NCBI GenBank assembly: GCA_012862575.1
Contig: BLSF01000021.1
Coordinates: 434,001-498,000 of the forward strand
DNA from: Parietichytrium sp. I65-24A
Taxonomy: Eukaryota; Sar; Bigyra; Thraustochytrida; Thraustochytriidae
DNA: 64,000 bases
Direction of reading: 5' to 3'
The position numbers were made by a program, and so were the translations under genes. The notes beneath the pieces were generated by a model that was not told the DNA's origin, did not search any database, and worked only from the letters and a program-made list of their open reading frames with translations. Positions 1 to 64,000 of the stretch are shown here, piece after piece. Each line of letters starts with the position of its first letter. The stretch's first letter is position 1.

Positions 1-1214
1 TCAGGGTCGGACTCGATGGTTTTCTCCTCAACATTCAACGCACGCAAGGACTTTGTCTTCTCGCAAGATTGGGTATCAAAAGCGTGCGAAACGTAGCTCA
101 TGTACCGGATCACAGCTTTCAAGCCGCGTTTGTCTACGTTGTTGTTGGCGTCCACCAACACTACATCGGGATGAACGCAGAGCTTTGCGATGGACTCCCC
201 AGCCCTTGCGTCCGGAATGGAAAACAAGTGCATCGCAAGGGCGGCACTGTTCTGCTGAAAGCGCTTGATTTGTTGCACGGCAAGCTGGTTGCTGGAGATT
301 TCGTCATTGATTTGAAGGTCACACTTCGCGAGCAGCTTGTCCCAAAGCTCGTCCAGGATATCTTTGCAAGCAGGATTGCTCCGCACCCAAACTACAAAAC
401 GAGCGAATTGCTCCGGTCGTAAAATGCGGGTAATTTCATTTAGAGAATCTCCGACCTTTTTGTTCCGTTTGCAGCGTTCAACGATGTTGTGCATCTGCTC
501 CAGCGCACAATCCAGCTCTGTTCGAAGCCTCTTTACATATCTCCGGCGCCCAGCAAACTCCAGCTCTTGTTCAGGACTAAGTTTCAGCTCTTCCTTCAGA
601 TCCTTGAGCTCAGCAGACTCAAAATTTAGATCCCCTTTGGAGGTCATCATGTGCAAGTAGAGTTTCGTGATCGCCTCAGGCTCCACAAGCCTCTGAAGTC
701 TTGCGAGGATGAACGAAATCGCCTTTTGTCGGTCTCGGCCATGGTCTTGGTGCCTCTCCATGTACAGCTGAATCTTTCTTCGCAGCGCCACTTCCGACTC
801 AGACTTTGGAGGGCCTGCATTGTGCTGTACCCTGCGAGAGTTTCGGTCGATGCCCATAGCCTCCTCTTCCTCGCGAGCTTTTTGCACCAGCTCTCGCATT
901 TCCTGAATCAGCTCTTGCTCGCTTTCGGATCCCGAAGTTTCTACAGACGGTCTTTCGTCGCCGCCCAGCTGAAGTTCCAGCCTCAGCTTCCTGTTCTCCT
1001 CCACCAGCGCCTCAATCCTCTCGCTCAGCTGCTGCACGTGCTCCTTCTTACGCTTCCTGCAGTTCCTCACTGCTTCTCTGTTCTTCTCTCTCTGCGTCAA
1101 GTTCTTCGACCCTTCGCCGCCTTTCTTCCCGTCCCCTCCCTCGCGCTTCACCTTCACATTTCCTCCCGAATCGGACTCCCACCCATGCGGGAACGACAAA
1201 TCCTCGTCCATCAT
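1..1214 (-). CDS. bZIP transcription factor, 3' end beyond the window
   Basis: The minus strand is open from ATG at 1214 to the left edge (404 codons), so the C-terminus is missing. A second ATG follows immediately. Residues about 40-85 form a bZIP domain: a basic region with NREAVRNCRKRKK, then a leucine-zipper helix with LSERIEALVEENRKLRLEL. This predicts a dimeric sequence-specific DNA-binding protein in the nucleus. An acidic linker follows, then a long helical, mixed-charge region (residues about 180-400) that includes FARFVVWVRSNPACKDILDELW. That region is not a zipper and I do not recognise it. Such bZIP proteins with a large C-terminal domain occur in protists, but no target can be inferred. 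The family call is secure; the subclass is not. Confidence 0.85.
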   Translation of the reverse strand, partial: MMDEDLSFPHGWESDSGGNVKVKREGGDGKKGGEGSKNLTQREKNREAVRNCRKRKKEHVQQLSERIEALVEENRKLRLELQLGGDERPSVETSGSESEQELIQEMRELVQKAREEEEAMGIDRNSRRVQHNAGPPKSESEVALRRKIQLYMERHQDHGRDRQKAISFILARLQRLVEPEAITKLYLHMMTSKGDLNFESAELKDLKEELKLSPEQELEFAGRRRYVKRLRTELDCALEQMHNIVERCKRNKKVGDSLNEITRILRPEQFARFVVWVRSNPACKDILDELWDKLLAKCDLQINDEISSNQLAVQQIKRFQQNSAALAMHLFSIPDARAGESIAKLCVHPDVVLVDANNNVDKRGLKAVIRYMSYVSHAFDTQSCEKTKSLRALNVEEKTIESDP

Positions 1215-1601
1215 CTTCGCTTCCTCTGCGCCGGCAATGACTTGAAAGAAAGAAAGAAAGAATGAATGAAAAGGAAGAATGAAAGAAATAAAGGGCCACG
1301 GGACCTGCGAAGCGTGAGACGTGGAACACGTACAAGTACACAACACAAACCGAGCCAAATACTCCGACTCCACTGATACTCCCCCGATACTCACAATTCT
1401 CACGATACTCCCGCTCGCAAAAGCGTACACTCCTCGCTCCTGGCGCTGTTCTCGACACGCCAACGTACGGTCTCGCGCTACGTCAGGAGAGCCTCGTGCC
1501 GCTTACTCTCTTGCTCACTTGCTCGCTTGCTCACTTTGTCTCAAGAGCAAAGGAAGATCCTTTCCCCACGATGGTCTCCTTCTCGCGGCGCGGCGTAACG
1601 A

Positions 1602-1670
1602 TCTATAGATCTATAGACCTCGAGATATCTAGATATCTAGCGCGTATGTGCGTATGTGCGTATGTGCGCG
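1602..1670. repeat. Two perfect 16-bp palindromes followed by a 30-bp alternating purine-pyrimidine tract
   Basis: TCTATAGATCTATAGA (1602-1617) and AGATATCTAGATATCT (1623-1638) are each perfect palindromes, 5 bp apart. The tract at 1641-1670 is a GTATGTGC-type repeat that strictly alternates purine and pyrimidine. The segment could form a cruciform or Z-DNA. Function is unknown. Confidence 0.8.
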
Positions 1671-2670
1671 GTGTACTCTTGGCGCGGGGATTGTACACCG
1701 CCAGTGAATCGCGGATCGCGCAAAAGGTTCGTTGTGCTAAGGCGCCGCGTAAGGATTCTCCTAGCTACTTTGTGTGTGCATTCCGCGCGCGCACAAGGGA
1801 GAAGTTGATCTAGAAGTTCAAGAGCGGGTATTCTTGTGTCATGCATTAGGATTGGAAAATGTAGTTAATTACGATGACGTGTGCGTGAGGATGGGCAATA
1901 TTCAGATGCAGTGATCGCTCTTATCGATACCTAGACCAAAGTTTAGTAGTTGAAGCGGGAATGAAACTGACTACGAGTACGAAATGTCAAGAGGAAAGCC
2001 CGGGAATTCATCGAGAGGGTACCGGCGAAACTGCGTTTGGAGGTGTGCAACAATAATCAACTATTTAATACCTGCGATATCGTCGATGCGACGGAGAATC
2101 TCACGTTATGTAAAATCCTTAGCGTTCCCTAACCTAGGAGCCTAGATAAGCCGGGCAAACTTATAAGTAACAGTAGTAACAGTGAAACGGAGACGTGAGG
2201 TACTCTAGTACCGGTACTTTGCTGTGTGAAGCCATGTGCACGAACGCATGTTTGTTGCGAGACGTCGCCCCCTGCTTCATTGTTTAATAGGTCTATATGC
2301 TAGTTACTTTAGCAAAAGAGCTCCGAAGAGAAATCCCTATCTAGAAAAGGGCGCCCGCACTATCGCGGCGTCACAGACTCGGAAAAGTTGATGAAGTTTG
2401 ATGATGCACTAGCACCCATTACTGTCTCCCTTCCTCAGTCGCTATTTCAAACACTAACAGTACCTAGTACTCCAGCCCACATCACAACCCATCACAAGGC
2501 CTCTCTCCCTCTAGTCCCTCTAGCCTCGCTACTTACCATCTCCTACCCAGATCCGCTAAGCGCCGGGAGCGAAGCCCTAGCAGCGCTAGGCTCATGCCCT
2601 ATAACTAACTTGAATGAAAGAGCGGTGAAAGAGGAAGAGCGGCAACTGAGCAGAGTGTGAAGTGCGCAAA

Positions 2671-2716
2671 AGAGAGAGAGAGAGAGAGATAGAGAGAAAG
2701 AGAGAGAGAGAAAAAA
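2671..2716. repeat. GA-rich simple repeat in the DUF389 5' leader
   Basis: A run of GA dinucleotides with a few interruptions ends about 145 bp before the ATG at 2862. Similar GA/CT tracts lie just upstream of the genes starting at 24982, 57796 and 58933, so this may be a recurring promoter-proximal feature. Confidence 0.8.
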
Positions 2717-2861
2717 CTTGGACGCAGGCGAGAGAGCTCTGTGGCGATTGGTCGCGAGTGGAGAACCGGGAGGTCTCGAGAACCGGAGAGCCGCGGAGCA
2801 GGAGAACCGGACAAGTCTCCGTGCACGGGAGCAGTGGGATCGGAAGGTAGCTAACAGAGGA

Positions 2862-4907
2862 ATGTCGCTGGAACTAGTGCACGTGTACGTGCCGAACGTG
2901 TCCCGCAGGCGCGTCAAGGTGCGCATCGAGGACGAAGATGGGAATGAAATGGAGTACGCGGAGACGTCCAGCCGCAGGATCGCGAGGCGGAGCTCGGCGC
3001 AGTCGGGAGAGTCAGGGTCGGAGGACGATGGATCGTTTCAAACTGTCCAGGAGGTGAACGTGGCGGGGCTGTGCAGAGACTTCTTGCTGACGTCCAAGGC
3101 CATCCTGGAGTTTGTCGGAGAGATTCCGTACCTCATCGGGCCGACAAAGTGGACCATGTTCATGTTCACGTGCCGCGCGAACATGGCGGAGGAATGCCTG
3201 CGACGACTGGGGAATCTCGGCATTGGGAGCAAGGATGGAATTGGTGTTGTGAACATCATCCCCCTGCATTTGCAGCGCATGTCGGCGAGCATTGTGCCTA
3301 AGGCGCCAGTATTGCCGCAACCCAACGCTCAGCAAGTCGCCAAACCTCCAGCTCAGCAAAACCACAGCCGGACTGCCTCAATCGGCAACAGCGAAAGCAT
3401 ACACTCGTCGGCCAGTTCCGTTGGAAGCGCGGCGTCTGGCGAGATCGAAGGACTGCCGAACCTTAAGAGCGAGCAAAGCATCGATGGCGCTCCGGTGATG
3501 CCCCAATCTCCTTTAGCACCAGGAAAGAACCCCGCTGATGCGCTTGAAGAGTTGGCGAATGCGAATCAAGACACGGGAAATCTGTCCCAGGTGACTCATA
3601 CCGAAGGAGGCAAAATGCCTACACAGCACGTCAAGTTCGTGGTCGATGAAGGGGACGAGAGCGCTCTCGACCAGGACCAGGAGGACAACGGTCAAACGGT
3701 GGACAGTGCTCACGAAATTGACTTGGACGAAGCAGACGTCAAGGTGGAGGTCGAGAAAGAGAAGAGTCACTTTGAGAACTTGACCGGAAACTTTATGCAG
3801 ACCATCAAGTCCCGCATTGCTGTGGACTCCGTGGTAGAGCTTGTCAACGCTGCTGCAGAGTTTTCTTTTGACTACGTGATGCTCGTCATCGTTGCTAGTG
3901 TCCTTGCCTGCATCGGGCTGGTAACCAACAACACCGTTGTCATTGTAGCATCTATGCTTGTAAGCCCTTTGATGGGGCCAATTCTCGCCGTCACGTTCGG
4001 ACTGACGATTATCGACGGTGGAATGATCAAAATGGGTCTTTTTAGTGAGCTCATGGGTCTTTTCCTCTGTATTGTGGTTGGATTTGTTGGGGGTCTTTGC
4101 TCGGCGCCTCTGATCCGCGAGGGCCTCCCGACGTCGGAAATGTGGGCTCGCTCAGACTTTACCAGTGTCATCGTTGGTATCTGTATCGCGATTCCATCCG
4201 GAGTAGGCGTCGCCCTAAGTGTTCTCGGGAATAACACTTCTTCGCTGGTCGGCGTTGCGATCTCTGCCTCGCTGCTTCCGCCTGCAGTCAATACGGGGGT
4301 TTTGCTCGCCATGGCCGCGCTCTACTCAACGGAATACATTGACACCCCGGATATATCCATGACCCGGATACTTGAAGGCGCAGGCTGGTCTTTTCTGTTA
4401 ACCGTTGCCAACATTGTGTGCATCTGGGTTGCAGGATACTTTATGTTTAAGCTGAAAGAAGTCGCTCCTCTTGAAGGCAAGTCAGACTTTTGGGTCAAGC
4501 ACGTCCCGAACGCGCGCGCGTACAACACCAAGGTGTTTCGTAAGAATGATCCGGAGGCAATCGAGTTGCGCGATGCCATTCGCCAAAAGCTCTCAGCAGA
4601 GAAAGAGCTTGGCGCGGCGGCAGGGAGCCAAAACTCCCTGTTTTCCCGTGGGAGCGCCAATATGCTTAACGAGAACACCCTTCAGGCCATCAACGCTCAT
4701 CGCCAGAGCTCGCGCCATATTTTTGATGAGTCGTTCTTTTCACCTCCGGAGGAGAGTGGAGACCACTCTCAAATTTCCAGGAACTCGAATACTCTAAAGA
4801 ACGCCCATTCTTTGAGAGCCATGTTTCATAAGGCGCACCGGAGGGTAAAACATAATAAACCGAATGCTGCGCCCTCCAGCCCCACACAGAACGGGACAAA
4901 CGTCTAA
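2862..4907 (+). CDS. DUF389 family multi-pass membrane protein
   Basis: A 681-residue protein. I chose ATG 2862 (MSLELVHVYVP) because the in-frame sequence upstream is low-complexity leader. The N-terminal ~300 residues are soluble. They begin with a small alpha/beta-like segment and then become Ser/Asp/Glu-rich and probably disordered. From about residue 305 comes the DUF389 core: roughly six hydrophobic segments with the family signatures NNTVVIVASMLVSPLMGPI and the later ISASLLPPAVNTG block. A ~140-residue hydrophilic tail ends basic. DUF389 proteins are best known from bacteria and their transport substrate is undefined; the eukaryotic copies usually carry extra soluble domains, as here. 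Function beyond a probable membrane transporter or channel is not inferred. It converges with the calpain homologue 76 bp away. Confidence 0.85.
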   Translation: MSLELVHVYVPNVSRRRVKVRIEDEDGNEMEYAETSSRRIARRSSAQSGESGSEDDGSFQTVQEVNVAGLCRDFLLTSKAILEFVGEIPYLIGPTKWTMFMFTCRANMAEECLRRLGNLGIGSKDGIGVVNIIPLHLQRMSASIVPKAPVLPQPNAQQVAKPPAQQNHSRTASIGNSESIHSSASSVGSAASGEIEGLPNLKSEQSIDGAPVMPQSPLAPGKNPADALEELANANQDTGNLSQVTHTEGGKMPTQHVKFVVDEGDESALDQDQEDNGQTVDSAHEIDLDEADVKVEVEKEKSHFENLTGNFMQTIKSRIAVDSVVELVNAAAEFSFDYVMLVIVASVLACIGLVTNNTVVIVASMLVSPLMGPILAVTFGLTIIDGGMIKMGLFSELMGLFLCIVVGFVGGLCSAPLIREGLPTSEMWARSDFTSVIVGICIAIPSGVGVALSVLGNNTSSLVGVAISASLLPPAVNTGVLLAMAALYSTEYIDTPDISMTRILEGAGWSFLLTVANIVCIWVAGYFMFKLKEVAPLEGKSDFWVKHVPNARAYNTKVFRKNDPEAIELRDAIRQKLSAEKELGAAAGSQNSLFSRGSANMLNENTLQAINAHRQSSRHIFDESFFSPPEESGDHSQISRNSNTLKNAHSLRAMFHKAHRRVKHNKPNAAPSSPTQNGTNV

Positions 4908-4983
4908 GGAGTATTTCGACAGAAGGAGAAGGGGTAATAACGTCTATAAGTGTTCAAGTTAAGTAAAGGGCCTCACAATCAAG

Positions 4984-7146
4984 TCAAGCGATCAAGCTTG
5001 CATTCGCACGAAGTCGTTGCTCGACCGCGGATGCAGCGAGGCAATTTAGGTGTTGGAGGATTTGATTTTGAAATGAGAGTTTCTGATTCCCAACCGTATC
5101 AGCACTCTTCGTTTTCCAAAGGGCCTCCAACTCCGCCTTCCCGACCCTGTTTATGCTACTCTTTGCCATGGCTTCGTCACGAGCAGCGCCGCGGTCGCAC
5201 CACATAATTTCACCACCTCCACTGAGCAGACCTTTTGCGGGACTGCCATCGTCGTTTCGTGGAGTGCGAACTAAAAGAGTAAAACTACATGTTGTCTTTT
5301 GCTGTCCTTCACTCAAAATCACCACAACATATCTCCCTTGGTCGAGCTGAGCTTCTACATAGCAAGAACTTTTGTTTGCGTCGACTTTGGCCAAGCCGCT
5401 CAATGCTTCCTTCATAAGGACAGTCATGGGTGTTGCCGGGTGCACATCTAGTTCCCCAAAGTCGTGTTTGACTATTGCGAATGCCAAAGGAGCGGAGTTA
5501 TTCTGTAATGGAAGATCTCTGGTCAGCGTGACTACGACGCGAGTGCAATCTTCCAAAATTTCCAAGCAGAATTGATCATTCTTGTACCAATTGGCGGATT
5601 TGAAGCATCCGTACAACGTCCCTTCCGCAACTCTCCGGCTTTGCAGGTGCCACGCATCATCATCATAGATATCACAGATCACGAGGTCTGTAAATATGGA
5701 CGCAAAATCCTCAATTGTGATCCAGAAAGTGCCATCTTGGCATTCCGGTTCTGATACAGCTGACTTGAATGAATGTCTTCTTTCGTCCTTCGGAGCGCGA
5801 AGCAAAACCAATCCTTCTTTGGAGCTGTGCACTGTGTAAAGATGGTTTTCGCACATGCCTTTCCGCGCCAGAATATTCTCTTTCCTCAATGCTTGCCTCT
5901 CATCAGCTGCAGTTCGCGCAGCAGAGCAGATCCCACTGGTCAGAGCATGGCGAATGGTGATGAGTACATTTTCAGCAGTCAATCCTCTGGTCGACAGGGT
6001 TGAGGCACAGCCCCCCGTCAGCATTTCGACTACATCGAGGAAAGGCAGCTGCTGGAGGTCGTAATAGGAACCAAGCGTTTTCGCCAGAGCTTTCTCCAGT
6101 AGAGGCGCCCATACTTGCGTCGGATCGTCAGTTGCGTGTGTGAAAGCAAAGCTCTGATTGTCAAAGTTACCGCAAGCTCCGCACAGGCGAGCAGCTGCGG
6201 AGCAGAGGACCCTGGAGTCTACGTACACCAGCGTCCACTCGCCTTTGTGGAAGAGCTGAATTGTGTACCTTCCGGAAGCTTCCTGTCCCGTCGTGACAAA
6301 CAGCTTTTGCAGGACTCGCGGGCGAGCAAGCAGCATTTCCAGAGCGCGAGAAACCCCCTTGCTTGGAAAGAAGCCATGGCAAAGACGAGTTCCGAGAATG
6401 TCGTCCGGAGTGAAGAGGACACTTGACTCTGACGAAACCCGTTCCCATTTGAAGAGGTTCGTCTCACCAAATACTAGTTCTGAACAGTGCTTGCCGTATA
6501 GTACTTGTTCAATGCTGCAGAAGTTTGCGTCGACAAAAATTTCTCCAGGCCCCAAAGGCGCAATACTTGCTGCTCCAGAAATGAATCTCAACACTTTCAA
6601 TACATTGCTGTACGTAAGACAAAAGCTCCGGAAGGGCTCAAGGGAAATTTCGTCATCTATTGTCTTGCCGATATTTGCAAACATCTTGCGAACTTGCTGT
6701 TCTATTGTCCCAGCTTCGGGGGCAGCCACGGAGGAGTCAAGCTTGGAGATGCCTACAACAAGACAATGGAGTAGGATCACCACTTCATCCAAATTGAGAG
6801 CTCCACGTTTCCCAAAGTCAAAGAGCTCAAAGATAACTTGTGGCTTTCAGAGTTAGACGGCCGCTCTTTTGCACGGCAAAGAGGCAAGAGCACAACTTAC
6901 ACTCAATTTTCTGATCCAAGCTTGTGGATGCCAATAAACACGCGCAGCCAATCACTTCACAGGAATCCACGACGTCGTTTTCGGAGGCAGCAAACACCCG
7001 AAAACATTCTACGGCCGTCTGAAAAAGTAGCCGCACATGTGTCAGTCAAAAGAGCAATCCGCCGCGCACCAAACGACAACGACTAAAGTCACTTCACGTA
7101 CCGTGGCTGAGAGACCGCACACGGCTTTAAATTGCTCCGCATTCAT
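4984..7146 (-). CDS. Calpain-family protein, predicted inactive (pseudoprotease)
   Basis: Three exons (7146-7102, 7018-6901, 6836-4984) give 671 residues. Splicing restores an EF-hand-like N-terminus (FIFELFDFGKRGALNLDEVV around residues 55-73), and this supports the model. A calpain catalytic fold follows: FVDANF near residue 155, then QLFHKGEWTLVYVDSRV and APLLEKALAKTLGSYYDL. A calpain C2-like domain III opens with DGTFWITIEDFASIFTDLVIC near residue 422. The catalytic triad is broken. At the position of the invariant QGxLGDCW motif the sequence reads HGFFPSKG, placing Lys (about 214) where Cys should be. The His is kept (NHLYTV, about 386). The Asn of the NPWG motif is replaced (LLRAPKD). 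It therefore probably acts as a scaffold or regulator rather than a protease. Family assignment is firm; lack of activity is inferred. Confidence 0.85.
6837..6900 (-). other. Spliceosomal intron 2 of the calpain homologue (64 nt)
   Basis: The donor is GAGT|GTAAGT and the acceptor CACAAG|TT, with a TCTAAC branch-point match 13 nt before the acceptor. Splicing removes an in-frame TGA and joins two halves of an EF-hand-like helix-loop-helix in phase 1. Confidence 0.85.
7019..7101 (-). other. Spliceosomal intron 1 of the calpain homologue (83 nt)
   Basis: The donor is ACG|GTACGTG and the acceptor TACTTTTTCAG|ACG (phase 0), with CTGAC as a plausible branch point. The upstream exon is only 15 codons and starts at the ATG at 7146. 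Confidence 0.75.
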
Positions 7147-7575
7147 GGCGAGCGGAGCCGCCATATTTTTATGCCTCTCCCTCATTCTAATCACGTCCCT
7201 GTGAAAGTCTGTGACACTCCAACTCGTCTCAGTTAGTGTTCTTCAAATCGGCCCGCACACCGGTCTCACTGCAAACCCGTTCCCGCGGCCATCCAAGCTC
7301 AAACCTACAAGTCGTAAATCGCTGAGCACTTTCGGGCACGCGAGCCGACCCGCTCAACTCGACTCCATCTTTGCTGGAGCACGATCCCATTGCGCAACCG
7401 GTTGCGTGGTATCGATCCAGGTCGTCGTAGCTCCCGTCGCTTGCTCTCCGCGCTCGCACGATCCGCACCAACTCTCGCGCCTTCGTGATGCAATCACATG
7501 CAAACTCCAGTGTGTTTGACTAGTTTGACTATGTTTGATCATGAACGGTTAGAAAATGGTGAGCACGAGCCTGTA

Positions 7576-7637
7576 AATGCGTTCCGCAGGCGACAGAATG
7601 CGTTCCGCAGGTCGAAGAATGCGTTCCGCAGGCGTGG
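7576..7637. repeat. Three 21-bp tandem copies of an AATGCGTTCCGCAGG unit
   Basis: AATGCGTTCCGCAGG starts at 7576, 7597 and 7618, an exact 21-bp period in which the last six bases of each unit vary. A 21-bp period is two helical turns and would present the same face three times. It lies about 200 bp upstream of IMP1. A protein-binding array is possible but unproven. Confidence 0.8.
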
Positions 7638-7744
7638 GGGAGGGTGGTTGTGGTAAGGGGAGAGTTGGGCGACGCGGGTGTCGGGGTTGGGCTACTTGGC
7701 GGATTGGAGAGCTCAGATCTCAGAGCTCAGAGCTCAGATCTCAA

Positions 7745-7801
7745 CCTAACCTAACCTAACCAGGGATCAGTGCACAGTGCACAGTGCACAGTGCACAGTG
7801 C
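7745..7801. repeat. Short CCTAA tandem array followed by a GTGCACA array
   Basis: CCTAA is repeated three times plus two bases (7745-7761). A 7-bp CAGTGCA unit follows, repeated nearly five times (7768-7801), ending 20 bp before the IMP1 ATG. CCTAA is the complement of the TTAGG telomere type found in some lineages, but three copies may be coincidental. Confidence 0.75.
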
Positions 7802-7821
7802 TGGAGAGCAGCGGGGTCGCG

Positions 7822-8274
7822 ATGGCCATGAGCAATGCGTGGAGTCTTGCCAAGTTCGGTTCGATACTGTACTGCATCAACACTTACGTGTTCGAGGTGA
7901 CTATGTGCGTGGGGCCGTCCATGCTGCCGACGTTCTCCACGGCGGGCGATATCGTTTTGGTGGAGCATGTCACACCCGCGATGGGGAGGCTGAAACGCGG
8001 GGATATTGTTATTGCCCAGTCGCCCACAAACCCGCGACAGACTGTGTGCAAACGGGTAAAAGGCATGGAAGGCGACGAAGTCAGGCTGGCGCGCAGGTTC
8101 GGATTCGATAGCCAAAAGGTTGTGAAGGTCCCCAAGGGCCGCGTCTGGTTGGAAGGCGACAATCCGCAAAACTCCACGGACTCGCGCAGCTATGGGCCGG
8201 TGCCGCTCGCTATGGTGAAGGGCAAGGTCTTTTTTCGACTTTGGCCGCTCACAAACCTTGGGAAAGTCGAATGA
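7822..8274 (+). CDS. IMP1: Mitochondrial inner membrane protease subunit 1
   Basis: A 150-residue type I signal peptidase of the IMP branch. It cleaves sorting signals from proteins delivered to the mitochondrial intermembrane space. I chose ATG 7822 (MAMSNAW); ATG 7828 is an equally good alternative. The hydrophobic segment at residues about 8-28 would be the inner-membrane anchor. The catalytic Ser is in GPSMLPT (about residue 33) and the general-base Lys in TVCKRVKGMEGDEV (about 77). WLEGDNPQNSTDSR is the conserved C-terminal box E. The length is normal for the family, and box B and the NSxDSR motif favour IMP1 over IMP2. The short distance from the tandem repeats upstream suggests a compact promoter. 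Confidence 0.9.
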   Translation: MAMSNAWSLAKFGSILYCINTYVFEVTMCVGPSMLPTFSTAGDIVLVEHVTPAMGRLKRGDIVIAQSPTNPRQTVCKRVKGMEGDEVRLARRFGFDSQKVVKVPKGRVWLEGDNPQNSTDSRSYGPVPLAMVKGKVFFRLWPLTNLGKVE

Positions 8275-8672
8275 CGAGATCATTGTAGAGGGTTCTTACT
8301 ATTTGAAATTGTCCTGACTTCCATCCGAAAAAAAAGTCGACCACCGAGGGCGCCAGCGCTTTATCGAGCAAGGAGATAGCAGGGATGGGAGCAATTTTTG
8401 TACTTAGCCGCGCGATGTTTTGGAGCATTACACCCGGGTTTCGATTTTTTCTTCGTTGAATTAGGAAGAATCAATTAAAAAAAAAAAAAACGAGAAAATG
8501 GAAAAGAAAACGAAACCAGGTATAGGGTTTGTTTGGCTCATTGCCACTTGCTTGGAGCTCTTTTCTATGTTTAATTTCGCCCTACGTGCCGCATAAATTC
8601 GAGCAGACGCTCCCCTCACAGCGCCTTTCTTCAATGCCTTTCGTGGGCCTATACAATCAAGCACTGCATTCT
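8275..8672. other. Convergent intergenic region
   Basis: Contains a poly(A) run near 8478. It lies between the 3' ends of IMP1 and the SNARE-like gene. No further gene is seen. Confidence 0.6.
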
Positions 8673-9212
8673 TCATCTCTTGGTATCATCCTTTTGAATG
8701 GATCCAATCTTCCACCAACTCTTCATACTCGCAAGGAGCTGATCAGCATAGCCGAGCTCGCCGTTCACCTCGTCCACCTTCTTCTTAACGCCCTGTATCG
8801 TGGCCCTCTGACCTGCGAGGCCCAGCATCGCTCCCTGCGCGACTTCTTCAGTCTCCTGCATCGTCCTGCGCGCCTGCTCCAGCTTAGCTTCCTGGTCCCC
8901 GAGCTTGTTCGTGACGCGCTCCATAGCGTTGCGTTGAGCGCTCTGCTGCAGCGGAGTCTGGCCGCCTTTCCTGACTCTGTCCAGCTTGTCCTGCTCCGCT
9001 TTCACCTGCTCTCGCGCCGCCGACAGCTTGGCCCGCATGGCCGCTCGGGAAGGGTCGCTGGGAGACAGCGTCCGCACTTCCAGGTCGGCGGCGCGGAGGC
9101 ACAGGTCGCACTCGCGCAACAGACGCTGTCGCTTCGTCACGGCGTCCTGCGCGCTGGATGGAGGGTCTTCCAGCGCACCAAGCGCACCAAGCGCCGCCTC
9201 CAAGTCCTCCAT
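8673..9212 (-). CDS. Qb-type SNARE-like protein (Vti1/NPSN-like) without a membrane anchor
   Basis: A 179-residue protein. I chose ATG 9212 (MEDLEAALG); an upstream ATG near 9293 would add 27 low-complexity residues. The N-terminal half resembles the v-SNARE N-terminal helical domain, with the pattern LEVRTLSPSDPSRAAMRAKL. Residues about 115-165 form a heptad-patterned SNARE motif with a central Gln-Arg (LAGQRATIQGV), as in Qb SNAREs. The protein ends MKSWWKIGSIQKDDTKR with no hydrophobic tail, unlike Vti1 or NPSN and more like the first helix of SNAP-25-type proteins. It could act as a soluble Qb helix, use lipidation or a partner for membrane contact, or be a divergent Sec20/SNAP-like protein. 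No splice donor that would add a membrane-anchor exon is visible near the stop. The family call is moderate. Confidence 0.6.
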   Translation of the reverse strand: MEDLEAALGALGALEDPPSSAQDAVTKRQRLLRECDLCLRAADLEVRTLSPSDPSRAAMRAKLSAAREQVKAEQDKLDRVRKGGQTPLQQSAQRNAMERVTNKLGDQEAKLEQARRTMQETEEVAQGAMLGLAGQRATIQGVKKKVDEVNGELGYADQLLASMKSWWKIGSIQKDDTKR

Positions 9213-9675
9213 GCTGCTCTCCGAGTCTCCAAGTCTCCAAATCTCTCCAAATCTCCAGATCGAATACGTGAAAAAGTCCGTGCGTACGATCACGATCTTT
9301 CTTTCTTTAGTTCTTTAGTTCTTTCGTTCTTTCCTGGGGTCCTCGACGAGTACTCCCACCGACGACTGACAAGTGCTGACTGGCGGAGAGAGTACTCGAG
9401 TACACTCCTCCCTCCCGCTCTGCACACTCTGCATTCATCTGCTTGTCCGAGGGAGAACGCCACCAATTAATACACCGCAGCCACATGCCTTTAATGTATC
9501 GGTAACTGCACTTATCCGCAGTGGCGACTGCATCTTAATTCCCTTCTCGCTCCAGCAGATTAGCAGATTAGCAGCGGAGATATGCGGAGATAGCGGGGAC
9601 TACACAGTGTGGCCTCCCGCAGGTAGGGCTGTCCCCGCAGTTGGTAGAAAAAGTGTCCGCGGCAGGGCGGCGAAC
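9213..9675. promoter_or_regulatory. Divergent promoter region containing GTACTCGAGTAC
   Basis: The 12-bp palindrome GTACTCGAGTAC (9392-9403) lies 180 bp from the SNARE-like start and 273 bp from the next start. The same 12-mer recurs at 16131, 20537 and 50546. A TCCAAATC-type low-complexity run lies at 9225-9260. The regulatory role is inferred from position and recurrence only. Confidence 0.45.
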
Positions 9676-10407
9676 ATGCTGCGCATCAAGGGCGCGGACT
9701 CCGCAGCGAGCGTTGCGGCGGACAAGGTGCGCGAGAAGCGGCACAAGCGGCGAAGGAAGGACAAGTCCGAGGACAAGAAGGGCCGCGAGGACCGCGAGGA
9801 CCGGTCCGCGGACAGGAACCGGGGAACCGGGAAGAGGGCGCGGACGACGGGTTCCGAGCGCTCTGGCGCCGGCAGAATCGAGGACCGGCCGGACAAGTAT
9901 GGCAAGCGCGAGCCTGAGGAGGTCAAACTCGTGCGGGAGCAAGGCACGGGCGCGATCGTAAGCAACTATATGAACGTGAGCGGCAAGGGCACCTTGTTCA
10001 AGAAGGAGATCAGCGCAGGGGATGTGCTGGAAGTGGAGGTGGACGGGAAACTGGAGGCGCGCCTGGTGGCGTTGGTGCTCGGGGACGATGTACTCACGTT
10101 GAAGAAACCGTTTTCGCGGGACCTCGTTGATGCCACGAGGTTTGTCGTGGTGAAGAAGCCTGCGGACGATTGCCAAGCTGAGGCCGATCGGGCAAAAGCA
10201 GAGGCGCAGAAGGAGCGAGACTTGCGCCAGTACACGTTCGGCACGTTTACGAACTCGGGCAATACGATGACATACAGAGAGCGGAAGAGCGGCTCAAATA
10301 GCTCCGGCGGTTACCGGCTTGTGACGCAGAAGGTTGAGGGAGACTTGTCGCGTGAGGATATGTTGAACATACGCACAAAGAAGAAGGGTGATCGCTACTG
10401 CATGTGA
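9676..10407 (+). CDS. Conserved-looking basic protein with a small beta domain, function unknown
   Basis: A 243-residue protein from ATG 9676 (MLRIKGADS); the frame is open upstream but that part looks like leader sequence. Residues 15-80 are highly charged (Arg, Lys, Asp and Glu) and probably disordered. Residues about 85-160 look like a small beta-rich domain: GTGAIVSNYMNVSGKGTLF, then GDVLEVEV and a run of alternating hydrophobics. A helix follows, then a distinctive C-terminal block with TYRERKSG, YRLVTQKVEGDLSRED and a KKKGDRYCM end. The pattern suggests a conserved eukaryotic nuclear or RNA-related protein, but I cannot name the family. It is an intact single exon. Confidence 0.75.
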   Translation: MLRIKGADSAASVAADKVREKRHKRRRKDKSEDKKGREDREDRSADRNRGTGKRARTTGSERSGAGRIEDRPDKYGKREPEEVKLVREQGTGAIVSNYMNVSGKGTLFKKEISAGDVLEVEVDGKLEARLVALVLGDDVLTLKKPFSRDLVDATRFVVVKKPADDCQAEADRAKAEAQKERDLRQYTFGTFTNSGNTMTYRERKSGSNSSGGYRLVTQKVEGDLSREDMLNIRTKKKGDRYCM

Positions 10408-11148
10408 CGACTCATACTTTTCCCCCGCCCCAGGCTCCCCCTTGCAAGTGTGCCTTGGCAGCATGTAGTGTTGAGTAGTAATGGGCTTCTTTTCTATTTT
10501 TGAGACAGCCGCCCAATTGCTAGAGCTTGCAGAGAAAGCCAATTGCATTACCCACGATGTCAAATACAATATACAGGTTTCGCAATCCATGTCCGTCAAT
10601 CGTTGTTGGTGCATCACCATGCGAATTCACCTCAGATTCCCCATAGCGTGGAGAGAATGTTTTCTGTAGCACGGCACTCTTCCGAGCAAGCCTTTCGAAT
10701 TCAAGCGGACGAGCTCTGCCGTCCATGGCGCTTGTCTATTTCCTCTCCAGTCAACCAGTCATTCAATTAATCAATCTCACACTACCCAATCAAACTCCAA
10801 CAAATGGAACATTTCCCTCAACAGAACATTGTAAGCCAGCGCTCAACGACCCTCCGAGCGCAAGCACCATCCACTCCAGAAATCACGACGCAAGCGAACC
10901 ACACAACTGCCTCCTCATGCGATCAATCAATCAATCAATCAATGCATCAATGACGGAATGCCGCTTCATTCAAAGCCATTCTTCCTTCAAAGTCTTATCC
11001 TCCGCTACCCCAAACCATAGCCACTCCACATTCCACATTCCCTTCCAGGCAAGCTCATCTCGCTTGACAACCGCACGCGCATGCGCACGCGTACGCGCAC
11101 GTACGCGCAAGCCTACGCGAACACAATAGTCTAGGCGGGCGCGGCGAA
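10408..11148. other. Intergenic region with a Z-DNA-prone tract
   Basis: No gene is seen. An AATCAATC-type short repeat lies near 10920-10945 and an alternating CG/CA/TA tract lies directly upstream of the next ATG. Confidence 0.55.
11072..11109. repeat. 38-bp perfectly alternating purine-pyrimidine tract
   Basis: A continuous alternation of pyrimidine and purine, mostly CG and CA steps, ends 40 bp before the ATG at 11149. Such tracts favour left-handed DNA under negative supercoiling, as occurs behind or near active promoters. Confidence 0.8.
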
Positions 11149-14070
11149 ATGGCGCGGTCAAGCAGCAGTGGCAGTGGCAGTGGCAGTGGTAGTGGGAGCG
11201 ACTCGTCGGTGGACAGCCTGCTGGATGCGTTCCTGTCGGGGAAGAGGAGCGCCAAGGACGACAAGCGCGAGAAGAAGCGCAAGCGGCGCGAGAAGCGCGA
11301 GAGGCGCGAGAGGCGGCGGAGAGAGAAGCGCGAGAAGCGCGAGAAGGAGGAGCAGGCAAGCAAGGCGGGGAAAGACGATGGCGCCGGGGGCAAGAAGGCG
11401 AGCGGCGCGGGGACGAAGAGGAAGAAGAAGGCGACGGTCAGAGCCGCGATGAAGGAGAAGAAGCCAAGGCCGCTGACAGAGTTGCAGACGGAAGTGATGG
11501 AGTACATCATCACACGCGAGAAGGAGGTGGATAAGCTCAAGAAGGCGACTCCGTACTTTGAAGAGCTCCAGATGAAGGGCGAGAAATCCGGGCTTCGGTT
11601 CGCCTCTCCCGCGGAAAAAGCCAAGCTGCGAGAATTTGGGCTGAAAGAGGAAGATTACTTTGCCATGTTCCTGTCTGAAGACTTTGTGCGGATAGAGAGG
11701 GCGCCGAGTGGATTACGGCAGGCAGCTGCAACTGAAAACTTGCTCGTCTCCGAAATTACCATAATTCTTCCAGTGTACCTCAAGTATCTGCTGGCACCTG
11801 TACACGACCTCGTTGACGAACGAATGCCTCCTTGGAACACCTACTTTCGCCGATGGTTAAAGAGGTCTATGCTGCGCATCGCAAAAGCCTGCAGATATAA
11901 TATGACAGTAGTGATTGGAAGAACTTTCTCGCCCTTGTCAAAGGCAATCTTTTCGCAAGACCTCATCCCTGGAATTAGTGTTGACTTGCTGGCCCTAGGA
12001 AAACGCTTGGCTGAGAAAACGGGCTCAACAGTGGAGTCCGCGGCGGATGCCGCAAAACTTATTGGAGCATTATACAGGAAATCCCGGCAAAGCTATGTAT
12101 CCTTTCGTGATCTCGTTGAAATCAGATCGCATTGGCCGAGCGCAAGCGCTCTCAAAGGAAGGTTGAACAAGGAATTTATGCAAAACACGACGGACAACGA
12201 CACAGACTCCAGCACGGAAGAACTGGCGTTCTCGGATGCAGAGGATGAATCGTATGGTCGCGTGCTTTCGCGAGTCGAAAATGTAGCTTGGAACCGAGGG
12301 CAGTGGCGAGCAGAGCAGTCAGCTGATCGTCCTCGCATACACCGAGTCAGAGATGGCCGAGTTAAATCTCTTTTGTCTTATGTTCGCACGTTTGGGATCC
12401 TTTCAGACTCTTCTGACAGCTCTGAGTCGGAACAGGAGAATTCGAGGGCCACGAGTGCATCGAAATCCTCAAACAAGAAACGCAGAAAGCAAAGATCACC
12501 CAGCGACTCTGGATCTCAATCATCGTCGGCATCATCGTTGTCGTCTTCAGGGTCCTCATCTGCAATCTCCCTTTCGCTCTCAACGGACGGCAAAATTAGT
12601 AGCAGCCAAGGCGACGAGCTGGAGGGAACGCAACTTTCTGCTACATCTCACAACGATGAGCTCACACAAGAAGCAAGTGGCGCGGAGGAACTTCAGAGTT
12701 CAACGATGGCTTCGCTAGCCGCGGATAGCGGGGCCCCAATAGAGATGGACCGCACCAACATTGATCCCGGCAAATTTCGGTCATGGATCGATGAGCACCG
12801 CAGGCGAGTATGCGCAGACAAAAACCACGTTATTGGAGAAGCAATGCCACTTCCCCACTCAACGGCTTATGAGAAAAATATTGCTTCGTTCAAGACTGCA
12901 TCATCGGCTGCTATGCACGGGCTTCTCACGTCTGTTTCGTGGGTGAAAAAGGACGGATACTGCAGACTTGATTGTCGCTCTAAACTGGCCCTGCAGCACG
13001 CGCTTTGCCATGCAGAGACACGGGGTCTCATAGACGCGGCGAAAAGAAGGGGCGGAGTGCTTTTCAGCAGCACGGCGCGCCTTGCTGCATCGGAACTGAT
13101 AGCGTTTGGAGCGCTGGTGTTTCGGCGAATTTTCTTCCTAAAGTCTTTGTGGGGGCCACATCAGATACCTTCGGATACTCCAATTTCACTAGTTTTTGCA
13201 GCTCTGGTCTACGCCGCCCCGATTTTTGGGTTTGACGACCAATTCCTGGTGGATCTCTTTGAGGACTTGGTGGGGAAAAATGAAAGCCGAAGCTTCGCCC
13301 GTCGTTATAGAAGGTTACGTAGGTCGCCGTCTGAAGAAGACCGATATCGATGCACGTTGCGACTTCTTGAGATGAATGAGGAAGCCCTTTCACCACTAGA
13401 CGCGGAGCTCCGGACCGAAATTGAAGAGAATGCGAGGAAGCTTGGTACGATACTCTGCATGTGCAACAAAGAGTTGTCCGACTCCGAGGACGAAGAGTCT
13501 AGTGGAGACGATGTGGACCTGCTCCATGTCTCTCGGCCGTCATACTTGCACAAGAAAAGTCGACGCTATCGAATAGTGGATATATTGCAACATCGCAAGA
13601 GGAGAGCAATGGAACCCCGCAATGAGCTATCTCCGCTGGAGAGAAGCAGAAAGATGTTCCGTGAACGAACTCACGATTATGGTGTTCGACCCACCCGTAG
13701 TCGTCCATCGCATGTCGGCATTAACCTTACAAAGCGCGTAAGAAGAATTGTGAAGGACAACAAGGGCCTTCACGAGGGGTTCCTGAGTTCCGCCGTGTAC
13801 ATTTACCCGGAGAGGTTGGTCATGAATCGGTCTCTCCCAGAAACCAAGCAAAATAGCACACCAGAAACCACGAAAATTAGCACAAAAAGAAAAGGTGCAG
13901 CGAAGAAAGTTAAGGTTGTGAAGAACAAAGCGCGCCCAAAGGCGCCGCAATCTTTGCAAGAACAATCTGCAAATCCTCCGCAAGCAAATGAAGTTCTTCA
14001 AGCACTAAACCCTCAGCTACCAGCGCCTCAAGTACGAGTGCCTTTTCCAGGAGGAGGAGTCGTCATATAA
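11149..14070 (+). CDS. Large protein with basic and Ser-rich regions, function unknown
   Basis: A 973-residue single-exon protein. It starts with a Ser-Gly repeat (residues 3-20) and a Lys/Arg/Glu-rich stretch (about 35-110) resembling the charged arms of nuclear proteins. Two ordered, helix-rich parts follow. One is at about 110-350 and includes PVYLKYLLAPVHDLVDER and WNTYFRRWLKRSMLRIAKAC. The other is at about 550-790 and includes FRRIFFLKSLWGPH and a segment around LVFAALVYAAPIFGFDD. They are separated by a Ser-rich acidic linker (about 410-520). The last 100 residues are Lys/Pro-rich. Composition suggests a nuclear or nucleolar protein. I do not recognise the family and propose no function. 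Confidence 0.75.
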   Translation: MARSSSSGSGSGSGSGSDSSVDSLLDAFLSGKRSAKDDKREKKRKRREKRERRERRRREKREKREKEEQASKAGKDDGAGGKKASGAGTKRKKKATVRAAMKEKKPRPLTELQTEVMEYIITREKEVDKLKKATPYFEELQMKGEKSGLRFASPAEKAKLREFGLKEEDYFAMFLSEDFVRIERAPSGLRQAAATENLLVSEITIILPVYLKYLLAPVHDLVDERMPPWNTYFRRWLKRSMLRIAKACRYNMTVVIGRTFSPLSKAIFSQDLIPGISVDLLALGKRLAEKTGSTVESAADAAKLIGALYRKSRQSYVSFRDLVEIRSHWPSASALKGRLNKEFMQNTTDNDTDSSTEELAFSDAEDESYGRVLSRVENVAWNRGQWRAEQSADRPRIHRVRDGRVKSLLSYVRTFGILSDSSDSSESEQENSRATSASKSSNKKRRKQRSPSDSGSQSSSASSLSSSGSSSAISLSLSTDGKISSSQGDELEGTQLSATSHNDELTQEASGAEELQSSTMASLAADSGAPIEMDRTNIDPGKFRSWIDEHRRRVCADKNHVIGEAMPLPHSTAYEKNIASFKTASSAAMHGLLTSVSWVKKDGYCRLDCRSKLALQHALCHAETRGLIDAAKRRGGVLFSSTARLAASELIAFGALVFRRIFFLKSLWGPHQIPSDTPISLVFAALVYAAPIFGFDDQFLVDLFEDLVGKNESRSFARRYRRLRRSPSEEDRYRCTLRLLEMNEEALSPLDAELRTEIEENARKLGTILCMCNKELSDSEDEESSGDDVDLLHVSRPSYLHKKSRRYRIVDILQHRKRRAMEPRNELSPLERSRKMFRERTHDYGVRPTRSRPSHVGINLTKRVRRIVKDNKGLHEGFLSSAVYIYPERLVMNRSLPETKQNSTPETTKISTKRKGAAKKVKVVKNKARPKAPQSLQEQSANPPQANEVLQALNPQLPAPQVRVPFPGGGVVI

Positions 14071-14343
14071 CTTCTTCGAGAAGTAGGCCATTTGCGAGGA
14101 ATTGTCTATAATTTGCACATGTTGAAAGTTATCGCTCAGAAAGAAGGAATTAAATAACATCACAGTCAGTTCAGGTTTTACGTGTCTTGATGGTTTTAGG
14201 TGTGAGGCTCGCGCCATCCCAAGCCGGAGCAAGATTTTTGTATTTCAATCTCATAAGGCAATCACATTTGCTCACAAAATTCAGTTGATAGACACTTGCA
14301 TATGCAGCACCATGAGAAAGTACTGCACCTCCATATTTCGACA

Positions 14344-15321
14344 TTATGTCTCTAAAAGCCTCTGATCTAGTTCGTTGACTTCCAATATCTTTGCTGCGAT
14401 ACTTTCCAGGTCGGGCTTTGGGTCCCTTGGCCGGATTGCTGTGTTGTAATAATAAAACAGCAGAGGAGTGACGTACCAAGCCACCACAACGTCCGAGGTG
14501 TAGTGGTGCCGTGCGGAGATAATTAATATGCTTTCCGCCACGCAGAGCGCGTAGGCGGCTATCGCAATGAAGCGATTCTGCTTGGTGGAGATCCAAAAGG
14601 CGCTCTCGCCGTATTGATGGATTGAAAGCGCCAGAACCAAGCTAAGGAGCATGTGCCCCGAAAACATCAGATCTCCGCAATTGTGATAGACATCGCCAGC
14701 CACGTAGAAGCATTCTGCAAAAGTCGGTTTATATATTTCCGGAGTCGCTGCAGCCAAGCATTGGTCGGACGATCCTGGAGGGGAAGTCGACAAATAAGTC
14801 ATAGCGCGAAGCGTGTGGCCAATGGCGTAGACTGTCCCTCCGCGCAGAATCACGTTGATACAGTGCGGTTTTGGATTTCTTTTGCCAGCAGAGGCATTAT
14901 TCACAAAGAGAGCGAAGAGCATGACGCATGTGCAGATCAGCAGAATATTCAGCGGAAGATCAACGACCCCATTCTCTTCCAGGTGAGATGGCAACTTTGG
15001 AATTAGCTCATGGCCCAAATCCTTCAGCCTGTCTTTCGCCACTGGGAATCTGTAGAACGCCAAGTTCAGAAAGACAAACATAGTACCATAAACCAGAACA
15101 ACCAAGTCAATCAGCAACAGCCACCACTGCCGTTTCAGCAAGTCCCACTCCTCTCGCAGCCTCCACCCCATCGTGGACGACATGGCCAGCGCGCTGCTCA
15201 CAATGGACCCCGAGTCCCCCAGGTTCGAGTACTGCGAATACTGCGACAGCCTGCTCACACGCCGCGACTGCTGCGCGCCATTCTCGTATGCAGCCCCCTC
15301 CCACTCCGCCTCCTCCGCCAT
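14344..15321 (-). CDS. Sphingomyelin-synthase-family phosphotransferase
   Basis: A 325-residue multi-pass membrane enzyme. I use ATG 15321 (MAEEAEWEG); the frame is open further upstream but has no ATG. About six hydrophobic segments run from residue 75 to the C-terminus. The family signature is complete: NCGDLMFSGHM in the third-box position, and HHYTSDVVVAWYV in the fourth, supplying the two His and the Asp of the catalytic triad. These enzymes move a phospho-head-group from a phospholipid to ceramide in Golgi or plasma membrane. The product could be sphingomyelin, ceramide phosphoethanolamine or inositol phosphoceramide, and sequence reading does not decide which. There is no SAM domain, unlike animal SMS1. 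Confidence 0.88.
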   Translation of the reverse strand: MAEEAEWEGAAYENGAQQSRRVSRLSQYSQYSNLGDSGSIVSSALAMSSTMGWRLREEWDLLKRQWWLLLIDLVVLVYGTMFVFLNLAFYRFPVAKDRLKDLGHELIPKLPSHLEENGVVDLPLNILLICTCVMLFALFVNNASAGKRNPKPHCINVILRGGTVYAIGHTLRAMTYLSTSPPGSSDQCLAAATPEIYKPTFAECFYVAGDVYHNCGDLMFSGHMLLSLVLALSIHQYGESAFWISTKQNRFIAIAAYALCVAESILIISARHHYTSDVVVAWYVTPLLFYYYNTAIRPRDPKPDLESIAAKILEVNELDQRLLET

Positions 15322-16819
15322 ACTTGCCTCTCCTCCTGTCTCTCCTACGCCTCCCACTTCTCCTACCCTCCTACCCACAGCCACTACTTGTGGCCTGCCG
15401 AAACGCAGAGTGGCTCCGCTGCCCCGCCGGCGCCGCTACCAGAAACTGTACCCGCACCGTACGCTCCCGTACGCTCCCTTTTCGAAACTCGCGGTGGCGT
15501 ACGAAGAGTCTTGACTTGACGATCTAGCCAAACACTACCAATCGCTAAGGCTTTCTCGCAGCGTGGTGCTCTAGGATAGCTAGTACTTGCGAGCCAGTGA
15601 TTGAGGGCCAGCAAGTGGGAGTGTAGTGAGTGTAGTGTTTTCGATATTTGCTACTACTATGGTGTTATGGAACTTGAACTGACTTGTGGGGTAGTAAAGT
15701 ATTACCCGCCATCCATTAAGGCATTATGTGATGAGAGGTTAGCGATGTGCACTTACGAGTGGGTACTCTTTGATGAAAACTTTGCTTAAAGATTTATCTA
15801 TAGAGAGACGGATCTACGAGCCCATTAAACAAGCACAAGTGGCGCAGCCGCCATGTGCAAGCCCGTAGGCAAATGATGGGTGTCAGTGAAAACATCCATC
15901 GCGTACTGAGTACTCTTTTGGGCTCACAAATTAACGCTGAATTAGGAGTTCCCAGGAGCTTGTAGGAGTCATAGGAGCCTCAGCCATCATTCACGGCCAT
16001 CGGAGGTATGTGTACGAGTACTAGTATTAGTAATTCGTTCACATGCACGTAGTACGACATAGTAGGACGCTCACAACCAAGTAGATACTAGGGCACATAC
16101 CTCTTCCTCCTTTTTAGCTCAGACGGATGTGTACTCGAGTACCGTACGCGTCCTTTTTGAACGGTTTTATAGAATTCAGGTGTATCGACTCAAAAATGGT
16201 TTCCAGGCTTTTCTGGAAGAAGGGAGGTCGTGGTGAATACGAGATGAAAGAGTGGGGAGTGAGTGAAGGTCTTCCCTCCTGAGAACATTTTAAAGCTGGA
16301 AGAAAAAAAAGGTGGTAGATTCGTTCACCAACGCAGAAACTTGAAGGGAGAAGTTGGCCAAAACGGGAAAACCGTTCGAAACGAAATCGTGCGCTGCTTC
16401 CTATAAAAATGGGGAAACCGACTCCTGTATGCCGCTTGTGTGTTACGAACCAGAGAAGCCAAAAAGGGGATCGAAAACGTGGTATGAAGAACCCACTTTA
16501 TACCACCTAGCAAGTTTGGGATATACTTAAAGAAGGTTCCTTCCCTCCAGGCGTACCAATAAAGCAATGGCGCGGCCAGATCATAAGTTTATCGCGTTTC
16601 TTCGCTTCAAGTGACTGGATGTAGTTGATCGCCCATGCCTTGTCTATTTTCCTGGTCGTGGTACATTCATACGGACGCTCATCACTTCTATTGAATGGTG
16701 TGGCGATGAATGTTTTACTTGCATTTTACAGGGTTTTCCTTCGCTGTGATTGTGTCCATGGTATTCACACATGCTCTACAACATCTATGTTGCTGTTCTT
16801 CTTCTTCTTCCCAAAAGGG
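15322..16819. other. Long intergenic region with a GTACTCGAGTAC site
   Basis: No functional gene is seen in about 1.5 kb. It contains the 12-bp palindrome GTACTCGAGTAC at 16131-16142 and several related short palindromes between 16010 and 16150. It probably includes remains of the region that gave rise to the pyrophosphatase relic that follows. Confidence 0.6.
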
Positions 16820-17090
16820 GCCTCCGACTGGAAGGTTATAGCGATTGATGCGGATGACGTGTTACCTTCACGATACCAAAGAGGTGAAGAAACTACTTCC
16901 TGGCACGATTCCGTCAATCCAGGATTGGTTCCGGCACTACAAAGTGGCTGACGGAATGCCACAGAAATCATGTGCCCATGAGGGGAGATGTATGAGCAGA
17001 TCGAGTCATCATTCTTCTTGGTGCAGTGCTTGGAATGGCGAAATCGAGACCGAGAATCAGCAAGTGGGAATGCTTAGTAAGGTGGATGAA
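16820..17090 (+). pseudogene. Decayed C-terminal fragment of an inorganic pyrophosphatase gene
   Basis: Conceptual translation jumps between frames but matches the intact neighbour at 17902-18879 in order. SDWKVIAIDADD matches ADWKVIAIDSQD; KLLPGTIPSIQDWFRHYKVADG matches YLPGTISSIREWFRDYKLADG; ADRVI matches AERVI; and a LSKV segment matches LSKF. Each block is in a different frame and stops intervene, so several indels have accumulated. It covers roughly residues 210-312 of the intact protein. It is a relic of a tandem or dispersed duplicate on the same strand about 1 kb upstream. Confidence 0.85.
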
Positions 17091-17901
17091 AAATGCAGCG
17101 CTTGTTCACATTTCAGCGACCCTCTGGGCCGAGATGTCTGCATTTAACACGCACAGGTTTTTTAGTCCGAGAACCACCATTCAAATTGTGCGACTCGCCG
17201 GGGAATTTATTTTCGCTGTGGCAACACCCATCATTGCGAGCACTAAGATCAGTAATGGAGCACTACCTTGCAACTCCGCCGTCTTCTGGCTAGACTGCCA
17301 ATGCTTCTGACCTCTGAGCTGCATTCTCCTTCATGGGTTTCATGGGTTCTCAAAGGCCATGCCACCTCTCGCTAACCCAAAAGTAACTTGTGCTAGTATC
17401 TCCCGAGCCTAAGGTAATCAGTAGTTACATATATTCCTTAATCGTAGTTACTCGTCGTCTATCGACTTTTTATCCGGTACTGTGTTGAATTTGTTGAACG
17501 TGGGGAAATGGAGGAAATGAGCGGTGCGGAGGTGGACGCGGATGACCGCGGCATCCCTCACACAAAAACTTTTGTTAGTTTCTCCACAAATAGCAGTTCA
17601 ATTAAAGTCTGCGCAAGAGTTGCTTAGACTGCCATATAGCCTCGATGCGCACCGCCAAGCCCAATCGTTGTGCGTTGGTACGAGTACTTGCATGCCCTGG
17701 CAATGTAAGAGACGTCGATACCTGTGGTTTTGCTTTCTCCCAAACTTTTGCATTGCTTTGCTAGATTTCTCTCGGCCCTGGGAGCAGCAGCAGCAGCAGC
17801 GGCAGCGGCAGCAGCAGCAGCAGCAGCAGCAGCGGCAGCGCAAGCAAAGGTGTACAAGAGGAAAGAAAGAGCGCTGTTCCAGCGACGAAAAGCAGCGCAA
17901 C
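17091..17901. other. Region upstream of the pyrophosphatase gene with an in-frame Gln-coding tract
   Basis: No separate gene is seen. The reading frame of the pyrophosphatase stays open upstream to about 17524. It contains in-frame ATGs at 17542 and 17692 and a CAG/CGG triplet tract, so a longer protein is conceivable. Confidence 0.55.
17783..17840 (+). repeat. CAG/CGG triplet repeat just upstream of the pyrophosphatase ATG
   Basis: Nearly uninterrupted CAG units with CGG interruptions, ending about 60 bp before the ATG at 17902. In the pyrophosphatase frame the tract would encode Gln and Arg. It may lie in the 5' leader or in an N-terminal extension. Confidence 0.85.
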
Positions 17902-18879
17902 ATGGGATCGGGGGCAAGCTCGGCACTGGAAGGTGGAGCATCATCTGAGCAGCTGCGCTCAGAGTATGTGCAACTCATTCGTAAGACTGCCGAACAGGAC
18001 AGCGCCTTCAAGGATGAAGTCAAAAGAGCAGTACTGGGCCTGCCGAACTCATCGATCTCGCTGAGCGAAAGCTATACTATTGAGCCAAGAGGAGAGCCTG
18101 GCACCCTCGAGTTTCGGCTGCAGCCGTGTATCGACGGCTCTCCCGTGTCGTTGTGGAACGACATTGAGCTGCGCGCGAGAACAGAGAGCGAGAACAGCAG
18201 AGGCGAGGAGACTGGGGAGTACCACTTCATTTGCGAAATTCCGAAGTGGACGAAGAAGAAGTTCGAGCTCGTCACAACAGAAGAAAACACCCCCATCAAA
18301 CAGGATGTCAAGAATGGGGAGCTTCGCGAATTTAAAACCGGCGCCGCCGGTCTTGCTTTTAACTACGGCTGCTTCCCAATGACCTGGGAGGACCCGAACG
18401 AGCCTCACGGCGATGCAGGAGTTGTTGGGGATAACGATCCTCTTGATGTATGCGAAATAGGATCCCGTCAGATCGAGGTTGGTGGGATCCGCAAAGTCAA
18501 AGTACTTGGCATCCTGTGCCTTATCGACGAAGGCGAAGCCGACTGGAAAGTAATTGCAATCGACTCACAAGATATGTGGGCCCCAATGCTCAACGATGTA
18601 GAAGATGTGGAGAAGTATCTTCCAGGAACCATTAGCTCCATCCGGGAGTGGTTCAGAGACTACAAATTGGCAGACGGAAAGCCGCAGAACAAGTTTGGGC
18701 TAGAAGAACAATGCATGGGAAAAGAATATGCGGAAAGAGTCATTCAGATGTGCCACGCTGCCTGGCTGGAGCTTGTAAGGAAGGAGGAGAAGCAAGGAGA
18801 CATGGTCGTATCGCTTAGCAAGTTTAATAAAATGATGGGGTTGTTCAAAAACAACAGCAGCACACCCTCACAAAAATGA
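17902..18879 (+). CDS. Soluble (family I) inorganic pyrophosphatase
   Basis: A 325-residue enzyme that hydrolyses pyrophosphate to two phosphates and so pulls biosynthetic reactions forward. I chose ATG 17902 because it gives MGSGASSALEG, an N-myristoylation-type start (Gly2, Ser6). A longer in-frame start at 17542 cannot be excluded. The family signature DNDPLDVCEIG lies at about residue 178. Other active-site blocks are visible: ICEIPKWTKKKFE, LAFNYGCFPMTWEDP, VLGILCLIDEGEADWKVIAID and GTISSIREWFRDYK. A poly(A) signal AATAAA follows at 18913. Two decayed copies of parts of this gene lie at 16820-17090 and 20711-20807, so the locus was once duplicated. Membrane attachment through myristate would be unusual for this family and is inferred only. 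Confidence 0.93.
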   Translation: MGSGASSALEGGASSEQLRSEYVQLIRKTAEQDSAFKDEVKRAVLGLPNSSISLSESYTIEPRGEPGTLEFRLQPCIDGSPVSLWNDIELRARTESENSRGEETGEYHFICEIPKWTKKKFELVTTEENTPIKQDVKNGELREFKTGAAGLAFNYGCFPMTWEDPNEPHGDAGVVGDNDPLDVCEIGSRQIEVGGIRKVKVLGILCLIDEGEADWKVIAIDSQDMWAPMLNDVEDVEKYLPGTISSIREWFRDYKLADGKPQNKFGLEEQCMGKEYAERVIQMCHAAWLELVRKEEKQGDMVVSLSKFNKMMGLFKNNSSTPSQK

Positions 18880-18912
18880 GTACAATAGCAGACTTAGACT
18901 TTGTAAAGTTAC

Positions 18913-18918
18913 AATAAA
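18913..18918 (+). terminator. Candidate polyadenylation signal of the pyrophosphatase gene
   Basis: AATAAA lies 34 bp after the stop codon of the pyrophosphatase gene. Confidence 0.5.
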
Positions 18919-19008
18919 ATTGATCGGTTTCGAACATGGATAATCCTAGTTGTGGAGGTTTTAACTTCGACTCCAAAATGTTTTCCAAATTCGACTTCGA
19001 CTGAACCG

Positions 19009-20475
19009 CTAAAGGTCATCGTCGATCGCGATTTCATTCGTATCAATACTTGTCGTGGAGGGCTGCGAAATACTCGCCGCTTGGCGTTCGTGGGACGCTA
19101 AAGTTTGATCGGAGGCAGAGTCAAAGATCATAAGCTTCCTGGGCTTCACGCTTGCATCCCAAGACTCTTCACGAAAGCCTCTAGACGACGATTCAGAAAC
19201 ATCCCCGACAGCTCTTGTAATAGGGCGGATGTGATGCAAGCCCAGGAGCTCAAGAAGACGATCAGTTTGGGGGTTTCCGACTTGCTGAGGCATCCTCGCG
19301 AGTGGCCTCTTGCCGTGGCGATTGAAGTGGTGCTGAGTATGTCGACCTCCACTACTACGCTCCTCCTGCACATCGTGTTCTGGTGCGGTTTTGACGAACC
19401 AATCGGGACGAATTTCATACATGCTCGATGTGCCCTCCAAAGCTTTCTCCAGCTCCTCCACTGCAGATTTGACCTGAGGCCTGAGCAGTGGCGGAGCAGG
19501 TATCTGAGATGGCGCCACTGACAAATACTTTTGTGTAACTTTGAGAATCGCGAGCCATTGCAAGTCGTACGAGAGCGTTCGTGAATCATCTTGGGTTTCA
19601 AAATTAATAATTTCAAGAAACTTGCGGCGGGGCAAGCACTTGTCCAGAGCCAGAAAGTGTGTCTCACAATCCTCACTATGTTTCACTATGGCAGGGAATC
19701 GAACGTGCATATGTGCTGAGAACCACCGTTTGGGTTTGAGGAGGTTCAAAAGCATTTCGCCGGGCGGGCTGCCAAGTGTATTTTCTTGAACTTCCTTTTG
19801 GAGGAATGACTTCATTTGAAGAAGCGTTCTGGTGTCACCATGGTGCGCAATTCCCCGCGGCCAATCGTGCGAAAGAAATACATCGATCTCATCGGTCAAG
19901 AGACTGAGCTGCAAGACCTGAAGAGGCCGCAAGTGGTACACGCTTCTCTGTGAGGACCGGTTGTAGGGCGGGTATTCCGATTTGGGTAAGTTTTCTGCAA
20001 ACCTTGATTCTTGGTAAATTCCTGACATGCCTGCAATACGAAGCCCTCCAAATCGGACAACCCCAGCACACCCGAGGTAATAGATATTCGGCGCAACCCA
20101 TCCGCCGTAAAAGAGCTCTTGCAAGTAGTTGGATGCCTCGTGGTTGCCACCAATAAAGATGGTCAGGACCGGGGCTGTTTTCTCTCCCGAATAATACTTG
20201 TAAAATGTATTCATCTCCTTGTACTTGTCCGGGCACGCCATACAGGACATATCTGCGGTATTCCGCAGAGCCTGAAAGTCACCGCATATCAACAAAAGCT
20301 CAACCTGCCCCCGCAACAATCATACAGCCGGTCAGCTCCTCTCATTTTTCCCCACCTGATCGGACGCCCCTCTCGTCAAACTCACCTTCTCGCCATCCTT
20401 CGCGTCCTGGCGAGCGATCGCCTCGTATATATCATCCAGCCGCCCGTGCGCGCATCCTTCCACCGCCACGCGCAT
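19009..20475 (-). CDS. DBR1: RNA lariat debranching enzyme
   Basis: Two exons (20475-20386 and 20304-19009) give 461 residues. The enzyme cleaves the 2'-5' bond of excised intron lariats in the nucleus. The 30-codon first exon supplies the essential metal-site start MRVAVEGCAHGRLDDIYEAI. The second exon supplies LLICGDFQALRN, IFIGGNHEASN, GGWVAPNIYYLG, LSHDWPRGIA and WFSAHMHVRFPA, the metallophosphoesterase ligands and Dbr1-specific blocks. The C-terminal ~130 residues are divergent and Ser/Arg-rich, as is common in the family. It is 129 bp from the pyrophosphatase stop, convergent. The reading frame is open in the intron-adjacent region, so gene finders could start inside it and lose the catalytic N-terminus. 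Confidence 0.95.
20305..20385 (-). other. Spliceosomal intron of DBR1 (81 nt)
   Basis: The donor is GAGAAG|GTGAGT and the acceptor GGGGGCAG|GTT (phase 0), with GCTGAC as a branch-point candidate. Removing it joins two parts of the Dbr1 N-terminus exactly as expected for the family. Confidence 0.93.
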
Positions 20476-20710
20476 ACTCTCCACCCTCCTTCCTTCTTCC
20501 TCCTGCGCACACCCGCTCTGTCCTCCGCTCTGCTGGGTACTCGAGTACTCCAGCGACGCAGTTGACAGCTTTACAGCTTTACAGTTCCTGACTAGGGCAG
20601 ACTAGCGCCCGAGCAGTTGCCCTCAGAGTCGTTCCTATTTGTCTCATGACATGGATCTGTATGTACGTACGTACGCGCAGTCAGTACGCGAGCACAGATT
20701 GATTGGCAAG
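20476..20710. promoter_or_regulatory. DBR1 upstream region with GTACTCGAGTAC
   Basis: The palindrome GTACTCGAGTAC at 20537-20548 lies 62 bp upstream of the DBR1 ATG. An alternating GTAC repeat lies near 20656-20675. A promoter role is inferred from position. Confidence 0.4.
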
Positions 20711-20807
20711 GAGTACTGAGTACATTTGCGAAATTCCCAAGTGGACGAAGACGAAGCGCGACCTCGTTACGTATGCAACGACAGAAAACACACCCGTCAA
20801 ACAACGT
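20711..20807 (+). pseudogene. Decayed central fragment of an inorganic pyrophosphatase gene
   Basis: In one frame the DNA encodes ICEIPKWTKTKRDLVTYATT followed by ENTPVKQ and a stop. This matches ICEIPKWTKKKFELVTTE and ENTPIKQD of the intact gene at about 18229-18305. The short match with a frame-preserving 3-bp insertion, and no sign of flanking pyrophosphatase sequence, marks it as a relic on the same strand as the parent, downstream of DBR1. Confidence 0.85.
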
Positions 20808-21325
20808 TAAACATTCCAAAAAGCGCATTCATTGACTCCTTCGTTCTTTCAGAGCTCAGGTTCCGAACTTTCACCGTCATTCGACCTGATTCTCAGTCAG
20901 TCTTTCGTTTTGGCTGACAGTGAAACTGAAAAGACACCTTTGGGACGGATGAAGATTGCGTCTGCGAACACATGTGCTTCACGGAGACAGGGAACAAACG
21001 CATTTTTTTTGTTTTGGAAACCAAACAAAAACGTAACCCCACCAAATGCTGTTTCGGCGAGACCAAGAGCCCAGAAGAGCAGAGCGGAAGACGAGCCTCG
21101 TGATATCAGAAGTCTTTCAAAATTAGGAACCCAAAACCCAAAACCTACAACCCAAAACGCAAAACCCACAACCAAAAACCAAGACCCGAGAACCCACTTC
21201 GAAAGTTTGTGCTGTTTGTGCTAACAAAGAATAGAACTGGGAAATCAGGATGGGCTTAGGTGTGCATGGAGTGCATGTGGCGTCTGTGACGTCCGTCGGA
21301 CCAAGTGGGCAATTGGACGGCGAGG
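20808..21325. other. Intergenic region with an A/C-rich repeat
   Basis: A degenerate ACCCAAAACC-type repeat lies at 21127-21182. A short open stretch at 20939-21106 encodes a Cys-containing peptide with no recognisable family. No gene is called. Confidence 0.5.
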
Positions 21326-22780
21326 ATGCTGCGCACAGGCCACAGAGCGCACTGGATGCGCTTCGCACACGAGGGTGCGCTGCGCCGCTGCAGATGCCTC
21401 AGCACCTCCGAGCGTGCTCCCGCGGAGGTGTACGCTGAGTGGGACAGGCGGTACGCGATGCACCCTTACACGTCAATGACGGACCCACTCCCCACAGTGC
21501 CGGTGCGAAGTGCGAAAGGGGTGATGCTACAGCTGGAAGATGGAAGGGAGATCGTGGATGGGATGTCGTCCTGGTGGGCTGCGGTGCACGGATACCGCCA
21601 CCCGGTCCTGGACGAGGCGATGAAGTCGCAGATCGACAAGATGGCACATGTCATGTTTGGTGGAATCACGCATCGCCCCGCGGCGGAATTGTGCAAAACT
21701 CTCGTGGATATTGCACCAGACGGACTCAACAAGGTGTTTTTGTGCGATTCCGGGTCCGTGTCGGTTGAGGTGGCAATGAAGATGGCCGTGCAGTACTGGT
21801 ACACCGTGGAGAAGTCCAATGCCAAGTCCGCGTTTCTCACCATGAGGAACGGGTACCACGGAGACACGTTCGGAGCGATGTCTGTATGCGATCCAGTCAA
21901 CGGAATGCATTCAATGTTTAGCGAGACTTTGGCAAAGCAATTCTTCGTTGATTCGCCTCAGGGGCCGAGCGATGAGGAGGCTGCCCAACGCGCAGAGAAA
22001 TTCAAAAAGTGCTTGCAGGAGAACCACCACAAGATTGCAGCTGTGATCTTGGAACCCATCGTTCAAGGTGCCGGTGGTATGCGCTTTTACTCTCCAAGGC
22101 TCCTGCAGGAGTTGCGGAAACTTTGCGATGAATACCAGGTGCTCTTGATTTTTGATGAGATAGCAACCGGCTTTGGCCGTACCGGGACGCTCTTTGCATG
22201 CGAGCAGAATGACAAGACGTTTTCGCCATGGTACTCTGATCGTACGAATTCCCAGGTCGGCGCCACCCCCATCGAACCAACCACCCCTGACATCCTCTGT
22301 CTCGGTAAGGCTTTAACAGGAGGCTGTATGACCTTGGGAGCTACAATGACAAACGAGCGAGTGTCTCAAGGCATTTCTGGCCCGCACTCAAATGGCGGCG
22401 TCTTCATGCATGGCCCCACGTTCATGGGTAACCCATTGGCATGTGCTGTCGCACTTGCTTCTGTGCGCCTTCTTCTCGACAGTGACTACAAGAGCGCGGT
22501 CAGGAAAACTGAGAGAGCCCTCATAAAAGCTTTGGCTCCTGTAGGCACGCTCTCCAGTGTGCAGCAAGTGCGTGTATTGGGCGGAATTGGGGTTTGCGAG
22601 CTTAAAGAGCCTGTCAAGAGCATGGCTAAAACTCAAAAAGCGCTCGTTGATGAAGGCGTCTGGCTTCGACCATTTGGGAAGCTCATTTATACCATGCCAC
22701 CATTCAATTCTCCAGATTTGAATGAAGACCACATCTTGAAAATTGGAGAGGCGGTCCGCAAGGCTGCGGTAGACGCATAG
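21326..22780 (+). CDS. BIOA: 7,8-diaminopelargonate synthase (biotin synthesis)
   Basis: A 484-residue PLP-dependent class III aminotransferase. It converts 7-keto-8-aminopelargonate to 7,8-diaminopelargonate using S-adenosylmethionine, the third step of biotin synthesis. I chose ATG 21326. It gives an Arg-rich, acid-free start (MLRTGHRAHWMRFAHEGALR) typical of a mitochondrial targeting peptide. Family blocks follow: GREIVDGMSSWWAAVHGY, GGITHRPA, CDSGSVSVEVAMKMA, RNGYHGDTFGAMSVCDP, LIFDEIATGFGRTG (PLP Asp) and LCLGKALTGGCM (PLP Lys). It is a stand-alone BioA, not fused to dethiobiotin synthetase as in plants and many fungi. A 20-residue insertion precedes the PLP Lys block. Confidence 0.93.
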   Translation: MLRTGHRAHWMRFAHEGALRRCRCLSTSERAPAEVYAEWDRRYAMHPYTSMTDPLPTVPVRSAKGVMLQLEDGREIVDGMSSWWAAVHGYRHPVLDEAMKSQIDKMAHVMFGGITHRPAAELCKTLVDIAPDGLNKVFLCDSGSVSVEVAMKMAVQYWYTVEKSNAKSAFLTMRNGYHGDTFGAMSVCDPVNGMHSMFSETLAKQFFVDSPQGPSDEEAAQRAEKFKKCLQENHHKIAAVILEPIVQGAGGMRFYSPRLLQELRKLCDEYQVLLIFDEIATGFGRTGTLFACEQNDKTFSPWYSDRTNSQVGATPIEPTTPDILCLGKALTGGCMTLGATMTNERVSQGISGPHSNGGVFMHGPTFMGNPLACAVALASVRLLLDSDYKSAVRKTERALIKALAPVGTLSSVQQVRVLGGIGVCELKEPVKSMAKTQKALVDEGVWLRPFGKLIYTMPPFNSPDLNEDHILKIGEAVRKAAVDA

Positions 22781-23131
22781 TTTGTCGTTATTTATATTGT
22801 TCGGCTCAGTGAGGCAAGAACTGCAATTTAAGAAATATCTTCTGATCATCGCTCTGTAAGTTGGAGTCATTGCTTGTGGTTGACAGACGCAGAAAAATTA
22901 CGAAGGAGAGAAGGGACTTCCCAAGATGAAGAAACAACATATTTATTCTTTTGATCAAGATTCAAAAAGAAACAAAAAAGACCAACGATTATTTTCGACG
23001 CAATGTCTATCACTAGAAACAAATTTACAGCTTGAGAAGCCAGCTAGAACCCAACCAACTCCTCCGCTTTAGAGTCAGTCTCCTCGATTACCTTCAATTG
23101 TCTTGGACTTGCTGGTTCAGACATTCGCCTG
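22781..23131. other. Convergent intergenic region
   Basis: AT-rich 3' flanks of BIOA and the EF-hand/RGS gene, with no gene seen. Confidence 0.6.
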
Positions 23132-24982
23132 TCAACAGACACTTTGGTTCCGAGGGCGGGCGAGGTACTCTTCGGTGAATCTGGAATCTGAAACATGAGC
23201 AGCCGGTCTTGCCCCGAGGAGTCGATGCATCCTTCTGCACGAGTGGAAGAGTTCTTCGCTAGTCGTCACTTGTAGTGGCTCATTTTGCGAGCTGCTACTG
23301 TCCGCTTTCAGTCCGAGTGTGATGACCTTTACGCGATTGCCCTCTTGGTCTTCCTCTACGGAGAGCGACACCATGGAAGTCGCAGCTCTATGATACATGC
23401 GCCGCGGCATGTCCTTCCTTCTGGATCTTGAAGAGTCGTTGCTGGGCTGGCATTCTTGGTTGTCGGATACTTCTTCAATGCTTGACATCTTGCGCAACTC
23501 GGAAACATCCCCACTATGAATCTGGGTATCTGAGACCGGGAGGCTCTGGCCTGCAACACTCGACTCGGCTTCTGGCCGCTCTGTTGACCCAATATTTTGA
23601 GCAGCCTCGTCCATTATGCGTTGCAAAGAGGTCTGAATTTCATCTAAAAAGTGAAAGTAGCCTGGGTTTTCACTGGCCCATGTTCGAAACTGCTCGAGAG
23701 ACATTCCTTCGTTTGGACTCATTTGAAATCGACTCCACGCTTCATCCGCAAAATTGTCACTCAGTTCAGCTTGCGGCATGCTCTGATTGTACGCTTCTTT
23801 GGCCAGTTTCTCTCGGAACCGCTCAAAATTATCTTGCTCCATAAGCTGCATGATCTCTTTTGCCGCTTGCTTGAAGCATTGAATATCAACTGTGGCTTCT
23901 CCTGCCGTTTTTGCCTTTTCAATGGAATCGACAATGGTCTCATGTGTGTTTGACCCAATGTTGATCTGGCTCGGTGCCTCTGCGGCAATATATCTTTCAA
24001 ACAAATTTTGGGCGACTGATATTGGAATACCACCGCCCTCACCAGACGGTATACGCGCAAGCAATTTGTGAGAGCTCGCTTTGTCAGGAGCCTCGGAGCC
24101 CGACTTATCATAGATCTCATCGCACTTTGCCCGGCCCTCATACATGTTGCATAACTCCACGACGGACTCCCAAAAGTCGACCGACTCGGCACTCCACTCC
24201 TGCTTCATGTGGTCTTTAAAAACTTTCCTTCCATGGTCAGTCTGCAGAGCATACTTTAACCGATTACCAAGGATCGAGTATATCATAGTGACGAACTCTG
24301 ACTTTGAGATTGCCCCGTTAGCATCTACATCGAACAAGCGAAATGCAAGGTCAATGTTGTCCGTGGAGGAGCCCTTCTGGGTCAGAAAGGCCATCGCTAT
24401 GAGAAAGTCGTCTTTCTCTACAACACCATCTTCGTCGACGTCAAACAAGGCAAAGATCTTGTCAAATAGCATGTTGTCAACCGCGCCGACGTTGGAAGCA
24501 AAGAGAAGCCGCATCTGCTCCCTGTCAAGTTGCCCGTCACAGTTGGCAAACTTGGTCACCATGTCGTTCAGCCGCAAGGGAAGCCCTTGCAAGTCTGAGG
24601 AAGCCCTTGTCATCGCGCGATTCTCTTTCTCGATCCACTCCTTCCTGTACCTAATCGCGGCGCTCTTAGATGTGGTGAGCTTCCTTCGTGGCAACCTTGG
24701 CTCGCTCACGCTCATCCTCGGCTTGGTTTCGACCCGCTCGCCAACCTTGCCCGGGTCCATCGTCTTACTGCGCCGCACCCAGAATGGTGCTCTCAACTTG
24801 AAACCATCCCTCGTGCTGCCTTTCGCCTCCGGGCGTCCCTGCGCCGTCCCCTGCACTGGCGCCACTTCCTCTGTCAGGTCCCGCCTCGCGTCACGTCCCT
24901 CCACCGCCTCGACCGACTCGACCGCCTGCTCCCTCCCCTCCAAGGAGCTCCGGCGTTGCGGGGACGAGCTGGCGCACCCCAT
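23132..24982 (-). CDS. EF-hand and RGS domain protein with an acylation-type N-terminus
   Basis: A 616-residue protein from ATG 24982. The start MGCASSSP fits N-myristoylation at Gly2 and palmitoylation at Cys3, which would place it at a membrane. EF-hand loops lie at residues about 181-192 (DVDEDGVVEKDD) and 218-229 (DVDANGAISKSE), with a degenerate pair before them. Residues about 252-392 form an RGS domain: GRKVFKDHMKQEWSAESVDFW opens it, APSQINI lies in the middle, and FKQAAKEIMQLMEQDNFERF closes it. A ~45-residue insertion splits it. RGS domains accelerate GTP hydrolysis on heterotrimeric G-alpha. The ~220-residue tail is Ser-rich and disordered. The architecture suggests calcium-controlled termination of G-protein signalling. 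Domain calls are firm; the coupling is inferred. Confidence 0.88.
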   Translation of the reverse strand: MGCASSSPQRRSSLEGREQAVESVEAVEGRDARRDLTEEVAPVQGTAQGRPEAKGSTRDGFKLRAPFWVRRSKTMDPGKVGERVETKPRMSVSEPRLPRRKLTTSKSAAIRYRKEWIEKENRAMTRASSDLQGLPLRLNDMVTKFANCDGQLDREQMRLLFASNVGAVDNMLFDKIFALFDVDEDGVVEKDDFLIAMAFLTQKGSSTDNIDLAFRLFDVDANGAISKSEFVTMIYSILGNRLKYALQTDHGRKVFKDHMKQEWSAESVDFWESVVELCNMYEGRAKCDEIYDKSGSEAPDKASSHKLLARIPSGEGGGIPISVAQNLFERYIAAEAPSQINIGSNTHETIVDSIEKAKTAGEATVDIQCFKQAAKEIMQLMEQDNFERFREKLAKEAYNQSMPQAELSDNFADEAWSRFQMSPNEGMSLEQFRTWASENPGYFHFLDEIQTSLQRIMDEAAQNIGSTERPEAESSVAGQSLPVSDTQIHSGDVSELRKMSSIEEVSDNQECQPSNDSSRSRRKDMPRRMYHRAATSMVSLSVEEDQEGNRVKVITLGLKADSSSSQNEPLQVTTSEELFHSCRRMHRLLGARPAAHVSDSRFTEEYLARPRNQSVC

Positions 24983-25763
24983 CAGGCACGCATTCACCGC
25001 CGCGCTACCTCGGCAGACAGTGCTCTCCGGCAACTTCCGAGCCTAGCGAGCCACCACTGGAGACGTGAGCACCCCGTTCCACGCGCAGCGCTGGACGGAC
25101 TATCGCGCCACTGGGTGGTCGCGCGCTCTCGCGAGGAAAGAACGAAGAAGGCAGGTTGCGCTGAGAGAGACTGCGAGCGAGCGAGAGAGAGAGAGAGTGA
25201 GAGAGCAGAGACAAGTGAGTGTGTATGTGAGTGACCTTCGGAGACACTTGAGACATTGGAAACATCGCATTGGAACGCATTGGAAGAGAAGGGAAAGAGA
25301 AGGAAAGAGACAGAGCACGGTTCTAGTGCCGCGATTAGGGGACAATTACTGCTGCGAGGCAAGTATAGTGTGAAGGTAGAGAACACAAAGTATTCCGACT
25401 AGTCGAACTACAATGGCCGATCGCACAGCGCGGCTAGTGTGAATTAACACACTCACTACAGTCATGCAAATGAAACACTGTGCAATGCTCTAGCGACTAG
25501 CTACTGATACTCTAGTCTAAGTCTACTAGAGAGTACCTGTGCCGGTACTCCCTGCTAGCTAGAGTACAACCACAGAACAGTAACAAACTGGCCGACACTT
25601 GTTTTGGCAGAACGCAAGAATGTGTGATTTTGCGAGGAAAATTAGAATTTAGAATATCATAGAGAGCCATGGCTCATGAACCAGATTAAAAGTTGAATAC
25701 CGAATCTTCGCTGCAAGAGAACTTTTGGTGTCAAACATACTTCTCTTATGCATTTTCGATCGA
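24983..25763. other. Intergenic region between the EF-hand/RGS start and the UBA2 3' end
   Basis: Holds a GA-rich tract at about 25180-25210 near the EF-hand/RGS start and several ACTAG/GTAC short palindromes at 25500-25565. No gene is seen. Confidence 0.55.
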
Positions 25764-27761
25764 TCAGTCAATGACAATCATTTCATCATCTGACTTCGAG
25801 CGCTTGGAAACATTTGAAACCTGCTCGTCCGACTCTCGCTCGCGTTTCCTGTCCTGATCAACAATCACCAGGTCATCGTCGTCTTCAGCTTTTGCGGCAG
25901 CACTGCTTGAAGATGTTGGGTCGGAAACTGCGCCTGTGTCCTCCGCGTCAGCGTGTGCTTGTGGAGCATCTCCAGAAATAGTAAATTGATCCCCATTTTC
26001 TTCCTTTTCGAACTCTTCCACGGACTTGTGCGAGATGATGATCTTAAAGTTCAGATTCTGCCAAAAGTCCTCGATGTCGAGAATCGAGCCATCTTTGATC
26101 CCCCCTGCTGGGCAATCCGAAAGAATTTTTGGCAGGTTGCCGTTGAAAAACTCTATTTCGTCATCATCAAGTCCGTCGCCTTCGGAATAGAGCTCGCTGG
26201 ATTCGTTCATTACCGTCGGACAGTGAATACCCATTCTACCTTTCAGAACTTTGTTTATCAGATCCCCCAAGGTACTCTTCAAGGTGTCGATGTAGACCGT
26301 CACGATTGCGTTTCCGCATGAGACGCAATTCGGATTTGGCTTGCCAAGAACAGAAGGCTGCAGCAAGAACCCGGATCCAATCGGATCCCGGACAACCCAC
26401 ACTGCTCTGCAATTGGATGTCACCACCACATCGTCCTCATCAGTCTTGGCGGCAGCTGACTCCAGCGCCTTGTACTTGAGGGGAGCTCCCTTCGCGTTTG
26501 CTAGAATCTTGACGGCCTCCATAACTTGCAAGCCAGCGACAATCGCGTTGGTAGTCGCAATAGCGTGAATAATGTTTCCAGCAATGCCTTTCACGTCAAA
26601 TTTTGATTTGCGTTCAATGTTGAACACATGAGATCGCAGGTTAGACGCAACAGTCACAAAATCCAACGAAAGCTCATCGTCCTTATCAAAAACAGCATCC
26701 CCAATTGTAGCTCGACGGTCTTTCGACCACATCTTCAGAACGCACTCCACAAACATCTGAGCGCACTCCTTCAAAGTAAGAACCCGTTGATCCCTGATTG
26801 CAACAGAGGCAGAACCGGACGCGCTGTCATCGGCATTTGCTTGAGCAAAGCTGAGTGGAGAAGGCTTCTTCTTGGCGCCTTTATAGCCGTCGCGAAGCTT
26901 CAGTTTCAAACGAATTTCATTGTCAAATACTGCATCGAAAACGCGCGTTGCGTAGGAACGTAGAAACTCTTCGTCGTCAACGTCTGCGCCTGTCGGCCGA
27001 GTCACAGCTGACATGATCAACGATCGGACCTCCTTCTCCTTCTCCTGAAGATCAGCCGCTTCCTCGGCCGCTTCCTCATTCGCCTTCTCAGACTCTGCAG
27101 ACTCGTTGGAAGGGACCTCGTCCACACCGCTTAGCATCGACTCGTCCATGTTTCCAAAGAGAAGCTTAAAAAGCTCCTTTGCCCATACAATACAGTGAAC
27201 GGGCTTTTCGGGAGTGTTGCGAATCGTGCAAATTGGGTATGACCTTTTGTTCTCCGTCTTGGGCTCGCAGTCATAGCATTTGGTCTCCCCCTTCTTCATC
27301 ACTGATGTCTGCCCGAGGTAACCCGTGGTTCCAGAATCTATAAGCGGGATGTTCGCAGCCAGGCACAGTCTATTCACATGCTGCCTCGCATTCACGTTGT
27401 CCAACGCATTGAGCACCAAATCAAACTTCTCGAAATATAGGATGCCGAATTCGTCGGCTTTGATATTGCCCAAATGTGCTTTAATTTGGGCAGAAGGGTT
27501 AAACTCCAAGGCAGCCTCTCTCGCAACGATGCTTTTCGGCATCCCCACATGCTTACTCCGGAATAGAAACTGGCGGTTCAGATTGGAGACGTCGATTGTA
27601 TCGAGGTCAATCACCTCAAGATTTTCGAATCCGGTCAGAACTAGGTTCTTCAGCAGTTCACAGCCGATACCTCCCGCGCCAACCACGAGAATTTTGCTCG
27701 CTTTCACTTTGTCGAGTAGCTCTTTCCCGAAGGCGGCCTCGAGGTGCGTATCACGCCCCAT
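25764..27761 (-). CDS. UBA2: SUMO-activating enzyme catalytic subunit
   Basis: A 665-residue single exon. It is the catalytic half of the SUMO E1 heterodimer, which adenylates SUMO and carries it as a thioester before transfer to UBC9. The adenylation domain begins at residue 23 with KILVVGAGGIGCELLKNLVL and includes LNRQFLFR and the ALDNVNARQHVNRLC block. The zinc pair CYDC (162-165) is completed by CVSC in the C-terminal half. The catalytic Cys is in YPICTIRNTPEKPVHC (about residue 178). The ubiquitin-fold domain follows residue ~490. The C-terminus is acidic then basic (KRSKSDDEMIVID), containing a nuclear localisation signal and a hydrophobic-acidic end that resembles a SUMO-interacting motif. 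All expected parts are present. Confidence 0.96.
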   Translation of the reverse strand: MGRDTHLEAAFGKELLDKVKASKILVVGAGGIGCELLKNLVLTGFENLEVIDLDTIDVSNLNRQFLFRSKHVGMPKSIVAREAALEFNPSAQIKAHLGNIKADEFGILYFEKFDLVLNALDNVNARQHVNRLCLAANIPLIDSGTTGYLGQTSVMKKGETKCYDCEPKTENKRSYPICTIRNTPEKPVHCIVWAKELFKLLFGNMDESMLSGVDEVPSNESAESEKANEEAAEEAADLQEKEKEVRSLIMSAVTRPTGADVDDEEFLRSYATRVFDAVFDNEIRLKLKLRDGYKGAKKKPSPLSFAQANADDSASGSASVAIRDQRVLTLKECAQMFVECVLKMWSKDRRATIGDAVFDKDDELSLDFVTVASNLRSHVFNIERKSKFDVKGIAGNIIHAIATTNAIVAGLQVMEAVKILANAKGAPLKYKALESAAAKTDEDDVVVTSNCRAVWVVRDPIGSGFLLQPSVLGKPNPNCVSCGNAIVTVYIDTLKSTLGDLINKVLKGRMGIHCPTVMNESSELYSEGDGLDDDEIEFFNGNLPKILSDCPAGGIKDGSILDIEDFWQNLNFKIIISHKSVEEFEKEENGDQFTISGDAPQAHADAEDTGAVSDPTSSSSAAAKAEDDDDLVIVDQDRKRERESDEQVSNVSKRSKSDDEMIVID

Positions 27762-28506
27762 ACCTCTTGCGACCTCAAAGATTCACTGCACCGTCAACCC
27801 TCAACGCAGCACCAAGAGCTGCTCCAAACGCTCGCACTACCGCGGGTCCTGCTCCAACTAACCCGCCACTCGTCGCTGCTCCCGCTCCCCTTCTTCTTCC
27901 TTGGCTTCGCTGTCAGTGGCCGCTGCTCGCTTCCTCGCCTAACCCTTGCGCACTGCCTACGCTATCAGGATAATTAGGATTCAGGCGCAACGAGTACCTT
28001 TTTCCTCTTCTAACTCTAATTTCTCCTAAAGGTAGCACCGCGCTACCATTTGCTAGGCTTTTTTCTTTTTTCAAAAAAAAAATAGATTGGTCATCGCCCT
28101 CAATGTCTGTGAAATCGACTTGGCCGCATTGTCTGTCGCGGATCGACAAAGACTTCGTCTAAATTCTAAATTCTAAATACTGGTCTTGTGGAATCAGACT
28201 GCGTCAATATCACAACTACCTATGAGACCAACGGCATGTGAATGAATCGCTTGACAAGACTGTTGGATGTCTCGTTTGCTGGAGCTTCACTCCAGTTTTA
28301 AGGACATGTCGAGTCGTGAGTCGGAGAAGACTGGAGCGGTGAGATCGAACTTTTTCACGCGAAGGGAATCGCCTTTCCCAAACGAGGTTTAGCTTGTCCA
28401 GCCTCGCGGAAATAAAGTAAGAAAAGAAACAATGTGGAAGTACAAAGGGACTGGGAAAATCTATGCACAACGGTTCTAAGTTACAAGTCTCTAAAAATTC
28501 ATGATT
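27762..28506. other. Intergenic region between UBA2 and the TTL-like gene
   Basis: No gene is seen. Contains an A-run near 28074-28083. Presumably UBA2 promoter plus the 3' flank of the next gene, both on the minus strand. Confidence 0.55.
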
Positions 28507-30936
28507 TTAAAAGTCCGGACTGTCAGCAAAGGCGAGTGCTGGAAACGCACGCAAGGCAGCTCGACAGGCAGTCAAGAGATCAGTGTTTGACGGTCCGTCA
28601 TACTCTGACGCTAAAACTTCCACGGCCGTTTCAGAGCTCCTCAGAGGGAATGGGTAGACCATCCGCCACACTCCAGCATGAAAGAGTTCATCGACCATGT
28701 CTTGCACGTCAAGAAGCGTCCTGCGGGTCCAATTCTTGCCTTCGCGGACAGAGTGTTGAAGAAGGATCTGTTCCAGTTTGTCTTGATACATGGACCTGTC
28801 ATAGCCAGAAGCCCCTACGAGTTTGAACATGTCACGAATAATCTTGTGTGGATCACTTGGCTGACCTCCGATAGCCTTCGAGACAGTTTCCATTCCACCC
28901 CCAAGGAATCCGTTTGTGTTGATTTCGAGGACTTTTGGGGAAGAGTCCTCCTCGTAAATAATATCGAAAGACAGGAGCTGGAATGTACGCGCTTTTGTGA
29001 CCGGCAAGTAGTCTCGAAACTTGGGCACTGCCAGAAGAATCGACTTCACCATCGTCGAAAGACTTTTCGCAATCACAGTTTCTGAGCGAAGAGGTTGACT
29101 TAGGGCATGCCCGCCGGAGTCAGACAAGCTTGGTGAAAATTGGGTGTCGCCGACACGCGTCGGGAGGGTTTTTTGGTGTCTTTGGCGTGCGGTCTCGGTT
29201 GGCCTTGACGTGCGCCGTAGTGTGCATTCAGATTGAACCTTCCCATTTGTCACGTGTATACACTTGTTACGTAGGTCTTCTGCGCTAGTACTGTATGGTT
29301 CGGCAGATACCCTCAAATACCCGTCCGGAATTGCATAAATCCGGAGCGGGGACACAGACGTGACAACCGCCCACCACCTTGAGTCAAACTTTCGCCCTTC
29401 GAGAAGCAGCGGTTTCAAAACATAGCTTTGCAAAACGAGCTTCTCATCAGCACCTTTCAGCTTTCCAGCTTCGGCAAGCATTTCCTCCTTCGACATTATT
29501 TGAACACCATCGCCTGACCAGCTTTTAAGCTCTTTCCAAGCCCATGCTGGGTCTGAGACCGACTCAATCGCGGGCAAGTCGTCAGGCAACAAGTAGCTTT
29601 CAGGCATAATCGAGTCCACTTCCACCCTGAAACGCTGGCGAGCAGAGGCGACAATGCGATGCAGAGCGTCTTTGTCACCTAGAACAAGCTTAGCGCTTCC
29701 CGGAAGCATGTTGAGCTGCTGCCAGCTCTCGAGCCTGGCCGCTGAGAACTCCTCGACTGTTTTCCACTGCAAGCCCCACAAAAAGCTCCACGCCTCCGTT
29801 CCTAAAGGAGCACTTTTAAACTGGTGGTACGGCCTCAAGCCAATGCTCTTTAAAGCGGTCGCGGCCGAACTCATGTAATCGTCTCGTTTTTTTTTTCGCC
29901 CGCTGCCGTCAACATATTGAGCCTGTATTTGGAAAGTCATTTTGGCATCTTGCCGGTGAGTTCGAATTGGATCCCACCACGACGCTTGCCTCACAGCCCT
30001 TTTCTTTCGAATAAGAGCCTCCACTGTTTCACCAGTAACCTGGATGCCTTCAAGAATGACAATGCTTTGGCTCCAAGAAAGCTCGAGCGCCTCAAACACT
30101 ATCCCCGTAAATATCATACAATTTCGATCAATCATATTGAAGCTCAAAGCGACGCAATCAACTTCTGTAGAGCAGACTCTACAACAGCTGCCCAAGTCAT
30201 TCAACGGAATTTGTTTCATGTTTTGTCCCACAAGCTGAACCCGGTTGAACACATGTGAATTTTGACAGGTGTTCTCCATAGATGGAATTGTGTCGCAAGA
30301 ACCGGACTTCAACCCACGGAACGCCAGGTGCAGGCACGCTCCGATCAACCCCCCCAGCAGCAGGCCCTTGAATGCCGCTCGCATCATATCCAAAACAAGC
30401 TCCGTGCTGTATGTGCCTGGCGATGTCGCGCTAGCCGCGAGATCGTCCTTTGTATGGCAGTCCGGGTCAATCTCCGCGGCATCCTCAAGCGAGACCGGCT
30501 CGCCGGCTTCAGAATCTAGATCCCAACCCGTCTTCAAAGATCGCTCAGAAGCCCCAAGGTCCTTTTGAAGGCTCCATTTCTCCAGCTCAGGTCTGCGGCT
30601 CGAGTGCGAACGATTCCAAGGTGTAGAGTACAGTCTACCGCGATTCCCCCGTTTTTCGCTCGCTTGGCCAATAATGGATTCTAGTTGCACGGACCGCGGA
30701 CGCTGGCTAGTACGAGGGGGCGATGCTGCCTGTGTCGGCCATGGATCTACTTCCAGTGAAGTTGTCGAGCTCTCTCGAGACGGAGCCGGGGCTGGAGTAG
30801 AGGCATATCGCTCCCTCGCGCCAATGGGCCCACGTTCTGGGACGATACTTCTCCCCGATCCAAGACGATCCCGCACTTTGCTCTCGATAGCAATACGCGG
30901 CTCGCCCAAGGAGCCCCAAGTCGGCGACTCGCTCAT
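28507..30936 (-). CDS. Membrane-anchored apple-domain protein with a tubulin-tyrosine-ligase-like domain
   Basis: An 809-residue protein from ATG 30936. Residues 1-180 are polar and disordered. A hydrophobic segment at about 187-207 (GLLLGGLIGACLHLAF) is the only membrane span. A Cys-rich segment at 224-295 (QNSHVF, then GSCCRVCSTEVDCVALSFN) matches the PAN/apple pattern. From about 345 to 760 is a TTL domain: a degenerate WAWKELKSWSGDGVQ P-loop-like block, LKPLLLEGRKFDSRWWAVV, IHVTNGKVQ, and the metal-binding FDIIYEEDSSPKVLEINTN. TTL domains ligate amino acids to proteins using ATP, normally on tubulin in cytosol or cilia. Here an apple module between membrane span and catalytic domain implies a lumenal or extracellular location, so tubulin is an unlikely substrate. 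Topology is inferred. Confidence 0.8.
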   Translation of the reverse strand: MSESPTWGSLGEPRIAIESKVRDRLGSGRSIVPERGPIGARERYASTPAPAPSRESSTTSLEVDPWPTQAASPPRTSQRPRSVQLESIIGQASEKRGNRGRLYSTPWNRSHSSRRPELEKWSLQKDLGASERSLKTGWDLDSEAGEPVSLEDAAEIDPDCHTKDDLAASATSPGTYSTELVLDMMRAAFKGLLLGGLIGACLHLAFRGLKSGSCDTIPSMENTCQNSHVFNRVQLVGQNMKQIPLNDLGSCCRVCSTEVDCVALSFNMIDRNCMIFTGIVFEALELSWSQSIVILEGIQVTGETVEALIRKKRAVRQASWWDPIRTHRQDAKMTFQIQAQYVDGSGRKKKRDDYMSSAATALKSIGLRPYHQFKSAPLGTEAWSFLWGLQWKTVEEFSAARLESWQQLNMLPGSAKLVLGDKDALHRIVASARQRFRVEVDSIMPESYLLPDDLPAIESVSDPAWAWKELKSWSGDGVQIMSKEEMLAEAGKLKGADEKLVLQSYVLKPLLLEGRKFDSRWWAVVTSVSPLRIYAIPDGYLRVSAEPYSTSAEDLRNKCIHVTNGKVQSECTLRRTSRPTETARQRHQKTLPTRVGDTQFSPSLSDSGGHALSQPLRSETVIAKSLSTMVKSILLAVPKFRDYLPVTKARTFQLLSFDIIYEEDSSPKVLEINTNGFLGGGMETVSKAIGGQPSDPHKIIRDMFKLVGASGYDRSMYQDKLEQILLQHSVREGKNWTRRTLLDVQDMVDELFHAGVWRMVYPFPLRSSETAVEVLASEYDGPSNTDLLTACRAALRAFPALAFADSPDF

Positions 30937-31547
30937 CTTTCATTCGCCTCGGTGCTTTGTGAGTACTTTGTGAGCTCTCCTCCCCGCCAAAAGGGGCCGG
31001 CTCGAAGATATTTCAGCCTCGACCCACGCAGCGTACTTGGCGAAGCCCTTGCGTGTAAAGGTTTTTAATCTGAGGGCTGCAGCAACATGCGCACTTGCGA
31101 GCTTGCTGATGGCCTCCAGCTATTCTTGCGCGACTCTGCTCTTTGACAGCGCAGCAAGAACAACAAGCACAGCAGCAGCGCGTTCCGTCTTTGGCGACTC
31201 AGTCATGCTGCACATCGTTCACATGCTTGAGAACTCGTAGCTTTTGGCTGGCTACTGACACTGGAATCTTCCAAGTCGATTCCCGAGTCGTTTACTTACC
31301 GGTACTGGTACCGGGGCTGCTATTGCTTTCTCAAAGAGTCATTTTTGGAGGTGAGGAGGAAGAGACTGCTGCGCTGTGATGGAGTAGTTGCCAGAGCTTG
31401 GCTTTCTTTGCAGTCACGGTTGGCCAAGACAAAACAGCTTTGTGTGCGGAAAATAATTAAATAAAATTAATTAATTAAATAATGATAATAAAAATATAAA
31501 TAATAAAAATATAAATAAAAAGCGATAAAATAATCTCGTGTGCTCAC
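30937..31547. other. Intergenic region with an AT-rich tract
   Basis: Contains a strongly AT-rich AATAAA/TTAATTAA-type stretch at about 31449-31535, directly downstream of the G6PDH-hexokinase stop; it includes several AATAAA-like signals and may serve as its 3' end. No gene is seen. Confidence 0.6.
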
Positions 31548-34546
31548 CTAAGCCCACCCTTTCACGGCTCCACATGCGATGAGGGCAGACCCCCGGCCAC
31601 TGCCATCCTTTGCGAGAACCACTTTGCACAAGCAAGCGAGCTCGCCCAACGCATGGGAGAGTCTCTGACGGAAACTTGGGTGATGTTGATAGACACTACC
31701 ATCAATTCCAACTGTGCAGCCATTTGCGCGCTCGGGACCGATCTGTCTGAGCGTCGCAGCAATACCGCACGCCGTAAGCTTCGCTGCGCGCTGCACAACC
31801 ATTCCGCAAACCTCCTTGAGCATGACGCGATCCTGGATGGTGGAGTTCTGCACACCAAAGTTAGATTCCGTTCTCTGTACGATCAGGAGCTGGTCAGTCA
31901 TGTCATACTCAATCTCCGATAGAAATCTGCTTTCGAAACTGTATGGCTTCTCCAAAATATCAGACACAGTCGTGCCCGCCGAAGTCCAAAGCTCACCGGC
32001 CTTGTGAAGATCTCTTAGACATAGCCGAGCAATCTCACCGAGGTAGAGACCTGAGATCATCTTTTCGAATATTTGATCTCCAGGATTTCTAGACTGGGCG
32101 TCGAGTTCGACATCTACCTCAGTGGCAGGCAATTGAGACCCATTCGAACCAAAGTTTCCCCACTCTGTATTGATTACCATTTCGCCGTCCAGCTTGCGAA
32201 GCTCCTCCGGGAGCTTTGTGATGTTTTCGACTCTCTCGCGGTAGGCGGCATTGGTACCTGTGCCCAGGATGACACCCATCATAGTCTGCGGGTCATTGTA
32301 GGCACTGGAGATGAGTGTTCCCACGGTATCGTTTGCAAGTGCAACTATTTTGGCGTCATAGCCGATCTTGTGAAGAGACTGTTGCAGGAGATCAACCACA
32401 TCATTGCCCCGAACTCCAGATGTTGTGAACCCTTTTGTCCACTTGATGAGAGTACCGCTCGCAAGTGCAGTTTGGTTGACAGGGAAAGAGAAAGTAAAGC
32501 CAACATACCGCTTGCCTTGGTCTTTCTTGATGTCCAAAGAAGCCACACAGCGCGCGAGGAAGTCGAAGAGTTGTTCGGCAGTTCCTGTCATCTCGTCGTT
32601 TGGCACGGTGTATTTGCGCTCGTCAGTCAGCTCCACGCCACCTTTGCCATCAAATTTAAATCTGCTAATTCTAAAGTTGGTGCCGCCCAAGTCCAACGCA
32701 TAGAAGACCCCAGTTTCGGTGCCGTCTGGAACATGAGACACGAAGCTCGGGAGCATCTTGATGGTCCCAGTCTGGTCCCCTGCCAACCCTTTCGCATACT
32801 CTCGCTGGAAGTCAGCCACAATCTCTTCCATCTGGAATGCAGAGAGGTTGAATTGGCGACTGAGGCGGTGTAGCAACGTTTCATGCTTCTTGCCCAATAG
32901 CTCTGAGTCAAGCTTGTACTCCTCAAAACCAACCTCCGACATGAGATCATACGATTCGAGCGGACCCCTACTGCCTACAGAATAGCTGCAGAGCTTGCTT
33001 CTCCAGAGGTCCTTGTCGCTCTCGATTTGCGCAAGCACCGGAGTGAAAATTGCCCACAACGCCGCCAGTTCGTCGACGCGGGTGAAGGAAGTGGTATCCC
33101 CATTGAATACATCGTACAGCATGCGCTCGTACGAGTCTGGCGAGTAGGAATTGATTGGGACATATTTCTCCATGTTCGAGCGGCGGAGGTCGTCGTGGGT
33201 TTGATCGCCTCCGATGGAGTCAAAGCGAACGGAATGCCCGTCAGCCATAGTTGGATTGAGAGGATGAACTCCAGCCATGTCCATGAGCACCGAAGGCTCA
33301 AATCCCATGAGGTCAAGCTTGGTGGGAGCCACATTGAACTTTGTGCCGGGAACTTTGCGCATCATTTTCATGTAAATGTCTCGGTGAGGCTGAACCCTAA
33401 TGACCAGTTCGTTCAGCGGGCCGCCGCCGCGAGAGCTGGGGAACAACATGTTATGCGGCGGCTTGAACTGCACGCGGATATCAGTCCTTCGTTCGTACAT
33501 ACCCTTTCCTGCCTTCAGGATGAATGGAACGCCATGCCACCTTGGGTTATTTATGTAGAGAACGCACATCGCAAAGGTCGGCGTAAGGCTATCCTTTTCA
33601 ATTCCCGGAGTTTCTGTGTAATTGTCGTATTGCCCAAGAACAATGTTGTCAAGCTTTGCGGGCTGTACACAGCGCAGCACCTTGGCTACTTCATCGCGGA
33701 AGCTGAATCCGTCTGTCAAGCTGACTGGCGTTTCCATAGCGATCAGGGCCATGATGTGCAACAAGTGGTCCACCATAATCTCGCGCACAATCCCATACTT
33801 GTCGAAGTACTCCGCGTACTCCTTTGGTCTCACAGTCTTCGCCTCTCTACAACTGATAACCACAGCGTTAATGTTGGTGTTGTTCCACGATGGCTCGAGA
33901 AAACGGTTTGCAAATCTCAAAGCAGTGATGTTTTGAACCATCTCTTTTCCAAGGAAATGGTCCAGGCGATACACATTTCTTTCACCTTGAAATGCCGAGT
34001 GCAGCCCGTTGGCAAGGTTGATGGCCGAGTCTACATCTTTGCCGATGGGCTTTTCAATCACACAGCGGAGCCAACCTTCTTTGCATTGATCTCGCAAGCG
34101 TTGGCACATAATCTCAGAGTCTGAGGGGCCGACTACAAGAGGAGGGACATAGCAGACGACGATGCGCTTCAACCCGGCAAGATTTGCTTTGACTCCATCT
34201 GCGACTTGCTCGGAGAAGTACTCCCCCTGCACAATGACACAGTCTTTAAGAAACGATTTTTGATCCCCCGCGCCGAGATTGTCCTCCAACTTCTCCAGAA
34301 AATCTTCCTGAGAAATACCTGACGAGCAGACACACACAATCTTGGTCTTTGCAATTGAATGCGAGCAGGTGCTATACATGTTGTTCCATCACGTCAGCCC
34401 TGCCACGAAGCTCGAAAACGCAAACCACCGTGATAGGAAATGTCATCAACTTACAGACGAAAGAGCGCCGGGAAAGTTCGCAAGATTGCCGTATCAAGGT
34501 CTGCACCGACCATGACAAAACCGATCTTTGGGTGGTCCTGCTCCAT
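31548..34546 (-). CDS. Glucose-6-phosphate dehydrogenase fused to hexokinase
   Basis: Two exons (34546-34455 and 34371-31548) give 971 residues with no stop between domains. Residues 1 to about 510 are G6PDH: EKPIGKD (137-143), the substrate site YRLDHFLGKE (165-174), catalytic His in DHLLHIMALIAME (about 233), and the end motif VGSRGPLESYDL. From about 528 to the end is hexokinase: ALDLGGTNFR (phosphate loop), FTFSFPVNQ, SGTLIKWTKGF, catalytic Asp in LANDTVGT (about 712), GVILGTGTNAAY, NTEWGNFGS and the C-terminal SGRGSALIACG. The fused enzyme could phosphorylate glucose and oxidise the product, making NADPH. The cofactor motif is abnormal: the usual GxSGDLA reads GADLDTA (14-20). The hexokinase half looks complete. 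Both domains are certain; dehydrogenase activity is less so. No targeting peptide is obvious. Confidence 0.93.
34372..34454 (-). other. Spliceosomal intron of the G6PDH-hexokinase gene (83 nt)
   Basis: The donor is CGTCT|GTAAGT and the acceptor ATGTATAG|CACC (phase 2), with GGGCTGAC as the branch-point candidate about 25 nt from the acceptor. Splicing joins the Rossmann-start exon (TFPALFRL) to the strand TKIVCVCSS, as in the G6PDH fold. Confidence 0.85.
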
Positions 34547-35847
34547 GGTGCCCTGTGACTTTTCGTTCGACGGAGGCGGAAGGGGCAAATAGCTTTTGCG
34601 GGGACTGGAGCAGCCCTCGTTTCGTTTGGGAACTGCTCGAACTGTTCGGCCACTCGCGCGAGACGCGGAGATATACAGTAGAGTGCTGTACAGTGGTTGG
34701 TGCGACGGGCTCAAGAGGATCTTCGTGCAAGCCCTGTCTGACGTGTCTGACGGCAGGCGACGGACGGCTTCAGCACTGTGAGGCACTATTTGTGAATATC
34801 TCTCCGAGGTCGTTCGGTTGGAGTCTCAGGAGTCTCAGACACAAGGAGTCTTCGAGACCAAAGCGAGTGCAAGTCGCAACTTGCTCTCTACGAGACTCGT
34901 ACGAGTGCAAAAGGCAAGAGTGGGAAGAGTGGGAAGGAGACAGTTTTGCCTTCGACGCGCTTTGACCTGCGATAACTCTCGTTGCACGAACGCTACAACG
35001 ACGTCATATGGATCCAATCTCTCTGCAATCGGTACGTCACTGCCCGTCTGCGACTCTAAGCAGATCTTTCTCCCAGCTCTACCACAAACACTGATGCTCC
35101 TTCAGAAAAAGACACGCTCTCAGTATCTCTCAGTATCTCTCAGTAAGTTATTCTCAGTAAGTTTATTTCTCAGTCCAGGCGCCATACACTTTTACCTGAA
35201 CTCCTACGATGATGAGCTGGTACTCACAGTCAATACCAACAGATACCAGTACTAGCTAGCAGGGTACAAGAAGACTTCTCACAACTCTCTCTATGCTCTT
35301 ACGATGGTGTGCAAGTGAATGTAGTAGGCGACGTCGGCACAGGGGAAATTGACAGAGAAGACGTCAATCGTCATCCTGTGTTTTCAGGTCTGTAAGATTT
35401 GTGAGTGATGCTCCCTGTGGATTTGTACATTCTGTATCATTCTGTAGTGCCTGCTGGTTGTGAGTAAATGTGAGGAGGTCGCTTTCGTTGCGCATTGCGA
35501 AACTGACTGTAAGCGCAAAGGTAAGAAAATCGGTTCCAAAATCCTACCTCGCGCTAACCAAAACTCGAGAAATTATAATTTCGGATGATCGCTTTCTAGA
35601 GTACCAGTACTCTAGAGTTCTGGTAGACCAAGCCGAACGATGCTTGCCAAAGTTTACCGAGCTCTGGGATCACTCGTGCCAGGGAGAGAGTGAATTCAGA
35701 AAACAAATGATCAGTGGGGTTGGATTCAGCCATGTCTTTAGCCATCAACATTTCAAGTTGAACGCAGTAGCAGGTCAGGGAAAGAGAAAGCTGCGAATGC
35801 CCGAGATCGTCGCGGAGAGGAAACAAAAAAATTATGAAAAGAAGAAC
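34547..35847. other. Long intergenic region upstream of the fusion gene
   Basis: No gene is seen in 1.3 kb. Holds a CAGTATCTCT repeat near 35120-35160 and a GTACTCACAGTCAATACC element at 35220-35237 followed by CAGTACTAGCTAGC. Confidence 0.55.
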
Positions 35848-35918
35848 TGCCCCGGGGGAGAATCGAACTCCCGCCAATGCGGCCACAACGCAATGTACTG
35901 CCATTATACTACCGGAGC
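35848..35918 (-). tRNA. tRNA-His (anticodon GTG)
   Basis: Read on the minus strand, the 71-nt sequence folds as a cloverleaf. The acceptor pairs GCTCCGG with CCGGGGC, and the T arm is GGGAG-TTCGATT-CTCCC. The anticodon loop is TTGTGGC with anticodon GTG; the anticodon stem has one T-T mismatch. The discriminator base is A. Internal promoter boxes are visible (TAGTATAATGG and AGTTCGATTCT). There is no intron and no encoded CCA. The base before position 1 is A, so the extra 5' G of mature tRNA-His must be added after transcription. Confidence 0.9.
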
Positions 35919-36246
35919 TCCACTTGGTTGCTCTGCCATGACGCCTGGCAATAATATTGTTTTTAATCAAAACGAAGAGTGAATGAAAACGCTTTGTCAA
36001 CGTGTCACGTGGCGAAGCAGCACTCCTCTCCCACAAGGCTTGGTACGCACGAAGACGCTTCGTTGAACAGCAGGCCGGCCGCGGATCCACACTTAGTCTC
36101 CCTGTTTCTTCGGTGCGAAAACTTTCCAGCGCAAGAACTGGGGTTGCTTTTGGCAGACCAGTGTTTTGCAGAGAAGCTCAACGACATTTACTGCTTGTCG
36201 CGCAGGGTGCTGCCACCCAGGGGAGAAGGTTCAGCCAAGGTGAAAA
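35919..36246. other. Short region between tRNA-His and YIF1
   Basis: No gene is seen; probably the YIF1 promoter and 5' leader. Confidence 0.5.
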
Positions 36247-37278
36247 ATGTATCCTAACAACGGGTATGGAGATTATGGGCAGCAGCAACAACAACAACAG
36301 CCACATGGGATGCCACAATATCCGCAAGGTGCGCAGCAGTACGGGGGAGGTGGTGGAGGAGCCTCCATGTATGGCAATCCAGGCAATGATGGCTTTGACA
36401 AAATGATGTCATTTGCGGGCGATAAAGTCGTGCAGGAGTTCGCAGGGGCCAAGTTAAACGACTTTCGCAACCAGGTGGCCGGCAAATACTTGCCGGGGGC
36501 AAGCTCGTTTTGGAACAGCATGCGGTATTACTTTCATGTCGACAACAAGTATGTTCTGAAAAAAGTTCAGGTACTTATCTTCCCCTGGCGCCAGAAGGAG
36601 TGGTCGCGAATTAGGATTGGGGATGAAGCTGTGGACGGGCCCAGCCAGACCAGAATCAGCGATTTTGCTCCTCCAGTAGCAGACATCAACGCTCCCGATA
36701 TGTACCTTCCCAGCATGGCCTTTGTAACATACGTCCTGTTTATCGGCTTTCTGAAGGGCACAAAACGAGCCTTTAATCCCGAGGTGCTGCAAGACACTTT
36801 CAGCACGTCGTGCTTGATTCTTTTGCTAGAGGTCTTGCTCATGAAGGGAGGGCTTTACTCTCTCGGAGGAGCGTCTGTCAAACTTGCTTGGTTGGATTTG
36901 TGTGTCTACTCTGGCTACAAATACGTGGGCATAGCCTTGTGCTTGTTGATCGGAATCTTTATGGGCACTGCCGTATACAACGTCTTCATGTTTTACTTTT
37001 GCTGCTCCGCCGCGTACTTTACTTTTCAGACAATGAAGCGTGCTGTGCCTAAGCCCGGAAACGAAGCGTCTGGTCACAAAAGACGGCTGTACTACTTGAT
37101 GTGCTGCGCGGGACTCCAGCTTTTGGCGATTTTCTTCCTTGGCTTTACTCGAGATCTGGGGGAGTCCACAATGCTGTGGAACTCCTCTCCAGCTCCTCTG
37201 GAACCGGCCATCATAAATCCGACTAAAACAGCAATCAAGCTCGATGCTCCTCTGGAAGATGATGAGGCAGATGTGTGA
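36247..37278 (+). CDS. YIF1: YIF1 family ER-Golgi membrane protein
   Basis: A 343-residue protein that works with YIP1-family partners and Rab GTPases in ER-to-Golgi vesicle traffic. The N-terminus is Gln/Gly/Tyr-rich (residues 1-45). Conserved YIF1 blocks follow: GDKVVQEFAGAKLNDF, SFWNSMRYYFHVDNKYVLKK, and DINAPDMYLPSMAFVTYVLF at the first membrane span. Five hydrophobic segments lie between residues about 155 and 300. The start at ATG 36247 is directly preceded by AAAA and is the only good choice. A poly(T) stretch at 37362-37374 follows the stop. Family assignment is clear. Confidence 0.92.
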   Translation: MYPNNGYGDYGQQQQQQQPHGMPQYPQGAQQYGGGGGGASMYGNPGNDGFDKMMSFAGDKVVQEFAGAKLNDFRNQVAGKYLPGASSFWNSMRYYFHVDNKYVLKKVQVLIFPWRQKEWSRIRIGDEAVDGPSQTRISDFAPPVADINAPDMYLPSMAFVTYVLFIGFLKGTKRAFNPEVLQDTFSTSCLILLLEVLLMKGGLYSLGGASVKLAWLDLCVYSGYKYVGIALCLLIGIFMGTAVYNVFMFYFCCSAAYFTFQTMKRAVPKPGNEASGHKRRLYYLMCCAGLQLLAIFFLGFTRDLGESTMLWNSSPAPLEPAIINPTKTAIKLDAPLEDDEADV

Positions 37279-37729
37279 GAAGCCTCCTTCTGACTTCGAA
37301 GCTTCAGGCCCAAAATTCGATTTTAAAAAGTTAAGCGTTAGCTAATCGAGTTTGAACATGACTTTTTTTTTTTTAGGTGTGGATTTCTTTTGATGCCTCC
37401 CAAACACTTAGTTTCCGACAATTTCGTCAGCAGCGAAGGTTGTGCAAAGGAAAATGGAAAGTACAAGTCTGGATCGTTCAACCATTGCTTTCCAGGTAAA
37501 TCGTTCGGAACTCACGTCTACCGATCCTTTACTCTAAACCCTCATCGCTAAGCTCGGAGAACTACGCCAAGACCTTGAGATCCCAACCTCAGATCCCATG
37601 AAAGTTGATTCCATGCTTTGTATACATTTTTCTTTTAGAACCATTGAGATTACCTGTACATTGGTATAAGCAGGAAGGGTTTCGAGTTCTGCCTCTTTCT
37701 TTGGCTGCTGGCAAATGACGCACACGACT
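37279..37729. other. Convergent intergenic region
   Basis: No gene is seen with confidence between YIF1 and the small minus-strand gene. A short open frame at 37534-37725 has no family features. Confidence 0.5.
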
Positions 37730-38125
37730 TCACGAGTCAGAGGCTACTTCCTCCAAATAATACTGCTGGTATTTAAATGGCATCCAGGCACCTTCTTCAA
37801 CCGCTTCCCAGGAGGTGGAGCCAGATTGTTTCACCGCTGCGCATTTCAGCCATTTGTCCCCGTCGACCACGTGAACCGACCCGCGTAAGATGGCGTTATC
37901 GCGAGGCCAATTTGCCGATGGCGGCGATGACTTTTCGCCTGCTAAAGGGGACCCGCGCCAAAACATCCCGGTGCATCCTGCTCGACTCTTCTTCAGCTCA
38001 AAGCATTGCCCACAGTCCTCCTCCATGGCTCGGCCAGACTTTCCACGCTGTAAGCTCTGCAAGCCTTTATCTTGCTCCGCCACGCTACAAGAGCGGAGCC
38101 GCTGGCAGTCTTTGTCGGAGGACAT
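37730..38125 (-). CDS. Small protein, function unknown
   Basis: A 131-residue open frame from ATG 38125. The N-terminal half is charged and has several Cys residues (CGQCFELKKSRAGCTGMFW). The C-terminal half has a Trp-rich pattern, VHVVDGDKWLKCAAVKQSG then SWEAVEEGAWMPFKYQQYYLE, which looks like a folded beta-rich module rather than random sequence. I cannot name a family. It is on the same strand as the PIG-M gene 252 bp upstream. No introns are evident. The gene call itself is moderate. Confidence 0.5.
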   Translation of the reverse strand: MSSDKDCQRLRSCSVAEQDKGLQSLQRGKSGRAMEEDCGQCFELKKSRAGCTGMFWRGSPLAGEKSSPPSANWPRDNAILRGSVHVVDGDKWLKCAAVKQSGSTSWEAVEEGAWMPFKYQQYYLEEVASDS

Positions 38126-38377
38126 CCTAAGACTGTCATGGCTTGGTCACTGGTATGTACGGACACTACACGCTAACAAAGGGAATACTGCACAGTGTTT
38201 ACCTCTGAATTCTGATTTACTCGGAGAAAATGCAAATTGAGGAAAGGCGACGACCTCGTTAAAATTCGTCGAAATGGCCTGAGGTATGAAAGGACCTGAA
38301 CTATCCTAAATTAAAATCGGATGTTTTAAAAGAGTACCGTACTGTGCTAAACAACTTCGAATGGAGACGGTACCTCT

Positions 38378-39574
38378 TCACGATGATTTTGCACGGCTGA
38401 ACCAGATGACGAAAACGATTAGAATAATGTTTGCAACAAAGAACAAGATCCCAGCCACCCAAACCTGCAAAAATGTGTTCTGGCCCTGAAACTCCAAATG
38501 GTAAGCGTAGTACAGCCACAATAACTCAAAGGCAAACCAAATTAGCGCTACTGCAACGCCACTGATCACTTTCGCTTTCCCAGCTGAGCCTGTTGAGAAC
38601 AGGAGCGGAAAGAAACACGTGTACCAAACAAAATACTGTGCAGTACAGACTTTGTTGAAGGCAACAAACGCCATGGTCTGGACGCAGAAACAAAGCACAA
38701 TATCCCGGTGCAGCGTCAAGGATGCAACGATTTGCACAATAATCTGAGGAAGGAACGCGCCGATGCCCATTGAAAACCCCAGCGCCTCTCCATAGTGGAG
38801 ATACAGGCCATAAAAGTAGACCGAAAAGTTGTGTCTATTGTCGGTTCGAACGAGGTGGTACAAGTAGGTTTCGTACAAGAATGTCCAACCATACAAAAAA
38901 TAAAAGCCGAGAATCAAAAGAATGCACACCGACGCGCTCACTACAGCAAATGCAAATTTCTGCCTCCAAGCTTCTAAAAGGTACCCTGTATACGTGTAAC
39001 TTTGCCCAGAAGATCCAAAGTATTCGTTATTGAGGTAGAGCAAGATGCTCGGTGCGAAGAAGACAGGAAATATCCTGAAGTGAACAGCTATTCCAAAGAT
39101 GACTGATGCGGCCAACCATTGCTTCTTTTCCAAAAAGTACAACATATAAATCATCAAAAAGCAAATGATCGAGTCTGAGTTTCCACGGGTTGAGATGTTG
39201 ATGGAGAACGGATGGAACAACCAAGCACATGTCCATCGCCATGCCGAAGCCTCACTGCTGTGCTTGGCAAGCAAAAGCCTGTGCAAAAGAACACCAACCA
39301 CCAAATCAAAACACACAAAGAGAAGCTTTCCAAACACCTTGCAACATAAGATGTTCGGGACCATCAGCCAAGCCAAAAGAGGCGTATATCTGTACGTTGC
39401 TCGTGCATACGGAGTGTCGCCGTTGACCACGTGTTGTGCTGCGTCTGTGAAGACCTCATAGTCGACATCGGAGTACTTGACAGCAAGGTTCTCATCTTGC
39501 CAAACTCCGTAGGCGATTAGTAGACCCCGGACGCAGAGCCCGCCAAAAAGAGCTTTGCTCAGGCCGGGGGACAT
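38378..39574 (-). CDS. PIGM: GPI mannosyltransferase 1 (first mannose)
   Basis: A 398-residue ER membrane enzyme. It adds the first alpha-1,4 mannose to the glucosaminyl-PI precursor of GPI anchors, using dolichol-phosphate-mannose. I use ATG 39574 (MSPGLSKALFGG), where the first membrane helix begins. The lumenal loop with the catalytic Asp pair is VKYSDVDYEVFTDAAQHV, followed by the family block YARATYRYTPLLAWLM. Further blocks include HPFSINISTRGNSDS, AVHFRIFPVFFAPSILLYL and CTAQYFVWYTCFFPLL, with about 8-10 membrane spans in all. It implies that this organism makes GPI-anchored surface proteins. It is divergent from the enoyl-CoA hydratase gene. Confidence 0.94.
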   Translation of the reverse strand: MSPGLSKALFGGLCVRGLLIAYGVWQDENLAVKYSDVDYEVFTDAAQHVVNGDTPYARATYRYTPLLAWLMVPNILCCKVFGKLLFVCFDLVVGVLLHRLLLAKHSSEASAWRWTCAWLFHPFSINISTRGNSDSIICFLMIYMLYFLEKKQWLAASVIFGIAVHFRIFPVFFAPSILLYLNNEYFGSSGQSYTYTGYLLEAWRQKFAFAVVSASVCILLILGFYFLYGWTFLYETYLYHLVRTDNRHNFSVYFYGLYLHYGEALGFSMGIGAFLPQIIVQIVASLTLHRDIVLCFCVQTMAFVAFNKVCTAQYFVWYTCFFPLLFSTGSAGKAKVISGVAVALIWFAFELLWLYYAYHLEFQGQNTFLQVWVAGILFFVANIILIVFVIWFSRAKSS

Positions 39575-40105
39575 GACCGACCACCAGCAACACCAGAGAC
39601 CCCGCCCCGAGCAGCTCAGCCGGGCCAAATTATGCTTGGCCTCTGCGCGCACCGGCTGCAGTTTCAATTGACTTCACCTTCGGCTGGACGCTCTCGCTCA
39701 CCAAGTTGCGGAGTCTTAACAAGAGCCTGACGCGCTCACGTCACCGCTGACCTCAACTCACAGTACTCACAGTCAACAAACTGACAATCTCCAGGTTGTG
39801 CGAAACTCACGGACAAGGGGTCACCAGAAGGGGGTTCTGTCCTCACCAGACCTCGAGCTCAGTCCGCCGCGTGTATATCTTGAAGAGAGCGGACTGTGTT
39901 AAGACTGCTACTGAAAACCAAGACGATCCCTGAGTGATCCTGAGTGTCTCGAATGAGTCCACAGTCACAGTCACAGTCACAGTCCGTGAGCGAGCGAGTG
40001 CGTTTGGCTGCTGTCTGCAAGCTCCGAATCTGAGCACGTGTCAAAGAGACCAAGGCAAGAGACGGGTCTGACGAGAAGGTGAGAAGGTGAGGAAGAGGAA
40101 GGAAA
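39575..40105. promoter_or_regulatory. Divergent promoter region between PIGM and the hydratase gene
   Basis: Contains a half-conserved copy of the GTACTCACAGTCA element at 39763-39777 and a CACAGT tandem repeat at 39960-39983. No gene is seen. The regulatory role is inferred. Confidence 0.4.
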
Positions 40106-40876
40106 ATGGGTGAGCTCGTCAAGTTTGAGAAGCGTGGGCACGTCGCCATCTTCACGCTGGACAGGCCTGAGGCCAAGAATGCGGTGTCAGGTAAGCTCTC
40201 CGAGAGGATGGAGAGCCTCATGGAGCAGTTTGAACAAGACGATGACCTTTGGATTGGCATTATCACCTCCTCTGATCCAAAAGTGTTTTGCGCGGGAGCG
40301 GACCTGAAGGCGATTTCGAAAGGGGAAAATATCTCCACGAAGAAAGGCGGTTTTGCAGGCCTCGTGCATTTTCCACGCAAAAAGCCCCTTATTGCGGCAG
40401 TGGATGGGGCTGCTCTTGCTGGAGGGTGTGAAATCGTTCTCACCTGTGACATGATTGTCGCGTCCAAGATGGCCCGCTTTGGAGTTCCTGAAGTGAAGAG
40501 GTCACTGGTGCCTGCTGCTGGCGGCCTCTTTCGACTTCCTCGAAAACTTCCAAACAGCATTGCCATGGAGATGCTGCTTACGGGAGATCCAATCGGTGCC
40601 GAGAGAATGCATGCTCTTGGATTCGTTAACGTCCTCACCGAGGCAGGAAAGGCGTTGGAAGGGGCCCTCAACCTCGCTCAGAGAATTGAAGTGAATGCAC
40701 CACTTGCTGTTCGCGAGGCAAGAAACGTCTCCATCTCGACCACTTTTGCCGATGACGAAAGAGCTTGGAAAGAATCCCAAGCGTCCATGGGCAGACTCGC
40801 AAAAACCCCAGATTTCAAGGAAGGTCCCAAAGCTTTTATCGAGAAGCGTGCCCCGAGGTGGACTGGCAAACTTTAA
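40106..40876 (+). CDS. Enoyl-CoA hydratase/isomerase (crotonase) family protein
   Basis: A 256-residue protein of the crotonase fold, which binds CoA thioesters in an oxyanion hole. FTLDRPEAKNAVS marks the N-terminus. VFCAGADLKAIS (about residues 62-72) and VDGAALAGGCEIVLTCD (about 100-116) form the oxyanion hole. PEVKRSLVPAAGGLFRLPR follows at about 128, with Glu at the usual catalytic-acid position. The second catalytic Glu of classic hydratases is less clear, so it could be a hydratase, an isomerase or another member. There is no N-terminal presequence. The C-terminus ends GKL, only a weak match to a peroxisomal signal, so location is unclear. Confidence 0.88.
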   Translation: MGELVKFEKRGHVAIFTLDRPEAKNAVSGKLSERMESLMEQFEQDDDLWIGIITSSDPKVFCAGADLKAISKGENISTKKGGFAGLVHFPRKKPLIAAVDGAALAGGCEIVLTCDMIVASKMARFGVPEVKRSLVPAAGGLFRLPRKLPNSIAMEMLLTGDPIGAERMHALGFVNVLTEAGKALEGALNLAQRIEVNAPLAVREARNVSISTTFADDERAWKESQASMGRLAKTPDFKEGPKAFIEKRAPRWTGKL

Positions 40877-41295
40877 AAATACTGAAAGATTCGTTGTGTC
40901 AGAGACACGATCCACGAACTGTGTGCTTTTCAAACCAGTTTAAAAGTTACAGTACGGAACAGGCCGGTTCAAAATTATTCCAATCGGCTTAACTCTACGT
41001 TTAAGTTATTGTTTCTTCCTTTCTGTTTTCTTTTCCTTTTTTAAAGCTGAACAAGATGGCCAAAGGGATTGTCGCTTGAGGCGCAAGAGATGTTCAATGG
41101 GCATACACTCTGCCGGTCTGTGAGTGTACACACAATTTGCAGCATAGGGTAAATGTGAGCACAGGCCGGGACTCGCAAACAGTAGACTATCATACGTGGC
41201 TATTCCTGCTCACGGCTTATCGAAACGGTTCCTTCCTTCCTTCTTCCTTCATTCCTTTCTTTTTTGGAACAAAGTGAAGAGAGAGTTTGAAAGAA
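40877..41295. other. Convergent intergenic region
   Basis: 3' flanks of the hydratase and kinase genes, with a TTCC-rich low-complexity run near 41230-41262. No gene is seen. Confidence 0.6.
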
Positions 41296-43563
41296 CTAAA
41301 ATGCCTTGAACATGGCCTGGTCCCCAGAAAAGGGATGCGTAGATTCTCTGACGCGCCGAAATGCTTCGACGTCAAAGTGCGAAGTATCCAGGTGACCGTT
41401 CAGCTCAGGAACCCACGGGGCCTTGATCTGCTTCTCTCTCAACTTGGGGAAGGAGATATCCTCAAAGTATTCGTGTGGGAGCTTGAGCTGTGCGCACGTG
41501 AGCCGTGTCTGAGGGTTCGGATCCCACAGCCGTCGGAGAAGCTGAGAGACAACCACGTAGTCGTGCTCGTGGGCAAACACCTGTGCTAATTGGTTCCAGT
41601 TGACTACTTTTGCACCTTCCATTATCCGCTTAAAAACAATCATATTGTCGTTGTTTCCCGAGGTGTCTGCGAAAGGAGAGTATTGCGTAAGCAGCTCAAA
41701 AATTAATACACCAAGGCTCCAACAGTCCACAGCCCAGAAATGCCCACTGCGAGAGACTGCCTCCGGCGCAAGGTAGTCCGGAGTACCGCACAGCGTTCGA
41801 GTGGTCTCTCCGTGCTCAAGTTGTTTAGCGAATCCAAAGTCGATAATTTTCAAGTAACCATCGGAAGAGAGCACAAGATTCTCGAGCTTGAGATCCCTGT
41901 ATGCAATTCGCTTGCGGTGCAAGTACGATAAGCCTTCGGTGATACATGCGGCATAAAACTTCACGTCTTCGGCTGGCAGTCCGCCGTTACTACTTATGAC
42001 GCGTGAAAATAGCTCGCCACCTTGAACAAGCTCGAGAAGCATGTATATGTGATGCCTGGTTTGAAATGTTTTGATCAGCGAGAGAATGAACGGGTGCGAG
42101 GTTTGCTCAAGTATACTACGCTCATTATTGACGTGCTGAACTTGATTTCTGGAAACGAGATCTTGCTTGTTCATGGTCTTGAGTGCAAAGGAAAGCTCCT
42201 CTTGTGCTGGCATCTCGTCAGCATTTGGGTTATTGCCAGGTGAAAAGGTGACAATCCTTACCACGGAAAAGGCCCCCTCGCCAATTACCTGCATGATCTG
42301 CAGGGAGTTGAGACTTTCTAGCGTAGCAGCAATGTCGCATCGCTCGTGCCTAAATACAGTTTCGTGATTATCCTCCTTGCGCATTTCTGATTTGCTGGCA
42401 ATTCGCCGAATCACCGTGTCACTATTCGAGACCACTTGCGCAAAAGCGTTTCGAGAGAGGGTGAAGCATACAGTATACTCAACAGCGCGAACCGTCGCGC
42501 TTCTTGGGTCTTTACTCAAGAGCGCCATTTCGCCAAACCACTGCCCTTCCTTGAGCGTTGCCAAGTGGTGTTCGCGCCGCTCCACGTTTGTAGGAAAATG
42601 GCTCATGGTACTCGCCGCTCGTGAATGCGTTGCTCGGCCGCTCGAGTAAGCGGCAGTTGGACTATTACAGCTGCTTTTTGCCCGGCGATGTCCGGATCTC
42701 TCGCTAGTGTTGAGTTCTTCCATCAAGGTATCCAAATCTTCAATGTTAACAGCACCTTCGTGGGAATCGTCTTCGCTGGACTGCCGTCGCTTATTCACGT
42801 GAACTGACACCTCCACGGTCCCCTTCGAAATGGTATAAAACTTATCATTCACACCGGGCTGGAGTATCTCCCCCTCTGAACAAATCACCGTACCGGGAGG
42901 GAAGACCTCCTCTTGCATGACTGCAGCAATACGCCGTACTTTGCTGTTGTCCAGCTTCTCGAATTCCGGGATCATTTGCAGCTGCGCCACGCGCTTTTCT
43001 ATATTTTCAGACATGAAGTTGCTCTCCAACTGCCGGAGTGTTTCACGTGGCAGACACCAAAGTCTGGCCGCTTCGGAGGAGACGGACACTGTCGCAGCTC
43101 GCAACGAGTCAAACAAGACAGCCAACTCCCCGAACACTCGATTCTGGCCGAGGGTGTCTACTACACTGCTGGACGCCTCAGAACTGCTCACATCAAGGAC
43201 GCCGGTTTCCACCACGTAAAGAGTGTCCCCAACTTCTCCCTCTCTGATAACAACTTGTCCTCTAGTCGCGTCAAGTTTTGTCATCGATTTTGCTATTCGC
43301 TCAATCTGCTCTCTGCTCGTCCCGGAGAACAAAAAATGGTTCCACATGACATCCACCAAACCTGGCCATATTTCGGCGGCCTCTGGCACACTGTCCCATG
43401 CCTCTAAAGCCTTATCCTGGCTGGAGTCCTCGCAGGCACTGGGAGAGTCGCACCCAGCTGAGTGTTCTTGCAGAGCTCCAAGGGTCTGACTGCTTTGGGC
43501 CTCACTGCTTTGTGTTTCCGGCAGGTAAAAAAGCTCTTGGCGCCTCTTGTAAACCTTATCCAT
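41296..43563 (-). CDS. cGMP-dependent-type protein kinase (two cyclic-nucleotide domains plus AGC kinase)
   Basis: A 755-residue protein from ATG 43563 (MDKVYKRRQE). The frame is open for 75 more codons upstream but offers no ATG and no splice site I could support. Two cyclic-nucleotide-binding domains precede the kinase. The first has cassette FGELAVLFDSLRAATV (about 144-159) and the second FGEMALLSKDPRSATV (about 343-358). Both keep the Glu and Arg that hold the cyclic phosphate. The second is split by a ~75-residue Ser-rich insert (about 258-332). The kinase spans about 424-700: IGEGAFSVV, FALKTMN, YRDLKLENLVL, DFGFAK and TLCGTPDYLAPE. An FxxF-type C-terminus (FKAF) is present, as in PKA and PKG. 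Ligand choice between cGMP and cAMP is not certain from sequence. Confidence 0.9.
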   Translation of the reverse strand: MDKVYKRRQELFYLPETQSSEAQSSQTLGALQEHSAGCDSPSACEDSSQDKALEAWDSVPEAAEIWPGLVDVMWNHFLFSGTSREQIERIAKSMTKLDATRGQVVIREGEVGDTLYVVETGVLDVSSSEASSSVVDTLGQNRVFGELAVLFDSLRAATVSVSSEAARLWCLPRETLRQLESNFMSENIEKRVAQLQMIPEFEKLDNSKVRRIAAVMQEEVFPPGTVICSEGEILQPGVNDKFYTISKGTVEVSVHVNKRRQSSEDDSHEGAVNIEDLDTLMEELNTSERSGHRRAKSSCNSPTAAYSSGRATHSRAASTMSHFPTNVERREHHLATLKEGQWFGEMALLSKDPRSATVRAVEYTVCFTLSRNAFAQVVSNSDTVIRRIASKSEMRKEDNHETVFRHERCDIAATLESLNSLQIMQVIGEGAFSVVRIVTFSPGNNPNADEMPAQEELSFALKTMNKQDLVSRNQVQHVNNERSILEQTSHPFILSLIKTFQTRHHIYMLLELVQGGELFSRVISSNGGLPAEDVKFYAACITEGLSYLHRKRIAYRDLKLENLVLSSDGYLKIIDFGFAKQLEHGETTRTLCGTPDYLAPEAVSRSGHFWAVDCWSLGVLIFELLTQYSPFADTSGNNDNMIVFKRIMEGAKVVNWNQLAQVFAHEHDYVVVSQLLRRLWDPNPQTRLTCAQLKLPHEYFEDISFPKLREKQIKAPWVPELNGHLDTSHFDVEAFRRVRESTHPFSGDQAMFKAF

Positions 43564-44512
43564 CCCGTCAGCTACCCAAAACGAGGAAGACCTCGTCCAC
43601 GTGTGCGAAGCCAGTGTGTCTACGCTCGGAGAGGCGATCACGCCGATTCCACCGCCCTGCAAACGCTCGTCTTCGAGCTCGGTTCTGGCGCTTGCTTTCC
43701 CACTCTCAACCTGAGACTTGGGCTGCGTGGGTCTACCGCCCGCTGTGCACCGAGTATCGTATGGAGACGCTGAGACCAGATTTGTCAATAGTCAACAAGG
43801 TGACTGGGTGAGCGAGAACTTGGCCTTGACAAGACTCGCAGGAAGCGTCAAAGTGAGGATCCAGGCCGCGCGCAAGGCCAGTGCGCTCGCAGTTCGCCGG
43901 CTGTTCCGCTGGCTGAAGATGGCCGCGAATGTGCCTTCTCGGAAGCTGACAGACAGGGCGCTCGTGTGCTCGTGTGCTCGTGTGCTGTGCCGTTTTAGAA
44001 AGGGGAAAGGCGCGAGGCATGGCCCGTGCATTGGGGCCAAGGACTCGATAATCAAATCCCTAGTACTGCGGGGGCGCACACCCGTGGGCGAAGCTGAGTG
44101 TCAGTGACACACTGACACTTTCTATTGAGTCAATAAAGAGAACCTTAGTAGATTGGTAGAACTTGCCGTGATTGAAGGAGGTACTACTAAAAGTGCCATA
44201 AGGAGAGGACAAAATTGTTACCTACCGCCTTTTTAACAACAATGCTATGGTCTCTTACTCTGACAAACTTTTCCTATTGTTACCGCTAATAGTCATTCGT
44301 GCATTCTGCAGGACCAGCAGACAGACCTTCGGAGCATCCAAGCTCTCTCTGAGGAGTCAGACTTTGTCCGTATCAAACAGAGCAAAGGTTTCATTGGAAG
44401 ATGGAATAAATGGAGGACCGATAATATATACATTCATACAGGACTCCCTCATCGTTTTGAATTTTGAACTGACACCGGCTTCAGTAGTGCGTTGCACGCA
44501 AGTAAAGGCAAG
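43564..44512. other. Intergenic region upstream of the kinase and downstream of the carrier gene
   Basis: No supportable gene. A GTGCTCGTGTGCTCGT repeat lies at 43960-43985 and AATAAA at 44132. A possible N-terminal extension of the kinase reaches into its left part. Confidence 0.5.
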
Positions 44513-45454
44513 CTACTTTTTGTCAGCGCCGACGCCACCACTCAAGTACTTTTTGGAAAGCTCGTAGACAGTGACTGTGATGGCAGAAGATGGCATCACG
44601 CGCAATAAATTAGGCACGAGACCTCGATACAGACCAAGTATACCCTGCTGCTGGTACATGGATCGAAATGTCTGCGTTGTTGAGTGATATATGGATTGCC
44701 GCTGTTGCATGCGGGCTTTGACGACCTGGTATGGGTATGTGATGGTGGACGCCACACTTTTGGATATCGCACCGAGGCACATGTAGTCAGTAGCGTCAAG
44801 AGGTTTTGGGGTCAAGTGTTTCAGCTCTTCGTACACCATCCACTGGATCGCACCATTCGAAACCAGCAACAAAGCAGGAACAATACCCTTGTAAAAACCA
44901 GCAAGACCTTCCTCCACCCAAATTAGCCGGACTGCATGACGAAAGCTCTTGTACGGCTCTTTGCCAGGGGTTTGCAGCTCCATTCTCGTTTTGATTAACC
45001 ACAGAGGATTTGTGCAGATCGAAGTCATGGATCCAGCAAGGGCGCTGGTCCACAAGTACTCGAACGCGGAGAGCCGCCGGCCGTCGTGCCCGACAATCGC
45101 CTTAATCCGCTCATAAAACAGAAAGTAGAGCCCCCATGACGTACAGCTGCCAAGAAGAGCCGGTACGACGCCGCGATACAGGCCTTTGAGGCCGAGCTCT
45201 CTTTGTATGGATCTAAGGGTCAACACTCCGTCTTCTGCAAGGCCCCCGCGGAGCCTCAGCTTCGTCCGCTCCACCCAGCCGTACTTTCGAATGGACTCAT
45301 CAACCTGAAATCTTGTTTTGATGAGATCCAACGGGTGCAGAACCACTGTAGTCGCAAAGCCCGCGAACAGTCCGCTTACGAATGCGACCGGCCCACTTTT
45401 CGCAGCGCTTGCGCTCTTTCCCGAGGCCTCTGAGTCAGGGGAGCGGCTTGCCAT
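44513..45454 (-). CDS. Mitochondrial carrier, folate/FAD (SLC25A32) type
   Basis: A 313-residue SLC25 carrier with three repeats of about 100 residues, each with a PxD/E/W-x-[KR] signature: HPLDLIKTRFQV, NPLWLIKTRMELQ and YPYQVVKARMQQR. The PLWLIKTR and YPYQVVKAR forms are typical of the folate/FAD (MFT, FLX1) and NAD branch, not of the ADP/ATP carriers. Six membrane helices are expected. It would move a nucleotide-type or folate cofactor across the inner mitochondrial or plastid membrane. The substrate is inferred from motif type only. The start at ATG 45454 is immediately followed by a short polar N-terminus without a presequence, normal for the family. Confidence 0.9.
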   Translation of the reverse strand: MASRSPDSEASGKSASAAKSGPVAFVSGLFAGFATTVVLHPLDLIKTRFQVDESIRKYGWVERTKLRLRGGLAEDGVLTLRSIQRELGLKGLYRGVVPALLGSCTSWGLYFLFYERIKAIVGHDGRRLSAFEYLWTSALAGSMTSICTNPLWLIKTRMELQTPGKEPYKSFRHAVRLIWVEEGLAGFYKGIVPALLLVSNGAIQWMVYEELKHLTPKPLDATDYMCLGAISKSVASTITYPYQVVKARMQQRQSIYHSTTQTFRSMYQQQGILGLYRGLVPNLLRVMPSSAITVTVYELSKKYLSGGVGADKK

Positions 45455-46042
45455 CCTCCGCGGATTTAAGCTTCAGCTTCAGCTGCTGAGAGCTGAGAGC
45501 TGAGTGCTGGGAGCTGAAAGCTGAGAGCTGAGAGCTGAGAACGGACTCTCCGAGGGTCTAGCAGGACGTCCGCTTGTGGGAGGCCGCGGTGGCGATCTAC
45601 TCTTGGTCGCTTCCCCAGTCTGGTGGCATTGTTCGCTCCACAGTCGCCGCTGTCAAGCTTATTCAATGTCAACACGCAGCCTCAAGTCTGTGGTTTCGAA
45701 CTCTCATCCCACCACTCGCACCACAGACATTCCCGAGCCACAAATAGCATGTGATAGCATGTGATACTAGTACCGATAATGGTATTGACAGTGTGGGTAC
45801 TGACAGTGAATACCATGACAGCCTCACCACAAATCACCGCCCTCGCAAAACAAAAGACGGATCTATTTGCATCTTATTCCCAGCCTCTACAACTTCCGGA
45901 CTTCTGGGTTGTCTGGTGCTCTTCGAACGATTCAAGTTCGTTCGCCGTTATCATACTGATTGCAGCAGGCTGCCAGTGCCTGGTCAACGAGCACGCACAC
46001 GCCTCAGCGAGAGCATGGTTGTGGCATTGAGGCGGCGCCGTT
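45455..46042. other. Divergent promoter region with an AGAGCTG repeat
   Basis: An AGAGCTG/GAGCTGA repeat lies at 45484-45540 next to the carrier start. At 45781-45814 lies GGTATTGACAGTGTG followed by GTACTGACAGTGAATACC, one of the recurring intergenic elements. No gene is seen. Confidence 0.5.
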
Positions 46043-48775
46043 ATGCTTCACCTCGTTCTTCAAAGTGAGGAGCCCGTTCTCCGGGAGCTTTTCTTTCAGT
46101 GCAGTAACGGTAACACCCAAGCTACTTTCTCGAGCACCTATGCGCGGCTTTTATCGTATGCGTTCCCTGTGCAGCTGGACAAAGCAGACCTCTCGAAGGC
46201 ATTCGAGCAAGCTCGCGGCCCAAGCGGGCCAAGCCATCGACCCTTGGAGTACGACGAATGGTGCAAAGCACTGGCGCAAGCTAGCAAGAAGGTGTTTCCT
46301 GGAGCGAGTTCGACTTCTTCATCGTTAAGAAGCTTTACAAAACTCGTGTCCTTTTGTAATTTGATCTGCGCAGACCCCTCAGAATTCGTGCACTTGTTGA
46401 GCTGTGCGCAAATTCTAAACATCAGCTTTTGCTATTGGGACGCGTTCAGATTGCACAAACACTGTGCTTCAAGGGGTTTCCGCGGCCTCGTCCATGCACT
46501 TAAATGTAGCAAGGGAATAGAGAACCAAGTCGCCACGGATGACTTCCCAAAATTCGTGCAATTTTTGGTGAATGTCGATCGATCGTGTAAACCCAAGTAC
46601 AGTTTGACTCTCCTGGCGACTCTCGACAAGCTCTCGGTAGTTCTCATCGAGCTCTATCCAGAGATGGGGCTCGGGCTCACATTCGTGGACTTTGTAGACA
46701 AAGTCGTTCGCGACAAACTGCTTCCGGTAATTTACGCAACACGTCTTTGCAAAGACGAGGAGAAGAAGTCTGCAGATCTGTCGCCTCCGATCGATAACTC
46801 CCCTAAAGTGGTGAGCTCTGAAGACCCGCAGCGTGAAATTGATGACCTCGAATCCGAATGCTCTCGATTTAGCACCATCGAAGCGTGGCTCAGGTTCAAG
46901 AATGTCTGTCCTCATCTTCTTGACGTCGACGTTGCAAAAGCTTGTTGGGAGGCAACTGACTCGTTCTCACTGTTTCTCACATCACTTGCCAAAATATACA
47001 ACTCCTCCAATGCACTTGAAACCGGCGTCGCGGGCTCAGAGGCGCTCCTTTCCGAAGCTGAGCAATTGGCACGATTCCTTCATCTTCTTGCAGCCCCGGA
47101 AGATGCGACCAGACATGCCCGGGGAGGCCAAGGTCATCTGGATGGAACACTTGTAGATAAAAACTTTGACAGCACAACGTTCGACGGAGCATGCCTTGAC
47201 GCACGTCTCAGCGAAGACGAGAGTAGCGTTTGGAGCGGACAGGGGGACTCCGCTCTGATGCGCCTTTTTTCGGCCGCGCGGATTGGCGATGAAGATGTTT
47301 GGAGTGCAGTGACCTGGTTTGGGTTCGTCTATCAGTTCACGACCCCTGTATTGAGTTGGGCAAAGCTTTGCGAAATTATTAGCCAGCGAGAGAAACTTTC
47401 TTTTCAGAACTTTATACGCGCCATGGAGCGGCTCGCTGAAGAGGATGTGAGGCTCTTGTTCCCGCGGAATGTCACTGCATCTGGTATTGCGAATCAGATA
47501 CGGGGACTTGACGTCCTGTTTATTTTTCGTCTATTCCGTCTCTGCGAAGTGGAAATTGAAGCTTGTGGAGTGTTTGACAAGCTAGTGAGCCGGTGGATTG
47601 CACGCTGCGAGAAGAGCACGGCGAGTGCAGAGAGCTACCCGATCAAGGTTCAGCAGCTATACATTTCTCTCTTGAGCTCTGCCGACCACTCCTCCAACTT
47701 AGAGATTGCAACAACCTTCATTTGCGCATTTTTTCTCGGCGTGCGAGCTAATGGTATTGATTTCGAGGGGCAAAAGGTGGCACAAGTCTTGGCAGACCCT
47801 TCCCGTATGAGTACTATCATCGCGCTGGTCGAGCAATTCGGCCTCCTTGAGCAGAATAAAGTCGTGGACATATTCTGCTTAGTCGATATGTTGTACATGA
47901 TTTTGCTGTCTTTGGACAGCACTGATGCGGACTCCACGATTGGGTCTTTCCTCTTGCATAATGATTCTCCGTATGAGGACGTACCTGATAAGCTGACAGA
48001 GCTCCGGGCAGATGTGATATGCAAACGAAGGCTTTTAATGGTGTCCTGTGCAACATCCCGTACTGACCTTGAGTTCGTCGAGCAGAGCTTTGCAGCCGTG
48101 CGAATAGTGGTTGATCTCCGGGCCTTTACGCCGTCAATCAATCTTGCCGACAAGTACATGGAGCTAGTCGGGTCACGTTTAGGTGACTCCACTGTTGTCT
48201 TTCTCCCATTGCTTTGCGAGACTGTACTTCGCTTAGCTTACGAAGAAGGTGCTTCACAGTCAGTTCAGGAACTCGTTGCTGGCCTCCTCTCGCCACCCCT
48301 GCATCTCTCTAAAATCGTGGCTTACGATTACTTGTTGCACCCAGAAGTCGCAATGAAGCTTGAGGGCGCACGCGATATGATAAGAAGAGTGTATAGTAGG
48401 TCTAAGAAGCTGTCGGAAGCTGAAAGTGGCTTGTTGACGAAGCGTGGGTTTGAGCGGATTGTAACTGCGCTGAATATGTCAATTGGTGTCGCGGATGATG
48501 TACACAAGGTTGCACTGCTCGACATTCTGCGAGACAAGCCTCTGCTCGCCAGCGTCTTTGCTTGCACCTCAGACGAACAAAATTTAATGAGCGAAAACGG
48601 CTTCCACGAAGCGTTAGGCAGGATCGCTCTTGCCAGTGCTCAGCTTGCCTCACGAAGGCTTCCGGAAAAACAGTCTGCAGGCAGCTGGAGCGGGACCGCA
48701 ACAGAACAGGAGGTCGTTCTGCTTCAAAGCTCAATCGCCAGCATTGTTGGTGGCATTGTAGTTCTGCATATTTAA
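46043..48775 (+). CDS. Large protein with a p25-alpha-like N-terminus, function unknown
   Basis: A 910-residue single exon from ATG 46043. Residues about 20-90 (FSSTYARLLSYAFPVQLDKAD, then PLEYDEWCKALAQASKKVFPG) resemble the p25-alpha/TPPP pattern of an EF-hand-like fold, a family linked to microtubules in flagellated cells. This match is by eye and moderate. The remaining ~800 residues are helix-rich, with evenly spread hydrophobics and no membrane spans, and may be helical repeats of unknown type. A link to cilia or microtubules is a hypothesis only. The gene model needs no introns. Confidence 0.7.
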   Translation: MLHLVLQSEEPVLRELFFQCSNGNTQATFSSTYARLLSYAFPVQLDKADLSKAFEQARGPSGPSHRPLEYDEWCKALAQASKKVFPGASSTSSSLRSFTKLVSFCNLICADPSEFVHLLSCAQILNISFCYWDAFRLHKHCASRGFRGLVHALKCSKGIENQVATDDFPKFVQFLVNVDRSCKPKYSLTLLATLDKLSVVLIELYPEMGLGLTFVDFVDKVVRDKLLPVIYATRLCKDEEKKSADLSPPIDNSPKVVSSEDPQREIDDLESECSRFSTIEAWLRFKNVCPHLLDVDVAKACWEATDSFSLFLTSLAKIYNSSNALETGVAGSEALLSEAEQLARFLHLLAAPEDATRHARGGQGHLDGTLVDKNFDSTTFDGACLDARLSEDESSVWSGQGDSALMRLFSAARIGDEDVWSAVTWFGFVYQFTTPVLSWAKLCEIISQREKLSFQNFIRAMERLAEEDVRLLFPRNVTASGIANQIRGLDVLFIFRLFRLCEVEIEACGVFDKLVSRWIARCEKSTASAESYPIKVQQLYISLLSSADHSSNLEIATTFICAFFLGVRANGIDFEGQKVAQVLADPSRMSTIIALVEQFGLLEQNKVVDIFCLVDMLYMILLSLDSTDADSTIGSFLLHNDSPYEDVPDKLTELRADVICKRRLLMVSCATSRTDLEFVEQSFAAVRIVVDLRAFTPSINLADKYMELVGSRLGDSTVVFLPLLCETVLRLAYEEGASQSVQELVAGLLSPPLHLSKIVAYDYLLHPEVAMKLEGARDMIRRVYSRSKKLSEAESGLLTKRGFERIVTALNMSIGVADDVHKVALLDILRDKPLLASVFACTSDEQNLMSENGFHEALGRIALASAQLASRRLPEKQSAGSWSGTATEQEVVLLQSSIASIVGGIVVLHI

Positions 48776-49182
48776 ATAATTGAAGAACCTGTCTTGTACC
48801 AAAATGCAGCGATTTTTTTTTCTTCACTGCAAACTCGATTTGGGCAAATATAATTGTCTTCAAATCTCTGAGTTTTGATTAGCTGGGATTGTGTGTAAAT
48901 TACAGAATTCAGAAAATGTGTGCTCCCACCTCTTCGGGGTTGAGCTTGACAGTGATTCTTTCCGCAGATCTAGTTGACTGACAGTGAATGCAATGCAATG
49001 CCAATGCATGAAATATGCTCTCTCCATTTCTTCGTCGTTGTCAATCAAATTCGGCTCAACGTTGCTCCTCAGCTCCTAGAGTGCTGCTCCAAGTTTTACA
49101 ATACACAGCTCTTGACTGGCTCCTGTCCCTCAGCAAAGTAGCCGTGCACACCTACAGCGCCGAACAATACAAATCCCTTTGG
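48776..49182. other. Convergent intergenic region
   Basis: 3' flanks of the 910-residue gene and the three-exon gene. No gene is seen. Confidence 0.55.
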
Positions 49183-49986
49183 TCATTCACGCACTACATA
49201 TCTCAGACCACTCAAATCCTTCTTCCGGCTAATCATCAGCAACTTCATCAAAGTGGCAAGGCATTCGTTGGCTTGGAGGACCGAGCAGCTGCAAACTCGT
49301 ACAACATCTGCCAGAGCTGCGCCTTCCTGCACCGCGAGTCATTTTGTGTTAGAACACTTGCGGGACACCACATCTCAAGTGGGGAAACGCTCTGTTTAGG
49401 ACACTTACAGGTTTGGAAGCGACGATCCTCCACACCGACTCGAGCCGTCTGAGCTCTTCTTTGCTACGCGTGTATCGCTTCGGTACATCATGAAGCGCCC
49501 GCTTCATATGAGCATCCCATTTATTCGCCAATCTTTGATTCTGTGAGTCGATTTTTTTCTTGGCTCCATGAGATGCCGTCCCTTGCTTGGAGTTTGCTGT
49601 ATACTTTGGGCCACTTTTAGGAATCTCAGGAACAATATTGGCATGCATTTGAGCAGAATTTTCCTTTTCACTGTTTGCTTCGAGCTCTTTGCGCTGCGCT
49701 AGCACCGGGGCGTCCGTGGTTTCGCCGAGGAGCTGCGTTGCCACGTTGAGTCTGCCTAACGGACCATTGAATTAAACCGTTGTTATATCGTGTCAACCGC
49801 GTTGATGCGTTAGTCTGACGCGACAGAACCCCCATGAAGTAGCGCGAGGTTTCCAACCGTCAACTTACCAAACCCGCCGTTCCAGGCCTCGAGCTGCTGT
49901 GAAGCCTGCGTCACAGCGTTCAAGTTGCTTGCGAAGCAATGCACTTCATAAGCAAGCTCCGCGAGACCCTCCTCTATTCTCTCCAT
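49183..49986 (-). CDS. Small three-exon protein, coiled coil plus winged-helix-like end, function unknown
   Basis: Exons 49986-49869, 49755-49409 and 49326-49183 give 202 residues. Phases fit throughout and each intron has a CTAAC-type branch point. Residues 1-45 form an amphipathic helix (ERIEEGLAELAYEVHCFASN). The middle is polar and Ser/Lys-rich. The C-terminal ~90 residues, including RYTRSKEELRRLESVWRIV and the exon-3 helix VLQANECLATLMKLLMISRKK, look like a winged-helix fold ending in a beta wing (LSGLRYVVRE). The layout recalls small kinetochore or spindle proteins such as DASH or SKA subunits, but the resemblance is weak. An alternative third-exon acceptor 8 nt downstream would end at 49248 with a different tail. 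Confidence 0.5.
49327..49408 (-). other. Spliceosomal intron 2 of the three-exon gene (82 nt)
   Basis: The donor is AAACCT|GTAAGT and the acceptor CGGTGCAG|GAA (phase 0), with TTCTAACAC as branch point. Confidence 0.6.
49756..49868 (-). other. Spliceosomal intron 1 of the three-exon gene (113 nt)
   Basis: The donor is GGGTTTG|GTAAGT and the acceptor CCGTTAG|GCAG (phase 1), with GACTAACG as branch point. A CAG four bases further down gives a frame that soon stops, so TTAG is preferred. Confidence 0.6.
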
Positions 49987-51339
49987 ATTCCAAGACGTTG
50001 GCAATTTTGCCCTCTAATCCAGTTTTCCGCTTCACTTGGCTGACGAGCGCACACGGGGAATTGCTCTCTCCTCTTTCGTTCCTGCGAATCACTGTGCCAC
50101 AGCCCAACTCGAACGCAACCGAAACAACGCAACCTCGTGACACTCGTGACCCAAACTACCCAACTGCGATCAGTTTTTCGTCATTTCATCTATATACATT
50201 TCGTTCCGCAATTCAAATGTTTTTCCACCTCCCTCTTAATGCTATCGAAGATGGTAGTGGGTCTTCAGGTGACCAGCACAAGGCATCATCGAAATGGGTT
50301 CCGAGCACAACCCATATAAGCTACCCTCACCTACCTTCCAATAGGGTGTATTTCCGCTGCACTCCTCCAGACCGTGACTGCTTGATTTTTCCCGCCAATC
50401 GGTGTACTCACAGTCAGTACCAGTGCACATCCGCCATCGAAGCAATGGAAAATTTTTTTCTGAAGTTGAGGCCTCAATCAAATCAGAAGTCAGAAATCGG
50501 TGCGTAGAAAAGCGCCTCCAAAATGTACGACACTCACGACGGCCAGTACTCGAGTACCGGTACTGACAGCGAGTACTCCACCGATGTGTCAGACTCTAGC
50601 TAGTAGAGAGTGTATAGAGTACCACTAGTAGTACTGGACAGTGAGATATCTATTCAATTAGATACAGACTAAAAATCAATAGGATCTGTCTGTTTACTCA
50701 TGCTTCTCACTATTCATATCATAGTGAGTTTTACCATTGCAATAGTATTCCAAAACCCTTCTGAATCGCTGCAGGGAGGAAGGACGAAGAGGGAGGAGAG
50801 GGAGTGAAGTGTGGGGATTTCACTTGGCAAAAGTATAGAAGCATCACTAATGTTCTGGATTCTGAACAGGATAGTGCTGGAACTTTAAATGAACTTTACC
50901 TTCAGTTAGAAGCACACATAAGTTAACTTCCCAGAATGCCAGTTGCCATAGTCTGCCTAGTCTGCCACGTTCTGAGTTCTGACTTCTGAACCCCGTGGTC
51001 AAATAACTTACTTTCCTAACCTATGTTCAGAGTTCAGTAAAGCGGCTAAGGTAAACACGCTGGACGAGGACAAGTGAGCGAGCACCAGAGTGTCAGACAG
51101 GAGCGAGGAGCCTTTCTAAACTTGGAAAGCAAGAGCCAAAGAAGCAGCGCCAAACATCCGCTCCAGTGGAAGCCGAATCGCGGATCTTTGCAAGTCCAAG
51201 GCACGAGAAAGCGGAAAAATCCCGGACCCAAGCGCGCGCGTCAAGTGCAGCTGCTGACGGCTCGGAACAAACCAACAACCAGTACTCATTACCTGACCCA
51301 AACGTCGTGTGTACTGCAAGAGCTCACCCGCCACGCAAA
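49987..51339. other. Long divergent intergenic region with several GTACT elements
   Basis: No gene is seen in 1.35 kb. It holds GTACTCACAGTCAGTACC at 50404-50421, GTACTCGAGTAC at 50546-50557, and GTACTGACAGCGAGTACT at 50560-50577, the densest cluster of these elements in the window. Confidence 0.6.
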
Positions 51340-52005
51340 ATGCATCGCTTCGTAGGCAAGAAGAAGGAGAAAGCTCCCCCAACGTCGTTGGAAGACACGA
51401 GCAAAAGGATCGAGGGGAGAGGGGACTCCATTGACACCAAGATCAAGAAGCTGGACCAAGACCTCGTCGCTATTAAAAAGCAGCTCAAGACCGCAAAGGG
51501 CCCAGCAGCGACAAATCTAAAGAAGAGAGCGATGGACATCTTGAAACGCAAAAAAATGTACGAGAAGCAGCGTGACCAGCTCTCGTCGCAGCAGTTCAAC
51601 ATCGACCAACAAGCTTTCATGGTAGAGTCCATGAAGGATACTGTGGATACTGTGGAGACAATGAAGCACTCTGCGAAGGCAATCAAGAAACAAATGAAGC
51701 AGATTAACATCGACAAAATCGAAGACTTGCAGGACGATCTCGCGGATCTTATGTACGACCATGAGGAAGTCCAAGAAGTCATGGGGCGCGCTCTGGGAAT
51801 GGACTATGATGACATTGATGAGTCTGAGCTCGACGGAGAACTCGCTGCGCTCGACGAGCTCGATCTGGATGATCTTGGCGTAGAAGAGGATGAAGCGGAA
51901 TATCTCAAGCCAAGCAGACTGCCGTCCGCGCCAACTACCGAGGTCTCACGGAACTCGGAGAAGGATAAATACGGCCTCCCAGCTGTACCTATCCCAGAGT
52001 CTTGA
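51340..52005 (+). CDS. CHMP5: ESCRT-III subunit CHMP5/VPS60
   Basis: A 221-residue protein from ATG 51340 (MHRFVGKKKEKAPP). It is an ESCRT-III-associated Snf7-domain protein that binds LIP5/VTA1 and tunes VPS4 during multivesicular body formation and membrane scission. CHMP5-specific blocks are present: KAPPTSLEDTSKRIEGRGDS, LKRKKMYEKQRDQL, SLKDT-like ESMKDTVDTVETMKH, and INIDKIEDLQDDLADLMYD. The acidic C-terminal half (DDIDESELDGELAALDELD) is the regulatory region. The end, KYGLPAVPIPES, matches the conserved tail. Length and charge pattern are normal. It converges with RPAP3 123 bp away. Confidence 0.95.
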   Translation: MHRFVGKKKEKAPPTSLEDTSKRIEGRGDSIDTKIKKLDQDLVAIKKQLKTAKGPAATNLKKRAMDILKRKKMYEKQRDQLSSQQFNIDQQAFMVESMKDTVDTVETMKHSAKAIKKQMKQINIDKIEDLQDDLADLMYDHEEVQEVMGRALGMDYDDIDESELDGELAALDELDLDDLGVEEDEAEYLKPSRLPSAPTTEVSRNSEKDKYGLPAVPIPES

Positions 52006-52128
52006 GCAATTTTTTTTTCCGGGCCGAAAACAGCCTTTTACCGAAAAATCCTGTACCCGATGCATCACTAACCTATGTTTAATTCCTTCTTCTTAATTAT
52101 AGCATTGCGTGGGCCGGTTTGTAGGTGT

Positions 52129-53771
52129 TCATGCAAAGACAGACGCAAATTTTTCCAATTGCTTGTCTTGAGATTCACCCGCAAGCTTGTCCACAAAGCT
52201 CCTCACTTTCATTTTGTCGGATTTACTCAAGAACATAACCACCATGTCCATTCCTTTCAGCTGCGATAGAGCGACGGTGAAAGGCACAAGGTCTTCCATG
52301 CTAGCTTCCCCGTTCTTTTTTCCAAATGCAAGCACATCAATGATATCTAAAAGCATGTCTGCTTCTGGGGTCTCCCGAGAAAAGATCTTTCGCGCGCCAT
52401 CTGCGCCCATTCCTCTCAAGAGAAGCATCAAGCGCAGAGAAGTGTCGTGTTGCAGCTCTTTCCACACCTTCGTAAATTCTGAAAACGATTTGGGCATTCT
52501 TTTGGCCAATTTGTCCTTGCTTTTCGCGATCGCGCCACTTGATAAAGGTACAGCCCCGTTGCCCTGAATACGCGACTGAGGTTCTAAAGAAGAAGAGGTT
52601 GAAGGAGCGGCTGTGGGCACGCTAGGAGTCTCCGCTCGATTCGTGCTCTCCACATTGATATTCACATCAGTCGCTTCCTTCGCCTCCTTCTCCTCCTCTA
52701 TTGAACGAGGGTATGCTGGCGCCGTTTCGAGTGGCTCTGCCGAATGAGTGTCTTTCAATACCGTGGCGATTGCAATCTTGACATTCCGTTTAGGAGCCTT
52801 TCTGATTGAGCTTTTAATAAGCTCTCGTGTTCTCGCACATTGAGCAATGGCCTGCTTGTTTCCTGGCTCGAGTTCCTTGACTTTTGCGAAGTCGCAAAAT
52901 GCCGCTTTGTGCCGGCCAAGGCTATTGCGTGCCGTCCCGCGTCTCATCAGCGATTTGACATGATTCGCGTCCAGGTCAAGAGCAGCGCAGCAGTCAAGCT
53001 CAGCGTTGACAAAATCATTAATTTTCAGGTAAGCCATTGCGCGGTTAGAAAAGGCGACTACACTGCTCGGATTGAAACCTACGGCTCTTGAGTAATACTT
53101 GATTGCCTGCTCCATATTTCCTTTCTTGAAGTAGTCGTTGCCACGCTCCCTCTCCATCACATCTCTGGGGGTTGCAAGCTGAGGGTCGCCATCTGGGTAT
53201 GCTACATTCGTAGATCCAGAGCGCACGGCGGGGATGAAGTCATCAACTATTGACGCCGGGGTCATCACCTTGTTTGCTTGTTTTCCTTTGACTTCATGAC
53301 CAAGCGATGGAATGTGCTTCGAGCTGCTCACACTTGGTGTTTCGGAGTCCGCGTCGCGCAGTGCCTCTTCAACGTCAAATTTCTCCCATTTTTTATACCC
53401 CTTGTCGTAGGTGTGATCTGCAGCGGTGCCGCTCGAGCTCCGCTTAGTTTCGGCCTCGATTTGCTTCGACGAAGGGGTTGAGACGGCCGACGAAGATCGA
53501 ATTGGAACTGAGGATTCACGAACTTCTCTCACGCCAACTTTCCCCTTTCCCACCTTGTCTCGGAGTGAAGCATCTTTCGCCTTGATGCTATTCTCCCAAT
53601 TCAAGAGTTCGCTGCTGTACTTCTAAACTTCAATGGGGGCCAGGAACGGCCGAACGGTCAGTACAATCGACTCTTCCCGAGCGACGCTTGCAACGTCTGG
53701 CGCACTCCACTTACCTGCAACACCTGTGCATTCTCGCGAATCTGTGCCTGGACACGGAAAGCCTCGTTCAT
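52129..53771 (-). CDS. RPAP3: RNA polymerase II-associated protein 3 (R2TP co-chaperone)
   Basis: Two exons (53771-53715 and 53622-52129) give 516 residues. The R2TP complex couples HSP90 to assembly of RNA polymerases, snoRNPs and PIKK kinases. The spliced start reads QIRENAQVLQ then KYSSELLNWENSIKAKD, matching the RPAP3 N-terminus and supporting the intron. YKKWEKFDVEEALRDAD is the RPAP3/SPAG1 pre-TPR motif. One TPR block of three repeats spans about 165-280 (RERGNDYFKKGNMEQAIKYY onward). Animal RPAP3 has two TPR blocks. The C-terminal RPAP3_C domain (from PKSFSEFTKVWKELQHD to the end) binds RUVBL1/2. Confidence 0.92.
53623..53714 (-). other. Spliceosomal intron of RPAP3 (92 nt)
   Basis: The donor is TTGCAG|GTAAGT and the acceptor GAAGTTTAG|AAG (phase 0), with TACTGAC as a strong branch point. 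The upstream exon is 19 codons. Confidence 0.9.
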
Positions 53772-54772
53772 ATTCTGGAAACGACTGTTTACCACAGATG
53801 ATGCAAGAGACCCCCTCGTCCCTTGAGCGTCTGACGACCAAACTGAGTGCTCTGATAACGTTCTTGCTTCTGCGTAAACTGGTGCCGTCCTCGGCAACGG
53901 GTGACTGTGGTGACTACGTTTTTTCTCTCAGGCTTGTTTATGTGAATTCTGGGTGAACTCGCTACTAGCTAAGTGTAATGTAAATGCGCATTAGGCATCG
54001 CCAATGGTATGAGTAGAAGTCATTATAAACAGATAATATATCGTCCCATCATCGAGGAAATACAACTGATTACCGGTACCACCTTAAAATTGACCAGTTT
54101 TAGGGACCACTATCTACCGCATTCACTGTCAGGATCTGCCAGGTGCAAAAAGGTTGGGGCGTTGGAGTACTACACGCACCCAGCCGGCCAGGGAGGAGGT
54201 TTCTGTCACGGCCAATGAGCTCCGCCGCCGTTATACGATGTGCAACCGTCTTAACCTCCGTTCAGACATTTCTTTTTCAAATTATGGATGTCGCCAATAA
54301 TCGCAATTTTATAGGTTCGCCAATAAATGATTTTTCTGAACTTTAATAAGAAGAATGTGGCGGAACAATCGTATCCTGGAAGGTGGATCTGGTGGATCCC
54401 CATGTGAATCCCAAAGATCGAAGGTTGAGAAGCGAAACCCCTGCTCCCCCGCGGCCCATCCCAAACTGATTCAACTGATTCAGCCGCCAAGTGAGCTTGA
54501 ACTTCGTTGAACGGAGGGGATCCAACGCATTCTTTGTCTCGTCTTTGCCCGAGAAGCGTGTGGTAATGACTTCCCAAATTCCTTAAATCCCTTGCCCCTA
54601 TTCTATCGTTTTGCTGTTGGGGCATGTTGGGGCTATCTTACACGCACTCTTGTGCTCAAACAAGGCGCAACGCGTATGTGTCGCAAATTAATCGCACTCG
54701 ACACGAGACGAGGAAACAGCGAGCTCACCTTGGTTTGCTTCTCAACGCGGAATTCCTTCTGTCTCTAGCGAG
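53772..54772. other. Divergent intergenic region
   Basis: No gene is seen in 1 kb between the RPAP3 and ornithine cyclodeaminase starts. A GATTACCGGTACCACC motif lies near 54069. No tRNA-like fold was found. Confidence 0.55.
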
Positions 54773-56121
54773 ATGCTTGTGCTATCTGAGAGTGACGTTC
54801 GCGCTTGTGCCACTGTTTGGGAGGTGATTGAAGAAAATGAGAAAGCTTTCATAGATCTCGAGCGTGGGGAGGCAAACGTCCCGCAGCGCATAGTGATGGA
54901 GTTAAACGGCGTTGAAGGCAAGTCTCTGGTGAAACCTTGCGAGTGAGTGCATCTTGACTTCCGGGTGTGTTCACTTTGGGCTTGTGTTCTTCAGAGCCTA
55001 ATGCGAAGGTGGCTGGCTCTGTCTTGGCGTTGTTGTTGCGCCGAAAAGTCTGAGCTTTTGAAAACTAACTGACAGTAAATTTCTTTTTGCTTAACCCACT
55101 CCGGCAAATCTTGATCGGCTTGTGATCGGTTGACCCATGTGCAACGAACGACATATGCGTTCGGCAACAATGATCGGAAATACGAATTCCTGTGGCGAAT
55201 ATTTTGCTGAAAAGTATCGAGAGGTCGGATGCCTTTGGGCTAAAAATCATTCATGTCCGCCCTGCAAACGCCAAAGCCGGCCTAGGAACCACACCGGCGA
55301 CAATCATGCTGTTTGACCGTGAAACGGGGGCTCCAAAATGCCTCATGAACGGGACGTATCTGACCGCTCTGCGCACAGCGGCGGGCTCAGCTGTAGCAAC
55401 AAAATACTTGAGTGCGTTAACGAGCGAAGAGCTGCTGGTCTTCGGAGCAGGCTTGCAAGCGGAGGCCCATATCAAAACAATATGTTGCGTTCGTGATATT
55501 AAACGTATTACAATTGTCAATCGAGACTTGGGCAAGGCAGACTCTCTCGGTGAAAGGGTGACTTCAGAATTGAGATCCATGCCGAGAAACAAATCTGGAC
55601 AGGTCTACGAGAAGATTCCAGAAATCAAAACACTAGCGGCAAGCGACAGCGAGAGTGTGGGGGAGGCTATCAAGAGGGCTCATATAATCTGTACAACCAC
55701 TGGCAGCTCCACGTCGCTCTTTCCCGCGCATCTTGTAGCGCCAGGTACACATATCAATGCGGTAGGCTCCTACCAACCTGAAACGACTGAGCTTGATGCT
55801 CAACTCTTTAAGTCAGTCTCGAATCTTGTCGTAGACACTGAGGATGCTTGGAGCGCAGGGGACCTGATCTTCCCCCTCCAGCAGAATCTCATCGCCAAAA
55901 GTGACAGCAAAAGACTGGCGGAAATATGTAGCGAAGGAAACGGTGGAGACGGCGAAGATGATGGGCGAGCCTCCAAAAAGCACAAGACTGACGATTCCTC
56001 TAGACATTTGTCGATTTTCAAGTCTGTCGGCACCGCAGTGCAAGACATTGCAACGGCAAGTCTGGTACTTCGCAAATGCCAACAACTGGGAGACGTTGGT
56101 AAGCAGGTCCAGATCGACTGA
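54773..56121 (+). CDS. Ornithine cyclodeaminase / mu-crystallin family protein
   Basis: Two exons (54773-54942 and 55215-56121) give 358 residues. Family members deaminate ornithine to proline or reduce cyclic ketimines with NAD(P)H. Exon 1 encodes the substrate-binding start (MLVLSESDVRACATVWEVIE, PQRIVMELNG, KSLVKPC). Exon 2 carries DAFGLKIIHVRPANAKAGLG, DRETGAPKCLMNGTYLTALRTAAGSAVA, the Rossmann VFGAGLQAEAHIK, TTGSSTSLFPA and GSYQPETTELD, and ends with IFKSVGTAVQDIATA. A hydrophilic insert with KKHK interrupts the C-terminal region. The exact reaction (cyclodeaminase, ketimine reductase or alanine dehydrogenase-like) cannot be read from sequence. The second exon is also open upstream of its 5' splice site, but without an ATG. 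Confidence 0.88.
54943..55214 (+). other. Spliceosomal intron of the cyclodeaminase gene (272 nt)
   Basis: The donor is TTGCGA|GTGAGT and the acceptor CTGAAAAG|TATC (phase 2), which joins KPC to DIERSDAFGLK in frame. It is about three times longer than the other introns here. The acceptor lacks a strong pyrimidine tract, so the exact 3' site is less certain than the intron itself. Confidence 0.7.
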
Positions 56122-56326
56122 AGAGCAAGACATTCGTAAGAAAAATCACCGGGCACGCAACGACCACCACGACAACTTATTTCTCAGAATACCTAAGAAG
56201 GCCGCCAGAGGTCCTGCAAAGGAATACAATCTCTCTCTCTCTTCCGCTTCTATGACTTGGCGTCTTTGCGCGCTGCTGGGCGCAGATGCCGTTCAAACAG
56301 TGCACGATTTTACCTTTTTCGCCGAA

Positions 56327-57796
56327 TTACTGGAACAGCGATGAGAAAAGCTGATCAGTGTCGACCGGGGCCTCGATCATTGGCTTTGGGGCAATGAAGT
56401 TGACGAGTTTATCGTGCACAACATATCGAATTTTTCGACCCTTGCTGGCACGAGTGTCGACGACCCTCTTTCCGGACTTGCTCCGCTCGGCCTTTTGTTT
56501 CAATTTCGCGTCAACTTCTTCGTCCCCGGTTGCTTTCATCTCTACAGACGTATTCGCATTGGCCGAGTTCACAAAGTTGATAAGAAGCTGCTGGTAGAAC
56601 GAAGTGTCGTTGTATATGTCCGCGTCGAAAACTGACTCTTTAGAGGCTGAAACTGCTGCCCCGGATCGGGCCTCATCTTCCCGTTTCTGGTTATCTTCCT
56701 CGTCGTCTTCTTCCCCAAAAACCTTGGCAGACTTTGCCCTCATCTGAGACCTATGTACAACCTTATCACCAGCTTGAATAACCTCCTCCACTTGTTCCGT
56801 GATTGGTTTGTTTATTGCCTTCAAGCCCTTAGACTTTGCGTTTCCATAGGCTATGAGTTGTTTGTGCCATCGGTCGAAAACCCGGCCGCAGTACTCGAAC
56901 GCGGCTTGGTTTTGACCGTCTACAGTCTTCCACAAAGCGTCTAGCTGAGATGAACCAGTTGATAACTTGCGACGCTTCTCGGTCAGCTTTTCGAAACCAG
57001 CTTGATCTGTAGTCCGCTTGAGCAATCTGCCTTCACGCATTGTGCAGAGGTCGTCAAGAACTTGTGCTACACCAGAGGAGCAAGCTTCGGTGGCTTCCGC
57101 AATGGCCTGAGGCCCGTGGTTCACAAATGCGTCGTATGTCTTCCCGCGAGGAAGCCGCTCGGCCGCAACGAGCAATCTCTGCATGCGGATCCGAAATCCA
57201 ACCAGCTCGCTCCAGCCTGCGATCTGTGCCTTCACGCTCTTTGGATCAACCTTACCTCTAGCTGGCTTGGCCTTGCGAACAACCAGAGGTGTCCTACCAG
57301 CATCTTCCTCCAAGCCGTCATCCTCGGATTCGCTTCCGGCCTCCTCTTCCAGCTGATCGGTTCCTCGATTGGCGGATTCCGTCTCACTATGACTCTCTCC
57401 TCCGCTGCGGCCGCTGGCAGATGCGCTCTCCCCGGCCTCCGCCTCCTCGTCTAGAACCTCGTCATCATCGTCATCGTCATCGTCATCGTCAACGTCATCA
57501 TCATCGTCATCGCCATGGTCGTCGACGTCGTCGTCGTCGGAGCCTGATCCCGAGCCCTCCTCCAGCAGCTCCGCGCGGGAGACCTTCTTGCCTGCATAGC
57601 GTGGGTCGTCAATTTGGGTTCCCCGAAGCCTCTGGCCCTCTGGCGCAAACTTGGTGGCCTTGTGTTGCTGAAGAGCGTCGTCATCCACGGCGGCCTTCTT
57701 CCTCCTTGGCGCGTGGTCCACTACATCCGCCAGCTCAGGGTCCACTGACTCTGGCGCTGGACGGTTCAGCCGCCTGAGCTCTGCGGCTAGCGACAT
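56327..57796 (-). CDS. AATF: AATF/BFR2 ribosome biogenesis protein
   Basis: A 489-residue protein from ATG 57796 (MSLAAELRRLNRP). AATF (yeast Bfr2) works in the small-subunit processome in the nucleolus. DDPRYAGKKVSRAELLEE is the conserved N-terminal motif. A long Asp/Glu-rich acidic tract follows (about 85-165). The AATF/Che-1 domain lies at about 180-330 (SWSEL-like AGWSELVGFRIRMQRLL). The C-terminal Traub domain reads FYQQLLINFVNSAN and then VDTRASKGRKIRYVVHDKLVNF. The gene upstream leader has a long CT-type simple repeat on the plus strand. All family parts are present. Confidence 0.94.
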   Translation of the reverse strand: MSLAAELRRLNRPAPESVDPELADVVDHAPRRKKAAVDDDALQQHKATKFAPEGQRLRGTQIDDPRYAGKKVSRAELLEEGSGSGSDDDDVDDHGDDDDDDVDDDDDDDDDDEVLDEEAEAGESASASGRSGGESHSETESANRGTDQLEEEAGSESEDDGLEEDAGRTPLVVRKAKPARGKVDPKSVKAQIAGWSELVGFRIRMQRLLVAAERLPRGKTYDAFVNHGPQAIAEATEACSSGVAQVLDDLCTMREGRLLKRTTDQAGFEKLTEKRRKLSTGSSQLDALWKTVDGQNQAAFEYCGRVFDRWHKQLIAYGNAKSKGLKAINKPITEQVEEVIQAGDKVVHRSQMRAKSAKVFGEEDDEEDNQKREDEARSGAAVSASKESVFDADIYNDTSFYQQLLINFVNSANANTSVEMKATGDEEVDAKLKQKAERSKSGKRVVDTRASKGRKIRYVVHDKLVNFIAPKPMIEAPVDTDQLFSSLFQ

Positions 57797-58932
57797 TGTC
57801 TTCCTCTCTTCTCTCCTCTCTCTTCTCTCTTCTCCGCCTCTATGTACGTGAGCCCGTCTATCTATCCACGTGCCCGCCCTTCTTCCTCTCTCTCTCTCTC
57901 TCTCTCTGTCTGTCTGTCTGTCTGCCTGCCTGCCTGCCTGTCTCTGTCTCTCGCTCTCTTCTCCCACCTTGCTATGAAAGTCTCCGCGCACTCAGTCAGT
58001 CCCTCGAGTCCCTCGAGTCCCTCGCCACCATTGAGTTGCCTCCATTTGCCTCCTCACATTGCCTCACATTCCAACTAAATGCGTTCCGGGACTTCTAGCA
58101 TAGAGGATCCTACTACCCACTGCCACTCGCTGATTCACTGACTTCACTACGTCAACGTTAGCGCACTTTACAATCTCACAAGCGTCTCTTTGAGGCCTCC
58201 GTGACGCCCACCTTCAAGTAACGGTCATAGGTAGCACAGTCACTGTAGCCACTGTCCGAAACCTTTTCAAACACACATCAGAGTCATCATAGTTCGCTCA
58301 CTCACACAATTTACACAACTCACACGTCAAGTCGCGTCCGACTGTCCCGACACACAGTACAGGACCGGCTGTGAGTACTGACGCTGTCGGAATATCTAGT
58401 CCTGAGCAGTTCTAGTATCAAAGTGCCGTTCATCGTCTGTTGTTGGAGCACGAAGACACAGTTAGCAATGCAGAAATCCTGGGTCTTGCTTTCGCAACAG
58501 ATAGTTGGACGATAATTTTTCACCGGGGTTGACCATGGCTGCACAAGTGACCATGAGTAGAGTGGAGTGAGAAGAGTGAGAGACATACTGACACCCCGAC
58601 CTACTCCAAAGCATAGACCTACCTGAATTCTGGAGCTAACTAATTAGACCGAAGGGGGGGGGAAAGCGCGGGAGAGCAAGAAGCAGCGAGCAGCGAGCAA
58701 TAGAAAATAGGAAATAGAAATAGAAAATAGGAAGCAAGTATTGGCTGGAGAGAGAGAGAAAGAGGGGCGAGGGAACTGGTACGTGCAATAAGTGCCCAAG
58801 CGCACAGAGCAAGCTCGAGGGAGCTCCTACACGGTGGTGCTGTCGGCTGCGAGAGGGGTGTTGTCACTGAACGAGCAGAACTTTGGCAGGCACACGTGTT
58901 CATGACACCACGCTAGTCATTGATTGGCAGAG
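57797..58932. other. Divergent intergenic region with simple repeats
   Basis: No gene is seen. CT, CTGT and CTGC microsatellites lie next to the AATF start (57875-57955), and a GA tract lies near 58749-58766 upstream of the coiled-coil gene. GTGAGTACTGACGCTGTC at 58370-58387 is a partial match to the recurring GTACT element. Confidence 0.55.
57875..57955. repeat. CT, CTGT and CTGC microsatellite block
   Basis: A CT dinucleotide run passes into CTGT then CTGC tetranucleotide units, followed by CTGTCTCT. It ends about 80 bp upstream of the AATF start codon and so lies in the promoter or 5' leader. Confidence 0.85.
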
Positions 58933-61900
58933 ATGTCGCTACCTGCTGGACCTTTCGAGGAGGAAGAAAAAGAAAAGGAAAAGGAGAGAGGACACAACTG
59001 GCAGTCAAGCTACCCTCGACGCGCTGAGGCAGCTCTGAGCAACGAATTGGAAGCCAGGTTTAAAGAAAGGTATGCGACGCTCAAGTCCATCTATGAATCG
59101 AGGCTGCTGCAGGTCACCAAAGTTCTCCGCGATGTGGACGTGACCATTGAAAATGATCCGGTGCTGAACACAATGCGCATTGATGAAACTACCGCGGCCT
59201 TTGTCCCGGCACGGACACAGGAAATTGCAATGGAGGCCCTTGCCGACGAACGAGAGTTGAGGATCAGCGAGCTCGCAGAATCTGTGAGTGAAAAGTCTGG
59301 AGAGATTGTCGCTCTAAGGAAAGCTCTTCGAGACGCTCAGTCCAGCATTGACACCTTGAATGCGGATGTTTTGGATCTTCGACGTGAGAACAAAACCCTC
59401 GAGCGCAACCTCGAGGAATCCTCCGAATCTAAACAGAACCGGATAACTGAGCTCAGTCTAAAGCTGGACGAACTGGACCAGGAACGAACGGAGGAGCACC
59501 GACGATTTCAACATGCACTAAAACGTTTGAGCAAATCCGTGCTCCGTTTAAACAAGATTGGCGAGACCTTGACAGAGGACGTCGAGTCTTCAGGGGATGA
59601 AGATGAGGCGACTTTGTACCAGAACAGCTCTTTCGCGAACGAATTCGCAAATTTAAACTCGAACGCACTCTTACAAATTTCTCGCTTGGAAAAAGGCTTG
59701 AAAAGAGCTGCTGTCGAGCAGAGAAACTCCGCGAACAAGGACGAAGTCATCGCAGGGCTAAAGTTAAAACTTACAGAGTTCCAGAACAACTGCGCAGATG
59801 CAGTGCGCACATCAAAATCTGCCCAGGAGGAGCTTGCACGGGTTCGTGCTGCGCTTGCAGCGTCCGAGGAGGACCGCCTTGAGCTTCGTGAGCAGTACAT
59901 GGCACTTGGGCAAAAGCTTGAGCGCATAGTCTCTACTCAGGATGAGCAATCTCGTAGCGACATGAACATTATGAGGTCGAGGGTGGATGAAGCAGAGACC
60001 CGTTACAGGCAATACCTTCACATGAGCGAGAGGCAACAGAATGAGTTGAACAACGCCAAAATGAAGGCCGAAAGACAGGACAGCAAGATTGAGGAGCTGC
60101 AGGACAAAATCGCGCATGCAAACCGACTCTTGATCGACAAGGAGGAGTCGATAGAGCTTCGACACAGCAAGGAGTTGGAGGCCGAACAATTGAAGTTTAA
60201 ACATCTCCAAGAGAAGTACGAAGAGTTGCGGAGCGAGAGCGCCTCTAAATTGCAGATTGCTCAATCAGAAGCCAGACTCGCGATGGATATGATTCAAGCA
60301 GAGAGAGAAAAATGGGAGCGAGAGAAGGATCATCAGCTTAAGGATTATCAGCTCAAGTTTGAGAATCAATTCCAAAAGCTCCTGGACGCCAAGGAGAAAG
60401 AGCTAAAGAACGCACTCAAAGCTCGAGACGCAGAACTCGTTCGCAAGACTCACGATTCGGAAAAACTAGAGGATACAGTGGAGAAACGGCTGCACGTATT
60501 GCTACGCGAGCACATCCCTCTGGCGCAGCACAGGGAAATACTTGACAGTCAGACGAGTCAATTTAAGGACCATGGAAATAGGGTTTCAGAGGAATGGCGA
60601 AAACAAGCGCTGCAAGAACAGAGGGAGGCTGTGATGCTTGCGGAGGAAAAGACTAGGGCCCAGTTTGAAGCTCAGGTCGAGCTACTGCAAAGCGAGAAAG
60701 GGCTTCTCCAGCAGCAGCTGGAACAGTCTCAGAAATATCGTGAGGAGCTTTCAAGAGCGAATGAAGAAGACCACCGAAACCAAGTGCGTATGCGCAAGCA
60801 ACTGGACGAATCTCGCGCGAGGGAAGGCGTCCTGAAGAGTCGTTTAGATCAGTCGCTGAAGCACCTGACGCGCCTAAAGGGAATGGTGGAGCAAGAGCGA
60901 ACGAAAAGAGTTCAGCTCGAAGCTTCTGGCGAAGCAGCCAAGGCGTCTGCGCTTTCCTATCTTCAAAGTCAGTTGAGTTCCTTGAGCGATGATAAGCAGC
61001 AGCTCGAGGCTGCTCTGAACGACAAGGAAAAGGAGGTGATGAACTCCCAGATGGAGTCCAAGCAAAAGTTGCTCGAGTTAACTCAGAGCCTTGGGGAGGC
61101 TCATCGTGAATGTGAGAGGTTGAAAGCTGAATGCGAAAAGAAAGAAGCCTTGGTTACAGCAGAGTGGACAACGAAAACAGAGAAAGACGTCGCAGCCCGG
61201 GAAGCGACCATGCGTCACGATCTAGAGCTTGAAAGGGTAAAAGCAGCTGCGAAAGAAAACGCCTTGCTATTGCAGATTGAGACTCTTCAGGAAAAATACA
61301 AAGTCGAGCAAGATGCGATGGCATCCTTGAGGCTTACAGAGGCCGCAAATTCCGAATCTCTAGGTCAATTGCATGAAGAATTAGCCGGCCTTCGATTGAA
61401 ACTCGAAACCTGCTCGGAGGATTTGAACAAATCTCGAAAGGAGGTGTCGGAGAAAGATCGAAAGTGCAAAGCACTCTCCGCAAGTCTGCGCAGGGGAAAA
61501 GATCGTCAGATTCACCTATACAGAGTCGCTCAAAGTATCAAATCATCGTTCAAGCGCTTACAAGATGATTTTCGGAAAGAAACACTTGCTATGGAGCGAT
61601 CAATGTATTCTATTTGTCAAGAAACCCAGGCGCAGTTGCGACTCTTGAAGAGCAAGAGTATGGAGAAGGAGTCGAGTCTAATACAAGCCCACGAGAATGC
61701 CACAACTAATATGAAAAGGCATATTGAAAACCTTGAGACGACCATAAGGTCGCTGCGTGGTGATAGCGAATCTCAGGCTGCAGAGGAGCTTCGAGTACGA
61801 GGCGAGCTTGACGCCACCTCGCAGGCTGTTGCTGAGGCAAGTAGCGCACTTGAGCGTACTCGACAAAATTTGCAGCACGTGAGCGCCCAATTAGAGCTCT

Positions 61901-62937
61901 CCGGCCATGAGATTGATGATTTGAAGCGTGCGGAGAAGGAACTGTCTTCAGCTCTGGCGGCGAGCGATGAGAAATGCACAATATTTTCCAAGAAAGTTGA
62001 AGAAAGTGAGTCAAGGTTCTTCGCCTGCTTGAACACTATAAAGGGAGCAATGCAACTCCCGCAGGCTGTTTTGGATGATCTGGTGGATTCGAAACGTTTT
62101 GCTTCTCACGGACTTCTTGGTTTACATAAATCTATCGAGTTGTGTCTACGCGAGCACGCCAACGCAACCTCTGGCGAAGCCGTGGCTTCGGTGCAAAAGC
62201 AGATTGCAAAAGTGGAGAGCCTGAAGCGCCAGACGGAAGAGGAGCTCAAGCGCCAAAAGAATCGATCTGGAGCTCTCGAGCAAGAGAATGGCAGGCTTGT
62301 TTCGGATGCAAAGAAGTTAGAGAAGGATTACGGCCGTCTCGAACGCGAGCACCAGCAACTGCTTCAACAGTACAACGACTTGGGAAGAGAAAAGGAAGAG
62401 CTGATGGCAAAAGTGGGTAAATTGAACGAAGAATTCACTCTAGCAGAAAGCCTTTTCAAGAGACGCCTCGAATCAACGCAAGCATCTTGGAAAATTAAGC
62501 TGGATCGTGAAAAGAGCCGAACCAAGGTGCTGAGAAAGGAAATGCTGACCAGTGTGGCAGGCAGCTCGTTTGCGGAGCACGGAGACCTTAACAGCTCTGT
62601 GAATCAACTCTCGGTTCGGACCAATGGCTCGGGCTTCGGAAGTCTTCTTCAGCGATCCTTGCCACGCTCGCCATCCCCTCGCCGCTCGCAGCGCTACTTT
62701 GATCGTGACAATGAAGAGTTGAGCTCATTGTTGAAAAGGTCCGAACACTTAGATAGTGCCGTTCAACGTGCGTTGACCAGCAGTGCTTCATCCGTCAAGT
62801 CAACTCAAGACTTGCAGGACCGCAACCAACTGAGCGTTTCACTGACTGCATCTCCGAGCGGGGCGATCACTTCCATGCGAATATCTAGTCCATCCAGCAG
62901 GAGCTCTTTGAAGACGAAGCAAAACTTTCGAGCATAA
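58933..62937 (+). CDS. Long coiled-coil protein, function unknown
   Basis: A 1334-residue single exon. I use ATG 58933 (MSLPAGPFEEE). Residues about 30-100 may be a conserved head (ERYATLKSIYESRLLQVTKVL, then DPVLNTMRIDETTAAFVPAR). From about 105 to 1215 the protein is almost continuous heptad-repeat coiled coil, rich in Glu, Lys, Leu, Gln and Arg, with a possible break around 1030-1070. The last ~120 residues are Ser/Arg-rich and disordered (RSLPRSPSPRRSQRY). This is the build of centrosomal, basal-body, golgin or tether proteins. No specific family is recognised. A poly(A) signal AATAAA lies at 63061. Confidence 0.85.
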   Translation: MSLPAGPFEEEEKEKEKERGHNWQSSYPRRAEAALSNELEARFKERYATLKSIYESRLLQVTKVLRDVDVTIENDPVLNTMRIDETTAAFVPARTQEIAMEALADERELRISELAESVSEKSGEIVALRKALRDAQSSIDTLNADVLDLRRENKTLERNLEESSESKQNRITELSLKLDELDQERTEEHRRFQHALKRLSKSVLRLNKIGETLTEDVESSGDEDEATLYQNSSFANEFANLNSNALLQISRLEKGLKRAAVEQRNSANKDEVIAGLKLKLTEFQNNCADAVRTSKSAQEELARVRAALAASEEDRLELREQYMALGQKLERIVSTQDEQSRSDMNIMRSRVDEAETRYRQYLHMSERQQNELNNAKMKAERQDSKIEELQDKIAHANRLLIDKEESIELRHSKELEAEQLKFKHLQEKYEELRSESASKLQIAQSEARLAMDMIQAEREKWEREKDHQLKDYQLKFENQFQKLLDAKEKELKNALKARDAELVRKTHDSEKLEDTVEKRLHVLLREHIPLAQHREILDSQTSQFKDHGNRVSEEWRKQALQEQREAVMLAEEKTRAQFEAQVELLQSEKGLLQQQLEQSQKYREELSRANEEDHRNQVRMRKQLDESRAREGVLKSRLDQSLKHLTRLKGMVEQERTKRVQLEASGEAAKASALSYLQSQLSSLSDDKQQLEAALNDKEKEVMNSQMESKQKLLELTQSLGEAHRECERLKAECEKKEALVTAEWTTKTEKDVAAREATMRHDLELERVKAAAKENALLLQIETLQEKYKVEQDAMASLRLTEAANSESLGQLHEELAGLRLKLETCSEDLNKSRKEVSEKDRKCKALSASLRRGKDRQIHLYRVAQSIKSSFKRLQDDFRKETLAMERSMYSICQETQAQLRLLKSKSMEKESSLIQAHENATTNMKRHIENLETTIRSLRGDSESQAAEELRVRGELDATSQAVAEASSALERTRQNLQHVSAQLELSGHEIDDLKRAEKELSSALAASDEKCTIFSKKVEESESRFFACLNTIKGAMQLPQAVLDDLVDSKRFASHGLLGLHKSIELCLREHANATSGEAVASVQKQIAKVESLKRQTEEELKRQKNRSGALEQENGRLVSDAKKLEKDYGRLEREHQQLLQQYNDLGREKEELMAKVGKLNEEFTLAESLFKRRLESTQASWKIKLDREKSRTKVLRKEMLTSVAGSSFAEHGDLNSSVNQLSVRTNGSGFGSLLQRSLPRSPSPRRSQRYFDRDNEELSSLLKRSEHLDSAVQRALTSSASSVKSTQDLQDRNQLSVSLTASPSGAITSMRISSPSSRSSLKTKQNFRA

Positions 62938-63620
62938 AGAACGTGGTGAGACTTGCTCCTATTCCTTTTTCGCATGTGGCCTGATGGGCGAGGTTTGATT
63001 CCAGGATCGCGCCGTTCAAGTTAACGTTCTTCGGATATCTACTGTCATTTTTTTGAAATCAATAAACATTTAAACTCGATTGCTAGTACCTGTAAGGCAA
63101 CTGAAGTTGTTCGGACGCAACACATTTTCTTGATCCAACAATTCCAAACCTAATTCTCTTTTTGTTCTGTTTGCAGTTTGAGGGACCTTCTTCTTGTCAC
63201 GGGATGTCATGGGTTGCCTTCACGTGGTTGCCCGCGGCCACGCAGCAAAGAACCGCTAGGTAGCTAGATATACTATAGTCTAGGGGTCCGCATCAATTAT
63301 CAAGCAGGTAGATAGGCCTAGAGAGGGAAAAAAGGGTAAAAGGGGTTTACTTACAGGGGTTTACTTACACTCAGCTCGAGTACTGACAGTGTGAGTACTG
63401 AGATGTACTGACAGTGAGTACCCTTTCTGCGGGTCGGTTCTGTGAAAGCGCACAGACAGATCGGAGACGGTGTTGACGCTGGCAGGAGCAAGGGCCGTGA
63501 GTGCGACAAAGACTGGGCTTGAGGTTGCAGCAGCTCAGCAAATCCAAGCCTGTCGGAGCTCTTAGGGACGATCGATCGGTCCTCTTCTGTCAAGCCCGCC
63601 TTGAACGATCCGAGGTAGCG
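62938..63620. other. Intergenic region with two GTACTGACAGTG elements
   Basis: No gene is seen. AATAAA at 63061-63066 probably serves the coiled-coil gene. GTACTGACAGTGTGAGTAC (63380-63398) and GTACTGACAGTGAGTACC (63405-63422) lie about 200-240 bp before the next ATG. A TTTACTTACA direct repeat lies at 63346-63370. Confidence 0.55.
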
Positions 63621-64000
63621 ATGGATGAACACCTTAGCGGTGGCAAAGTGAAACACAATCTTGAAAGTCAAATCAGAAGGCTTTGTGATGGCCAGCGACA
63701 GCAGGAATACGTTGCATATCGATGCCGGGGGGTGCACCCGTTAAAGGACATCACAAATGCAGCCAAGTCTGCAGCACCAACTGGAAAAAGGCCGGCACAG
63801 TCCATTTCACATCTGTTGAGTGGGCGCAAGTTCGGCCAAGTACAGGTTCAAGCCTGCGACAACCTGGCGTGGTCGCTCTCATGTGGCGCGAAGAAGAATC
63901 GGGAGCATTCTCTGCCCCCGCCCTCCGCGGGGTATTTTAGTAAGCCGAGCGACAGGAAAGGTCTACCACCGCAATCGACGCCTGCGCCATCCGTCGAGGC
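63621..64000 (+). CDS. Start of a gene of unknown function, running off the right edge
   Basis: The frame from ATG 63621 stays open for 126 codons to the window edge with no stop. It encodes a basic N-terminal helix (MDEHLSGGKVKHNLESQIRR) and then a polar, Pro/Ser-rich stretch. No family features are visible in the part seen. The long open frame and the promoter-type elements upstream support a gene. An intron near this start cannot be ruled out. Confidence 0.55.
   Translation, partial: MDEHLSGGKVKHNLESQIRRLCDGQRQQEYVAYRCRGVHPLKDITNAAKSAAPTGKRPAQSISHLLSGRKFGQVQVQACDNLAWSLSCGAKKNREHSLPPPSAGYFSKPSDRKGLPPQSTPAPSVE

Follow-up and report, generated by a model that had tools for sequence, protein, structure and literature searches.

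A gene on the minus strand of the window (the whole stretch of 64,000 nucleotides analysed here) encodes a glucose-6-phosphate dehydrogenase (G6PD) and a hexokinase as one protein, with the dehydrogenase first. The residues of the two halves suggest that an active hexokinase is joined to a probably inactive G6PD paralogue, which may serve as a glucose-6-phosphate (G6P)-binding regulatory or positioning module; we give this reading about an even chance of being correct. Hexokinase and G6PD act where glucose enters glycolysis and the NADPH-making pathway, and their fusion makes a coupling of the two testable in a single molecule.

Structure of the gene and the junction between the halves

The fusion gene is located at positions 31548 to 34546, on contig C21 of an assembly of 42.5 Mb in 172 contigs. 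Exon 1 (34455 to 34546, minus strand; 92 bases) extends from the ATG at 34546 to the donor and codes for MEQDHPKIGFVMVGADLDTAILRTFPALFR plus two bases. It is followed by an 83-base intron (34372 to 34454, minus strand; GTAAGT...ATAG), whose donor is at 34454, and by exon 2 (31548 to 34371, minus strand), which ends at 31548 with the stop codon included and contains no stop and no N upstream of its end. The two exons joined in frame yield a product of 971 residues. The sequence-only reading had given both the coordinates and this length correctly, the strand being minus, and had described the frame as uninterrupted, which was mistaken because the intron (34454 to 34372) parts exon 1 from exon 2. 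Without splicing, the open frame comprises 943 codons, 940 of them in exon 2, and its ATG at 34379 falls inside the intron, 8 bases before the acceptor. The chance of a frame of 943 codons at the local base composition was about 3e-20.

The Pfam match to G6PD_N speaks for this splice model, because the score increased from 74.6 bits (profile positions 30 to 183) without exon 1 to 91.8 bits (1 to 183) with it; exon 1 thus adds 17 bits and extends the match to profile position 1. The model is further supported by the second G6PD gene of this genome (C32), since the donor GTAAGT and a terminal AG were also present in all four introns placed in that paralogue. The intron donor is the sole GT[AG]AG within 34366 to 34546. 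The degenerate dinucleotide-binding turn of the fusion protein, GADLDTA, sits in exon 1. A tRNA gene was observed on the minus strand at 35848 to 35918 of the window, approximately 1.3 kb upstream of the start codon of the fusion gene.

Four Pfam domains were matched in the spliced frame in the order G6PD_N, G6PD_C, Hexokinase_1, and Hexokinase_2. On the minus strand, the exon 2 portion of G6PD_N (the coenzyme domain) is located at 33930 to 34352, and G6PD_C (the substrate and dimer domain) at 32928 to 33923 in two stretches (33309 to 33923 and 32928 to 33155); Hexokinase_1 and Hexokinase_2 are located at 32298 to 32873 and 31572 to 32282, respectively. The scores were 91.8 bits for G6PD_N (cut-off 22.1), 264.3 for G6PD_C (cut-off 27), 222 for Hexokinase_1 (cut-off 24.3), and 258.6 for Hexokinase_2 (cut-off 24). 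With all four domains far above their cut-offs in one spliced frame, the earlier proposal of a single protein with the dehydrogenase first was borne out. The Pfam scan detected no 6-phosphogluconolactonase (6PGL) domain in the fusion protein.

The halves are joined by a linker of 19 residues, GFEEYKLDSELLGKKHETL, at 32874 to 32930 (minus strand). A junction had been expected at about 32,970, and the linker is indeed present, but slightly further downstream, at 32,930 to 32,874. That a misassembly or a missed splice has joined two separate genes would be in keeping with the use of one assembly only, without RNA. We consider such an artefact highly improbable, as the sequence is in frame and continuous across a short linker that connects natural domain ends, with no N. 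Moreover, no GT[AG]AG donor-like site occurs less than 790 bases from the junction, the three such sites of exon 2 being at 33833, 32038, and 31996. In addition, among the best-scoring candidates of the assembly there was no other Hexokinase_1 or Hexokinase_2 match, and the G6PD matches were accounted for by the fusion gene and two distinct paralogues.

The dehydrogenase half and its paralogues

Three G6PD genes were found in the assembly: the fusion gene and genes on C32 and C51. The spliced protein of the C32 gene is a standard G6PD with GASGDLAKKK and GYAR, in which all 10 listed G6P and catalysis residues are as in the human enzyme. It is an intact cytosolic-type G6PD that can supply the dehydrogenase. 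The C51 gene was closest to the human ER hexose-6-phosphate dehydrogenase (H6PD), scoring 237 bits against 180 for the second-best solved structure, and grouped with human H6PD in a tree with support of 100/99; it lacks R72, and its fingerprint reads GATGNLA. The C51 frame (approximately 242.3 to 244.2 kb) was also seen to have a hydrophobic N-terminus resembling a signal peptide and a C-terminal KHDEL, and, in contrast to animal H6PD, it ends without a 6PGL domain.

Control sequences were taken from 109 loci, of which 105 had a usable frame and 102, of at least 440 aa, were aligned. They were bacterial and viral, not eukaryotic; the 109 loci comprised the best 80 of at least 592 bacterial loci by similarity to C32 and 29 viral loci. 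Because the frames were picked with DH[YF][LM]GK, the controls necessarily conserve D200, H201, G204, and K205; this does not apply to Y202, since the pattern allows Y or F. The residue comparison excluded W509, as the aligned human sequence ends before it. It included P143, Y147, R246, E239, W349, R357, R370, E206, E419, and R427, which we take to be functional residues.

The GxxGDLx fingerprint (human positions 38 to 44) reads GADLDTA in the fusion protein, with Gly41 changed to Leu and Leu43 changed to Thr. Both G41 and L43 were identical in 101 of the 102 controls, the remaining one having a gap. Arg72, which 100 of the 102 controls share, has given way to Ser, and Arg246, shared by every one of the 102, to Tyr. 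According to the available part of PMC11448927, the main-chain groups of Gly41 and Asp42 touch the coenzyme and the position of Arg72 is near the 2′-phosphate of NADP+. Human H6PD, which that source lists among the G6PDs, counts as an active enzyme; the loss of R72 alone therefore proves nothing, because C51, too, lacks it. A GxxG[DN][LM] peptide was absent from the three minus-strand frames of 34380 to 37500 and from the 943-codon frame. An alternative upstream first exon with a normal fingerprint was therefore rejected, as no exon in 34380 to 37500 can restore it.

The fusion protein retains the catalytic dyad D200/H263, K171, and the EKPxG motif, and 8 of the 10 listed G6P and catalysis residues, the dyad included, are identical to those of human G6PD. 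The G6P pocket is, as judged from these residues, weakened by the other two changes, Y202F and D258E. The substrate and catalytic motifs had been described beforehand as intact; this holds for the eight residues but not for Y202 and D258, and the loss of the NADP+ fingerprint had been missed. When G38/G41/D42/L43, R72, and E170/K171/P172/G174 were taken alone, 6 of the 9 were kept. Seven of the 11 structural-NADP+ residues match the human ones, and the same seven match in C32. Because the coenzyme-binding turn and the 2′-phosphate arginine are lost, the G6PD half is probably poor at NADP+ reduction and probably no longer carries it out at a useful rate. Counting against inactivity is the retention of D200, H263, K171, and EKPxG, which a dead enzyme need not keep. 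Rossmann folds with altered turns can still bind nucleotides.

The losses fall disproportionately on the coenzyme domain. The identity of the half with human G6PD was 25% for the N-domain against 47% for the C-domain, and the ratio, 0.54, was the lowest of 105 sequences (0.64 to 1.00 in the 102 controls, 0.71 in C32, and 0.95 in C51). Near-universal columns were kept at 4 of 11 positions in human 34 to 150 versus 62 of 75 beyond 150 (Fisher p 0.0025, with the split at 150 picked after inspection of the data); when the split was set at 200, the counts were 14 of 23 before it and 52 of 63 beyond it (p 0.046). In total, 66 of the 86 near-universal columns were kept in the fusion protein and 79 in C32. 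Column loss by itself is no sign of inactivity, because the H6PD-type C51 keeps just 49 or 50 of the 86, depending on the count.

An insert near the dimer interface (33132 to 33311, minus strand) places 60 residues between the positions that correspond to D421 and Y437 of human G6PD. This stretch has 15 residues in human G6PD, 10 to 17 in the controls (n = 102), 15 in C32, and 19 in C51, so that the fusion protein has approximately 45 extra residues. Disorder was predicted for 33147 to 33272, and the pLDDT was below 50 at model residues 370 to 411. The structure model was made from the frame at 32880 to 34379, that is, without exon 1 and the hexokinase and with three leading residues foreign to the spliced protein. 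It was predicted to adopt the G6PD fold (pLDDT 78, pTM 0.80), and its best matches among solved structures were human G6PD, with a TM of about 0.75.

In a tree of 23 rows, which took 18 of the 102 controls and human as the only other eukaryotic G6PD, the G6PD half of the fusion protein was sister to C32 with support of 95/82. Its branch length was 2.62, roughly three times the 0.78 of its sister, and as a long branch its placement was flagged as unsure by the tree tool. Its identity was 39% both to human G6PD and to C32. There is moderate support from these data that the G6PD half is a duplicate of the lineage's ordinary G6PD.

The hexokinase half and other glucose kinases

Both hexokinase domains and the motifs KWTKGF, LANDTVGT, GTGTNAAY, INTEWGNFG, NPGDQIFEKMISG, and LDLGGTNFR are present in the second half of the protein, which thus looks complete, in agreement with the sequence-only reading. 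The motifs, which we take to be the glucose-binding residues and the ATP loops, align with human HK2, and human HK2 was the closest solved structure to this half. The Pfam scan found one Hexokinase_1 and one Hexokinase_2 stretch and not the two-halved tandem arrangement of mammalian HK1-3. The hexokinase motifs LDLGGT and WTKGF occurred in none of the 105 control G6PD frames, as expected for bacteria and phages. Pattern searches with the hexokinase half gave 8 matches in viral contigs and 15 in prokaryote genome contigs, none of them a confirmed relative. The contig collections searched hold no ordinary eukaryote genomes, and therefore little was learned from them on the distribution of the fusion.

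Among the best-scoring candidates of the 42.5-Mb assembly, Hexokinase_1 and Hexokinase_2 were matched solely in the fusion gene, and a bacterial-type glucokinase gave no match. An ADP-dependent glucokinase was found at one locus (C43:160517-161851), where a single open frame was matched along almost its full length, and a ROK-family kinase at another (C32:58429-59525), where the match was in pieces. The notion that the fusion is the sole glucose kinase was therefore rejected, as these two loci make another route to glucose phosphorylation possible. Triosephosphate isomerase is encoded by two separate genes, on contigs C53 and C50; no glyceraldehyde-3-phosphate dehydrogenase was seen by eye in frame with either of them in the stretches read. 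Among the rRNA genes, neither a 5.8S match nor an exact match to an 18S start sequence was obtained in the assembly.

Possible roles of the fusion protein and comparison with known systems

The G6PD half, which seems to be a duplicate of the ordinary G6PD, is joined by the short linker to the complete hexokinase; it has lost its coenzyme turn and retained the catalytic dyad together with most residues of the G6P pocket. The hexokinase half is probably active and ATP-dependent, producing G6P; the pseudo-dehydrogenase would bind G6P and might also bind NADP+ at its structural site, thereby regulating or positioning the attached hexokinase. We infer the regulation by G6P from residues only. The fusion protein is probably cytosolic, as no targeting signal was noticed by eye. 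It is possible, if doubtful, that the former G6PD domain is a built-in sensor, which binds G6P and structural NADP+ and tunes phosphorylation to G6P and to the demand for NADPH. Were the half such a recruited sensor, a metabolic enzyme would have been turned into an allosteric domain of the preceding enzyme of its pathway.

The main rival to a regulatory or positioning module is that the inactive G6PD half pairs with subunits of the C32 enzyme, so that the hexokinase is brought to the dehydrogenase and G6P is passed in trans. The sister position to C32 in the tree is in line with such docking, as are four of the six dimer positions listed (K407, F216, F381, and E206), which match human G6PD, and the interaction of the inactive plant G6PD4 with the active G6PD1, described in the available part of PMC12125578. 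We nevertheless regard docking as unlikely, since most of the insert of approximately 45 residues near the dimer interface is predicted to be disordered, E419 and R427 are changed (the alignment is unsure there), and the identity to C32 is just 39%. The sequence-only reading was that the fusion could channel G6P into NADPH production, with both halves active. The two enzymes do catalyse consecutive steps, the G6PD fold is predicted, and 8 of the 10 G6P and catalysis residues, with the dyad, K171, and EKPxG, are kept; a bifunctional enzyme of this kind would need an unusual, though possible, coenzyme-binding mode. Channelling is made doubtful by the loss of the coenzyme fingerprint (G41L and L43T), R72, and R246, by the erosion of the coenzyme domain, and by the fast evolution seen in the long branch; a separate intact G6PD is also present in the genome. 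We therefore judge it improbable, and the case counsels against taking each fusion of consecutive enzymes for an instance of substrate channelling.

It is also conceivable, but quite improbable in our estimation, that the G6PD half now lacks any role, being a passenger whose frame is held open by the hexokinase downstream. Its fast evolution would fit this, and so would its position ahead of the one Hexokinase_1/2 gene found, where a lack of stops is uninformative, given that the hexokinase follows in the same frame. The conserved residues of the C-domain appear to be a better sign of constraint than the open frame, and these (62 of 75 near-universal columns beyond position 150), together with the structural-NADP+ residues shared with C32, argue against a passenger and are consistent with a G6P-binding module attached to the hexokinase.

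The fusion protein shares with cytosolic G6PDs (human G6PD and C32) the G6PD_N and G6PD_C domains, the predicted fold, the catalytic dyad, and most residues of the G6P pocket. It differs from them in the absence of GxxGDLx and R72, the approximately 45 extra residues, and the attached hexokinase. With animal-type hexokinases (HK1, HK2, and glucokinase), it shares complete Hexokinase_1 and Hexokinase_2 domains. Mammalian HK1 has an N-terminal hexokinase half, which is its regulatory part, and the fusion protein has a G6PD-derived domain in that place. If the sensor reading is true, this domain would parallel the regulatory N-half of mammalian hexokinase I, having arisen independently and from another enzyme.

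Known G6PD fusions had been said to join it to 6PGL, which is incomplete. In G6PD-6PGL fusions (H6PD, Plasmodium, Giardia, and Trichomonas), G6PD is likewise joined to a neighbouring pathway enzyme, as the available part of PMC3148214 describes; here, in contrast, the partner is the preceding enzyme, hexokinase, and the dehydrogenase half is degenerate. The G6PDH/6PGDH protein of Phaeodactylum tricornutum, given in the parts available of PMC3148214 and PMC2173943, is likewise a natural fusion but has a different partner, and doubt about it is reported in the former. The plant P0 isoform G6PD4 is reported to be an inactive family member that interacts with an active isoform; it is not described as fused in the available part of PMC12125578, and the fusion protein is likened to it by its residue-predicted inactivity only. 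Within its available part, PMC3148214, a survey of 119 eukaryotes, names G6PD fusions with 6PGL and 6PGD and none with hexokinase, and in that of PMC6198282 a hexokinase fusion does not come up. Searches among open-licence papers yielded no description of a natural hexokinase-G6PD fusion, in keeping with the initial impression that this arrangement had not been described.

Other multidomain frames were observed in the window and elsewhere in the assembly. On the minus strand of the window, 41296 to 43788 encodes a protein resembling a cGMP-dependent protein kinase, in which a kinase domain is combined with two cyclic-nucleotide-binding stretches, and 23132 to 25033 combines EF-hands and an RGS domain in one open frame. 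The carrier-protein domains searched for in the assembly did not form the tightly packed array expected of thraustochytrids. Contigs C7 and C66 contain open frames of 4460 and 5583 aa, in which several carrier-protein domains are located kilobases apart, a layout resembling that of modular polyketide or peptide synthases.
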